Shown here: positions 1-42,525 of the stretch, piece after piece
Position numbering within the stretch: position 1 is the first letter of the stretch
How the letters are laid out: each line of letters opens with the position of its first letter
Source of the DNA: Deltaproteobacteria bacterium GWC2_42_11
GTDB lineage: Bacteria; Desulfobacterota; GWC2-55-46; UBA9637; GWC2-42-11
Reading direction: 5' to 3'
NCBI GenBank assembly: GCA_001797495.1
Contig: MGPS01000061.1
Coordinates: 1-42,525 of the forward strand
DNA length: 42,525 nt
Program-made: the position numbers and the translations under genes
Notes under the pieces: model-generated
Seen by the model: the letters and a program-made list of their open reading frames with translations, nothing else
Database searches by the model: none
Told to the model about the DNA's origin: nothing

Positions 1-1
1 C

Positions 2-247
2 GGTATCACATCCCTAATGCCAATTAACTATCCTTTCTTTCTGCAGTATATCAAAAGTCATCTTGCAACTATTAAGTCGGAACAACGCGTTGTATTTGCC
101 GCCTTGGGTATAGATATAGTTATCCTCAGTAATAATGTGGACGAATTCATTCGTAATAAAGTAAACATTCACAACCTTTATACCCAAAAGATGATTGCTG
201 TTGCTAAACAGAAAGTCGAAAATGAAGGGCAAGCAAAAGGTAAATAA
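2..247 (+). CDS. C-terminal end of an unrecognised protein (5' truncated)
   Basis: The reading frame is open from the first bases of the window and stops with TAA at 245-247, so about 81 C-terminal residues are visible and the true start lies upstream. An internal ATG at 17 has no Shine-Dalgarno site. The sequence is mixed hydrophobic/polar and ends in a lysine- and glutamate-rich tail (KQKVENEGQAKGK). I do not recognise the family. An attC-like/REP-like hairpin begins shortly after the stop, so it could be the gene of an integron-type cassette, but this is only a possibility. Confidence 0.4.
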   Translation, partial: GITSLMPINYPFFLQYIKSHLATIKSEQRVVFAALGIDIVILSNNVDEFIRNKVNIHNLYTQKMIAVAKQKVENEGQAKGK

Positions 248-269
248 CAAATAATAATAACGCTGGAAA

Positions 270-385
270 AATAGGGACAGCGACCGTTTAATTGAGCGAG
301 GATGAGGAATGGAACAGTGGAAGGAATGAATGCGGACGCCCAACCAATCACTCCAGCGGTCAAGCCGCTGAACTCATCATTAGCC
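270..385. repeat. REP-like half-site followed by an attC-like imperfect hairpin
   Basis: AATAGGGACAG at 270-280 is the same motif that forms the right arm of the long palindrome at 26119-26177. Downstream, 338-385 can fold: GCCCAAC (338-344) resembles an integron R'' box, CAGCGG (354-359) pairs with CCGCTG (365-370) around a 5-base loop, and the distal end ATTAGCC (379-385) is a degraded R' box (consensus GTTRRRY). It is shorter than a typical attC and the right box has lost the core G. It could be a decayed attC or a REP-type hairpin. The rest of 248-502 holds no gene; TTGACA at 422-427 has no good -10 partner. Confidence 0.35.
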
Positions 386-502
386 AATTAAAATAAATTA
401 AAACACAAATTTAAAAGGGATTTGACAAATAAGGAACTCTTATTGCAACCCATCCTGATTTTTTGATTGCAATCTGGCTGGTTCTGATTTATATGACTAA
501 TT

Positions 503-1159
503 GTGCATGATAGGGAAATCCACAAGGTTATAAGAGCCTTAAAAAACGCTGTTCAAAAATTCTCCGCCCCTGCTGTAACACAAGTATCAAATAAAACACA
601 TGACCCATTCAAAGTCTTAATCTCCTGCCTTTTAAGTTTAAGGACAAAGGACAAGACAACACTTGATGCGTCAAAAAAACTGTTTGCCCTCGCGTCCACA
701 CCTGAAAAGATGAAAGATCTTCCCCTTAAGACCATTGAAAAGACAATCTATCCTGTTGGTTTTTATCGTGTGAAGGCAAAAAATATTAAGAGTATATGCA
801 AGGAACTTGCAGAAAGATACAATTCCAAAGTTCCTGACTCCATTGATGAACTGCTGAAACTAAAAGGTGTAGGCAGGAAAACAGCGAACCTTGTGGTTAC
901 GTTTGGTTATGGGAAACAGGGGATATGTGTTGATACGCATGTCCACAGGATAACTAACCGTTGGGGTTATGTAAAAACAAAGACACCTCACGAAACTGAA
1001 TTTGCCTTAAGAGATAAACTTCCCAAAAGATACTGGATTATAATAAATGACCTCCTTGTTTCATTCGGTCAGAACATCTGTAAGCCTATCTCTCCGTTAT
1101 GCAGTTTGTGTAAACTATCCTGTTACTGCAAGAGGGTTAATGTCTTAAAGAGCAGATAA
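503..1159 (+). CDS. nth: Endonuclease III (DNA glycosylase/AP lyase)
   Basis: Base-excision repair enzyme that removes oxidised pyrimidines and cleaves the abasic site. The 218-residue protein has the normal family length. It carries the helix-hairpin-helix LKGVGRKTANLV at 119-131 with the catalytic lysine K126, the catalytic aspartate D144 in VDTHVHR, and a C-terminal 4Fe-4S loop C193-x6-C200-x2-C203-x5-C209. The start is a GTG at 503 (MHDREIHK); no in-frame ATG lies nearby and the Shine-Dalgarno site is weak. It stands alone, with 89 bases before the next gene, and has no obvious operon partner. Confidence 0.95.
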   Translation: MHDREIHKVIRALKNAVQKFSAPAVTQVSNKTHDPFKVLISCLLSLRTKDKTTLDASKKLFALASTPEKMKDLPLKTIEKTIYPVGFYRVKAKNIKSICKELAERYNSKVPDSIDELLKLKGVGRKTANLVVTFGYGKQGICVDTHVHRITNRWGYVKTKTPHETEFALRDKLPKRYWIIINDLLVSFGQNICKPISPLCSLCKLSCYCKRVNVLKSR

Positions 1160-1248
1160 AAATGGCTTGAATAAAAGGATGTTACTATGCTATCTTTAAA
1201 TCGCTTTACAGGTTTTTTCTTGTATCCGATAATTTTTGAGGGGGTATT

Positions 1249-2010
1249 ATGGGGTTTTGCAGTATAGATATATGTGGTAAACTTCTCTTAATTTCATCAG
1301 CAGTAATAATTTTATTGTCAGGCTGTTCTGGTACGAAAGGGGTTGAGAAAAAGGCACCTCCAAAGTTACTTACTGAAGGATTGAAACTTTATCAGGACGG
1401 CAAATATACAATGGCGGTAGAAAGCCTGAAACTTGTCATGGAAGAGTATCCGCTGAGTGAGGAGGCAGTAAATGCAGAACTCCTCCTTGCAGACTCGTAT
1501 TATGGCAATGAGGAACATGAGGACGCGGCAGCATATTATACAAACTTTGTTTCTCTTCACCCTAAGCACCCGAAGGCGCAGTATGCGCAGTTCCAGAAAG
1601 GCATGAGTTATTTCCGCCAGGTTTCTACTGTAGACAGAGACCAGGTTGCCACAAAAAAGGCTCTGATTGCATTTCAGGACATTATTTCCAGATATCCAGC
1701 AGGGCATTACGCTGATAAGTCAAAGGAAATGATTTTATTTTTAAGGAAAAGACTTGCGGAGAGGGAGTTCTATATAGGGAATTTCTATTTCAAAAGCAAA
1801 AATTATAAGGGTGCACTTGCAAGGTTTGCAGAGATATTGAAGGAATATCCTGATGCCGGACTTGCTGATAAGACACTGTATTATATCGGGGAGTCTTATA
1901 TGAAACTGGGAGAAAAGGAACTTGCAAGGGATGTTTTTTCGAACCTTATCTCAAATTATCCTGACAGCCCCTTTGTAAATACTGCGAGGGGAAGGTTAAA
2001 GGGTATATAG
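1249..2010 (+). CDS. bamD: BamD/YfiO-type outer-membrane assembly lipoprotein
   Basis: A TPR lipoprotein of the outer-membrane beta-barrel assembly complex family. The N-terminus has a hydrophobic signal (about 11-24) ending in a lipobox LLSGC with Cys26 as the predicted acylated residue. TPR-like repeats follow: residues 40-75 (LKLYQDGKYTMAVESLK), 75-115, 130-160, then a C-terminal pair at 175-245 (KSKNYKGALARFAEILKEYP, GEKELARDVFSNLI). The length (253 aa) and the 'YP' repeat ends fit BamD/YfiO; a generic lipid-anchored TPR protein is the alternative. A good Shine-Dalgarno (GAGGGGG) precedes the ATG. A 26-codon overlapping ORF at 1188 was not counted as a gene. Confidence 0.8.
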   Translation: MGFCSIDICGKLLLISSAVIILLSGCSGTKGVEKKAPPKLLTEGLKLYQDGKYTMAVESLKLVMEEYPLSEEAVNAELLLADSYYGNEEHEDAAAYYTNFVSLHPKHPKAQYAQFQKGMSYFRQVSTVDRDQVATKKALIAFQDIISRYPAGHYADKSKEMILFLRKRLAEREFYIGNFYFKSKNYKGALARFAEILKEYPDAGLADKTLYYIGESYMKLGEKELARDVFSNLISNYPDSPFVNTARGRLKGI

Positions 2011-2088
2011 ACGGGTAACCCAAAAATTTCGTATTGTTTGCTGCAGGAGCATTTTCCAGCGTAAACTAAATGTGAAGGATATTTTTAT

Positions 2089-2805
2089 ATGAAAAAGACA
2101 TGGCAGGATTTGTATGAAAAAGGGAAGGCATCTTTTGAACACAGGAGATATGACGAGGCGCAGAGGTGTTTAGAGGAGTTAACTAAGGGGAAAACCAACT
2201 TTGCAGATGTCTATAATATGCTTGGTTTTATATATCACTTCAATGGCAAACTGGATGAGGCAATAAAGTTTTTTGAAAAGGCGGTCGGGATAAATCCGAG
2301 ATATACTGAGGCTGCACTTAATCTGGCAGTTGCGTACAATGAAACAGGGGAATTTGAGAAGGCAAATGAAGTTTACGGGAGTGCCAAAAGTGCAGCAAGA
2401 GAGTCTCAGGTATCTTATCTTGACTCATATGTAAAGGCTAAACTTGCCAATATGCACTCAGAGATAGGGGCTATTTATCAGGAGATGGGTTTTTACATGG
2501 AGGCTGTGGATGAGTATAAAAAGGCACTTCTGTTAAAACCAGAGTTTGTTGATATAAAAACACGTCTCGGTATTACTTACAGGGACACGGGTGATTTTAA
2601 AAGTGCAATAAGGGAGTTTGAAGAGGTACTGAGAATAAAGCCAGGTTACGCTCCTGCCAGACTTAACAAGGGTGTTACGTATTTTAGTATGGGGGATTTA
2701 GAGAATGCAAGGAAGGAATGGAATAGAATACTCAAACAAAATCCTGGCGACAGGAAGGCAGGGATGTATCTTAATCTTTTAAACCGCACAAAAGGTAAAA
2801 AATAA
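2089..2805 (+). CDS. Tetratricopeptide repeat protein
   Basis: A 238-residue soluble protein without a signal peptide, built almost wholly of TPR units. Visible repeats include KASFEHRRYDEAQRCLEEL, AYNETGEFEKANEVY, IYQEMGFYMEAVDEYKKAL, TYRDTGDFKSAIREFEEVL and TYFSMGDLENARKEWNRIL, each with the usual small and aromatic positions and 'P' ends. It is probably a protein-protein scaffold in the cytoplasm; the partner cannot be read from the sequence. AAGGAT precedes the ATG. It follows the BamD-like gene by 78 bases and precedes a DUF465 protein by 14 bases, so the three may be co-transcribed. Confidence 0.85.
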   Translation: MKKTWQDLYEKGKASFEHRRYDEAQRCLEELTKGKTNFADVYNMLGFIYHFNGKLDEAIKFFEKAVGINPRYTEAALNLAVAYNETGEFEKANEVYGSAKSAARESQVSYLDSYVKAKLANMHSEIGAIYQEMGFYMEAVDEYKKALLLKPEFVDIKTRLGITYRDTGDFKSAIREFEEVLRIKPGYAPARLNKGVTYFSMGDLENARKEWNRILKQNPGDRKAGMYLNLLNRTKGKK

Positions 2806-2819
2806 ACAGGGGGTTTGAT

Positions 2820-3059
2820 ATGGAAAAGATTAACAAGGATTTACTCGATAAGTTGCTCGGTGAGAATTTTGAGTTCAGGAAGGCATATGAACTTCACAGC
2901 GATTACAAAAAGAAGGTTGAAGAGATGGAGCGAAAAGGCTTTCTAAAGTCAGACGAGGAGATTGAAAGAAACAGACTCAAAAAATTAAAACTGGCACAGA
3001 AGGACAAGATGGAGGAGATAATCCTACAGTATAAAAACGAGGGTGCAGGGACAAGGTAA
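2820..3059 (+). CDS. Small coiled-coil protein, DUF465/YdcH family
   Basis: 79 residues, highly charged and helical. The pattern LLGENFEFRKAYELHSDYKKK, then a 'FL(K)SDEEIERNRLKKLKLAQKDKMEEII' segment, matches the DUF465 (YdcH) layout: a helix, a turn before an acidic E-E-I helix, and a basic LKK..L.LKD helix. The function of this family is not established. The Shine-Dalgarno is GGGGG just before the ATG. Its stop lies only 6 bases before ilvD, so it could be the first gene of the ilv transcript or the last gene of the preceding TPR unit. Confidence 0.75.
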   Translation: MEKINKDLLDKLLGENFEFRKAYELHSDYKKKVEEMERKGFLKSDEEIERNRLKKLKLAQKDKMEEIILQYKNEGAGTR

Positions 3060-3065
3060 TAATGG

Positions 3066-4718
3066 ATGAGAAGTGACAGGATAAAAAAGGGGCTTGAAAG
3101 GGTTCCCCACAGGGCACTCCTTTATGCAACTGGTCTTACACGGGATGAGATGTCGCGTCCGTTTATCGGTGTTGCAACATCCTTCAATGACCTTGTGCCA
3201 GGGCATATAGGTATGAGGACTTTGGAGAGGTTTATTGAAAAGGGTGTGCATACAGGGGGCGGGCATTCGTTCTTTTTCGGAGTGCCTGCAATATGCGACG
3301 GTATTGCCATGGGACATACAGGCATGCATTACAGTCTGCCAAGCAGAGAACTAATTGCAGACATGATAGAGTCTGTTGCAATGGCGCATGCCCTGGATGG
3401 ACTTGTCCTTCTTACAAACTGCGATAAAATTACACCCGGGATGCTTATGGCTGCTGCAAGGATTGATGTGCCAAGTATAGTTGTTACAGCAGGGCCAATG
3501 CATACAGGCATGTATAGAATGAAGCGCCGGTCATTTGTTCGTGATACATACGAGGCAATCGGAAGGTTTAAGAATAAAGAGATAACACAGGATGAACTGG
3601 CTGACCTTGAGATGTGTGCATGTCCCGGAGGTGGTTCATGTCAGGGTATGTATACGGCGAATACAATGGCATGCGTTACTGAGGCAATAGGCATGTCTCT
3701 GGTTGGCTGTGCCACTGCACTTGAGGGTTCTGCCGAAAAGAGGAGGATTGCATTTGATTCAGGTGTTAGGATAGTTGAAATGGTAAAAGAGGATTTCACA
3801 CCCAGAAAGATTATTACAATGGATGCTTTTGAAAATGCAATAAGGGTTGATATGGCTTTAGGCGGTTCAACAAATACAGCGCTCCATATACCAGCAATTG
3901 CATACGAGGCAGGGATTGAACTTCCTCTTGATGTCTTTGACAGTATTAGCAGGGAAACACCCAATATTGTAAAACTTGAACCGGCAGGCGACCACTTTAT
4001 GGAAGATTTGGAATATGCAGGAGGAATTCCAGCTGTCATGAACAGGCTGAAACATCTTTTGAAAGATAATATAACAGTTTCAAAAAAAGGCATAAAGGAT
4101 ATTGCTGAAGATGCAAAGGTTATTGACAGTGATGTTATAAGGACACTTGAAAATGCTTATTATAAAGAGGGTGGCATTGCGGTTTTAAAAGGAAATCTTG
4201 CGCCTAACGGGTGTGTTATAAAGCAGACCGCTGTGAATGAAAAGGCAAGACATTTTATCGGCAGGGCAAGGTGTTTTGATTCAGAGGAGTCTTGTATGCA
4301 GGCAATACTCGGGGGCAAGATAAAGGCAGGGGATGTTGTTGTGGTGAGATATGAAGGACCGAAAGGGGGTCCTGGTATGAGGGAGATGCTTGCGCCTACT
4401 GCGACGATTACAGGTATGGGGATGGCTGATAAGGTTGCACTTATAACAGACGGAAGGTTTTCAGGCGGTACAAGGGGTCCGTGTATAGGTCATGTATCAC
4501 CAGAGGCAATGGAAGGAGGACCGATAGCGTTCGTTCAGGACGGTGATGAAATAGAGATTGATATTCCGAACAGGAAGATAGAGTTGAGAGTCGGGAGTAA
4601 AGAGTTGGAAAAAAGGAAAACAAATTGGAAACCGCCTGAGCCAAAGATTACAAAGGGCTGGCTTGCAAGATATGCAAAGGTTGTAACATCGGCAAATACA
4701 GGGGCTATAGTAAAATGA
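3066..4718 (+). CDS. ilvD: Dihydroxy-acid dehydratase
   Basis: Dehydrates 2,3-dihydroxy-isovalerate and 2,3-dihydroxy-3-methylvalerate, the third common step of valine/isoleucine synthesis. The protein is 550 aa, the usual length. Visible signatures are NCDKITPGM (C119, D120 and the metal-site K121), [17 protein letters not shown] (C192 as the second cluster ligand) and the C-terminal [20 protein letters not shown]. At the position where [2Fe-2S]-type homologues such as the mycobacterial enzyme carry a third cysteine (TPC), this protein has LVPGH, as in E. coli IlvD, so an oxygen-labile [4Fe-4S] cluster is likely. It overlaps ilvB by ATGA, suggesting translational coupling. Confidence 0.96.
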
Positions 4719-6394
4719 AACTAACAGGTGCACAGATTTTTGTTGAATGCTTACTGAAAGAGGGTATTGATACTATATTTGGCTATCCCGGAGGCGCAGT
4801 CCTGCCGATATACGATGCCCTCTATAATGCGCCGCTAAGGCATATACTTGTGCGCCATGAGCAGGGCGCTGTTCATATGGCAGACGGATATGCAAGGGCA
4901 ACAGGGAGACCCGGTGTTGTGCTGGTTACATCAGGCCCTGGTGCAACAAATACTGTTACAGGCATTGCAACAGCGTATATGGATTCAATACCTGTGGTTG
5001 TTTTCACAGGGCAGGTGCCTACTGCACTCATAGGTAATGATGCGTTTCAGGAGGCAGATATTGTAGGCATAACAAGACCGTGCACAAAGCACAATTATCT
5101 TGTCAAGGATGTTAAAGACATTGCTAAGGTTATAAAAGAGGCGTTTCATATTGCATTAACAGGAAGACCAGGTCCAGTGCTTGTTGATTTGCCGAAGGAT
5201 ATATTGAATGCACAGACTGAATTCAAATATCCTGAAAAGGTTGATTTAAGAAGTTATCAGCCGACTTATGAAGGACATCCCGGGCAGGTAAAAAGGGCGC
5301 TTGATACAATCCTTGCCTCAAAAAGGCCTGTAATATACGCAGGCGGCGGTGTGCTTTTATCAGGCGCATCAAATGAATTAAAGTCCTTTGCAGAAAAACT
5401 TGGCATACCTGTTACACTTACGCTTATGGGACTCGGCAGTTTTCCGGGGACACATCCGCTCTTTCTCGGCATGTTAGGAATGCACGGCACATATACTGCA
5501 AACATGTCTGTTACAAATACAGACTGTCTTATTGCAATAGGTTCAAGGTTTGATGACAGGGTAACAGGAAAGGTGGATGAATTTGCCCCTTATGCAAAGA
5601 TAATACACATTGACATAGACCCGACATCCATAAGCAAAAATGTAAGGGTTGATGTGCCGATTGTCGGTGATGTAAAATTTGTATTAAAAGAGATACTGAA
5701 AGGTCTGACAGAGTCAAAGCGTAAAAAAGATACTTTATCAGAATGGCATGAGCAGGTAAAAAAGTGGAAGGATACGCATAAACTTTCTTATAAACAAAAT
5801 GACAAGATAAAACCCCAGTATGTCATAGAAAAGATTTATGAACTTACAAAGGGTGATGCAATTATTACAACAGAGGTCGGGCAAAATCAGATGTGGGCAG
5901 CGCAATTTTACCTTTATGACAGCCCGCGCCAGTTTTTGACTTCAGGCGGACTTGGTACAATGGGTTATGGATTTCCTGCTGCAATAGGCGCGCAGGTTGC
6001 ATTTCCTCATAAAACAGTCATAGACATTGCAGGGGACGGGAGTATCCAAATGAACATACAGGAACTTGCAACAGCAGTCCAGTATAAACTTCCTGTAAAG
6101 GTTGCAATACTCAATAACAGATTTTTAGGTATGGTCAGACAGTGGCAGGAATTTTTCTATGAAAAGAGATATTCCTATACATGTATGGATGCTGCTCCTG
6201 ATTTTGTAAAACTTGCTGAGGCATACGGTGCTGTTGGACTTCGGGCAGAAAAGCCTGAAGAGGTTGTGCCTGTTATAAAAGAGGCGTTAAAGGTTAATAA
6301 ACCTGTTCTTATGGATTTTCGGGTTGACAGGGAAGAGGATGTATATCCAATGGTCCCGGCAGGCCAGCCTTTGAATAAGATGCTGCTTGTGTGA
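4715..6394 (+). CDS. ilvB: Acetolactate synthase large (catalytic) subunit
   Basis: Thiamine-diphosphate enzyme forming acetolactate and acetohydroxybutyrate, the first common step of branched-chain amino-acid synthesis. At 559 aa it has all three domains. Seen in the sequence are [16 protein letters not shown] (22-37), the cofactor-activating E49 in VRHEQGA, the FAD/central domain, and the ThDP motif GDGSIQMN (440-447) leading to NN (about 467) and [14 protein letters not shown]. The start overlaps the ilvD stop (ATGA). The regulatory subunit ilvN follows after 48 bases. Confidence 0.96.
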
Positions 6395-6442
6395 AAGACC
6401 GTGACCCGTAACGCATCACACACACGCATAACGGAGGTTTAA

Positions 6443-6928
6443 ATGCGTCATATAGTATCAGTTTTAGTAGATAATGAGTTTGGTGTTTTATCCAGAGTTG
6501 CAGGGCTTTTTTCCGGCAGGGGATTTAATATTGAAAGCCTTTGCGTTGCAGAGACTATTGACCCGAAGGTTTCACGAATGACAATAGTAACAACGGGCGA
6601 TGACCAGATAATAGAGCAGATAACAAAACATTTGAATAAACTCATAAATGTTATAAAGGTCTCTGACCTTACAGCCGAGGACCATATTGAAAGAGAACTG
6701 GCAATGATAAAGGTAAATGTAGGTGAAAAAGACAGGGCAGAGATATTGAGTATCATCGATATATTCAGGGCAAAGGTCGTTGATGTAAGTCCAAAGACAT
6801 ATACAATTGAGATGACAGGTGATGGTGAGAAGGTAAATGCCATAATAGAACTCCTAAAGCCTTTTGGCATAAAGGAGATTGCAAGGACAGGAAAGATTGC
6901 GTTGGCAAGGAGCCAGAAGACTAAATAG
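6443..6928 (+). CDS. ilvN: Acetolactate synthase small (regulatory) subunit
   Basis: Binds the catalytic subunit IlvB, stimulates it and usually confers valine feedback inhibition. The 161-residue protein starts with an ACT domain (RHIVSVLVDNEFGVLSRVAG, 2-21; FNIESLCVAETID, 31-43) and has the C-terminal ALS_ss_C domain ending in KPFGIKEIARTGKIAL. The Shine-Dalgarno CGGAGG stands 6 bases before the ATG. The 48-base gap from ilvB contains a 'cgtaacgcatcacacacacgc' type repeat related to those at 16010-16050 and 26080-26200. Confidence 0.95.
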   Translation: MRHIVSVLVDNEFGVLSRVAGLFSGRGFNIESLCVAETIDPKVSRMTIVTTGDDQIIEQITKHLNKLINVIKVSDLTAEDHIERELAMIKVNVGEKDRAEILSIIDIFRAKVVDVSPKTYTIEMTGDGEKVNAIIELLKPFGIKEIARTGKIALARSQKTK

Positions 6929-8050
<1,122 letters not shown>

Positions 8051-8124
8051 AGTATGGGATGTGGGGTGCTATAGTTTTTCGTAAGTAATCTGTTTTTTCT
8101 GTAGGTAGTTGAAAGGAGAGCATT

Positions 8125-8190
<66 letters not shown>

Positions 8191-8221
8191 TTCCATTATC
8201 AATCGGATGATAATATATTTC

Positions 8222-8253
8222 AAAAAGGGCGTGTCAAATGACACGCCCTTTTT
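8222..8253 (+). terminator. Intrinsic (possibly bidirectional) terminator
   Basis: GGGCGTGTCA (8227-8236) is perfectly complementary to TGACACGCCC (8239-8248); an A5 run precedes the stem and a T5 run (8249-8253) follows. It would end the ilv transcript. An ATG at 8238 in frame with cheR lies in the hairpin loop and stem and is therefore an unlikely start for that gene. Confidence 0.9.
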
Positions 8254-8264
8254 GTTTTGAGAAT

Positions 8265-9623
8265 ATGGATGAAAAACTCTTACAACAATTTGTTGAACTT
8301 ATATCCAAAAAGACCGGGCTATGCATAAAGTCTGAGGATGTTGGGAAAGTTAAGAGGCATATATTTTCACGGTTAAGGTTTTTAAAATTTGCCGATACAG
8401 AAGATTACTATAATCTTCTTAAAACCGATGTCATTGACAGCAGGAGAGAGTGGAAGAAACTTGTAATCCTGATTACAACAGGCGAGTCTTATTTCTTTCG
8501 TGATAAAGGGCAGTTTGCCTTACTAAAAGATATGATACTGCCTGACTTGATAGAGAAAAGAAAAAGGGAACGTTCTCTCAAAATCTGGAGCGCAGGGTGT
8601 TCAACAGGCGAGGAGCCTTATTCTGTTGCAATCCTTCTTGATGAACTCCTGATGGATATGAAGGATTGGGACATTCTCATACTCGGCACAGATATAAATG
8701 AAGAGGCATTAGAAAAGGCAAAAACAGGGATATATACGGATTGGTCATTCCGTATGGCTGAGCCTGATTTAAAGATGCGATATTTCAAAAAACAGAACGA
8801 TAACTTAAAACTTGATGAGGGGATTAAAAATATGGTGCGGTTCAGTTGTACAAATTTGACAGAGGATTCTTTCCCAAATCCTGCGTCCGGGATACAGAAT
8901 ATGGACTTAATCCTCTGCAGAAATGTGTTTATATATTTTCAGAAAGAGGCAATAGCCCTTGTTGTTAAAAAATTCATAGATACCCTGAATGAAGGCGGAT
9001 ACCTGATGACAGGGCACGGGGAATTGCATCTCCATGATTATAGACCCTTGCAGGCAAGGATATTTTCTGAGTCAGTGGTATATCAAAAGAATTCGGAGCA
9101 TCCGAATTCGGAATTTCGGAATGCTGAATTAAAGGAAAAAACAGCGGAAGCAAGGTTTGAGGAGGCGAAGACAGAAGGGCAATCCAAAATCCAAATTTCA
9201 GAATCCAAAATTGAAGAAAATTCCGCAGTCCGCAATCCGCATTCCTTATTAGAACTTGCTCAGGAGTATGCCGATAAAGGTGAGTATAAAAAGGCAGTGG
9301 ATAGTTGCAAAAAGGCAATCGCTATTAACCCTGAGGAGCCAGTGTCGTATTTTCTGCTTTCTCAGATTGCTGAAATACAAGGCAATGACGAGGAGGCAGA
9401 AGGTTTATTAAAAAAAACGATGTATTTAAAACCTGATTTCGTCCCTGCTTATCTTGAGATTGCATCTTATTATGATAAGGAAGGTGATGCTGATAGGGCT
9501 AAAAAGATGCGTCTTACTGCGATAGAACTGCTTGAAAGACTTAAGCCCTATGACTTGATAGAACCATACAAGGATATTACTGCAGGGGAGTTATTAGAGT
9601 ATGTGAGGAAGATGATGATGTAG
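8265..9623 (+). CDS. cheR: CheR-type chemoreceptor methyltransferase with C-terminal TPRs
   Basis: Uses S-adenosylmethionine to methylate glutamates of chemoreceptors. The chosen start (ATG 8265, MDEKLLQQFVELISKKTG, 452 aa) avoids the terminator hairpin that contains the earlier ATG. Domains: CheR N-terminal helices 1-75 with TTGESYFFRD, SAM-binding domain 95-265 (WSAGCSTGEEPYSVAILL; LGTDINEEALEKA; LILCRNVFIYF), then TPRs from about 328 to 450 (AQEYADKGEYKKAVDSCKKA). The linker at about 273-328 is written by repeat DNA: EHPNSEFRNAEL and SKIQISESKIE match 'gaattcggaat' and 'aatccaaaatcc' families. It is the first gene of the chemosensory cluster. Confidence 0.93.
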   Translation: MDEKLLQQFVELISKKTGLCIKSEDVGKVKRHIFSRLRFLKFADTEDYYNLLKTDVIDSRREWKKLVILITTGESYFFRDKGQFALLKDMILPDLIEKRKRERSLKIWSAGCSTGEEPYSVAILLDELLMDMKDWDILILGTDINEEALEKAKTGIYTDWSFRMAEPDLKMRYFKKQNDNLKLDEGIKNMVRFSCTNLTEDSFPNPASGIQNMDLILCRNVFIYFQKEAIALVVKKFIDTLNEGGYLMTGHGELHLHDYRPLQARIFSESVVYQKNSEHPNSEFRNAELKEKTAEARFEEAKTEGQSKIQISESKIEENSAVRNPHSLLELAQEYADKGEYKKAVDSCKKAIAINPEEPVSYFLLSQIAEIQGNDEEAEGLLKKTMYLKPDFVPAYLEIASYYDKEGDADRAKKMRLTAIELLERLKPYDLIEPYKDITAGELLEYVRKMMM

Positions 9624-9716
9624 CCGTCCTTTATGGGTGCATATATACGCAGGCATGTAGGCGCACCCTTTATGGGTGCGATTGACGCAGGCATAAAGCC
9701 TGCGGCTACCGCATGC
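9624..9716. repeat. Hairpin repeat 'CGCACCC-TTTAT-GGGTGCG / GCAGGC-AGCCTGC', copy 1
   Basis: CGCACCC (9662-9668) pairs with GGGTGCG (9674-9680), and GCAGGC (9687-9692) pairs with GCCTGC (9698-9703). A half copy precedes them. Related copies are at 14411-14463 and 18164-18243; the hairpins at 19551-19601 are similar in design. The repeat extends the following cheW frame upstream artificially. Confidence 0.85.
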
Positions 9717-9761
9717 AAGGACGAAACGCAGGCTGCTGCTGCGGATTTATTGGAGAAGAAG

Positions 9762-10745
9762 ATGTCCAGCCAGTCCTTTCTAATCTTTAGTTTAGGCGAA
9801 GAGCATTTTGCAATAGATGCCTCTATTGTTCGGGAGATTATCTGGCTGCCTGAGGTTACTCCAATTGAGGAGGCGCCCGATTATATCGTAGGAGTAATAA
9901 ATCTTCGCGGGAAGATTGCACCTGTTGCGGATTTGAATCTCAGATTTGGCCACCCTCGTAAAAGATACCATATAACAGACAATGTCATTGTAATAGAAAA
10001 GGATGGTTTTATGGCGGGTTTGATAGTGAATGAGACAATTGATGTAATAAATATCCCTGCACAGGATATTGAATTGCCGCCTTCAGAAAAAGAGGCAAAA
10101 CCCCGCGCACATTTTATTAGTGGAGAGGCAAAGGTTGGCGAGGAGATTATTATGGTCATAGACTGCCATGCGATTGCGGAATATTCCGAATTCCCGACTC
10201 TAAATGCTGCATTGGGTTATTTCTGCCCTGAATCTACTCCGGAGGAAAGGGCTATATTTCATAAAAGGGCGGTTAACCTAATAAAGACGGAAATTGAAGA
10301 GGCAGAAGGGTTTGCGTCAATTGCTGTTGTTGTTCTAAATGGAGAATTCTACGGGATTGATTTAAAGGATGTGCGTGAGTTTGCTGACATTAACAACCCT
10401 GCAACAGTTCCATGTTGTCCCTCGCATATCTTCGGAGACATGAATCTGCGGGGAAATATCCTGACCCTTGTCGACATCAGGGGCATGTTGAATATCCCTG
10501 CCGGCGCGCCTAAAAAGGTGGTTGTGGCAGGTTTCAATGAGTTGCAGGCAGGGATAACTGTTGATGATGTGATGGATGTTGTGTATCTGAAACCGTCAGA
10601 TATAACCCCTATCCCCGCAGCCATTGAAGAGGCAAATAAAAGATATATAAAAGGTGAAGCCCCTTATGAAGGAAAGATGCTCACTATAGTTGATTTGCAA
10701 AAGATACTTTCAAGGGAGGATTTAGTGGTGAACGAAGAGGCGTAA
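9762..10745 (+). CDS. cheW: Double-domain CheW coupling protein
   Basis: Adaptor that links chemoreceptors to CheA. With the start at ATG 9762 (MSSQSFLIFSLGEEHFAID, preceded by GGAGAAG) it has 327 residues with two CheW domains: 1-145 (VREIIWLPEVTPIEEAPDYIVGVINLRGKIAPVADL-type core) and about 185-320 (FASIAVVVLNGEFYGIDLKDVREF, DMNLRGNILTLVDIRG). An in-frame start at 9633 would add 43 residues encoded by the hairpin repeat and was rejected. Tandem CheW proteins can bridge two receptor or kinase partners; that is inference here. Confidence 0.92.
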   Translation: MSSQSFLIFSLGEEHFAIDASIVREIIWLPEVTPIEEAPDYIVGVINLRGKIAPVADLNLRFGHPRKRYHITDNVIVIEKDGFMAGLIVNETIDVINIPAQDIELPPSEKEAKPRAHFISGEAKVGEEIIMVIDCHAIAEYSEFPTLNAALGYFCPESTPEERAIFHKRAVNLIKTEIEEAEGFASIAVVVLNGEFYGIDLKDVREFADINNPATVPCCPSHIFGDMNLRGNILTLVDIRGMLNIPAGAPKKVVVAGFNELQAGITVDDVMDVVYLKPSDITPIPAAIEEANKRYIKGEAPYEGKMLTIVDLQKILSREDLVVNEEA

Positions 10746-10868
10746 CAAATGCGGAATGGCGAATGCGGATTGCGGAGTAGAAGTCGTTTATTTTTAATTC
10801 CGAACTCCGCACTCCGAATTCCGCATTTGGAACACTCCGCATTCCGAGTTCCACATTCAGAATTAAAA
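10746..10868. repeat. 'gcggaattcggaatgcgg' text-like repeat array
   Basis: The spacer is made of degenerate repetitions of words such as GCGGAATGGCGAATGCGG and, on the opposite strand sense, TTCCGAACTCCGCACTCCG. The two halves are complementary, giving a long imperfect hairpin. The same family appears at 9084-9140 and 9228-9245 (inside cheR), 16660-16690 and 17090-17118 (start of cheB). Confidence 0.85.
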
Positions 10869-10882
10869 AAGGGAGGCGCTGT

Positions 10883-11899
10883 ATGAAAAGAAAAAAGAAG
10901 GTTATCCTCATGAATCGCCGCGAGTTTTTATTAAAGACTGCGGCAGGCTGTGCTGCCTTTGGTTTAGGCACACTTGGTTTTCCAGCAATAGTCTTTCCAA
11001 AAACCCAAATGAAGGTAGGATACATCCCTATCCTTGACCATCTTACATTGCCTGTTTCTCATGCAAGGGATAATAACTCATTTAAAAATATTGATATTGA
11101 GCCAAAGTTATTCAAGAGATGGGACGATGTGGCAGGCGCGCTCCAGGCAGGCGCTATTGGTGCTGCATTTCTTTTATCTAATTTTGCAATGGATATATTC
11201 AATAAGGGCGCTGATATAAAGACCATCCTTATAGGACACAGGCATGGTTCGGGGATAGCAGTAAGAAAGGATTCAAAGATAAATTCTCCATCTGACTTAA
11301 GGGGCAAGACAATTGCAACCCCTGCAAGGATTTCTACACATACAGCGCTGCTTGATACATATTTAAGGGGCGGCGGGCTAAGTTTATCAGATGTAACAAC
11401 AACACCTGTTGCGCCGCCTGATATGGTAAAGGCTTTAGAGGCAGGGGGCATAGATGCATTTATTGTTGCAGAGCCGTGGGTTGCAAAGGCTGTGATTGAA
11501 AGGACGGGAAGGCTGCTCATTCTATCAAAGGATATAGCCCCAAATCATATATGCTGTATTGTGGTTGTCAGAAATGACGTTCTAAAAACAAATTCAGAAG
11601 GCATTCAGGAGTGGATAGATAGTTTGATAAAGAGCGGCAGGTTCATTGAAAAAGATAAGGTTGATAACCGTTCAAGGAATGTTGCTCCGATAGCAAGTAA
11701 ATATATGGGGCATAGTGAGACAGTGGTTACAGAGGCGCTGCAAAATCCGAATGACAGGATTACATACAGCGACCTAAACCCAAGAAAAGCAGATTATCAG
11801 ACAATACTTAATATGTCCCTCAGGGCAAAGTTAATGACAAATGTTGATTTGAATAGTTTTATAGATAGCAGTTTCTATCAGGGTTCACGGCAAAAATAA
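10883..11899 (+). CDS. Tat-exported ABC-type substrate-binding protein (NrtA/SsuA/TauA-like)
   Basis: A 338-residue periplasmic solute-binding protein with a twin-arginine signal: NRREFLLKTAAG at residues 11-22 followed by a hydrophobic stretch to about 35. The mature part has the nitrate/sulfonate/taurine-binding fold signatures: MKVGYIPILDHLTLPVSHA, the GALQAGAIGAAFLL region, DLRGKTIATP, and VAPPDMVKALEAGGIDAFIVAEPW. The start at 10883 has GGGAGG six bases upstream; ATG 10910 is a possible alternative. No permease or ATPase gene is near, and it sits between cheW and an MCP gene, so it may serve as a sensory ligand carrier. The ligand is unknown. Confidence 0.85.
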   Translation: MKRKKKVILMNRREFLLKTAAGCAAFGLGTLGFPAIVFPKTQMKVGYIPILDHLTLPVSHARDNNSFKNIDIEPKLFKRWDDVAGALQAGAIGAAFLLSNFAMDIFNKGADIKTILIGHRHGSGIAVRKDSKINSPSDLRGKTIATPARISTHTALLDTYLRGGGLSLSDVTTTPVAPPDMVKALEAGGIDAFIVAEPWVAKAVIERTGRLLILSKDIAPNHICCIVVVRNDVLKTNSEGIQEWIDSLIKSGRFIEKDKVDNRSRNVAPIASKYMGHSETVVTEALQNPNDRITYSDLNPRKADYQTILNMSLRAKLMTNVDLNSFIDSSFYQGSRQK

Positions 11900-11947
11900 T
11901 GGTATGCAACCTTCTTGCATTGTGTGAGAGGGGAATTTTAACGAATA

Positions 11948-11987
11948 GAGGAGCAACGCAGGTATGCGAAGTTATGACACTCTGTAT
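11948..11987. repeat. Partial copy of the 126-bp inverted-repeat element at 39607-39732
   Basis: Twenty-four bases at 11955-11978 are identical to 39700-39723, the right end of the element upstream of the UbiC-like gene, and the match continues imperfectly to the terminal GACACTCTGTAT. Only the right end is present here. It lies directly before the Shine-Dalgarno of the MCP gene and opens a false upstream extension of that frame. Confidence 0.85.
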
Positions 11988-12002
11988 CAACAAGGAGGCT
12001 AT

Positions 12003-13472
12003 ATGACATGGTTTAACAGATTAACGATTGGGAAAAAACTGCAAATCTATGCCCTTTTTGTCTCGCTTATATTCACCTTTGGCGGACTCACGGCTCTTTA
12101 TAGTGTTGGAAGGATAAGCGGATATATTGAGCATGCATATAATGATAATATGGTGCCTACAGTGAAGATTAGCGCTATTCTTGATAGGTTGCAGGAGCAT
12201 CGCCTATTGACGAGGAGACATATATATTCAAGCGATGTGGAAGAGATGAAAAAAACACGGGATGAGATGGAAAAGATACATTCAGAGATTATTCCCCTTG
12301 TAGAGGCAAAGGATAAGTATCGTCTGTCAGATGAAGAGGAGAAGGTATTTGCAATATTTGCAAATAATCTAAAGCCTTTGTTTGACAGTTACCATGAGAT
12401 ACTTCGTTTAAGCGAAGGCTTTTCAAAGGATGATGCCAGTTATAAGTTTGAGGCAGAAAATCGCCCTATATTTTATAGCGGCAAAGACGCCCTATCAAAA
12501 CTTATAAATATGAAGGAGAATTCAGCAAAGGCTGATTATGAAAAAAGTCTGTCTGTAAAGAAATACGTATGGATAGCAACACTCGTGATTATTTTTGGCG
12601 GGATTGGGATAGTTATAATCTCTTCCGTTTTTATAACTCGTTCTATTTCAGGGGCTATAAAGAGCGCAGTAAATACTGTATCAACATCTTCTGCAGAGAT
12701 AGCCGCAACCGTAACCCAGCATGAGCGTACTGCCACGCAGCAGGCAACCTTGGTAAGCGAAACAACCGTTGCTATGGATGAACTGGACGCATCATCAAGG
12801 CAGACCTCTGAGCAGGCTGCATCTGCATCAACATCTGCGCAAAAGGCTTCAACCGTGATTGAGGATGGCGGCAAGGCTGTCAGGGACGCAGTTGAGTCAA
12901 TGAATTTACTGAAAGACAAGATAGGAGTTGTAGCAGACCAGATTTTAAAACTTGGCGAGCAGACTGCGCAGATAGGCGGCATTGCCAATATTGTCAAAGA
13001 CCTTTCCAGTCAGATAAACATGCTTGGGCTTAATGCAGCAGTTGAGGCAGCAAGGGCAGGTGAGCATGGCAAAGGTTTTGCAGTTGTTGCAAGCGAGGTC
13101 AGGAAACTTGCAATTGAAAGCAAAAAATCCGCTGAGCAGGCAAGCGCTATTGTCAGTGATATTCAGAAGGCAACAAACTCAACAATAATGGCAATAGAGG
13201 CAGGGACAAAGTCCACTGAAGATGTTACAAGGCTTGCCCGGCAGGTTGGCGAGTTGTTTAGCGCACTTTCAGGGATTGCGGGTAGTGTCTATGAAAATGC
13301 GCAGCAGGTACTCCTGAACACAAAGCAGCAGTCGGCGGCGTTCCGTCAGATAGTGGAAGCTATAAACAGCATAAACACTGGCGCAAAAGAGACGGCAGCA
13401 GGCTTAAGCCAGACAAAGACAGGGATACAGAAACTTAATGAAACAGCACATGGGTTAAAAGAGATAGTGTAA
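12003..13472 (+). CDS. Methyl-accepting chemotaxis protein
   Basis: Inner-membrane chemoreceptor. AAGGAGG at 11991-11997 fixes the start at ATG 12003 ([16 protein letters not shown], 489 aa); the frame's earlier start at 11964 lies in repeat DNA. TM1 about 13-34, a periplasmic four-helix-bundle-like sensor about 35-185 ([10 protein letters not shown]), TM2 about 188-213 ([21 protein letters not shown]), then directly a signalling coiled coil. No complete HAMP domain is evident after TM2. The hairpin tip contains [20 protein letters not shown] and [20 protein letters not shown]. There is no C-terminal CheR-tethering pentapeptide (it ends GLKEIV). Two binding-protein genes flank it, which suggests indirect ligand sensing. 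Confidence 0.93.
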
Positions 13473-13524
13473 TGGAATTTGGATTTGAAAATCCAAAATC
13501 GGCAATCCAAAATCCAAAATATAA
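13473..13524. repeat. 'aatccaaaatcc' text-like repeat
   Basis: ATTTGGATTTGAAAATCCAAAAT followed by two more CAATCCAAAATCC words forms a small imperfect hairpin between the MCP gene and the next binding-protein gene. The family recurs inside cheR (9180-9215), inside cheA (14938-14970) and at the start of the REC-PAS gene (18289-18335). Confidence 0.8.
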
Positions 13525-13540
13525 AAAGGGGGTGTAAATC

Positions 13541-14359
13541 ATGAGAAGGCAAAAGGTAGTATTGTTTTTAAGCGGTTTGGTTATACTGACAGCGGTATTA
13601 ATCCTGCCGCAAGGACTTTTTGCACAGGAGCTTTCTTACGATGGCGGGTCTGAACTCGGTGTCTGGGTCATGCCTGAGGCAGCAAAGATATTTGAGGCAA
13701 AGACAGGGAAAAAATTCAAGAGCATCAGTTATGTCCTTGGTTCAGGCAAGGGACTGGAGGCAGCTATGGAGGGTAATATACCTATGGCAGGCGTATCCCG
13801 TGTCCTGACTGCAGAGGAAAAAAAGAAGGTCTACTCTCAGATTGTAGGGTATGACGCCATAGCTATTTATGTAAATGCAAAAAATCCTGTAACAAATCTT
13901 TCCAAAGAACAGCTTAAGGCAATTTATAAAGGAAAGATTACCAACTGGAAAGAGGTGGGTGGAAAGGACGCAAAGATTATACCCGTAACAGAGGCACTGT
14001 TGGATAAAGGAGCGACCCTTAGGGCATTTCAGGATACTGTGTTAGATTCTACTGAGTTTGGACCAACAATAAAAGAAGTAGATAGGTCCCACAATGCGGC
14101 AAAATATGTGGGTGCTTATGAGGATGCAATAGGTTATGCCTCTATCGCATTTAAAAACCCAAAGATAAGACCTATCTCCTTTAACAATATTAAGTTGTCA
14201 GATGAGAATGTTAGAAATTGGAAGTATACGCTGTCCAGACCTTTGAACCTTGTAACAAAGGAACAGCCGACAGGGGATTTAAAAAAATTCTTTGAATTTA
14301 TCCTCTCTCCTGAGGGACAGGCGATTGTGAGTAAACATTTTATCCCTGTGAAACCATGA
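13541..14359 (+). CDS. Phosphate-type (PstS-like) periplasmic binding protein
   Basis: 272 residues with a classic signal peptide (hydrophobic 8-24, likely cleaved after GLFA-Q at about 29). The mature part shows the PBP-like family-2 pattern: NLSKEQLKAIYKGKITNWKEVGG (about 114-136), GSGKGLEAAMEGNIPMAGVSR near the N-terminus, EDAIGYASIAF, and a C-terminal RPLNLVTKE...FFEFILSPEGQAIV. The K-I-T-N-W motif is typical of phosphate-binding-like proteins, but the usual ligand loops are altered, so the ligand is uncertain. The Shine-Dalgarno GGGGG lies ahead of the ATG. It is flanked by MCP and cheA genes with no transporter genes, pointing to a sensory role. Confidence 0.85.
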   Translation: MRRQKVVLFLSGLVILTAVLILPQGLFAQELSYDGGSELGVWVMPEAAKIFEAKTGKKFKSISYVLGSGKGLEAAMEGNIPMAGVSRVLTAEEKKKVYSQIVGYDAIAIYVNAKNPVTNLSKEQLKAIYKGKITNWKEVGGKDAKIIPVTEALLDKGATLRAFQDTVLDSTEFGPTIKEVDRSHNAAKYVGAYEDAIGYASIAFKNPKIRPISFNNIKLSDENVRNWKYTLSRPLNLVTKEQPTGDLKKFFEFILSPEGQAIVSKHFIPVKP

Positions 14360-14410
14360 AAATCATAGAGATGCTATAGTGAAGGTAAAAAATATCTTCA
14401 CATTATTGGT

Positions 14411-14463
14411 AGTCGCAACCTTTATGGTTGCGTTTATACGCAGACATGAAGCCTGCGGCTGCC
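14411..14463. repeat. Hairpin repeat, copy 2
   Basis: CGCAACC (14414-14420) pairs with GGTTGCG (14426-14432), a compensated variant of copy 1 (CGCACCC/GGGTGCG), followed by the conserved GAAGCCTGCGGCTGCC end. Paired changes in both arms show that the stem is maintained. The remainder of 14360-14583 shows no gene; 14521-14583 has a loose 'ttaggagtaataag / ttacttgttact' repeat. Confidence 0.8.
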
Positions 14464-14583
14464 AAAATTGGGATTTTCAGATGATGATTATAGGATTGCA
14501 AAAGTCTTTAAGAAAGTGATAGGTGAACAGTTAGGAGTAATAAGTAAAAAGGTTTTAACTTGTTACTTGTTACTGGTGTTAAA

Positions 14584-16659
14584 ATGATTGAGGACAAAGA
14601 ATTCAGAGACCTTTTCAAGATTGAGAGCAGCGAGCATATCCAGAAGATTGAGGATGGATTGCTGCGCCTCGAGAAAGAGCCTGACAACCAGCCAGTGCTT
14701 GAGGAGGTATTCCGCGAGGCTCATAGTCTAAAAGGCGCTGCGAGGATGCTTGGGCTAGCAGATATAGAGAACATATCTCACAGGATAGAGGACATTTTCG
14801 GGGCTGTGAGAAAAGGTGAAATCTCTTTAACACCTGATGTCGCTGCCAAGATTTATATTGCTCTGGATGCCGTAAAAAAACTTGCAAATGAGGCAATTAC
14901 AGGCGCGCCGGCAGGGGTGGATGCTGCAAAAATTGATGAATCCCAAATTCCGAAATCCAAAATTGAAGACGGATCTTTTAAAATTGAAACAATCCGTGTT
15001 GACACAAAGAAACTGGATGAATTGATGACGCAGGTCGGTGAATTGAATATAGCAAAGATGAGGATTATAAATCGTCCTTTTGAGATAGATGAAATTATCA
15101 ACCTCTGGCATGAGTTAAAGAGACAGCAGTTGTCAGGTAAAAAGAGTATGGAACTTTTTGAAAGGATTGGGGTATTGCTTGGCAAGTTAAAGAACGATGC
15201 CGCTGAGGACGGTTCAAAACTTGAATTTGTTTCAGATAGATTAACGGACGAGGCTGGCGCCATAAGACTGCTGCCGCTTTCAACAATATTCAATCTCTTT
15301 CCAAGGGTGGTAAGGGATATGGCGAAGGAGCGGTCAAAAGAGGTTGAATTCATTATTGAGGGTGGAGATGTAACAGCAGACAAAAGGATAATAGAAGAAA
15401 TGAAAGACCCTGTTATGCACATGATAAGGAATGCAATTGACCACGGCATAGAAACACCCGAAGAACGGCAGAAAAATGGAAAACCCCGCACCGGCGCTAT
15501 GCTGCTCAAGGCATATCAGACCACATCTAATATTGTTCTTGAGATAAAGGATGACGGCAGGGGGCTGGATATAGAGACAATCAAACAAACTGCCCTCAAA
15601 AAAAAGATTTGCAGTAAAGAAGGGCTTTTTGCAATGACGCCCGCGCAGATTCAGTCCCTTATATTTATTTCAGGGTTTTCAACAAGTTCGTTTGTGACAG
15701 AGATGTCCGGAAGAGGTGTTGGACTTGATGTTGTGCGGACTAATATAGAAAAACTTAAAGGAACTGTTCAGATTGAATCTACGCATGGCAAGGGCGCTGT
15801 ATTCAGGGTAAATCTGCCTATCACACTGGCAACTGTCCGTGTTCTTATCGCAAAGGCGGATAAGATGAAATATGCCATCCCTGTTGAGCATGTTCAGACC
15901 TCCCGATTTGTAAATCAAAATGAGATATTTACAATTGAGGGTAAAAAGACAGTCATCCTTGATAAACAGCCTGTGTCAGTGGCAAGACTTGCAGATCTTT
16001 TGGAGATACGTGATGCGCAAGACGCACGACAGATGACGCACGACGCATTTCCCTGCATCTTCATGTCCATTGGCAATGAAAAACTTGGTCTTCTTATTGA
16101 CGAACTCCTTGATGAGCAGGAGATAGTTTTAAAGCCTCAGAGTTTAATGCTTAAACGTGTGAGAAATGTGTCAGGCGCTGCGATTTTAGGGACTGGAGAG
16201 GTCTGCATGATTTTAAATCCCCAGGATTTAATAAAATCTGTGAGGAAAAAGGAGAAGCCGATTATTGCCGAGAGACCTGTTGAAGAGGCAAAGAGGAAAA
16301 AGATGATACTCCTTGCAGAGGACAGCATTGTAACAAGGGCGCAGGAAAAACGGATATTAGAAGGCGCGGGGTATGAGGTTGTTGCAGCAGTGGATGGAAT
16401 GGATGCGTGGAATAAACTTGGGGCGCAACAATTTGATGCAGTTGTCTCCGATATCCTAATGCCGACCATGGATGGCTTGACACTCACAGCAAAGATTAGA
16501 CAGGACAAGAGGTATAAGGAGATGCCCGTAATTCTTGTAACAACACTTGCATCAGATGAGGACAGGAAAAAAGGGCTTGAGGCAGGGGCAAATGCATACA
16601 TTGCAAAACCTGCGTTTGACCAGCAGGCGCTGTTGGAGACATTGAAAAGACTCATTTGA
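14584..16659 (+). CDS. cheA: CheA chemotaxis histidine kinase with C-terminal receiver
   Basis: Core kinase of the chemosensory array. From ATG 14584 (a TTG at 14560 is possible but lies in repeat-like DNA) the protein has 691 residues. Order: Hpt domain 1-105 with phosphorylatable H47 in REAHSLKGAA; linker; dimerisation region about 137-240; HATPase about 245-415 with the N-box HMIRNAIDHGIE, DDGRGLD and GRGVGLDVV; CheW-like domain about 415-550; receiver 572-691 with acceptor D623 (SDILMP) and K in YIAKP. No P2 domain is seen. The linker at 118-133 and the segment at about 477-492 (DAQDARQMTHDAF) are encoded by repeat-family DNA. Confidence 0.94.
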   Translation: MIEDKEFRDLFKIESSEHIQKIEDGLLRLEKEPDNQPVLEEVFREAHSLKGAARMLGLADIENISHRIEDIFGAVRKGEISLTPDVAAKIYIALDAVKKLANEAITGAPAGVDAAKIDESQIPKSKIEDGSFKIETIRVDTKKLDELMTQVGELNIAKMRIINRPFEIDEIINLWHELKRQQLSGKKSMELFERIGVLLGKLKNDAAEDGSKLEFVSDRLTDEAGAIRLLPLSTIFNLFPRVVRDMAKERSKEVEFIIEGGDVTADKRIIEEMKDPVMHMIRNAIDHGIETPEERQKNGKPRTGAMLLKAYQTTSNIVLEIKDDGRGLDIETIKQTALKKKICSKEGLFAMTPAQIQSLIFISGFSTSSFVTEMSGRGVGLDVVRTNIEKLKGTVQIESTHGKGAVFRVNLPITLATVRVLIAKADKMKYAIPVEHVQTSRFVNQNEIFTIEGKKTVILDKQPVSVARLADLLEIRDAQDARQMTHDAFPCIFMSIGNEKLGLLIDELLDEQEIVLKPQSLMLKRVRNVSGAAILGTGEVCMILNPQDLIKSVRKKEKPIIAERPVEEAKRKKMILLAEDSIVTRAQEKRILEGAGYEVVAAVDGMDAWNKLGAQQFDAVVSDILMPTMDGLTLTAKIRQDKRYKEMPVILVTTLASDEDRKKGLEAGANAYIAKPAFDQQALLETLKRLI

Positions 16660-16690
16660 ATGCGGAGTGCGGAATTCGGAATGCGGAATG
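16660..16690. repeat. 'gcggaattcggaatgcgg' repeat, short copy
   Basis: Just after the cheA stop, 16660-16690 is made of ATGCGGAGTGCGGAATTCGG and a further ATGCGGAATG. It belongs to the family that fills 10746-10868. Confidence 0.75.
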
Positions 16691-16724
16691 AAAAAACATC
16701 TGAATGCAGGATACGAGGAGTAAT

Positions 16725-17084
16725 GTGAAAGAGAATAATCTGAGGAAGAGGACAAAAGAATTCGCCAAACGGATAATAGAGCTATGCAGGGTACTTCCTG
16801 ATAATAGAGAAGGAAGATTAATAGGCAATCAGATATTCAGGTCAGGAACCTCTGTTGCAGCTAACTATAGGGCGGCATGTCGTGCGCGGTCGGGTGCAGA
16901 CTTTATATCAAAAATGGGCATTATAGAAGAAGAGGCGGATGAAACACAATTTTGGCTGGAGATGATAAAAGAGATGAATATTATAGTAGACAAGCCCCTG
17001 CTTGATTCATTGATAAAAGAAAGCGACGAGCTTGTTGCCATTGTAATCACATCAATCAAGATAGCGAGAGGCAGCAAAAAATGA
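16725..17084 (+). CDS. Four-helix-bundle protein, S23/IVP family (TIGR02436-like)
   Basis: 119 residues when started at GTG 16725, which has CGAGGAG five bases ahead; an ATG at 16704 adds seven residues without a ribosome-binding site. The sequence LRKRTKEFAKRIIELCRVL, then QIFRSGTSVAANYRAACRAR, then FISKMGIIEEEADETQFWLEMI is the typical four-helix-bundle pattern (RSGTSVAANYREA.RA.S..DF..K). The family is found in 23S rRNA intervening sequences and as accessory proteins of retroelements, and its cellular role is not settled. It overlaps cheB by ATGA, so it is translated with the chemotaxis genes. Confidence 0.9.
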   Translation: MKENNLRKRTKEFAKRIIELCRVLPDNREGRLIGNQIFRSGTSVAANYRAACRARSGADFISKMGIIEEEADETQFWLEMIKEMNIIVDKPLLDSLIKESDELVAIVITSIKIARGSKK

Positions 17085-18166
17085 ATAATTCCGCACTCCG
17101 CACTCCGAATTCCGCATTAATAAAGGTTCTTCTTGTTGACGATTCTCCTATTGCCATTACGATGCTCAAGAGGATGCTTTCTCTTTCTCCTGATATTGAA
17201 GTGGTTGGGACAGCATGTAATGGGAAAGAGGCGCTGGAGATGATACCAAAATTAGACCCCCATGTTATTTGTGCGGACATCCATATGCCTGTGATGGACG
17301 GGATTAAGTTCACAAAAGAGGTTATGGCAAGACATCCAATGCCGATTTTGGTTATAAGCGTATCTGTAAAAAAGGATAAACCTTCTTCTAATGTATTTAA
17401 CATGCTTGCCGCAGGCGCCATTGATATATCTCCAAAGCCCCACGCAGGAACAGATGCAGAGATTCAGGAGTCTGCTGTGGAACTGGCAAGAAAGGTAAGA
17501 ATACTTTCAGGGGTAAAGATTATACGGAGGGTCAAGCCGAGTACAGAGTTAAAAAAAGAAATCCACCTTGCTCCCTCTACAGCAAAGGGAAGATTAGGTG
17601 ATTTAAAGCCAAAGATTATCGTCATCGGCGCCTCAACAGGCGGACCTGTTGCGCTTCAGGAGGTGCTCCGTAAACTGCCTGAAGATTTTTCATTGCCTGT
17701 TGTATGTGTCCAGCATATAAGTGAAGGATTTTTGAATGGTCTTGTGGAATGGCTTTCATCTCAATGCAAAATGAAAGTAGAAATTGCAAGAACAGGGGAA
17801 TCTCCGTTAACGGGGACGATATATTTCCCTGAAGAGGGCAGGCATCTAATGTTTGACAAAGAAGGCAGATTTGTCTCTGCTGAAGATATGCCCTATGAAG
17901 GGCATAGACCATCCATAACAGTAACGTTTCGCTCTGCTGTTTGTTATTATGGCAATGCAGTTTTAGGTGTTCTTCTAACAGGCATGGGAAGGGATGGTGC
18001 AGAGGGTATGCTTGCAGTTAAAGAGGCAGGTGGGATTACAATAGCCCAGGATAAAGAAACAAGCATAGTATTCGGAATGCCAAAACAGGCAATAGATTTA
18101 GGCGCTGCAAAATATATTGCTTCACCAGATGAGATTGGGGAAATGCTGATGCAAATAAGATTGTAG
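17081..18166 (+). CDS. cheB: CheB chemoreceptor methylesterase/glutamine deamidase
   Basis: Removes methyl groups added by CheR when activated by CheA. 361 residues: receiver domain about 15-130 with acceptor D66 (CADIHMPVMDG), linker, and CheB esterase domain 177-361 with the Ser-His-Asp triad S185 (GASTGGP), H212 (VQHISEGF) and D305 (GMGRDGAEG). The first 13 residues (MNNSALRTPNSAL) are encoded by a 'ccgcactccgaattccgc' repeat; family-like sequence begins at IKVLLVDDSP. The start overlaps the upstream stop (ATGA) and no later ATG precedes the receiver core, so the repeat appears to be translated. Confidence 0.95.
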   Translation: MNNSALRTPNSALIKVLLVDDSPIAITMLKRMLSLSPDIEVVGTACNGKEALEMIPKLDPHVICADIHMPVMDGIKFTKEVMARHPMPILVISVSVKKDKPSSNVFNMLAAGAIDISPKPHAGTDAEIQESAVELARKVRILSGVKIIRRVKPSTELKKEIHLAPSTAKGRLGDLKPKIIVIGASTGGPVALQEVLRKLPEDFSLPVVCVQHISEGFLNGLVEWLSSQCKMKVEIARTGESPLTGTIYFPEEGRHLMFDKEGRFVSAEDMPYEGHRPSITVTFRSAVCYYGNAVLGVLLTGMGRDGAEGMLAVKEAGGITIAQDKETSIVFGMPKQAIDLGAAKYIASPDEIGEMLMQIRL

Positions 18167-18243
18167 CCGCACCCTTTATGGGTGCGTATATCGCAGGCGT
18201 AAAGCCCCTGATAAAAGCATTCAGGGGCAAGCACTGCGGTTGC
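18164..18243. repeat. Hairpin repeat, copy 3, interrupted by a second hairpin
   Basis: CGCACCC (18168-18174) pairs with GGGTGCG (18180-18186) as in copy 1. The second stem of the repeat (GCAGGC...AAGCC) is split by an inserted hairpin CCCTGA/TCAGGGG (about 18207-18228), after which the conserved GCGGTTGCC end resumes. It begins at the cheB stop codon. Confidence 0.8.
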
Positions 18244-18279
18244 CAATTACATACGAAATACGAGTCAAAGGAGGCTGCC

Positions 18280-19479
18280 ATGCCAAAAAATAATTCCAAA
18301 ACCCAAAATCCAAATTCCAAAATACTAATCGTTGAGGACAGCGAAATCCAGGCAGTAATGCTCAAAAGACTCCTGACTGAAAAAGGTTATAATGTCGTCT
18401 GGGCAAAAAATGGCGCTGAAGGGCTGCAAATGGCAGAGAAGGAAAGACCGAACTTGATTATATCTGACATCCTGATGCCTGTCATGGATGGATACCAGAT
18501 GTGCAAGGAATTGAAAGGGAACGATGCCTTAAAAGGCATTCCTATAATACTCCTTACACAACTTACGGACATTAAAGAGATAATAAAAGGGCTGAATTCA
18601 GGCGCTGAATTTTATATAACTAAGCCATATGATAATGACCATATTCTTTCAAGTGCTGTGTTTATATTGGAAAACCCTGTTTTATTCAAAAATAGACCGG
18701 AGGAAAAATCTACTGAGGTTTTGTACAAAGGAAAGAAATATAAAATATCTGCCAACCGTGGTCAGACATTGACTCTACTCCTTTCCACCTATGAAAGTGC
18801 AATAATGAAGAACAAAAAGTTGATAAAGATAGAGGAGGCATTGAAAAGGCTCAATGAGCAACTGGAACAGAGGGTTATGTTGAGGACTGCTGAATTAAAT
18901 AAAGAAGTTGAAGAGAGAAAGCAGGCTGAAAAATTTTTAATGGAGAGCGAGGAAAGATACAGGGTTTTGACCGAGACTGCAAATGATGCAATAGTTTGCA
19001 TAAATGAGAAAGATGCAATCTACATATGGAATAAAAAGGCAGTGGAGATTTTTGGATATACTGCTGCTGAAGCGATTGGGAAAGAACTCCATAAACTGAT
19101 TGTCCCTGAAAATTTACGGGAAAAGTCAGAGAAAGGGCTTAAAGAATTTTTTAAAACAGGCGAGGGTAATATTACTAAGAAAACCGTTGAACTCACTGCC
19201 ATTAAAAAAGAGGGAGCAGAATTTCCCATTGAACTCTCTGTTTCTGCAATGAATGTAAAGGGAGAGTGGCATGCAACAGGTATTATAAGGGATATAACAG
19301 AGCGAAAAAGACTTGAGAATGAACTAAAGGATAAACTTGATATAGTTGAAAGATTCAACAAACTCATGGTTGGCAGGGAACTTGAACTGGGGCACAGAAA
19401 AGAGTTGATAAAGAAATTAGAGGCAAGGGTTGAGGAGTTGGAGAAAAAAGTTGCAGATTATAAGGCTCAGGTAAAATAA
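18280..19479 (+). CDS. Receiver-PAS signalling protein without kinase domain
   Basis: With the start at ATG 18280 (AAGGAGG at 18268-18274) it has 399 residues; the earlier in-frame start at 18178 is inside a repeat. Receiver domain about 14-130 with D63 (SDILMPVMDG) and K115 (YITKP); a segment to about 180; coiled coil about 182-222; PAS domain about 222-345 (ANDAIVCINEKDAIYIWNKK, then the PAC end GIIRDITERK); C-terminal coiled coil to the end. There is no HisKA or HATPase domain, so output must be by protein contact. Residues 3-14 (KNNSKTQNPNSK) come from 'aatccaaattcc' repeat DNA. It closes the chemosensory cluster. Confidence 0.88.
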   Translation: MPKNNSKTQNPNSKILIVEDSEIQAVMLKRLLTEKGYNVVWAKNGAEGLQMAEKERPNLIISDILMPVMDGYQMCKELKGNDALKGIPIILLTQLTDIKEIIKGLNSGAEFYITKPYDNDHILSSAVFILENPVLFKNRPEEKSTEVLYKGKKYKISANRGQTLTLLLSTYESAIMKNKKLIKIEEALKRLNEQLEQRVMLRTAELNKEVEERKQAEKFLMESEERYRVLTETANDAIVCINEKDAIYIWNKKAVEIFGYTAAEAIGKELHKLIVPENLREKSEKGLKEFFKTGEGNITKKTVELTAIKKEGAEFPIELSVSAMNVKGEWHATGIIRDITERKRLENELKDKLDIVERFNKLMVGRELELGHRKELIKKLEARVEELEKKVADYKAQVK

Positions 19480-19550
19480 GAAGCGATGAGATAATCACCA
19501 TTTTAACCTCTATCCTTCCTTTATGTGCATCAATAATAACCTTGGCATTG

Positions 19551-19601
19551 GCACGGTTGAAACCGTGCCTACAAAAGATGTAGGCACGAATTCATTCGTG
19601 C
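19551..19601. repeat. Cluster of three small hairpins in a gene-free spacer
   Basis: GCACGGTT/AACCGTGC (19551-19558, 19561-19568), GCCTAC/GTAGGC (19567-19572, 19580-19585) and GCACGAAT/ATTCGTGC (19584-19591, 19594-19601) overlap end to end. They resemble the hairpin repeats of the chemosensory cluster in design. Nothing else is evident in 19480-19706. Confidence 0.8.
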
Positions 19602-19706
19602 AAACATTTTCATGGCTTCCAACGACATCTCCCATTGAGGCGACAAGTGTACATAGCCTAAAAATCCCTTGCAATCCTTACTGCTATATCAGATAATTAT
19701 TTAAAT

Positions 19707-20348
19707 ATGAACGGAAATACTCCGATAGCACTAGAAGGGCTTCCCTTTATTATTCCCCTTTTAGTTATTAGTTCAGCCCTCTGGTATTTTGGAATCAGGT
19801 ATCCTGCAATCTTTTTTACTCTGCTCACTCTATTTGTACTCTGGTTTTTCAGAAACCCTGAAAGGGTGATACCTGCTGACGAAAACTCCATTGTATCCCC
19901 TGCTGACGGAAAGGTAATATTTGCAGGCAGGGTGTTTGAAGACCGTTTTTTGAAAGCAGATGCAGTGAAGGTCAGCATCTTTATGAATGTCTTTAATGTT
20001 CATGTGAACAGGGTTCCTGTGTCAGGAAGGGTGGTTGGTCTTTTCTATAATCCTGGCAAATTCTTTTCAGCAAATCTTGATAAGGCATCTCTTGAGAATG
20101 AGCAGAACGTAGTTTTGCTGGAGACTGCAAATGGCAGGAAAGTCCTTTTTATCCAGATAGCAGGGCTTATTGCAAGAAGGATTGTCTGCTATTTAAAAGA
20201 AGGCGATGTAGTTGAAAAGGGCAAAAGATTTGGTATGATAAGATTTGGTTCAAGGCTTGATGTATATCTGCCGGTTGATTGCAGAGTAAATATAAAGGTC
20301 GGCGATAAGGTAAAGGCAGGTGCATCAATTCTGGGGTATTTAAAATGA
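19707..20348 (+). CDS. psd: Phosphatidylserine decarboxylase, short pyruvoyl type
   Basis: Makes phosphatidylethanolamine from phosphatidylserine. 213 residues, the short ('PSD-A') form. Two hydrophobic segments at about 12-26 and 32-48 anchor it to the membrane; NPERVIPADENSIVSPADGKV and MNVFNVHVNRVPVSG are family motifs. RFGSRLDVYLP contains the self-cleavage site G181-S182 that yields the pyruvoyl group. Its stop overlaps the start of pssA by ATGA, so the two consecutive steps of the pathway are coupled. Confidence 0.95.
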   Translation: MNGNTPIALEGLPFIIPLLVISSALWYFGIRYPAIFFTLLTLFVLWFFRNPERVIPADENSIVSPADGKVIFAGRVFEDRFLKADAVKVSIFMNVFNVHVNRVPVSGRVVGLFYNPGKFFSANLDKASLENEQNVVLLETANGRKVLFIQIAGLIARRIVCYLKEGDVVEKGKRFGMIRFGSRLDVYLPVDCRVNIKVGDKVKAGASILGYLK

Positions 20349-21139
20349 TTGACAGGCAAAGAGAAAAACCAGAAGGCATAAAAAAGGGGATATATCTTTT
20401 ACCAAATCTTTTAACATCCGCAAGTCTCTTCGGAGGTTTTTATTCAATTATCGCATCCCTTGATGGAGCATTTGATAAGGCTGCAATAGCAATACTTATC
20501 TCTGCGGTGCTTGACGGACTTGACGGAAGGATAGCAAGGCTTACCGGTACAACAAGCAGGTTTGGTGTAGAGTACGATTCCCTTGCTGATTTGATTGCAT
20601 TCGGCCTTGCACCGGGAATACTTATATTCACATGGGCTTTAAGACCCTTCGGCAGATACGGATGGCTCGCAGCATTTTTATATGTCGTATGCGGTGCGTT
20701 AAGGCTTGCAAGATTCAATGTGCAGGTAAGCACTATTGAGAGCAGGAGTTTTAATGGTCTTCCAATAACTGCTGCAGCATCACTTGTTGCATCCACAGTT
20801 CTTGTATTCTTCTATTTTGGCTATGGGGAAATAACAAAGCATGTAACAATTCTTATACTTGTTTATCTCCTTGCATTCTTTATGGTCAGCAACATCAAAT
20901 ATTATAGTTTCAAGGAGTTGAATCTGACCCAGAGAATGCCTTTTATGCTCCTGGTTGGCTTGATACTGCTTCTTATTACGATTGCTGCTGAGCCGCAGAT
21001 AATGCTGTTTATACTTACATTTGGTTATGTTATGTCTGGTCCTGTTGCCATGCTGTTTTTCAGGAAGAGGCTGCAGATGCTTCAAAAGAAAACCGTAACT
21101 GGCAGCGAATTGGTTAAAACAGACAACCCTTCAAGATAG
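20345..21139 (+). CDS. pssA: CDP-diacylglycerol-serine O-phosphatidyltransferase
   Basis: Membrane enzyme that forms phosphatidylserine from CDP-diacylglycerol and serine. 264 residues with about seven hydrophobic segments. The CDP-alcohol phosphotransferase motif is complete: D60-G61-x2-A64-R65-x8-G74-x3-D78-x3-D82. It supplies the substrate for Psd encoded immediately upstream. leuA follows after 23 bases, an arrangement common in several bacterial lineages. Confidence 0.95.
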
Positions 21140-21162
21140 GTTATATATTAACGGAGTTTATT

Positions 21163-22698
21163 ATGGATTATATAAAAATATTTGATACAACACTTAGAGA
21201 CGGTGAACAGTCTCCGGGTGCCTCAATGAATGTGGAAGAGAAGATAATAATTGCAAAACAACTTGCAAGGCTCGGTGTTGATATAATCGAGGCAGGTTTT
21301 GCCATCAGTTCACCAGGGGACTTTGAGGCTGTGAAAAGGATTTCCCATGAGGTGGATGGTCCTGTAATATGCAGCCTCGCAAGGGCAAAACCGGAAGATA
21401 TAGACAAGGCGTGGGAGGCTCTTAAGGGCGCGCCTAAACCGCGCATACATACATTTATTTCAACATCAGACATTCATCTCAAACACCAATTCAAAATGAC
21501 AAGGGAAGAGGCAAAAAAAAGGGCTGTGGACATGGTAAAGAGGGCAAGGGGGTATGTAGATGATGTTGAATTTTCACCAATGGATGCGAGCCGTTCAGAG
21601 CCTGTATATCTTTATGAAGTAATTGAGGCAGTGATAGATGCAGGCGCTTCTACAATAAATATACCAGATACTGTAGGTTATTCTATACCAACTGAATTCG
21701 GCGCATTGATAAAGGGTATAAAGGAGAATGTCAGTAATATAAAAAAGGCAGTGATAAGCGTTCACTGTCATAATGATTTGGGGCTTGCTGTTGCAAATTC
21801 ACTTGCCGCTGTTATGAATGGCGCAAGACAGGTTGAATGCACTATAAATGGCATAGGAGAAAGGGCTGGAAACGCCTCTCTTGAAGAGATTGTTATGATT
21901 TTAAGGACAAGGAAGGATATTTTGAACCTTGATACAAGGATTGTTACAGAGCAGATATATCCCACAAGCAGGCTTGTAAGCAGTATAACGGGTATTATGG
22001 TGCAGCCCAACAAGGCGATAGTCGGGGATAACGCATTTGCCCATGAATCAGGCATCCATCAGGACGGACTCTTAAAGGAAAAGACCACATACGAGATTAT
22101 AAGACCTGAGTCAATTGGCATTTCTCACTCAAAACTTGTTATGGGCAAGCATTCAGGAAGGCATGCGTTTAAGACAAGGTTAAAAGAACTTGGCTATGAA
22201 CTTTCAGACGATGATTTGAATAAGGCATTTGAAAGGTTTAAAAAGGTTGCTGACCAGAAGAAAGAGGTATTTGATGAAGACATAGAGGCTATAGTTGCAG
22301 ATGAAATTCTGAGGATAGAGATACCTGAGAGGTTTAAACTGGATAAGTTAAATGTTGTAAGCGGCACAGAATCAGTTCCAAATGCATTTGTAGAGATGTA
22401 TATAGACGGCAAGCATGTGAAAGAAGCAGGTTTTGGCGATGGTCCTGTTGATGCGGTTTACAAGACCATTGCTCATATCACAAAGACAAAGAGCAAACTC
22501 CTCAAGTATTCTGTCAATGCCATAACAGGCGGAACAGATGCACAGGGTGAGGTTACTGTCAGGATTCAGGAGGATGACCATATTGTGTTAGGGCAGGGCG
22601 CTCATACTGATATAATAGTTGCAAGCGCCAAGGCATACATAAATGCACTTAATAAACTTGAGTATAAAAAGAAGGAAAAGAAGGTAAAAGTTGTGTGA
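21163..22698 (+). CDS. leuA: 2-isopropylmalate synthase
   Basis: Condenses acetyl-CoA with 2-ketoisovalerate, the first committed step of leucine synthesis; the keto acid comes from the ilv pathway upstream. 511 residues: TIM-barrel catalytic domain with [14 protein letters not shown] (metal and substrate residues R12, D13), the HxH metal motif H201/H203 in [14 protein letters not shown], and [12 protein letters not shown]; then the C-terminal LeuA allosteric domain from about 385 ([20 protein letters not shown]). The stop codon overlaps the ubiG start (TGATG), tying amino-acid and quinone genes into one transcript. Confidence 0.95.
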
Positions 22699-23399
22699 TG
22701 GAAGAAAATGCAGAGACCAAAAAATTTGATGCATACGGCAAAGAGTGGTGGAACCCTGAAGGCAGGTTTGTATCCCTCCACAGGATAAATCCGTTAAGGT
22801 ATTCATATTTTTCAGAGAAGATAGATAACCTGAAAGATAAAACAGTCCTTGATATTGGTTGCGGCGGGGGTATCCTTTCCGAAGAGTTTGCAAAAGCAGG
22901 CGCTTTAGTTACAGGCATAGATTTATCACCTGTTGCCATTGACGCTGCAAGACTGCATGCAAGGGAATCAGGGCTTGAAATAGACTATAAACTTGCATCG
23001 CCATCCCAACTACTCATTTCCAACCCTGAACTTCGAACTTCTTATGATGCAGTCATCTGTGCTGAGGTTTTGGAGCATCTTGACGATTTAGCCATATTTC
23101 TGAAAGGCGCATGCAGCCTTCTGAAAAGCAAAGGATATTTTTTTTTCTCTACAATCAATAAGACAATCTCGGCAAGGTTTTTTGCAATATTTATGGCTGA
23201 GAATATCCTGAACATGGTGCCAAAGGGAACACATGATTTCAAAAGATTTATAAGACCGAGCGAACTGGTTAATCTATTGAGGCAAAATGGAATTGAAGTC
23301 CTTGAGATTAAAGGCATGACCTTCAACCCGCTGGAATTTGAATTTAAAATCTCTGACAATATGAATATAAACTATTTGGGATATGGCATAAAACAATAG
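22698..23399 (+). CDS. ubiG: UbiG-type 3-demethylubiquinone/polyprenyl-hydroxybenzene O-methyltransferase
   Basis: Performs the two O-methylations of the ubiquinone ring. 233 residues from ATG 22698. The UbiG-specific N-terminus is present (AYGKEWWNPEGRFVSLHRINP), followed by the SAM motif LDIGCGGGILSEEFAKAG (51-68), AEVLEHLDD and the downstream MVPKGTHDFKRFIRPSEL block, which is diagnostic for UbiG rather than other methyltransferases. Residues about 103-115 (SQLLISNPELRTS) form an extra loop written by a repeat-like 'ccctgaacttcgaactt' sequence. The start overlaps the leuA stop by one base. Methoxylation implies a ubiquinone-like ring rather than plastoquinone. Confidence 0.93.
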   Translation: MEENAETKKFDAYGKEWWNPEGRFVSLHRINPLRYSYFSEKIDNLKDKTVLDIGCGGGILSEEFAKAGALVTGIDLSPVAIDAARLHARESGLEIDYKLASPSQLLISNPELRTSYDAVICAEVLEHLDDLAIFLKGACSLLKSKGYFFFSTINKTISARFFAIFMAENILNMVPKGTHDFKRFIRPSELVNLLRQNGIEVLEIKGMTFNPLEFEFKISDNMNINYLGYGIKQ

Positions 23400-23458
23400 A
23401 TAATTATTCTGATCAAAAACTAACCTTTTATTTGCCAGTTGCAAGAGGAATTCTATCT

Positions 23459-24574
23459 ATGAAAAAGATTGAACGTGCAGTTCCCCCGCAATCCCCGCTA
23501 AAAGGGGCTGGGTCAAGGGGGAACAATGAAAATAATACACTTCCTTACACGGGAAGAACACCACAACGTGCTAGAGAGGTTCTTCAACTCGTATGTCCCG
23601 CAGGGAACCTGCCGTCTTTAAAGGCTGCAATCGATAATGGTGCGGATGTGGTTTATACAGGCTTTAATGATGCTACGAATGCCCGCAATTTTGAAGGCTT
23701 GAATTTTACCACTCAGAAACTTGCAGAAGGCATATCATATGCCCATAAAAAAGGTAAAAAGGTATATATCGCCATAAACACATTTCCGCAGGGTAATACA
23801 TATCATCAATGGTATAACTCGGTCGATAAGGCAGTATCTCTTGGTGCGGACGCACTTATCATTGCCAATCTGGGCATTCTTAAATATGCAAGGGACAAAT
23901 ATCCTGATGTGAATCTTCATTTAAGCGTTCAGGCAAGTGCCTCAAATTATGAGAGCATAAATTTCTACAAAAAATATTTTGGCATTAAAAGGGTCATCCT
24001 GCCGAGGGTGTTGACTGTAAAAGAGATGAAGGCGCTGCGGGACAATACTGATGTTGAACTTGAGGTCTTTGCGCTCGGTGGGCTCTGTATAAATATTGAA
24101 GGGAGGTGCTACCTTTCGTCATTTGTTACAGGCGCTTCAACAAATACAGAGGGCGCATGTTCTCCGTCAAGGTTTGTCAGGTTTATAAATGAAAATGACC
24201 ACATGAAAATAACTTTAAACAATGTTGTGTTAAATAACCTTGCACCTGGTGAGACATCGCCTTATCCAACATGCTGCAAGGGCAGATATATTACAGAAAA
24301 GGGAGAATACTTCTACTCATTTGAAGAGCCCGAATCATTAAATGTTATGGAGATAATACCGAGACTTATTGAGGCAGGTATTGATGCCTTGAAGATAGAG
24401 GGCAGGCAGAGGACAAAGGCATATGTTGCAACTGTAACCTCTGCCTTGAGAAAGGCAATTGATATGTACTATAAAAACCCATCTTCATACAGAATTGACG
24501 ATAATCTGATGTCATTGGCAAATGCAACATTTGAAGGCACAAAGCCGACACTTGGATGTTATCTGGAGAAATGA
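23459..24574 (+). CDS. ubiU: UbiU, O2-independent ubiquinone hydroxylation subunit (U32 family)
   Basis: In E. coli, UbiU and UbiV form an Fe-S heterodimer needed for O2-independent ring hydroxylation. 371 residues from ATG 23459 (AGAGGA upstream). The core LQLVCPAGNLPSLKAAIDNG begins at residue 42 and closely follows E. coli UbiU throughout. The four cluster cysteines are C210, C217, C234 and C273, with spacings 7, 17 and 39 identical to E. coli C169/C176/C193/C232. Residues 1-41 have no family counterpart; part of them (PPQSPLKGAGSRG) is encoded by an inverted repeat at 23480-23524. A TTG at 23432 is a less likely start. ubiV follows within two bases. Confidence 0.93.
   Translation: MKKIERAVPPQSPLKGAGSRGNNENNTLPYTGRTPQRAREVLQLVCPAGNLPSLKAAIDNGADVVYTGFNDATNARNFEGLNFTTQKLAEGISYAHKKGKKVYIAINTFPQGNTYHQWYNSVDKAVSLGADALIIANLGILKYARDKYPDVNLHLSVQASASNYESINFYKKYFGIKRVILPRVLTVKEMKALRDNTDVELEVFALGGLCINIEGRCYLSSFVTGASTNTEGACSPSRFVRFINENDHMKITLNNVVLNNLAPGETSPYPTCCKGRYITEKGEYFYSFEEPESLNVMEIIPRLIEAGIDALKIEGRQRTKAYVATVTSALRKAIDMYYKNPSSYRIDDNLMSLANATFEGTKPTLGCYLEK
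23480..23524. repeat. C/G-run palindrome inside the ubiU N-terminal region
   Basis: GTTCCCCC at 23480-23487 pairs with GGGGGAAC at 23517-23524, and the inner CCCCGC.TAAAA.GGGG forms a second stem. It is the same kind of element as 24881-24926 in ubiV. It lies in frame and contributes PPQSPLKGAGSRG-like residues. Confidence 0.8.
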
Positions 24575-24575
24575 A

Positions 24576-25544
24576 ATGCAGTTAACACTTGGACCGGTTT
24601 TATTTGACTGGAAAAGAGAAGACTTATTCGGGTTTTATGATGAGGTAAAGGATATGCCTGTTGACAGGGTGTATCTTGGCGAGGTGGTATGCTCAAAGAA
24701 AAATGGTTTGACCTTAAAGGATATAGAAAATATCGGAAAGAAACTTGAAGATGCAGACAAAAAAGTCATTGTCTCAAGTTTGGCTGTTGTTAGCAATGAG
24801 GATGAACTAAATCTTGTAAGGGATATTGTGCAACTTCCTTTTTCCATAGAAGCAAATGATATGAGTGCTTTTAATATTATAAATCCCCCTTTGCCCCCCT
24901 TTAGTAAAGGGGGGATGGGGGGATTTGAAATCATTGCAGGACCACACATCACCACCTACAATGTGCCGTCCATACAGTTTTTGCAGGGTATTGGTGTTAA
25001 CAGGGTTGTGTTTCCTGTTGAACTCTCAAGGGATGCGATTGAATATAACATACAGAACACAAATATTGACGGAGAAGTATTTGCGCATGGCAAGGTTCCG
25101 CTTGCATTTTCATGGCGGTGTTATACATCAAGGGAATATGGTTTGAATAAGGACGACTGCAAACATCACTGCAGGCTTCATCCTGACGGGATGATACTGC
25201 GAACCATTGAAAAAGAGCCGCTATTCACTATAAACGGCACATCTATATTAAGCGGGCTTGTATATACACTTGTTGAATTTATTGAAGATTTAAAAGAGAT
25301 TGATGTTAAGGCTTTGCGAATTTCACCGCAGTGGCAGAATACAAAGGATATTGTTAATATCTTTAGGAAAAGAATTGATGGAGAGATTTCAGGTGAAGAA
25401 GGAATGACAATGCTAAAACAAACAAGTCAAACTGGCTTTTGCAATGGGTGGTATATGGGAAAGGCAGGGAAGGAATATTTGGCGGCTCCCAAAAAGTCCA
25501 TCTGCAGCGTTGTCGCTGCGGCTTCTTCGCTCAACATACGCTAA
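24576..25544 (+). CDS. ubiV: UbiV, O2-independent ubiquinone hydroxylation subunit (U32 family)
   Basis: Partner of UbiU. 322 residues from ATG 24576 (MQLTLGPVLFDWKRE); an earlier in-frame start at 24522 would run through the end of ubiU. Cluster cysteines are C39 (GEVVCSKK), C182, C195 and C199 (RCYTSREYGLNKDDCKHHC), matching E. coli UbiV C39/C180/C193/C197 in spacing. It is about 30 residues longer than the E. coli protein: residues about 102-117 (PPLPPFSKGGMGG) are an in-frame 46-base palindrome, and the last ~17 residues (KSICSVVAAASSLNIR) lie in another repeat whose hairpin contains the stop codon. Confidence 0.92.
   Translation: MQLTLGPVLFDWKREDLFGFYDEVKDMPVDRVYLGEVVCSKKNGLTLKDIENIGKKLEDADKKVIVSSLAVVSNEDELNLVRDIVQLPFSIEANDMSAFNIINPPLPPFSKGGMGGFEIIAGPHITTYNVPSIQFLQGIGVNRVVFPVELSRDAIEYNIQNTNIDGEVFAHGKVPLAFSWRCYTSREYGLNKDDCKHHCRLHPDGMILRTIEKEPLFTINGTSILSGLVYTLVEFIEDLKEIDVKALRISPQWQNTKDIVNIFRKRIDGEISGEEGMTMLKQTSQTGFCNGWYMGKAGKEYLAAPKKSICSVVAAASSLNIR
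24881..24926. repeat. 46-bp palindrome inserted in frame in ubiV
   Basis: AAATCCCCC (24881-24889) and GGGGGATTT (24918-24926) form the outer stem; CCCCCCTTTA (24894-24903) and TAAAGGGGGG (24905-24914) form an inner stem with a one-base loop. The element interrupts the alignment of UbiV with its E. coli homologue between the 'EANDMSAFN' and 'AGPHITTYN' blocks without breaking the frame. Confidence 0.92.
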
Positions 25545-25564
25545 AAGTATGCTTTGCTTGAAGC
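25521..25564. repeat. Hairpin repeat overlapping the ubiV stop codon
   Basis: GCTTC (25521-25525) pairs with GAAGC (25560-25564), and CATAC (25535-25539) with GTATG (25547-25551); the ubiV TAA (25542-25544) is in the loop. The surrounding 25498-25655 looks like one longer element ('cttgctccgccttgcatctgg...'), leaving only the Shine-Dalgarno GGGAGG before the next gene as non-element sequence. Confidence 0.55.
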
Positions 25565-25668
25565 CTTGCTCCGCCTTGCATCTGGAGCCTTTTAGTTTGC
25601 CGCCAGGCATCTGGGCAATTTTTGAGCGTGAACATTTTTGGATTTAATTTTTTAGAGGGAGGGTAAAT

Positions 25669-26076
25669 ATGGCAGACATTTTAGATAAGGCAATTTTGAT
25701 TGGCATGGGAATTGAGAAGAAGTTAAAACAGGCTGTAGATGAACTTGCAGAAGAGGCAAAGAAAGAAGATACAGGTGAATCAAAATTGCCCCCAAGAAAA
25801 GAACTTGAAAATAAGGTTGTAGAGGATGCAGTAAAGATATTGAGGGGGGTTGTTGCTGCTGCAAAGTCAGGCAAAGAGATGATAGATGAACATATAAAAA
25901 ATGCTGTTCAAGAAATACTGGAGAAATTTAAGGTTGCTACCCGTGAGGACATTGATGTTATAGAAAAAATGGCGCAGGTGGCGCGGGAAAAGGTAGATAG
26001 ACTTGAGAAGAGGATAGAGGAACTTGAAAGACAAGGAGCAGGGGGCAGGGGTCAGGGGTCAGGGAAAAACGGATAA
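25669..26076 (+). CDS. Coiled-coil protein, phasin-like with UbiK-like C-terminal half
   Basis: 135 residues, helical and charged, with GGGAGGG ahead of the ATG. The N-terminal half (LIGMGIEKKLKQAVDELAEEAKKE) resembles phasin/granule-associated proteins. The C-terminal half (VQEILEKFKVATREDIDVIEKMAQVAREKVDRLEKRIEELER, about 80-125) follows the pattern of the BMFP/UbiK family (LVSREEFDVQ..L..TREKL..LE.RI.ELE), as does its place between ubiV and ubiB. UbiK is a lipid-binding accessory factor of ubiquinone synthesis in E. coli. The phasin family shares a similar 'T(R)EDID..E' coiled coil, so the family call is open. The last ~12 residues (GAGGRGQGSGKNG) come from a 'gggtcagg' repeat. Confidence 0.6.
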   Translation: MADILDKAILIGMGIEKKLKQAVDELAEEAKKEDTGESKLPPRKELENKVVEDAVKILRGVVAAAKSGKEMIDEHIKNAVQEILEKFKVATREDIDVIEKMAQVAREKVDRLEKRIEELERQGAGGRGQGSGKNG

Positions 26077-26118
26077 CGCACAACGCGCATGCAGCACGGT
26101 ATTTTTCTAGGGCAGGAA

Positions 26119-26177
26119 GGGGACTGTCCCTATTTACGGACGGAGCGAAGCGGAGTCGTAGAATAGGGACAGTCCCC
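26119..26177. repeat. Long REP-like palindrome with flanking direct repeats
   Basis: GGGGACTGTCCCTATT (26119-26134) is perfectly complementary to AATAGGGACAGTCCCC (26162-26177), with a G/A-rich loop. Imperfect direct repeats flank it: CGCATGCAGCACGGTATTTT at about 26087 and CGCATCACGCACGGTATTTT at about 26192. This is the structure expected of a REP-type element moved by RAYT (Y1-type) transposases; no such gene is in the window. A half-site occurs at 270-280. Confidence 0.85.
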
Positions 26178-26214
26178 CTGCATAATGCACACGCATCACG
26201 CACGGTATTTTCCT

Positions 26215-27894
26215 ATGCCTTCAAAAACATACAAAAATATAAAACGGCTTTATAGAATAATCAGGACATTCATAAAATATGGCTTCGGTGACCTGATAAA
26301 GGAACTAAAGATACTTCCTTTCTTTGCTGTCTTTGAAAAGGTCTTATTCCTTAGGAGCAAAAAGGTAACACAGGATTTTACCCTGCCGCAGCGCGTCAGG
26401 ATGCTCCTTGAAGAACTTGGTCCTGTATTTGTAAAACTTGGGCAGATTGTTTCAATCCGTGCTGATATGCTCCCGCCGGACTGGCTTGAGGAATTTAAAA
26501 AACTTCAGGACATGGTCCCGCCATTCCCGTTTGCAGATGTAAAAAAAACTGTTGAGACATCCTTAAAATCGCCCCTTTCCGAGAAATTCAAGACATTTGA
26601 TGAAACCCCTTGCGCATCTGCATCCATTGCGCAGGTTCATTATGCATTACTGCACGATGGCAATGAGGTCGCAGTAAAGGTTAAAAGACCGGGCATTGAT
26701 AAGACTATTGAGCAGGACATCTCTGTTATGTACACAATTGCAAGACTAATAGACAAATATGTGCCGACATTCCGCAGATACAGACCAACAGAGGTTGTTG
26801 ATGAATTCAAAAGGGTCATATCAAAGGAGCAGGACTTTGCGGTTGAGGGTGTCAATATCACAAGATTCCACAAGATGTTTGAGGGAGATAATACTGTCCA
26901 GATTCCTAAAGTGTTCTGGGACTACACAACTACTGATGTCTTAACAATGGAGAGGATATATGGCGTTCCTTTTGACGAATCTGAAAAGATAAAGGCGCTT
27001 GGGATTGATATTAAAAAACTTACAACAGATGCGCTCAATGCGTTTTTTAAGCAGGTCTTTGAATTCGGTGTGTTTCACGCAGACCTCCATCCCGGGAATA
27101 TTTTTGCGAGACAGGACGGTGTTATCATTTACCTTGATTTCGGCATCATTGGCAGGATTGATGACAGTGTCAGGCGGTATCTTGCAGGTATGCTTTATAA
27201 TCTGGTTAAAAGAGATTACCGCCAGATGGCAGTGATACACAGGGACATGGGGCTTATATCAAAGGATGTGGATATAAATGAGTTTGAAGATGTTTTGAGG
27301 GAGATAACAGAGCCCATATTTGACAAGCCTCTTGAGAGGATAGATATATCAGCACTTTTGTTCAGGCTTATAAGAACAGCAAGAAGGTTTAACATGAGAC
27401 TCCAGCCGAATCTTTTACTCTTGCAAAAATCAATGGTGATAATTGAAGGTGTTGGAAGGCAGTTAAACCCTGAACTGAATGTATGGGGAATTGTGAAGCC
27501 TATGATTTACAAATGGATGATAAAAGAAAAGACATCACCTAAGAGGATTTATGAAAGGGGAAAAGAGAGGGTTTCGGGTATTGCAGAGATCGTTAGTGGT
27601 ATGCCGTATCAGGTGCATTCCATCTTGGATAAAACACTCAATGAGGATTTAAAGATTGGTTTTGTTCATCATAAACTTGGTACACTATTAGATGAGATTT
27701 CCAAACTCGGTCAGAGATTAACGATGGGGATTATGCTGGCAGGACTATTCATAGGCTCTTCTCTCCTTGCATTTGCCAGCAGAGAAGACAGTTACAGGCT
27801 TCTTGGTGTGCCTTTTTTAAGCGGGATAGGATTTATTGCAGGTGTGGTTATGAGCATATTTCTTATAATTTTGATGATAAGAAAAATGGACTAG
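26215..27894 (+). CDS. ubiB: UbiB/ADCK-family atypical kinase-like protein of quinone synthesis
   Basis: Membrane-bound kinase-like ATPase needed for ubiquinone synthesis, thought to help extract lipid intermediates. From ATG 26215 (MPSKTYKNIKRLYRI) it has 559 residues; an in-frame ATG at 26185 lies in repeat DNA. Diagnostic features are KLGQ (74-77) in the N-terminal extension, the alanine-rich loop ASASIAQVH (134-142), K155 (VAVKVKRPG), HADLHPGN (288-295) and DFG (308-310). Two C-terminal transmembrane helices are seen at about 505-525 and 532-554. UbiE starts 10 bases after its stop. Confidence 0.93.
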   Translation: MPSKTYKNIKRLYRIIRTFIKYGFGDLIKELKILPFFAVFEKVLFLRSKKVTQDFTLPQRVRMLLEELGPVFVKLGQIVSIRADMLPPDWLEEFKKLQDMVPPFPFADVKKTVETSLKSPLSEKFKTFDETPCASASIAQVHYALLHDGNEVAVKVKRPGIDKTIEQDISVMYTIARLIDKYVPTFRRYRPTEVVDEFKRVISKEQDFAVEGVNITRFHKMFEGDNTVQIPKVFWDYTTTDVLTMERIYGVPFDESEKIKALGIDIKKLTTDALNAFFKQVFEFGVFHADLHPGNIFARQDGVIIYLDFGIIGRIDDSVRRYLAGMLYNLVKRDYRQMAVIHRDMGLISKDVDINEFEDVLREITEPIFDKPLERIDISALLFRLIRTARRFNMRLQPNLLLLQKSMVIIEGVGRQLNPELNVWGIVKPMIYKWMIKEKTSPKRIYERGKERVSGIAEIVSGMPYQVHSILDKTLNEDLKIGFVHHKLGTLLDEISKLGQRLTMGIMLAGLFIGSSLLAFASREDSYRLLGVPFLSGIGFIAGVVMSIFLIILMIRKMD

Positions 27895-27903
27895 AGGCAA
27901 TAT

Positions 27904-28653
27904 ATGGAAGATAAAAACACGACATACTTTGGCAGCAAGGTTATTCCGGTGGAAGAAAAAAAGCCGCGCGTGGCAAATATATTTTCATCTGTTGCTGGTA
28001 GATACGACTTGATGAATGATTTAATGAGTCTTGGCGTTCACAGACTCTGGAAGAGGTTTTTTGTCGAAAAGGCAAGGCTCAAACAGGGGGATATTGCACT
28101 TGATGTTGCAGGCGGGACAGGGGATATCGCAATACTCATGGCAAAGAAGGTTGGAGAAAATGGCATGGTTGTTATCTATGATATAAACGGGGAGATGATT
28201 GAAGAAGGGAGACGCAAGTGCGTTGACAGAGGGTTTTTGAAAAACATCCAGTATGTCCAGGGCGATGCAGAGGATATAGGTTTTCCTGATAATACATTCC
28301 ATGCTGCCGCAGTGAGTTTCGGCATAAGAAATGTTACATACATTGAAAAGGCGTTTAAAGAGATGGCAAGGGTTACAAAGCCCGGGGGCAGGGTTATGTG
28401 CCTTGAATTTTCGCACCCGACATCAAAACTATTCAGCAGGGTTTATGACCTGTATTCATTCAATATACTCCCTGAGATAGGTGATATTGTTACAGGCAAT
28501 AGAGAGGCATACACATACCTGCCAGAGTCTATCAGAAAATTTCCAATTCAGGAAGAGTTGAAAAAGATGCTTGAGGGAATAGGGCTTTTTAATGTTAAAT
28601 ACTATAATCTCTTTAACGGCATTGCAGCAGTGCATGTCGGGGTGAAAGTATGA
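27904..28653 (+). CDS. ubiE: UbiE-type quinone C-methyltransferase
   Basis: SAM-dependent C-methyltransferase acting on the ubiquinone (and in some bacteria menaquinone) ring. 249 residues. The N-terminus TTYFGSKVIPVEEKKPRVAN and FSSVAGRYDLMNDLMSLGVH are UbiE signatures, followed by the SAM motif LDVAGGTGDIA (66-76), SFGIRNVTYIEKAFKEMARV, and PGGRVMCLEFSHP. The N-terminal HFG-like segment favours UbiE over the menaquinone-only MenG type. No men genes are in the window. It overlaps ubiT by ATGA. Confidence 0.93.
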   Translation: MEDKNTTYFGSKVIPVEEKKPRVANIFSSVAGRYDLMNDLMSLGVHRLWKRFFVEKARLKQGDIALDVAGGTGDIAILMAKKVGENGMVVIYDINGEMIEEGRRKCVDRGFLKNIQYVQGDAEDIGFPDNTFHAAAVSFGIRNVTYIEKAFKEMARVTKPGGRVMCLEFSHPTSKLFSRVYDLYSFNILPEIGDIVTGNREAYTYLPESIRKFPIQEELKKMLEGIGLFNVKYYNLFNGIAAVHVGVKV

Positions 28654-29126
28654 AACAGGTGTCAGAGGTCAGGGGTCAGAAGTCAGAAGTTAAAGAGTGG
28701 CTCAAGGTTCAAGGTTCAAGGTTTAGGGAAGTCCTGATAACTGGCAACCAGCAACCGGCAACTGCCTTTTTAAAATTTATGCCTCTCTGGATTGAGGCAA
28801 TAGGCATGGGTGTTTTTATGGGTGCAATCCTTGATAGCAACCCCACCTTTAAGGAGAGGCTTAAGGAATTAGGCGATAAAGTTTTTCTGTTTACTGCCTC
28901 TGATATAAAAAAGAATTTTTACTTTCATATTAAGGACGGTGATATAAAAGTCATTCCAAATTTTGCAGGAAATGTGGATGTCACAATGCAAGGTGAGACA
29001 AATGTTTTATTCGGACTCTTACTCGGCAAGGAAGACCCTGATACAGTTTTCTTTTCAAGAAAACTTATAATAAACGGCGACACCGCATCTGCAATCCATT
29101 TTAAGAACATATTGAATAATCTGTAA
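28650..29126 (+). CDS. ubiT: UbiT, SCP2-domain lipid-binding accessory protein
   Basis: In E. coli the SCP2 protein UbiT is required for O2-independent ubiquinone synthesis and replaces UbiJ. 158 residues with an SCP2 domain from about 50. The C-terminal block KEDPDTVFFSRKLIINGDTA parallels E. coli UbiT (QDPDTLFFQRRLVIEGDTE) almost residue for residue. Residues about 1-38 (SEVRGQKSEVKE, KVQGSRF, TGNQQPAT) are encoded by 'gtcagaagtcag', 'ggttcaaggttcaagg' and 'caaccagcaaccggcaac' repeats and have no family counterpart. The start overlaps the ubiE stop. It is the last gene of the block; the next gene is convergent. Confidence 0.9.
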   Translation: MKQVSEVRGQKSEVKEWLKVQGSRFREVLITGNQQPATAFLKFMPLWIEAIGMGVFMGAILDSNPTFKERLKELGDKVFLFTASDIKKNFYFHIKDGDIKVIPNFAGNVDVTMQGETNVLFGLLLGKEDPDTVFFSRKLIINGDTASAIHFKNILNNL

Positions 29127-29135
29127 TACTCTTCC

Positions 29136-29540
29136 CTACTCAAATAGTATCTCTTTTACATTTCTTGCCTGAATTCTATAATTCCCAAAACTTGTTGTGC
29201 CGTAGAACCTGTTTTCGTCGTCAAATGTGATTGCAACGACTTCACCGTTCCGCAAGGTTACCTGTGCATCCTTTTTACCCCCCCTTGCCTCGCCCAGGAA
29301 TACAACCCTTTTTACCTTTTCAAACGGAATTGAAACTGTTCCTCTGCCTCTTGTCCCCATCAGGTAAACCTTGCCTTCCCAACTGATTTCCTGCAGTTTT
29401 GTTGAAATACCCTGGTCATCTGTAATAGTTGCATTAAACCTTATCTCTGGCTTTGGCACTTCGTTCTGCGGCGATTGCCCCATGCCTGTCAGAATTACCC
29501 AGATTGTTATGACAAATAGATAGAGCAGACTTTTTTTCAT
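29136..29540 (-). CDS. Small exported protein of unknown function
   Basis: 134 residues on the minus strand, starting at the ATG complementary to 29538-29540, with AAGGAG ten bases upstream; a longer frame to 29603 lacks such a site. The N-terminus MKKSLLYLFVITIWVILTG is a signal peptide. The mature part is mostly beta-rich (IRFNATITDDQGISTKLQEI, VYLMGTRGRGTVSIPFEKVK, GNYRIQARNVKEILFE). I do not recognise a family; the pattern 'VSIPFEKVKRVVF ... VTLRNGEVVAITF' suggests a small barrel or sandwich. It converges on ubiT with only 9 bases between the stops. Confidence 0.75.
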   Translation of the reverse strand: MKKSLLYLFVITIWVILTGMGQSPQNEVPKPEIRFNATITDDQGISTKLQEISWEGKVYLMGTRGRGTVSIPFEKVKRVVFLGEARGGKKDAQVTLRNGEVVAITFDDENRFYGTTSFGNYRIQARNVKEILFE

Positions 29541-29609
29541 ATTATTATATCTCCTTACAAAAATTTTGTTTATATTATTAGCAATAACAGCATAGAAGGT
29601 CAAGTGTTA

Positions 29610-29638
29610 TTGACAAAGATGATTCTTTCAAATATACT
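29610..29638 (+). promoter_or_regulatory. Sigma-70-type promoter for yjbQ-rsmD-coaD
   Basis: TTGACA (29610-29615) and TATACT (29633-29638) are separated by exactly 17 bases. It lies in the divergent spacer 42 bases before the yjbQ start and matches the consensus in 11 of 12 positions. Confidence 0.8.
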
Positions 29639-29679
29639 TTCTTAAACTTAAAATCAGAATTGACCCGAGAGGAGGTAAG

Positions 29680-30099
29680 ATGCATATATTCAGCGATACA
29701 ATCAGGGTTACTACAACCCAAAAGGCAGAAGACATAGATATCACCGATATGGTTGGTGCTGTTGTATTTGAAAGCAGGATAAAAGAAGGGAGTGCAGTTA
29801 TATTCACAGGACATACAACAGCAGGCATACACCTTAATAACAATGACCCTGAACTTGCAAAAGACCTCCATGACATATTAAACGAGTTGGTCCCGAATAA
29901 AGAGAGTTTCAGGCACAACAAGGGGGATTATGGCAAGAATGCTGATGCGCATATAAAATCTGTACTGGTTGGCAACAGTGCGACTGTTCCTGTTGCAAAT
30001 AACAAGTTGCAGTTAGGGCAGTGGCAGGCAATATATTTTTCAGAATTTGATGGTCCGAGAAACAGGGTTATAAATGTTAAGGTAATAGGGAGTAGATGA
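29680..30099 (+). CDS. yjbQ: YjbQ/UPF0047 family protein
   Basis: 139 residues, the normal family length, with the signatures FTGHTTAGIHLNNND and HNKGDYGKNADAHIKSVLVG and a C-terminal LGQWQAIYFSEFDGPRNR. Members have a conserved histidine/aspartate pocket; some have been reported to have weak thiamine-phosphate synthase activity, but the physiological role is not settled. GAGGAGG stands before the ATG. The stop overlaps the rsmD start by ATGA. Confidence 0.92.
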   Translation: MHIFSDTIRVTTTQKAEDIDITDMVGAVVFESRIKEGSAVIFTGHTTAGIHLNNNDPELAKDLHDILNELVPNKESFRHNKGDYGKNADAHIKSVLVGNSATVPVANNKLQLGQWQAIYFSEFDGPRNRVINVKVIGSR

Positions 30100-30665
30100 G
30101 GATTATTGCCGGCATTGCAAAGGGGAAAAGGCTTTTTGCACCGCAAGGACTTTCAATAAGACCCACATCGGACAAAGTCAGGGAGGCGATATTCAATATA
30201 CTAGGTAAAGAATTTTGTTATAAGGCCGTGCTTGACCTTTTTGCAGGTACAGGCGCAATGGGGATCGAGACGTTAAGCAGGGGTGCAGAACATGCTGTAT
30301 TTGTGGATAATAATGCCTCAGCACTCAGGATAATAAAGAAAAACCTTGATACATGTGGACTTACAGAAAGATATAATATTATCAAGATGGATGTTATTAA
30401 AGCGCTTCAGCCTTCCGCTTTCAGACTTGGCAAAGGATTTAACCTGATATTTATAGACCCGCCTTATAGGAGAGAAGATGCTGGCACGATACTTGAGTTG
30501 ATTGAGAAGAATAAACTTTTGGCTGATGATGGCATAATAGTTCTGGAGACATCAAAGAGGACTGGAGTTGATGAGAGTCTTTTGCGGTTAAAAGAATTTG
30601 ATGTACGCAGATACGGCGATACGGTTGTAAGATTTTATAAAAATTTTAAGGAGAGGATTCAATGA
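30096..30665 (+). CDS. rsmD: 16S rRNA (guanine-966-N2)-methyltransferase
   Basis: Methylates G966 of 16S rRNA in the assembled small subunit. 189 residues with the family start MRIIAGIAKGKRL, IRPTSDKVREAIFNIL, the SAM motif LDLFAGTGAMGIETLSRGA and the catalytic DPPY in IFIDPPYRRED. The start overlaps yjbQ and the stop overlaps coaD (ATGA at 30662). The rsmD-coaD pair is widespread in bacteria. Confidence 0.95.
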   Translation: MRIIAGIAKGKRLFAPQGLSIRPTSDKVREAIFNILGKEFCYKAVLDLFAGTGAMGIETLSRGAEHAVFVDNNASALRIIKKNLDTCGLTERYNIIKMDVIKALQPSAFRLGKGFNLIFIDPPYRREDAGTILELIEKNKLLADDGIIVLETSKRTGVDESLLRLKEFDVRRYGDTVVRFYKNFKERIQ

Positions 30666-31159
30666 CAAAGCATATCGGGATTTATCCCGGCACATTTGAC
30701 CCTATAACAAGCGGACACCTTGATATAATCGAAAGGGGGCAGAAACTTTTTGATGAGATGGTTGTTGCTGTTGCAGAAAGTGAAAAGAAAAACCCTCTTT
30801 TCAGTGTTATTGAAAGGGTTAAGATGATAAAAGAGGCGACAAAGAAATATAAGAATATCAAGGTTGAGAGTTTTAGCGGACTCCTTATAGATTATATGCA
30901 CAGGAAAAAGGCAAATGTTATACTCAGGGGACTCAGGGTAATATCTGATTTTGAGTATGAGTTTCAGATGGCGCTTACAAACAGGAATCTTGACCCGAAT
31001 ATAGAGACAGTGTTTATGATGACAAAGGCGGATTATGCTTATATGAGTTCAAGGTTTCTAAAAGAGATAGCAAGGCTTGGCGGAGATGTCAGGGGGTTTG
31101 TGCCGCCAAATGTAGCAAAGAAACTGATAAAACTATTTAAAGTTAAGAGTTTCAAATAA
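30662..31159 (+). CDS. coaD: Phosphopantetheine adenylyltransferase
   Basis: Fourth step of coenzyme A synthesis. 165 residues with GIYPGTFDPITSGHLDIIERG, containing the nucleotidyltransferase T-x-G-H motif, the central RGLRVISDFEYEFQMALTNR, and the C-terminal YMSSRFLKEIARLGGDVRGF block. It is translationally coupled to rsmD. Confidence 0.96.
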   Translation: MTKHIGIYPGTFDPITSGHLDIIERGQKLFDEMVVAVAESEKKNPLFSVIERVKMIKEATKKYKNIKVESFSGLLIDYMHRKKANVILRGLRVISDFEYEFQMALTNRNLDPNIETVFMMTKADYAYMSSRFLKEIARLGGDVRGFVPPNVAKKLIKLFKVKSFK

Positions 31160-31175
31160 AACAGGAGGGATTTAA

Positions 31176-32366
31176 ATGCTTTCTGAAAGGGCAAAGAAGA
31201 TAAAACCATCGCCTACTATGGCGATTACTGCAAAGGCAAATGAGATGAAGGCAAGGGGCTTTGACATTATAGATTTTGGAGTTGGTGAGCCTGACTTTGA
31301 CACGGCTGAAAATATCAAAGAGGCAGGGATAAAGGCTATCAAAGACGGCTTTACAAAATATACTGCTGTCGGCGGAATAAATGAATTAAAGGATGCCATA
31401 ATAGAAAAATTCAGGAGGGATAATGACCTTGTTTATGAAAGGTCAGAGATACTTGTTTCATGCGGCGGCAAACATTCTATATTTAATCTGTGCATGGCGA
31501 TGTTCAATCCCGGTGACGAAGTCATTATACCTTCACCTTACTGGGTGTCTTATCCTGAGATGGTATCCCTTGCAGGCGCAGACCCTGTCATACCGCCGTC
31601 AAAGGAAGAGTTCGGGTTTAAGATAACAGCAGGTGATGTAAATGAATATATAACACCTGCAACAAAGGCTGTAATAATAAATAGCCCTTCAAACCCTACA
31701 GGAGCTGTTTATACACCTGAAGAACTGAAATTCATTGCAGATGTCTGCCTGAAAAAGGGCGTATTTATTATCTCTGACGAGATTTATGAAAAACTCATTT
31801 ATGATAACCAGCCGTTTGTTTCAATTGCGTCATTTTCAGAGGATGTGAAGAAACAGACAATAGTATTAAACGGTGTTTCAAAGACGTATTCTATGACAGG
31901 GTGGCGCATAGGTTATGCAGCGGGTCCAAAAGAACTTATAAAGGCAATGACAGACATCCAGAGCCAATCAACATCAAACCCATGCTCCATATCACAGAAG
32001 GCAGCGGTTGAGGCTTTGAACGGTTCTCAGGATGCAGTTGAAAGAATGGTTGAGGAATTTGCTAAAAGGCGCAATAAGATAGTTGGGGGCTTGAATGCAA
32101 TAAAAGGTATAAAGTGCATCATGCCGAAGGGTGCGTTTTATGTATTTCCGAATGTAAGAAGACTTTTGAACAAGAGGTTTGGAGACAAGGTTATAAAGAC
32201 ATCAACAGACTTTGCAGAGTTCCTTCTTGATGAGGCAGGGGTTGCAGTTGTGCCGGGCGACGCATTCGGCGGCTGGAACTACATAAGACTCTCATACGCA
32301 ACATCAATGGAGAATATAGAGGAAGGCTTAAAGAGGATAGGGGATGCGGTTGGAAAACTGGAATAA
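31176..32366 (+). CDS. aspC: Class I PLP aminotransferase (aspartate aminotransferase type)
   Basis: 396 residues of the subgroup I-beta/gamma aspartate aminotransferase family. PLP-site residues are visible: SCGGKHS (phosphate loop), N173 in SPSNPTGAV, D201 and Y204 in DEIYEKL, Schiff-base K236 in NGVSKTYSMTGWR, and R244. The C-terminal RLSYATS supplies the carboxylate-binding arginine. AGGAGG lies before the ATG. Specificity between aspartate and other amino donors cannot be read from the sequence. Confidence 0.92.
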   Translation: MLSERAKKIKPSPTMAITAKANEMKARGFDIIDFGVGEPDFDTAENIKEAGIKAIKDGFTKYTAVGGINELKDAIIEKFRRDNDLVYERSEILVSCGGKHSIFNLCMAMFNPGDEVIIPSPYWVSYPEMVSLAGADPVIPPSKEEFGFKITAGDVNEYITPATKAVIINSPSNPTGAVYTPEELKFIADVCLKKGVFIISDEIYEKLIYDNQPFVSIASFSEDVKKQTIVLNGVSKTYSMTGWRIGYAAGPKELIKAMTDIQSQSTSNPCSISQKAAVEALNGSQDAVERMVEEFAKRRNKIVGGLNAIKGIKCIMPKGAFYVFPNVRRLLNKRFGDKVIKTSTDFAEFLLDEAGVAVVPGDAFGGWNYIRLSYATSMENIEEGLKRIGDAVGKLE

Positions 32367-32479
32367 ACCTACATGAGCCTTTGGCTCTACATCGGGGGAT
32401 GAAAATCTTGTAAGTATTTACGGCTGCCTGCCCCGCCTGCAAAGAGGTGGAGGAGAAACAATACCCTTAACTCATAACC

Positions 32480-34474
32480 TTGAATACCTTTAACCTCACA
32501 ACAAACTTTACTCCAAAAGGCGACCAGCCAAAGGCAATATCTGAATTGACCGATGGGCTCGAAAATGGGCTTCAGCACGAGGTTTTGCTGGGTGTTACCG
32601 GCTCAGGCAAGACATTCACAGTCGCAAATGTTATTGCAAATATAAATAAGCCCACCCTTGTCCTTGCACCGAACAAGACCCTTGCAGCGCAGTTGTATGC
32701 AGAGTTTAAGGAACTCTTCCCTGAAAACAGGGTTGAATATTTTGTATCTTACTATGACTATTACCAGCCAGAGGCATACCTGCCGACAACAGACACATAC
32801 ATTGAAAAAGACGCATCAATAAATGATGAGATAGATAAACTCAGGCACTCTGCAACACATTCTCTACTTACAAGGAATGATGTGATTATAGTTGCATCTG
32901 TTTCGTGCATATACGGCATTGGTTCGCCGTCTGATTACAGTTCCATTCATCTCTATGCAGAAAAGGCAATAAACATCCAGAGGGACGATGTTTTGAGAAG
33001 GCTTGTTGAGATGCAGTATCAGAGGAATGACTATGATTTTTACAGGGGCACATTCAGGGTAAAGGGTGATGTGGTGGATATATTCCCTGCTTATGAAGGG
33101 GACATGGCTATAAGACTTGAGTTTTTCGGGGATACGATTGAAACTATAGCAGAGATTGATGCTGTAAGAGGAAAAGTCATAAAGCGGATAGACAGGGTTG
33201 TGATACACCCTGCAAGCCATTATGTGACAACAAGGGATAATCTCAAAAGGGCAATGGATGATATAAGGGATGAACTCAGAGAGAGGCTAATAGAGTTAAA
33301 GGCAAATAACAAACTTTTGGAGGCACAGAGATTAGAGCAGCGGACTATGTATGACCTTGAGATGATGGAAGAGATGGGCTATTGTTCAGGCATAGAAAAT
33401 TATTCAAGGCATCTTGCAGGAAGACTTGTAGGTGAGCCGCCTTATACACTCATTGATTATTTCCCTTCTGATTTTCTGCTCATAATTGACGAAAGCCATA
33501 TAACAATCCCGCAGTTAAACGGCATGTATAACGGCGACAGGTCAAGGAAAACGACACTTGTTGAATACGGCTTCAGGCTTCCTTCTGCGCTTGACAACAG
33601 ACCCTTTAAATTTGAGGAGTTTGAAAAGAGGATAAATCAGGCTATATATGTTTCAGCAACTCCATGTGATTATGAAATCCAAAAGGCAGGCGGATGTGTT
33701 GTTGAGCAGATAATAAGGCCAACAGGTCTTATTGACCCTGCTATTGAAGTAAAGCCTGCAAAGATGCAGGTTGATGACCTCTATGGAGAGATAAGAAAGA
33801 GGGTTGAAAAAAAGGAAAGGGTGCTTGTTACAACACTTACCAAAAGGATGGCAGAGGATTTGACGCAGTATTATGCAGATTTGGGCTTGAAGGTAAAATA
33901 TCTGCATTCGGATATTGAGACACTGGAAAGGGTTGAGATATTAAGGGATTTGAGGCTTGGAGAGTTTGACTGTCTCATAGGCATAAACCTTTTGAGGGAA
34001 GGTTTAGATTTGCCTGAGGTCTCGCTTGTTGCAATAATGGATGCTGACAAAGAGGGTTTTCTCCGTTCAGGAAGGTCTTTAATCCAGACATGCGGAAGGG
34101 CTGCGAGGAATGTGGAAGGGGCAGTGATTATGTATGCTGATGTAATTACAGGTTCAATGAAAAAGGCAATAGATGAGACAAACAGGAGGCGGAAGATTCA
34201 GGCAGAGTATAATAAAGAAAACAATATAACCCCTGAGACAATAAAGAGCAGTATAAAGAATATTCTTGCATCAGTCTATGAGAAAGACTACTATACTGTG
34301 CCAGTTGTCGAGGAAGGAGAGGAGGAATACATACCTCTGCACGAGATACCACAGATTATTAAGTCGCTTCGTAAAGAAATGACAGCAGCAGCAAAGAAAA
34401 TGGAATTTGAAAAGGCAGCAGAGATAAGGGACAGGATAAGGAAACTGGAGGATATGGAGGTAAGAGTCGGGTGA
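32480..34474 (+). CDS. uvrB: UvrABC excision nuclease subunit B
   Basis: Damage-verification helicase of nucleotide excision repair. 664 residues. The start is TTG 32480 ([20 protein letters not shown]), the only start codon between an in-frame stop at 32468 and the conserved N-terminus; the Shine-Dalgarno is weak. Walker A GVTGSGKT (38-45), the beta-hairpin [18 protein letters not shown], helicase motifs to RAARN, and a C-terminal UVR motif ([20 protein letters not shown]) are all present. The 113-base spacer upstream contains a 'ctgcctgccccgcctgc' type repeat and no gene. Confidence 0.96.
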
Positions 34475-34491
34475 AAAATACAGGAGAAAAA

Positions 34492-36078
34492 ATGGAAAAG
34501 AATAAAGATTTAAAATCTAAAACATTCATTGATTTTGGTTTAAGCAAAGAGGTGCTTCAGGCAATTTCAGGTATGGGTTTTGAAGAACCCACGCCAATAC
34601 AGGAAAAGACAATCTCTGTTATTATGCAGGGCAAGGATATAATCGGTCAGGCGCAGACAGGAACAGGCAAGACAGCGGCATTCGGCATACCCCTGATTGA
34701 AAAGGTTGACCCAAGGAAATTTTCTGTGCAGGCAATTATCCTCACACCAACAAGAGAACTTGCAATACAGGTTGCCGAGGAGATAAACAAGATCGGCAAA
34801 TACAGCAGGGTGCTTGCCTTTCCGATATACGGCGGTTCTTCAATAGAAAGACAGATAAAGGTTTTGAGGAAAGGACTTCATGTAGTTGTCGGGACACCTG
34901 GCAGGGTTATTGACCATATAGACAGGGGCACACTTAAACTTAATGAGGTTAAGATAGTCATTCTGGATGAGGCTGACGAGATGCTTGATATGGGTTTTGT
35001 GGACGACATAACTAAAATATTAAACCATACCCCGAAGCAGAGGCAGACACTTTTATTTTCGGCAACGATGCCTGATGAGATAGTCAGGATATCAAAACGG
35101 TACATGGTATCGCCTGAAAAAATCGCCATCAGCGCCAATATACTTACAACACCGAAGATAGACCAGATATTCTACGAGGTAAAGCAGTCTGAAAAGATGG
35201 ATGCCCTTGCAAGACTAATAGACTCAGAGGATTCTGACCTTTTTCTCGTGTTCTGTCATACTAAAAGAGAGGTTGATGATGTTGCAGCAAACCTTAAAAA
35301 CAGGGGCTATGAGGCAGAGGCAATACACGGCGACTTCAGCCAGTCCCAGAGGGAATCTGTCATGAGGAGGTTTAAAAGCGGCATGATAGATGTGCTTGTT
35401 GCAACAGATGTTGCTGCAAGGGGGCTGGATATAAGCAATATATCGCATGTTGTGAACTACAGCATACCGCAGAACCCTGATGCGTATATCCACAGGATAG
35501 GCAGGACAGGCAGGGCAGGGAAAAGCGGTGTTGCCATAACCTTTGTAACGCCGAGGGAAGACAGGCAGATGAGGCTTATACAGTCTGCTGCAAAGACAAA
35601 GATAAAAAAGGGGAGATTACCGACTGTTCAGGATGTGCTTGAGGCAAGGATTGAAACATTGAAGGAAAGGGTGCAGGAATTTATTGATGATAAAAAGTTT
35701 GACACATATCTGACGCTTGCAAATAAACTTACAGAAGGCATCCAGCCTGTTGAGGCAGCCGCAGCGCTTTTAAAATTTCAGTTAGAGGGGTTTGGTGTTA
35801 CTGAAGAAGCAAGTCAGAAAGAAACAGGCGCTGCATCAGGCATGGTCAGGCTCTTTATGAATGTCGGCAAACAGCAGAGGATAAATGCCGGTGATATTGT
35901 AAAATCAATTGCTGAAAAGACAGGCATATCAGGAAAGGCAATCGGGAACATAAGCATATTTGACAAGTTCACATTCGTTGAAGTGCCGAAGGATTATGCT
36001 GAAAAGGTGATAGAGGTCATGCACCAAAGCATGATATCAGGCAAAAAGGTGGCAGTAGCAAAGGCGAGACCGAAGTGA
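34492..36078 (+). CDS. DEAD-box RNA helicase with DbpA-type RNA-binding domain
   Basis: 528 residues from ATG 34492, which has AGGAG five bases ahead; a GTG at 34471 overlapping the uvrB stop is an alternative. RecA domain 1: Q-motif (FEEPTPIQ), AQTGTGKT (54-61), PTRELA, TPGR, DEAD, SAT. RecA domain 2: LVFCHTKREVDDVA, ATDVAARGLDI, HRIGRTGRAG. The C-terminus from about 445 (VRLFMNVGKQQRINAGDIVKSI...FTFVEVP) is a DbpA/CsdA-type RNA-binding fold. The likely role is ribosome assembly or cold-shock RNA remodelling; CsdA/DeaD versus DbpA cannot be decided. Confidence 0.93.
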   Translation: MEKNKDLKSKTFIDFGLSKEVLQAISGMGFEEPTPIQEKTISVIMQGKDIIGQAQTGTGKTAAFGIPLIEKVDPRKFSVQAIILTPTRELAIQVAEEINKIGKYSRVLAFPIYGGSSIERQIKVLRKGLHVVVGTPGRVIDHIDRGTLKLNEVKIVILDEADEMLDMGFVDDITKILNHTPKQRQTLLFSATMPDEIVRISKRYMVSPEKIAISANILTTPKIDQIFYEVKQSEKMDALARLIDSEDSDLFLVFCHTKREVDDVAANLKNRGYEAEAIHGDFSQSQRESVMRRFKSGMIDVLVATDVAARGLDISNISHVVNYSIPQNPDAYIHRIGRTGRAGKSGVAITFVTPREDRQMRLIQSAAKTKIKKGRLPTVQDVLEARIETLKERVQEFIDDKKFDTYLTLANKLTEGIQPVEAAAALLKFQLEGFGVTEEASQKETGAASGMVRLFMNVGKQQRINAGDIVKSIAEKTGISGKAIGNISIFDKFTFVEVPKDYAEKVIEVMHQSMISGKKVAVAKARPK

Positions 36079-36151
36079 AGTTATGGAGTTACAGAGTTAA
36101 GGAGTTAAGGAGTTTAACTCCCAAACTCTTCAACTCTAAAACTCTTAAACT
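36079..36151. repeat. 'aggagttatggagtt' repeat, second copy
   Basis: GTTATGGAGTTACAGAGTTAAGGAG followed by complementary AACTCTTCAACTCTAAAACTC words. It mirrors 6929-7020 and can fold into an imperfect hairpin between the helicase gene and the convergent cupin gene, so it may act as a terminator-like structure. Confidence 0.75.
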
Positions 36152-36460
36152 CTACGGTTTCGGCGCTATTGTTGCCAGAAATACAAGTCTTGTTTTAGCG
36201 GTGTAGCCGTGAGGCTCTCCAGGTTCCCAGATAATGACCGAACCAGGTCCTGCCTCAATCTCCTCACCCTCTGCGAGAAACATTCCTGTGCCTTCAAGCA
36301 CTGCCATCATGACCCTTGATGAAGAGCAGCACTTTGAAACACCCTGTCCCGACTCTGAGCAGAATAATGCAAGCCTTGCCTCATTTGAATCAAATATCAA
36401 AAATGAATTCTTTGAGTCTTTTTTAAATTCTATGAGACCCTTTGTGTCTATCTTTTTCAT
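36152..36460 (-). CDS. Small cupin-domain protein
   Basis: 102 residues on the minus strand from the ATG at 36458-36460, preceded by GGAGG; the frame's earlier start at 36502 lacks a site. The C-terminal half is a single cupin: MAVLEGTGMFLAEGEEIEAGPGSVIIWEPGEPHGYTAKT, with the second motif G-x5-P-x-G-x-PH-x-Y retained while the first motif's histidines are absent. Cysteines CCSSS at about 43-47 are unusual. The substrate is unknown. It is divergent from the DUF1858-type gene, and the shared spacer carries two palindromes. Confidence 0.8.
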   Translation of the reverse strand: MKKIDTKGLIEFKKDSKNSFLIFDSNEARLALFCSESGQGVSKCCSSSRVMMAVLEGTGMFLAEGEEIEAGPGSVIIWEPGEPHGYTAKTRLVFLATIAPKP

Positions 36461-36518
36461 ACAGTATTTTCCTCCCTGAAAAATTAAAATTATTTCTAGC
36501 ATTCAGAGCGGTTTTTAG

Positions 36519-36548
36519 ATATGATAAAAATCATATTTGATGTCAAAT
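36519..36548. promoter_or_regulatory. Two adjacent palindromes, possible CRP/FNR-family operators
   Basis: ATATGATAAAAATCATAT (36519-36536) is a perfect 7-4-7 inverted repeat close to the FNR/CRP-type layout TTGAT-N4-ATCAA. Overlapping it, ATTTGATGTCAAAT (36535-36548) is a second perfect palindrome. They lie in the divergent spacer between the cupin gene and the DUF1858-type redox protein gene. No regulator gene is nearby. Confidence 0.5.
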
Positions 36549-36588
36549 CCTTTGGTTATTATTAAAACAAATGATCGAGAGTGTTTGT

Positions 36589-36807
36589 ATGGAGATAAAA
36601 ATCACAAAAGATATGAAGACCAATGAGGCGGTTGAGAAATATCCTGCTATAAAAGAGGTTTTTATAAAATACTTCGGGAAAGGTTGTTTTGACTGTCCTG
36701 CATTTGGTTCAGAGGACATTGGATTTGCCTGCACAATGCATGGCACAGATGTTGAGCAATTTGTAAAGGAATGCATAGAGGCAGTTGAAAGGATGCAAGA
36801 GGAATAA
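36589..36807 (+). CDS. DUF1858-type small protein with paired cysteines
   Basis: 72 residues when started at ATG 36589 (MEIKITKDMKTNEAVEKYP), the usual start of this family; an ATG at 36571 would add six residues. The domain has the pattern KITKDM..NEAVEKYPAIKEVFIKYFGKGCFDCPAF...CTMHGTDVEQFVKE, i.e. the DUF1858/'hybrid-cluster-associated redox disulfide' layout with a C-x2-C pair plus a third cysteine. Family members are thought to act in redox or Fe-S chemistry; the exact role is unknown. Confidence 0.8.
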   Translation: MEIKITKDMKTNEAVEKYPAIKEVFIKYFGKGCFDCPAFGSEDIGFACTMHGTDVEQFVKECIEAVERMQEE

Positions 36808-36820
36808 AAATCTTCTTTGC

Positions 36821-36849
36821 TTGACAGCAGTCTTCTTTACCGCTATACT
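36821..36849 (+). promoter_or_regulatory. Sigma-70-type promoter for the DUF948-YtxH pair
   Basis: TTGACA (36821-36826) and TATACT (36844-36849) with a 17-base spacer, 31 bases before the DUF948 start codon. Confidence 0.85.
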
Positions 36850-36880
36850 CATTTACAAACATTGCAAATAAGGGGTGTTT

Positions 36881-37252
36881 ATGTCCTTTACAGTTACGCT
36901 TACAGATATTTCTGTATTCATGATAGCAATTTCGGTATTTATATTTGTTCTCTATCTTATACCTCTTATTATCCAGCTCCGTGAAACAGCAAGGGATGTC
37001 CAGCGCCTCGCTGAGAAATATGAAGATGTGATGGTTGATTTAAAATCCATAACAGGCAAGGTAAATGAGCATATGGATGATGTAGGGGATGTTGTAAAGA
37101 ATTTTAAGGATGTGGGATTAAAGGTAACAGGGCTTACAGACCTTTTATTTAACAAGGTCAAAACACCAATTATAACAATTATAAGCCTTTTAACAGGCAT
37201 AGGTTTTGGCATTAAACATTATAGAAAGGGGGGTGAAGAAGATGTCAGATAG
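36881..37252 (+). CDS. DUF948-type membrane protein
   Basis: 123 residues from ATG 36881 (AAGGGG upstream; an in-frame GTG at 36875 is possible). One N-terminal transmembrane helix (about 10-33, FMIAISVFIFVLYLIPLII), then a long amphipathic coiled coil (ETARDVQRLAEKYEDVMVDL, about 36-85), and a second hydrophobic patch about 98-115. This is the DUF948 layout, often paired with YtxH proteins and general stress genes. It overlaps the next gene by 11 bases. Confidence 0.8.
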   Translation: MSFTVTLTDISVFMIAISVFIFVLYLIPLIIQLRETARDVQRLAEKYEDVMVDLKSITGKVNEHMDDVGDVVKNFKDVGLKVTGLTDLLFNKVKTPIITIISLLTGIGFGIKHYRKGGEEDVR

Positions 37253-37544
37253 AGGCGGTTCTACAACGCTTGAGGTAACATTAGCACTTTTGTTAGGGGG
37301 ATTGGTAGGTGCGGGCATTGCACTTTTATATGCACCTGCAACAGGGGAGGAAACCAGGCGGAAACTGAAGGAGACAACAGACAGGTTGAGGGACCAGATT
37401 AGGGAAAAAACCGAAGGTATGGGTGGATATGTGGAGGAGGGTATTCATAAGGTAAAGGAGTTTGTTGAAGAGAAAAAGGCTGATATAACCGCTGCATATG
37501 AGTCAGGTAAAGAGGCTTACAGAAAAGAGAAGACACGGCTGTAG
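37242..37544 (+). CDS. YtxH-domain protein
   Basis: 100 residues from ATG 37242; a longer frame from 37206 would overlap the upstream gene more deeply. The YtxH pattern is clear: a glycine-rich transmembrane segment LEVTLALLLGGLVGAGIALLYAP followed by ATGEETRRKLKETTDRL and a long charged helix. YtxH proteins are small stress-associated membrane proteins of unknown mechanism. It is transcribed with the DUF948 gene. Confidence 0.88.
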   Translation: MSDRGGSTTLEVTLALLLGGLVGAGIALLYAPATGEETRRKLKETTDRLRDQIREKTEGMGGYVEEGIHKVKEFVEEKKADITAAYESGKEAYRKEKTRL

Positions 37545-37555
37545 TAATTTTGGAA

Positions 37556-37585
37556 TTGACATTTCAATTTCTGCTGTGTTATAAA
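37556..37585 (+). promoter_or_regulatory. Probable promoter for rplU-rpmA
   Basis: TTGACA (37556-37561) and TATAAA (37580-37585) with an 18-base spacer (or TTATAA with 17), 46 bases before the rplU start. Confidence 0.65.
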
Positions 37586-37631
37586 TTCCATCCACTTTTT
37601 TCCAGATAACAAAGGGAGGTAATTTGTTTAT

Positions 37632-37943
37632 ATGTATGCTGTAATAAAGACAGGCGGTAAGCAGTACAAGGTCTCTGAAGGTGATGTTATTAAGGTAGAA
37701 AAACTGTGTGGCGATGTTGGCAGCCAAATAGAGATAAAAGATGTCCTGATGATAGGGGCAGGAGAAGGGGCGAAGATAGGGAGCCCTGTGGTCGCCAATG
37801 CAAAGGTAGTGGCAGAGATAGTTGCAAGCGGGAAGGCAAAGAAGGTTATTGCATTTAAAAAGAAGCGGAGGAAGGGTTTTGATAAGAAGATCGGACACAG
37901 GCAGGAGTTTACGAGTATAAAGATAAAAGAAATAACAGCATAA
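37632..37943 (+). CDS. rplU: 50S ribosomal protein L21
   Basis: 103 residues, normal length, with the family start MYAVIKTGGKQYKVSEGD, VLMIGAGEGAKIGSPVV, and the basic C-terminus FKKKRRKGFDKKIGHRQEFT. It precedes rpmA as in most bacteria. GGGAGG lies somewhat far (about 12 bases) from the ATG. Confidence 0.97.
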   Translation: MYAVIKTGGKQYKVSEGDVIKVEKLCGDVGSQIEIKDVLMIGAGEGAKIGSPVVANAKVVAEIVASGKAKKVIAFKKKRRKGFDKKIGHRQEFTSIKIKEITA

Positions 37944-38050
37944 ATCTAAATATCAAATATCAAAATACAAATAACAAATAAACTTCAAATTCCAATTTGC
38001 AAAACTACTAAAGCTCTTTTGGATATTGAGATTTGGCTATTGGAATTTAT
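37944..38050. repeat. A/T-rich text-like repeat between rplU and rpmA
   Basis: Tandem-like words (AAATATCAAATATCAAAATAC, AAATTCCAATTTGC) are followed by complementary ones (GATATTGAGATTTGG, TATTGGAATTTA), giving a long weak hairpin. It resembles the 'aatccaaaat' family and separates two genes that are normally close together. Confidence 0.65.
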
Positions 38051-38072
38051 TTAGGTAGAGTGGAGGAAAACA

Positions 38073-38327
38073 ATGGCTCATAAAAAGGCAGGCGGAAGTT
38101 CAAGAAACGGAAGGGACAGCAATGGACAAAGGAGAGGCGTAAAAGTGTTTTCAGGTCAGGTTGTTCCTGCTGGAAGCATACTTGTCCGTCAGGTTGGCAC
38201 AAAGATTCATCCGGGACAAAATGTTGGACTTGGCAAGGATTATACCATTTTTGCAAAAATCTCAGGCATTGTGCAATATGAGGCAAAGGGCAGGGACAAA
38301 AGACAGGTCAGCGTATATCCGCAATAA
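38073..38327 (+). CDS. rpmA: 50S ribosomal protein L27
   Basis: 84 residues starting [20 protein letters not shown], with [18 protein letters not shown] and [17 protein letters not shown], the full L27 pattern. No cleavable Firmicutes-type N-terminal extension. AGTGGAGG precedes the ATG. Confidence 0.97.
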
Positions 38328-38354
38328 ATATTTATTAAATCTTGAAAAAGTTGA

Positions 38355-38392
38355 TAGGGGTCAATAATAATATATTTGACCCCTATTTTTTT
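38355..38392 (+). terminator. Intrinsic terminator after rpmA
   Basis: TAGGGGTCAA (38355-38364) pairs with TTGACCCCTA (38376-38385), followed by seven T residues (38386-38392). Confidence 0.92.
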
Positions 38393-38463
38393 ATGCAGGT
38401 CATTATGAAACACTCATGCCAACAATTTGACACAAAAGAGGATGGAAGTCTTATCGTAGTTAT

Positions 38464-38546
38464 AGCGGCTGACTACCCTGCCTGCAAACCCGTTGCCTCT
38501 AAAAGCCCCCTACTCAGACGGTTTGCCAGCAGGGTAGTCAGCCGCT
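38464..38546. repeat. 83-bp MITE-like inverted-repeat element
   Basis: AGCGGCTGACTACCCTGC (38464-38481) is perfectly complementary to 38529-38546. An inner stem GCAAACC (38484-38490) pairs with GGTTTGC (38520-38526), with a 29-base loop. It lies between the rpmA terminator and obg. A 69-codon ORF running across terminator and element (38342-38551) is not credible as a gene. Confidence 0.9.
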
Positions 38547-38561
38547 TGTGAGGATTTTTAG

Positions 38562-39596
38562 ATGAAATCCCCAAAGTTTATAGATGAGGCTTTGATATAT
38601 GTAAAGGCTGGCAATGGCGGAAGAGGCTGTGTCAGTTTCAGGAGGGAGAAGTATGTCCCAAAGGGTGGTCCTGACGGCGGCGATGGCGGTGATGGCGGGG
38701 ATGTAATAATAGTCGGCGATAGAAGACTCTCCAGTCTTCTGGATTTTAAATATAAGAGAAACTATGTTGCAGAAAGGGGGCAGCACGGCAAAGGAAGCAA
38801 CTGGCACGGCAGAAACGGAAAGTCAGTAACAATCCATGTCCCTGTAGGAACCTTAATAAAAGACGCAGTGAGCGGCGAGATTATAGAAGACATTATATCC
38901 GACGGGCAGAATATTTTGATTGCAAAGAGGGGGAGGGGCGGCAAGGGGAATGCCCATTTTGCTTCATCAACTTTTCAAACACCAAAATTTGCCCAGCCTG
39001 GCGAAGAAGGAGAAGAGAGGCACTTAAAATTGGAGCTAAAACTCCTTGCGGATGTAGGTATAATAGGCTTTCCCAATGCAGGCAAATCAACGTTAATATC
39101 CCGCATATCAAAGGCAAAGCCGAAGATTGCAGATTATCCGTTTACTACCTTGAAGCCGAACCTTGGTGTTGTAAGGGTTGGTGATTACGCTGATTTTGTG
39201 GTTGCTGATATTCCTGGACTTATCGAGGGTGCACATTCTGGGAAAGGGCTTGGTGTGGGGTTTTTAAAACATATTGAGAGGACGAGTATATTTATACATA
39301 TGATAGACCTTTCCCCTGATTCAGGACGGGAGCCGCTAAACGATTTTGATATAATCAACAATGAACTCTATGCCTTTAACCCTGATTTAAAAAATAAAAA
39401 ACAGGTGGTCGTTTTAAACAAGGTAGATATTACAGAGGCAAGAGCAGGTGCGGCAAATATCTTGAATTTTTTTGAGGCAAAGGGTATAAAGGCATTTGTA
39501 ATATCTGCTGTTACAGGAGAAGGGGTTGAAGACCTGGTCAGGTATGTTGCGGAAGAGGTGATGAAGGTAAAGGGTATTCTATATACAGCGATATAA
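38562..39596 (+). CDS. obg: Obg/CgtA GTPase
   Basis: Essential ribosome-associated GTPase. 344 residues: N-terminal Obg glycine-rich fold 1-160 (GNGGRGCVSFRREKYVPKGGP, GGDGGDGGDV), then the GTPase domain with GFPNAGKST (169-177), the G2 threonines in YPFTTLKPNLG, DIPGLIEGAH, NKVD and SAVTGEG. It ends shortly after the G domain, so the C-terminal OCT domain is absent, as in many non-Firmicutes. It follows rplU-rpmA, the usual order. Confidence 0.96.
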   Translation: MKSPKFIDEALIYVKAGNGGRGCVSFRREKYVPKGGPDGGDGGDGGDVIIVGDRRLSSLLDFKYKRNYVAERGQHGKGSNWHGRNGKSVTIHVPVGTLIKDAVSGEIIEDIISDGQNILIAKRGRGGKGNAHFASSTFQTPKFAQPGEEGEERHLKLELKLLADVGIIGFPNAGKSTLISRISKAKPKIADYPFTTLKPNLGVVRVGDYADFVVADIPGLIEGAHSGKGLGVGFLKHIERTSIFIHMIDLSPDSGREPLNDFDIINNELYAFNPDLKNKKQVVVLNKVDITEARAGAANILNFFEAKGIKAFVISAVTGEGVEDLVRYVAEEVMKVKGILYTAI

Positions 39597-39606
39597 ATAA
39601 ATGCGC

Positions 39607-39732
39607 ATATAGAGCGTCGGAACAAAGCAGACCAAGGCGCGATGAAAGTGAGGAGTGAGGCGTATTTTTGGCATACGCCGCAACGACGAGATGAGAAGTA
39701 ACGCAGGTATGCGAAGTTATGACGCTCTATAT
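39607..39732. repeat. 126-bp element with 12-bp terminal inverted repeats
   Basis: ATATAGAGCGTC (39607-39618) and GACGCTCTATAT (39721-39732) are perfect terminal inverted repeats. An internal hairpin GGCGTAT (39659-39665)/ATACGCC (39673-39679) is present. The right end is duplicated before the MCP gene (11948-11987). No coding capacity, so it is a non-autonomous mobile element or a structured RNA; the transposase is not in the window. Confidence 0.85.
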
Positions 39733-39745
39733 AAAAGGAGTTTAG

Positions 39746-40342
39746 ATGCATTATAGTTTTGCCTCTATAGGGAATTTTAACAGATGGTTTGGATTCGGGG
39801 AGACAATTGATTTATTTTCAGGATTTTCTTTAGACAACCATGAGAGATTGATTCTGTCATCAGATGGCTCTCTTACCCGACTTCTGGAGTCTCTTTATAT
39901 GTCTCCTGTTGAGGTAGAAGTCAAAGACCAGAAAAAAGACAGGATTGAAGAATGGGTGGCTGATTATTTATGTATTTCCCCTTATCAGGATGTAATGATA
40001 AGGGATATATGGCTTACAAAAGGTAAAGAGAGGCTTGTTTATGCGAGTTCTGTTTTTCCTGTCGCAGGGCTGGATGAGACCTTTTTAGAAAAACTTAAAA
40101 AAGGCGAAGAGCCGATAGGGCACCTTTTAAGGACCCACAATTTGTTAACGATGAGGGATAAATGGGAGATAGGGGTGATACAGTGCAGGGAGGTCGCAGA
40201 TGATTTAAGAATCCCTGCGGATGTTCTGTTATGGGCAAGACGGTACAGATTACTTGCGAGTCCAATAGGAGGAATGGGAATCACTGCAGCAATTTTAGAG
40301 ATATTTTCTCCTGCTGTTATAAAAGCAGACTTTAGACCATAG
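39746..40342 (+). CDS. UbiC-like chorismate pyruvate-lyase
   Basis: Would release 4-hydroxybenzoate and pyruvate from chorismate, the first committed step of the ubiquinone pathway. 198 residues, longer than E. coli UbiC (165). The alignment is weak but continuous: DGSLTRLLESL, the catalytic arginine R86 in VMIRDIWL (E. coli WLREIL), GEEPIGHLL (E. coli GKTPLGRYL), LLWARRYRL (E. coli LWGRRSRL) and the catalytic glutamate E185 in AAILEIFSP (E. coli LLTELFLP). GGAG precedes the ATG. It sits 62 bases before ubiA, which supports the call. The intervening spacer has a 'agactttagaccatagac' type repeat. Confidence 0.75.
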   Translation: MHYSFASIGNFNRWFGFGETIDLFSGFSLDNHERLILSSDGSLTRLLESLYMSPVEVEVKDQKKDRIEEWVADYLCISPYQDVMIRDIWLTKGKERLVYASSVFPVAGLDETFLEKLKKGEEPIGHLLRTHNLLTMRDKWEIGVIQCREVADDLRIPADVLLWARRYRLLASPIGGMGITAAILEIFSPAVIKADFRP

Positions 40343-40404
40343 ACTAAAGGCTAAAAAGTCTACAGTCTATAGTCCAGGGTGAGAGAGATATTTTTGGAAT
40401 AAAT

Positions 40405-41280
40405 ATGTCCTCAGCAATTTTATCCAATGATAAAATACTAGCAATAACTGACCTGATAAGGCTGAAAAAGCAGTACGGGACACTGCTTGTCCTTGCACCG
40501 ACACTATGGTCGCTTTTTCTTGCAAGCAGCGGCATGCCGCCTTTAAAACTTCTTGCAATATTTACACTGGGCACATTTCTTATGCGGAGCGCAGGGTGCG
40601 TGATAAATGATATTGCAGACAGAAACTTTGATAAATATGTGGAAAGGACAAAGACAAGGCCGCTGGCTGACGGAAGGCTTGAACTCAAAGAGGCAATATT
40701 AACCTTCCTTGCGCTTTTAGCTTTGGCTTTTATTCTGGTTCTCTTTCTCAACCCATTGACAATAGTCCTTTCTATCATCGGTATTTTACTGGCATCCATC
40801 TACCCCTTTGTAAAAAGGGTAAGCCATTTTCCACAGGTTTTTCTCGGCATAACATTTGGCTGGGGCGGAGTAATGGCATGGTCTGCTGTAAACAATACGA
40901 TTGGGTTGCCTGCAATCATGATATTCATTGCAAATATCTTCTGGTCAACAGCGTATGATACAATATACGCACTGATGGATAAGGAAGAGGACATAAAAAT
41001 AGGCGTAAAATCTACTGCTATATTTCTTGGTGAAAATGTCTATAAAGCGCTTTACCTCCTTTACGCAGCCGTTATAATTACCCTTGCGCTGGCTGGAATA
41101 TCATCAAAGATGGGGCTTGTTTATTTCGGCGCCTTATTATTGTCAGGCATTATATTTGAGTATATGGTGTTCAGTCTGAAGAAGTCCCCTACACGGGAAA
41201 AGGCCTTTAGAATATTTCTAGCAAATGCAGGAATAGGGCTGTTAATCATGGCCGGCATTATTGCAGATTATATTGTCTGA
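40405..41280 (+). CDS. ubiA: 4-hydroxybenzoate polyprenyltransferase
   Basis: Attaches the polyprenyl tail to 4-hydroxybenzoate. 291 residues with about eight hydrophobic helices. The two aspartate-rich motifs are intact: N68-D69-x2-D72-x3-D76 (NDIADRNFDKYVERTKTRPL) and YDTIYALMDKEEDIKIGVKST (D185, D192, D196). The second motif is of the UbiA subtype, which distinguishes it from MenA and digeranylgeranylglycerol-phosphate synthases. Upstream is the UbiC-like gene and downstream a nitroreductase and ubiD. Confidence 0.94.
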   Translation: MSSAILSNDKILAITDLIRLKKQYGTLLVLAPTLWSLFLASSGMPPLKLLAIFTLGTFLMRSAGCVINDIADRNFDKYVERTKTRPLADGRLELKEAILTFLALLALAFILVLFLNPLTIVLSIIGILLASIYPFVKRVSHFPQVFLGITFGWGGVMAWSAVNNTIGLPAIMIFIANIFWSTAYDTIYALMDKEEDIKIGVKSTAIFLGENVYKALYLLYAAVIITLALAGISSKMGLVYFGALLLSGIIFEYMVFSLKKSPTREKAFRIFLANAGIGLLIMAGIIADYIV

Positions 41281-41326
41281 GGCTAAAATTATACACTGTT
41301 CTGGCGCTTTGTATAGGAGGTAAGGT

Positions 41327-41881
41327 ATGGATGTTAAAGAGGCTATAGAAAAGAGAAGGGCATACCGCTCCTTAGAACCTGTAGAAATTACAAAAGACTT
41401 AATAGAAAAGTTAGGAGAGGCGGTTATCCTCGCCCCTTCCTGTTTTAATAATCAGCCATGGAGATTTGTATTTGTCTACGAACCGGATGTCTTAAAAAAG
41501 ATGCATACCACCCTCTCAAAAGGGAATGAGTGGGCTTACGCAGCATCCATGATTATAGCAGTATTTTCAAACAAGGAATTAGACTGTCTGCTTAAAGGAA
41601 GAGAATACTATCTCTTTGATACAGGCATGACTACTGCCTTTCTTATTCTTAGAGCCACTGAACTTGGGCTTGTAGCCCATCCCATAGCCGGATATAACGA
41701 AGAGGCTGTAAAAAAACTGCTTGTAATCCCTGATAATATGACTGTCATTACACTTGTAATAATTGGCAAACATTCAGAGAATATAAGCGCTCTTCTTTCT
41801 GATAAACAGATAGAGGCAGAAAAGAAGAGACCCGAAAGGCTTTCAATGGAAAAGGTGGTTTATTTGAATAGATTTAAATAG
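41327..41881 (+). CDS. Nitroreductase-family flavoprotein
   Basis: 184 residues with the nitroreductase fold signatures AIEKRRAYRSLEPVEITKDLIEKLGEAVILAPSCFNNQPWRFVFV (FMN phosphate and ring contacts) and, towards the C-terminus, GLVAHPIAGYNEEAVKKLLVIPDNM. FMN-dependent, probably NAD(P)H-using. The substrate is not evident. AGGAGG precedes the ATG. It lies between ubiA and ubiD in the same direction, with gaps of 46 and 97 bases, so a link to quinone synthesis or flavin supply is possible but unproven. Confidence 0.88.
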   Translation: MDVKEAIEKRRAYRSLEPVEITKDLIEKLGEAVILAPSCFNNQPWRFVFVYEPDVLKKMHTTLSKGNEWAYAASMIIAVFSNKELDCLLKGREYYLFDTGMTTAFLILRATELGLVAHPIAGYNEEAVKKLLVIPDNMTVITLVIIGKHSENISALLSDKQIEAEKKRPERLSMEKVVYLNRFK

Positions 41882-41898
41882 AACCGCCACCTTTTACT
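41850..41898 (+). terminator. Possible hairpin terminator after the nitroreductase gene
   Basis: AAAAGGTGG (41850-41858), inside the last codons, pairs with CCACCTTTT (41887-41895), helped by GTT/AAC extension, but the loop is long and the T run after it is broken. Weak evidence. Confidence 0.35.
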
Positions 41899-41978
41899 TT
41901 AAAAAATGCAAGACAAAATGAAACCGTTATAAAAAAACCCTTCAACAGTCAGATTGAAAAGATTATAAGTGAGGATTT

Positions 41979-42525
41979 ATGACCTTTAGTGACCTTCGGG
42001 AATTTTTAAATCATCTGGAATCAAAGAAACTGCTTAAAAGGGTGGCTGCGCAGGTTGATGCAAACCTTGAGATAGCCGGGATCATGGACAGGCTTGTGAA
42101 GAGTAATGGTCCTGCTGTTATCTTTGAAAATGTCCAAGGCTATAACATCCCTGTTGTTGCAAACCTCTTTGGCACAGTTGAAAGGGTTGCGATGGGGCTT
42201 GGCATTTCAGAGGATGAACTTGCAGACATTGGGAAATTTCTTGTTCACCTTCAAAGACCTGAACCGCCTGAAGGCATCTGGGAGGCTATAAAGTCAATTC
42301 CATTTTTTGCAAAGATGCTGACGCTGGGTCCAAAAACAGTCAAGAATGCGCCGTGTCAGGAAGTTGTGCTTGAGGGCGGGTCAGTAGATTTATCAAGATT
42401 TCCAATAATAAAGTGCTGGCCTGATGACGCAGCGCCTTTAATAACATGGCCCCTTGTTATAACAAGACCCCCTGATGACGGTCCGATAAATGTCGGCGTT
42501 TACAGGATGCAGTATATTGATAAAA
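41979..42525 (+). CDS. ubiD: UbiD-family prenylated-FMN decarboxylase (3' truncated by window end)
   Basis: Decarboxylates polyprenyl-4-hydroxybenzoate using prenylated FMN made by UbiX. The first 182 codons are visible from ATG 41979 (GAGG five bases ahead): MTFSDLREFLNHLESKKLLK, then PAVIFENVQGYNIPVVANLFGT, ERVAMGLG, and the DLSRFPIIKCWPDDAAPLIT block with TWPLVITR, all typical of UbiD. The frame is open to the end of the window, so the catalytic Glu-Arg-Glu region is not seen. No ubiX is in the window; it may follow. Confidence 0.92.
   Translation, partial: MTFSDLREFLNHLESKKLLKRVAAQVDANLEIAGIMDRLVKSNGPAVIFENVQGYNIPVVANLFGTVERVAMGLGISEDELADIGKFLVHLQRPEPPEGIWEAIKSIPFFAKMLTLGPKTVKNAPCQEVVLEGGSVDLSRFPIIKCWPDDAAPLITWPLVITRPPDDGPINVGVYRMQYIDK

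Follow-up and report, generated by a model that had tools for sequence, protein, structure and literature searches.

UbiK of Pseudomonadota (YqiC; NF047835, PF04380) has a short N-terminus directly before a VTREEFD-type motif and a coiled coil. In E. coli, UbiK docks onto residues 171-201 of UbiJ, which form a C-terminal coil (PMC9499169). Deletion of ubiK in E. coli is without effect on anaerobic, UbiT-dependent synthesis (PMC6747719), and E. coli UbiT can replace UbiJ in UbiUV-driven synthesis (PMC10470549). Alphaproteobacteria are devoid of UbiJ (PMC11707229), and the action of UbiK in bacteria that lack UbiJ still awaits an explanation. The exact role of UbiB is likewise still called elusive (PMC10470549). 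An O2-independent ubiquinone (UQ) pathway encoded by the loci ubiCADG and ubiVKBET has been described in the Desulfobacterota class GWC2-55-46 (PMC13386864; mSystems, July 2026). According to the available part of that paper, all ubi genes that were tested increased UQ in their respective E. coli mutants, with ubiK as the only exception: ubiK of a same-class relative did not complement E. coli ΔubiK, which leaves its function as the sole ubi step unproven there. Judging from the class and the order of the genes, the ubiK of ubiVKBET appears to belong to the same gene family as the gene studied here, and its name is already published in that text and not new. The paper's treatment of ubiK, in its available part, does not discuss a phasin relationship, a ubiB-phasin linkage or a missing UbiT tail. 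New with respect to that text are the phasin-like N-terminus, the linkage of phasin genes with ubiB, the tail-less UbiT and the lack of a recognizable polyhydroxyalkanoate (PHA) synthase in all sampled genomes of the class.

The window, meaning the whole stretch of 42,525 nucleotides analyzed here from Deltaproteobacteria bacterium GWC2_42_11, displays ubiG, ubiU and ubiV upstream of ubiK and ubiB, a ubiE-type gene and ubiT downstream of it, as assigned with NCBIfam models. All of these neighbors pass at least one curated NCBIfam cut-off, verifying the preliminary description, made from the DNA letters, of a small gene between ubiV and ubiB inside a run of ubi genes. The features of the locus are as follows.

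23462-24574, + strand: ubiU (NCBIfam UbiU 465.5 bits, cut-off 440).
24573-25544, + strand: ubiV (NCBIfam UbiV 285.8 bits, cut-off 275; alignment); the open reading frame (ORF) itself opens at 24522, and the start is likely 24573, barely overlapping the ubiU stop.
25655-25663, + strand: Shine-Dalgarno sequence GAGGGAGGG, read directly off the sequence.
25669-26076, + strand: gene for a UbiK/BMFP-phasin hybrid, named ubiK in the published ubiVKBET locus (ORF; Pfam BMFP; kept in relatives).
25669-25791, + strand: N-terminal phasin-like module, residues 1-41 (MADILDKAILIGMGIEKKL...; alignments, and hhalign against UbiB-adjacent phasins from residue 1).
25807-26028, + strand: UbiK/BMFP domain, residues 47-120 (Pfam match, alignment, hhalign, AlphaFold helix).
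26029-26073, + strand: lineage-specific Gly-rich tail, residues 121-135 (sequence and comparison of relatives).
26119-26177, no strand assigned: perfect 16-nt inverted repeat (GGGGACTGTCCCTATT) in the gap between ubiK and ubiB.
26185-27894, + strand: ubiB (TIGR01982 529.3 bits, cut-off 487.55; UQ-type UbiB clade); translation more likely begins at an in-frame ATG, position 26215.
27904-28653, + strand: ubiE (Pfam Ubie_methyltran 276.2 bits; TIGR01934 268.8 bits, cut-off 158.35).
28650-29126, + strand: ubiT, a single SCP2 domain without C-terminal tail (NCBIfam UbiT 72.5 bits, cut-off 46.9; alignment with E. coli UbiJ and UbiT).

The ubiK ORF starts with ATG, encodes 135 amino acids, falls exactly where the preliminary description had placed it and is preceded by a strong ribosome-binding site. 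The UbiK/BMFP domain ends in a coiled coil that is one heptad longer than in generic phasins. The Gly-rich tail is missing in the close relative at locus L002, where the protein stops after LETKLQ.

A homologue of the window ubiK occurs in 54 of 59 sampled related genomes, and a scan of genome contigs identifies the carriers as Deltaproteobacteria MAGs, including GWA2_55_10. These names agree with the Desulfobacterota class GWC2-55-46 and, together with the similarly arranged published locus, are the ground for placing the window in that class. Among 38 class loci, ubiK lies within 400 nt of ubiV on every contig that holds the upstream ubiV (33/33); for ubiB, the same distance limit holds in 31 of 36 cases. 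Four of the five ubiK-ubiB exceptions carry insertions of about 2-5.5 kb and one has a spacing of 405 nt; in family f2, insertions of this size separate ubiK from ubiB while adjacency to ubiV is kept wherever the contig includes ubiV. The gene is part of the ubi cluster, as first proposed, and belongs to an O2-independent UQ locus. In a phylum sample of 297 genomes, a window-type ubiK accompanies strong UbiV in 14 of 15 genomes, with strong matches in none of the other 282, an association that the preliminary description had suggested looking for (Fisher p 4e-23, for genomes that are not independent, as they come from the class and two other families). The lone strong-UbiV genome without ubiK is G151, an 86%-complete MAG in which only UbiB of the other type was found. 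G079 was initially taken for a UbiV genome but left out of the UbiV set because its UbiUV-like pair is 36-40% identical to that of the window and it carries the other type of UbiB; its locus L141 holds this divergent UbiU-UbiV-like pair in a genome with neither ubiK nor a UQ-type UbiB. The UQ gene set with ubiK was also observed outside the class, in families f57 (G117, G151, G178) and f53 (G100; loci of both families: L042, L043, L044, L135, L136, L142 and L143), extending the range beyond the class named in the available part of PMC13386864. In these two families, ubiK stays with ubiB-ubiE(-ubiT) though ubiUV lie on another contig.

As evidenced by the Pfam BMFP model (PF04380), which matches residues 47-120 with E 1.3e-11 and, at 45.2 bits, exceeds its gathering score (37.2), the C-terminal half of the protein is of the UbiK/BMFP type. 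The model is matched at E <= 0.001 by all 24 members of the family alignment, with some relatives scoring 31-35 bits, below the gathering score. The NCBIfam UbiK model (NF047835) yields E 2.8e-8 and 34 bits, below its equivalog cut-off of 100. We dropped this cut-off as a membership criterion for being narrow: a UbiK match is found in 107 of 120 Pseudomonadota genomes and only 8 of the 120 pass. Since most Pseudomonadota UbiK matches fail as well, 34 bits lies in the normal range and the failure is uninformative. Using hhalign, the family profile aligned with Pseudomonadota UbiK (20 sequences) at 98.5% over residues 46-130, compared with at most 2.4%, noise level, for reversed or shuffled profiles. 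The alignment of this half is gap-free and includes the 30-residue coil, and both proteins share a motif ahead of the coil, VATREDID in the window and VTREEFD in UbiK. Sequence comparison thus establishes the C-terminal half as homologous to UbiK, in agreement with the initial reading. An AlphaFold model from the 24-sequence alignment was weak overall (pLDDT 63, pTM 0.26) and predicted a long C-terminal helix at residues 92-126, with a local pLDDT of about 74-88 over residues 91-120.

The N-terminal half differs from UbiK. Its first ~40 residues are conserved and have no counterpart in the alignment with Pseudomonadota UbiK, the window protein being longer by about 45 conserved residues. They match short phasins (PF05597) that were found as weak matches in other genomes of the phylum. 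With the short phasins encoded before ubiB in other Desulfobacterota, the protein shares an N-terminal hydrophobic helix containing K-A/T-x-L-x-G-x-G, the overall layout and the place ahead of ubiB; these phasins differ in scoring as Pfam Phasin, or near it, rather than as BMFP and in a coil that is one heptad shorter. The family profile aligned with them at 98.8% over residues 1-124, nearly the whole length, and the gaps include seven coil residues, i.e., one heptad, that is present in UbiK too. Pseudomonadota UbiK itself aligned with the UbiB-adjacent phasins at 96.8%. The window protein scores 16.7 bits against PF05597, under the gathering score of 28.8, and BMFP outscores Phasin in every tested member of its family. 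On these alignments the protein is homologous over its whole length to short phasins directly upstream of ubiB in related bacteria, so the early guess of a phasin derivation proved sound. Rather than the phasin-only match away from ubi genes that had been named as the adverse outcome, we found a BMFP match and a position in the ubi cluster. AlphaFold predicts a helix at residues 2-32, a stretch with hydrophobic moments of 0.36-0.52.

A phasin-profile search of the phylum yielded 109 strong places in 105 genomes. Of these places, 59 (in 59 of the 105 genomes) are immediately upstream of ubiB and share its strand, at a distance of 45-215 nt from the UbiB match, with about zero expected by chance. 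None of the 59 genomes has a strong UbiV, which makes the arrangement independent of the UbiTUV pathway; we presume that they use menaquinone, as the available part of PMC13386864 describes the rest of the phylum. A tree of 88 UbiB proteins, built by a quick method with SH-aLRT support, unites UbiB of the UQ genomes with that of Pseudomonadota (support 100) and separates it from every other UbiB in the phylum. The phasin-linked UbiBs and the second UbiB that UQ genomes carry both fall on the other side. As ubiB has a phasin-type gene ahead of it to either side of this deepest split, the pairing is ancient or has arisen twice. The second UbiB of the UQ genomes (L125-L134) belongs to the type that other genomes of the phylum carry, and no phasin lies upstream of any of these paralogues (0/10). 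UbiK-UbiB neighbors occur in none of the 107 UbiK-bearing Pseudomonadota genomes (tables compared by eye), the nearest being about 18 kb apart. Literature searches on phasins with UbiB or AarF, and on UbiK, BMFP and phasins jointly, found no UbiB link. A phasin-like gene before ubiB, both with and without the UQ pathway, represents a candidate UbiB partner, and we favor UbiB rather than UbiT as the putative working partner of the window protein.

The phasin-like N-terminus and the ubiB linkage also bear on an alternative in which the protein is a UbiK orthologue of the usual kind, acting as a homotrimeric, membrane-active scaffold without a dedicated partner, as presumably in the UbiJ-less Alphaproteobacteria (PMC11707229). 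The C-terminal half aligns gap-free with UbiK of alphaproteobacterial loci as well (window EKMAQVAREKV, alpha KEMARLAREEN), the NCBIfam score is within the Pseudomonadota range (8 of 107 UbiK-matching genomes are above the cut-off), and the co-occurrence with strong UbiV also speaks for an orthologue. Nevertheless, we regard this alternative as unlikely. Pseudomonadota UbiK shares the pre-coil motif, the gap-free coil and a BMFP score above the gathering score, but it lacks the conserved phasin-like N-terminus and shows no tie to ubiB, while the window gene is tied to ubiV and ubiB, stands in a setting without UbiJ and reaches 34 bits against a cut-off of 100. In addition, the published homologue of the window ubiK failed to complement E. 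coli ΔubiK (available part of PMC13386864).

A second alternative keeps the protein a UbiK with a changed partner, binding UbiT directly and replacing UbiJ-UbiK2 in an anaerobic metabolon. An SCP2 gene was found in 51 of the 59 class genomes, exactly one in 50 of them, and in the window the sole SCP2 gene is ubiT, three genes downstream of ubiK; UbiJ is missing, as had been supposed. As with E. coli UbiJ-UbiK2, a UbiK-type coil is combined with an SCP2 protein whose gene is close to ubiB and ubiE, and the ability of E. coli UbiT to stand in for UbiJ (PMC10470549) would fit such a replacement. However, we aligned 26 class UbiT sequences with E. coli UbiJ and UbiT from the K-12 record, and the 25 intact class proteins stop within a few residues of the SCP2 fold, without a UbiJ-like tail. 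Because this UbiT lacks the C-terminal coil by which UbiJ holds UbiK, a coil of the UbiJ style is not available to it. Against this alternative also stand the harmlessness of the E. coli ubiK deletion in anaerobic UbiT-dependent synthesis (PMC6747719) and the homologous phasins that pair with ubiB where strong UbiV is absent. The UbiK-UbiT pairing of the UbiJ kind put forward in the preliminary description is accordingly disfavored and, as far as the alignments go, unlikely; UbiT might bind the ubiK product via another surface, and overall we consider UbiT as the partner improbable. Within the same set, ubiT of L061 (5310-5600) is seemingly broken within the SCP2 fold, and G002, seemingly the same genome, has an SCP2 score of only 20.9 bits.

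Two further alternatives have little weight. Coiled coils yield spurious matches, and a PDB sequence search with the window protein returned only designed or unrelated coils, but a generic coiled-coil protein that is superficially UbiK-like and lies near ubiB for another reason is very hard to reconcile with a match that extends to the pre-coil motif (VATREDID and VTREEFD) and with shuffled and reversed controls that fail. A true phasin that coats PHA or other storage granules and sits in the ubi cluster by accident would explain the phasin-like N-terminus and the weak Pfam Phasin score but is the faintest prospect of all, as BMFP beats Phasin in all tested members and the position is conserved across the class; a PHA-granule role was rejected since no PHA synthase was found in the 59 class genomes at E 1e-15.

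These data suggest, with a confidence that falls a little short of even, that the product of the gene is an accessory protein of the UbiK/BMFP family, in part a UbiK and in part a phasin, which keeps a phasin N-terminus and has UbiB as its main partner in the O2-independent UQ locus. The amphipathic N-terminal helices would rest on the membrane and the C-terminal coiled coil would mediate oligomerization like that of UbiK (trimer or UbiJ-UbiK2). The main partner would be the membrane ATPase-like UbiB, and together UbiB and the ubiK product may pull prenylated intermediates from the membrane and pass them to the UbiE-UbiT-UbiUV enzymes, with UbiT acting as a soluble lipid carrier that is not bound via a UbiJ-like coil. 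Of this proposal, the homologies, the order of the genes and the tail-less UbiT are shown directly, and the oligomeric state, the membrane binding and the contact with UbiB are inferred. UbiB as partner is indicated by the BMFP match and the three-way hhalign homology with its failing controls, by phasins before ubiB in 59 genomes and the pairing on both sides of the UbiB split, by ubiK staying with ubiB when ubiUV are elsewhere and second UbiBs that lack a phasin, and by a class UbiT without the UbiK-binding tail. Against it stand the indirect nature of gene order as evidence, the f2 insertions that part ubiK from ubiB while ubiV adjacency is kept, the lack of UbiK-UbiB neighbors in the 107 Pseudomonadota genomes and the weak structure model. 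A pairing with UbiB offers a reason for the failure of the class ubiK in E. coli reported in the available part of PMC13386864, which would fit a protein unable to join UbiJ; the failure may also have other causes, such as poor expression.

The phasin link hints at the origin of UbiK and bears on how UbiK works where UbiJ is absent. UbiK could descend from, or share an ancestor with, a phasin-type UbiB partner older than ubiquinone, a scenario that we consider possible but doubtful. In this scenario, anaerobes devoid of UQ genes would use a phasin-UbiB pair for another quinone or lipid, the intermediate form would persist in the UQ lineages of Desulfobacterota, and Pseudomonadota would have lost the N-terminus and the gene linkage, some of them adding UbiJ. 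The C-terminal coil of UbiJ shows a weak likeness to the window family (8.9 bits; 1 of 2000 shuffles scored as high), and a UbiJ coil that is a relic of this family would fit a phasin ancestor, though the score is too slight to count as evidence by itself.

Several minor observations concern the same loci. At L021 (G001:C16), ubiK residues 1-78 are fused in frame to UbiB with loss of the coil. This fusion may be an assembly artefact, and we did not take it as evidence because ubiV is frameshifted in the same assembly. The window genome contains a further generic phasin elsewhere (L124, 1968-2309), beside neither ubiB. The window ubiV (24573-25544) includes an in-frame PPLPPFSKGGMGGF stretch that is absent in L064 and L085 and longer in the close relative L061; it looks like a coding repeat insertion. 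Finally, the inverted repeat GGGGACTGTCCCTATT between ubiK and ubiB is bracketed by a 27-nt direct repeat with 81% identity (26083-26109 and 26189-26215), and a second copy of the element, 90% identical, lies at G000:C18:15613-15679, so that it is probably a small mobile or REP-like element.
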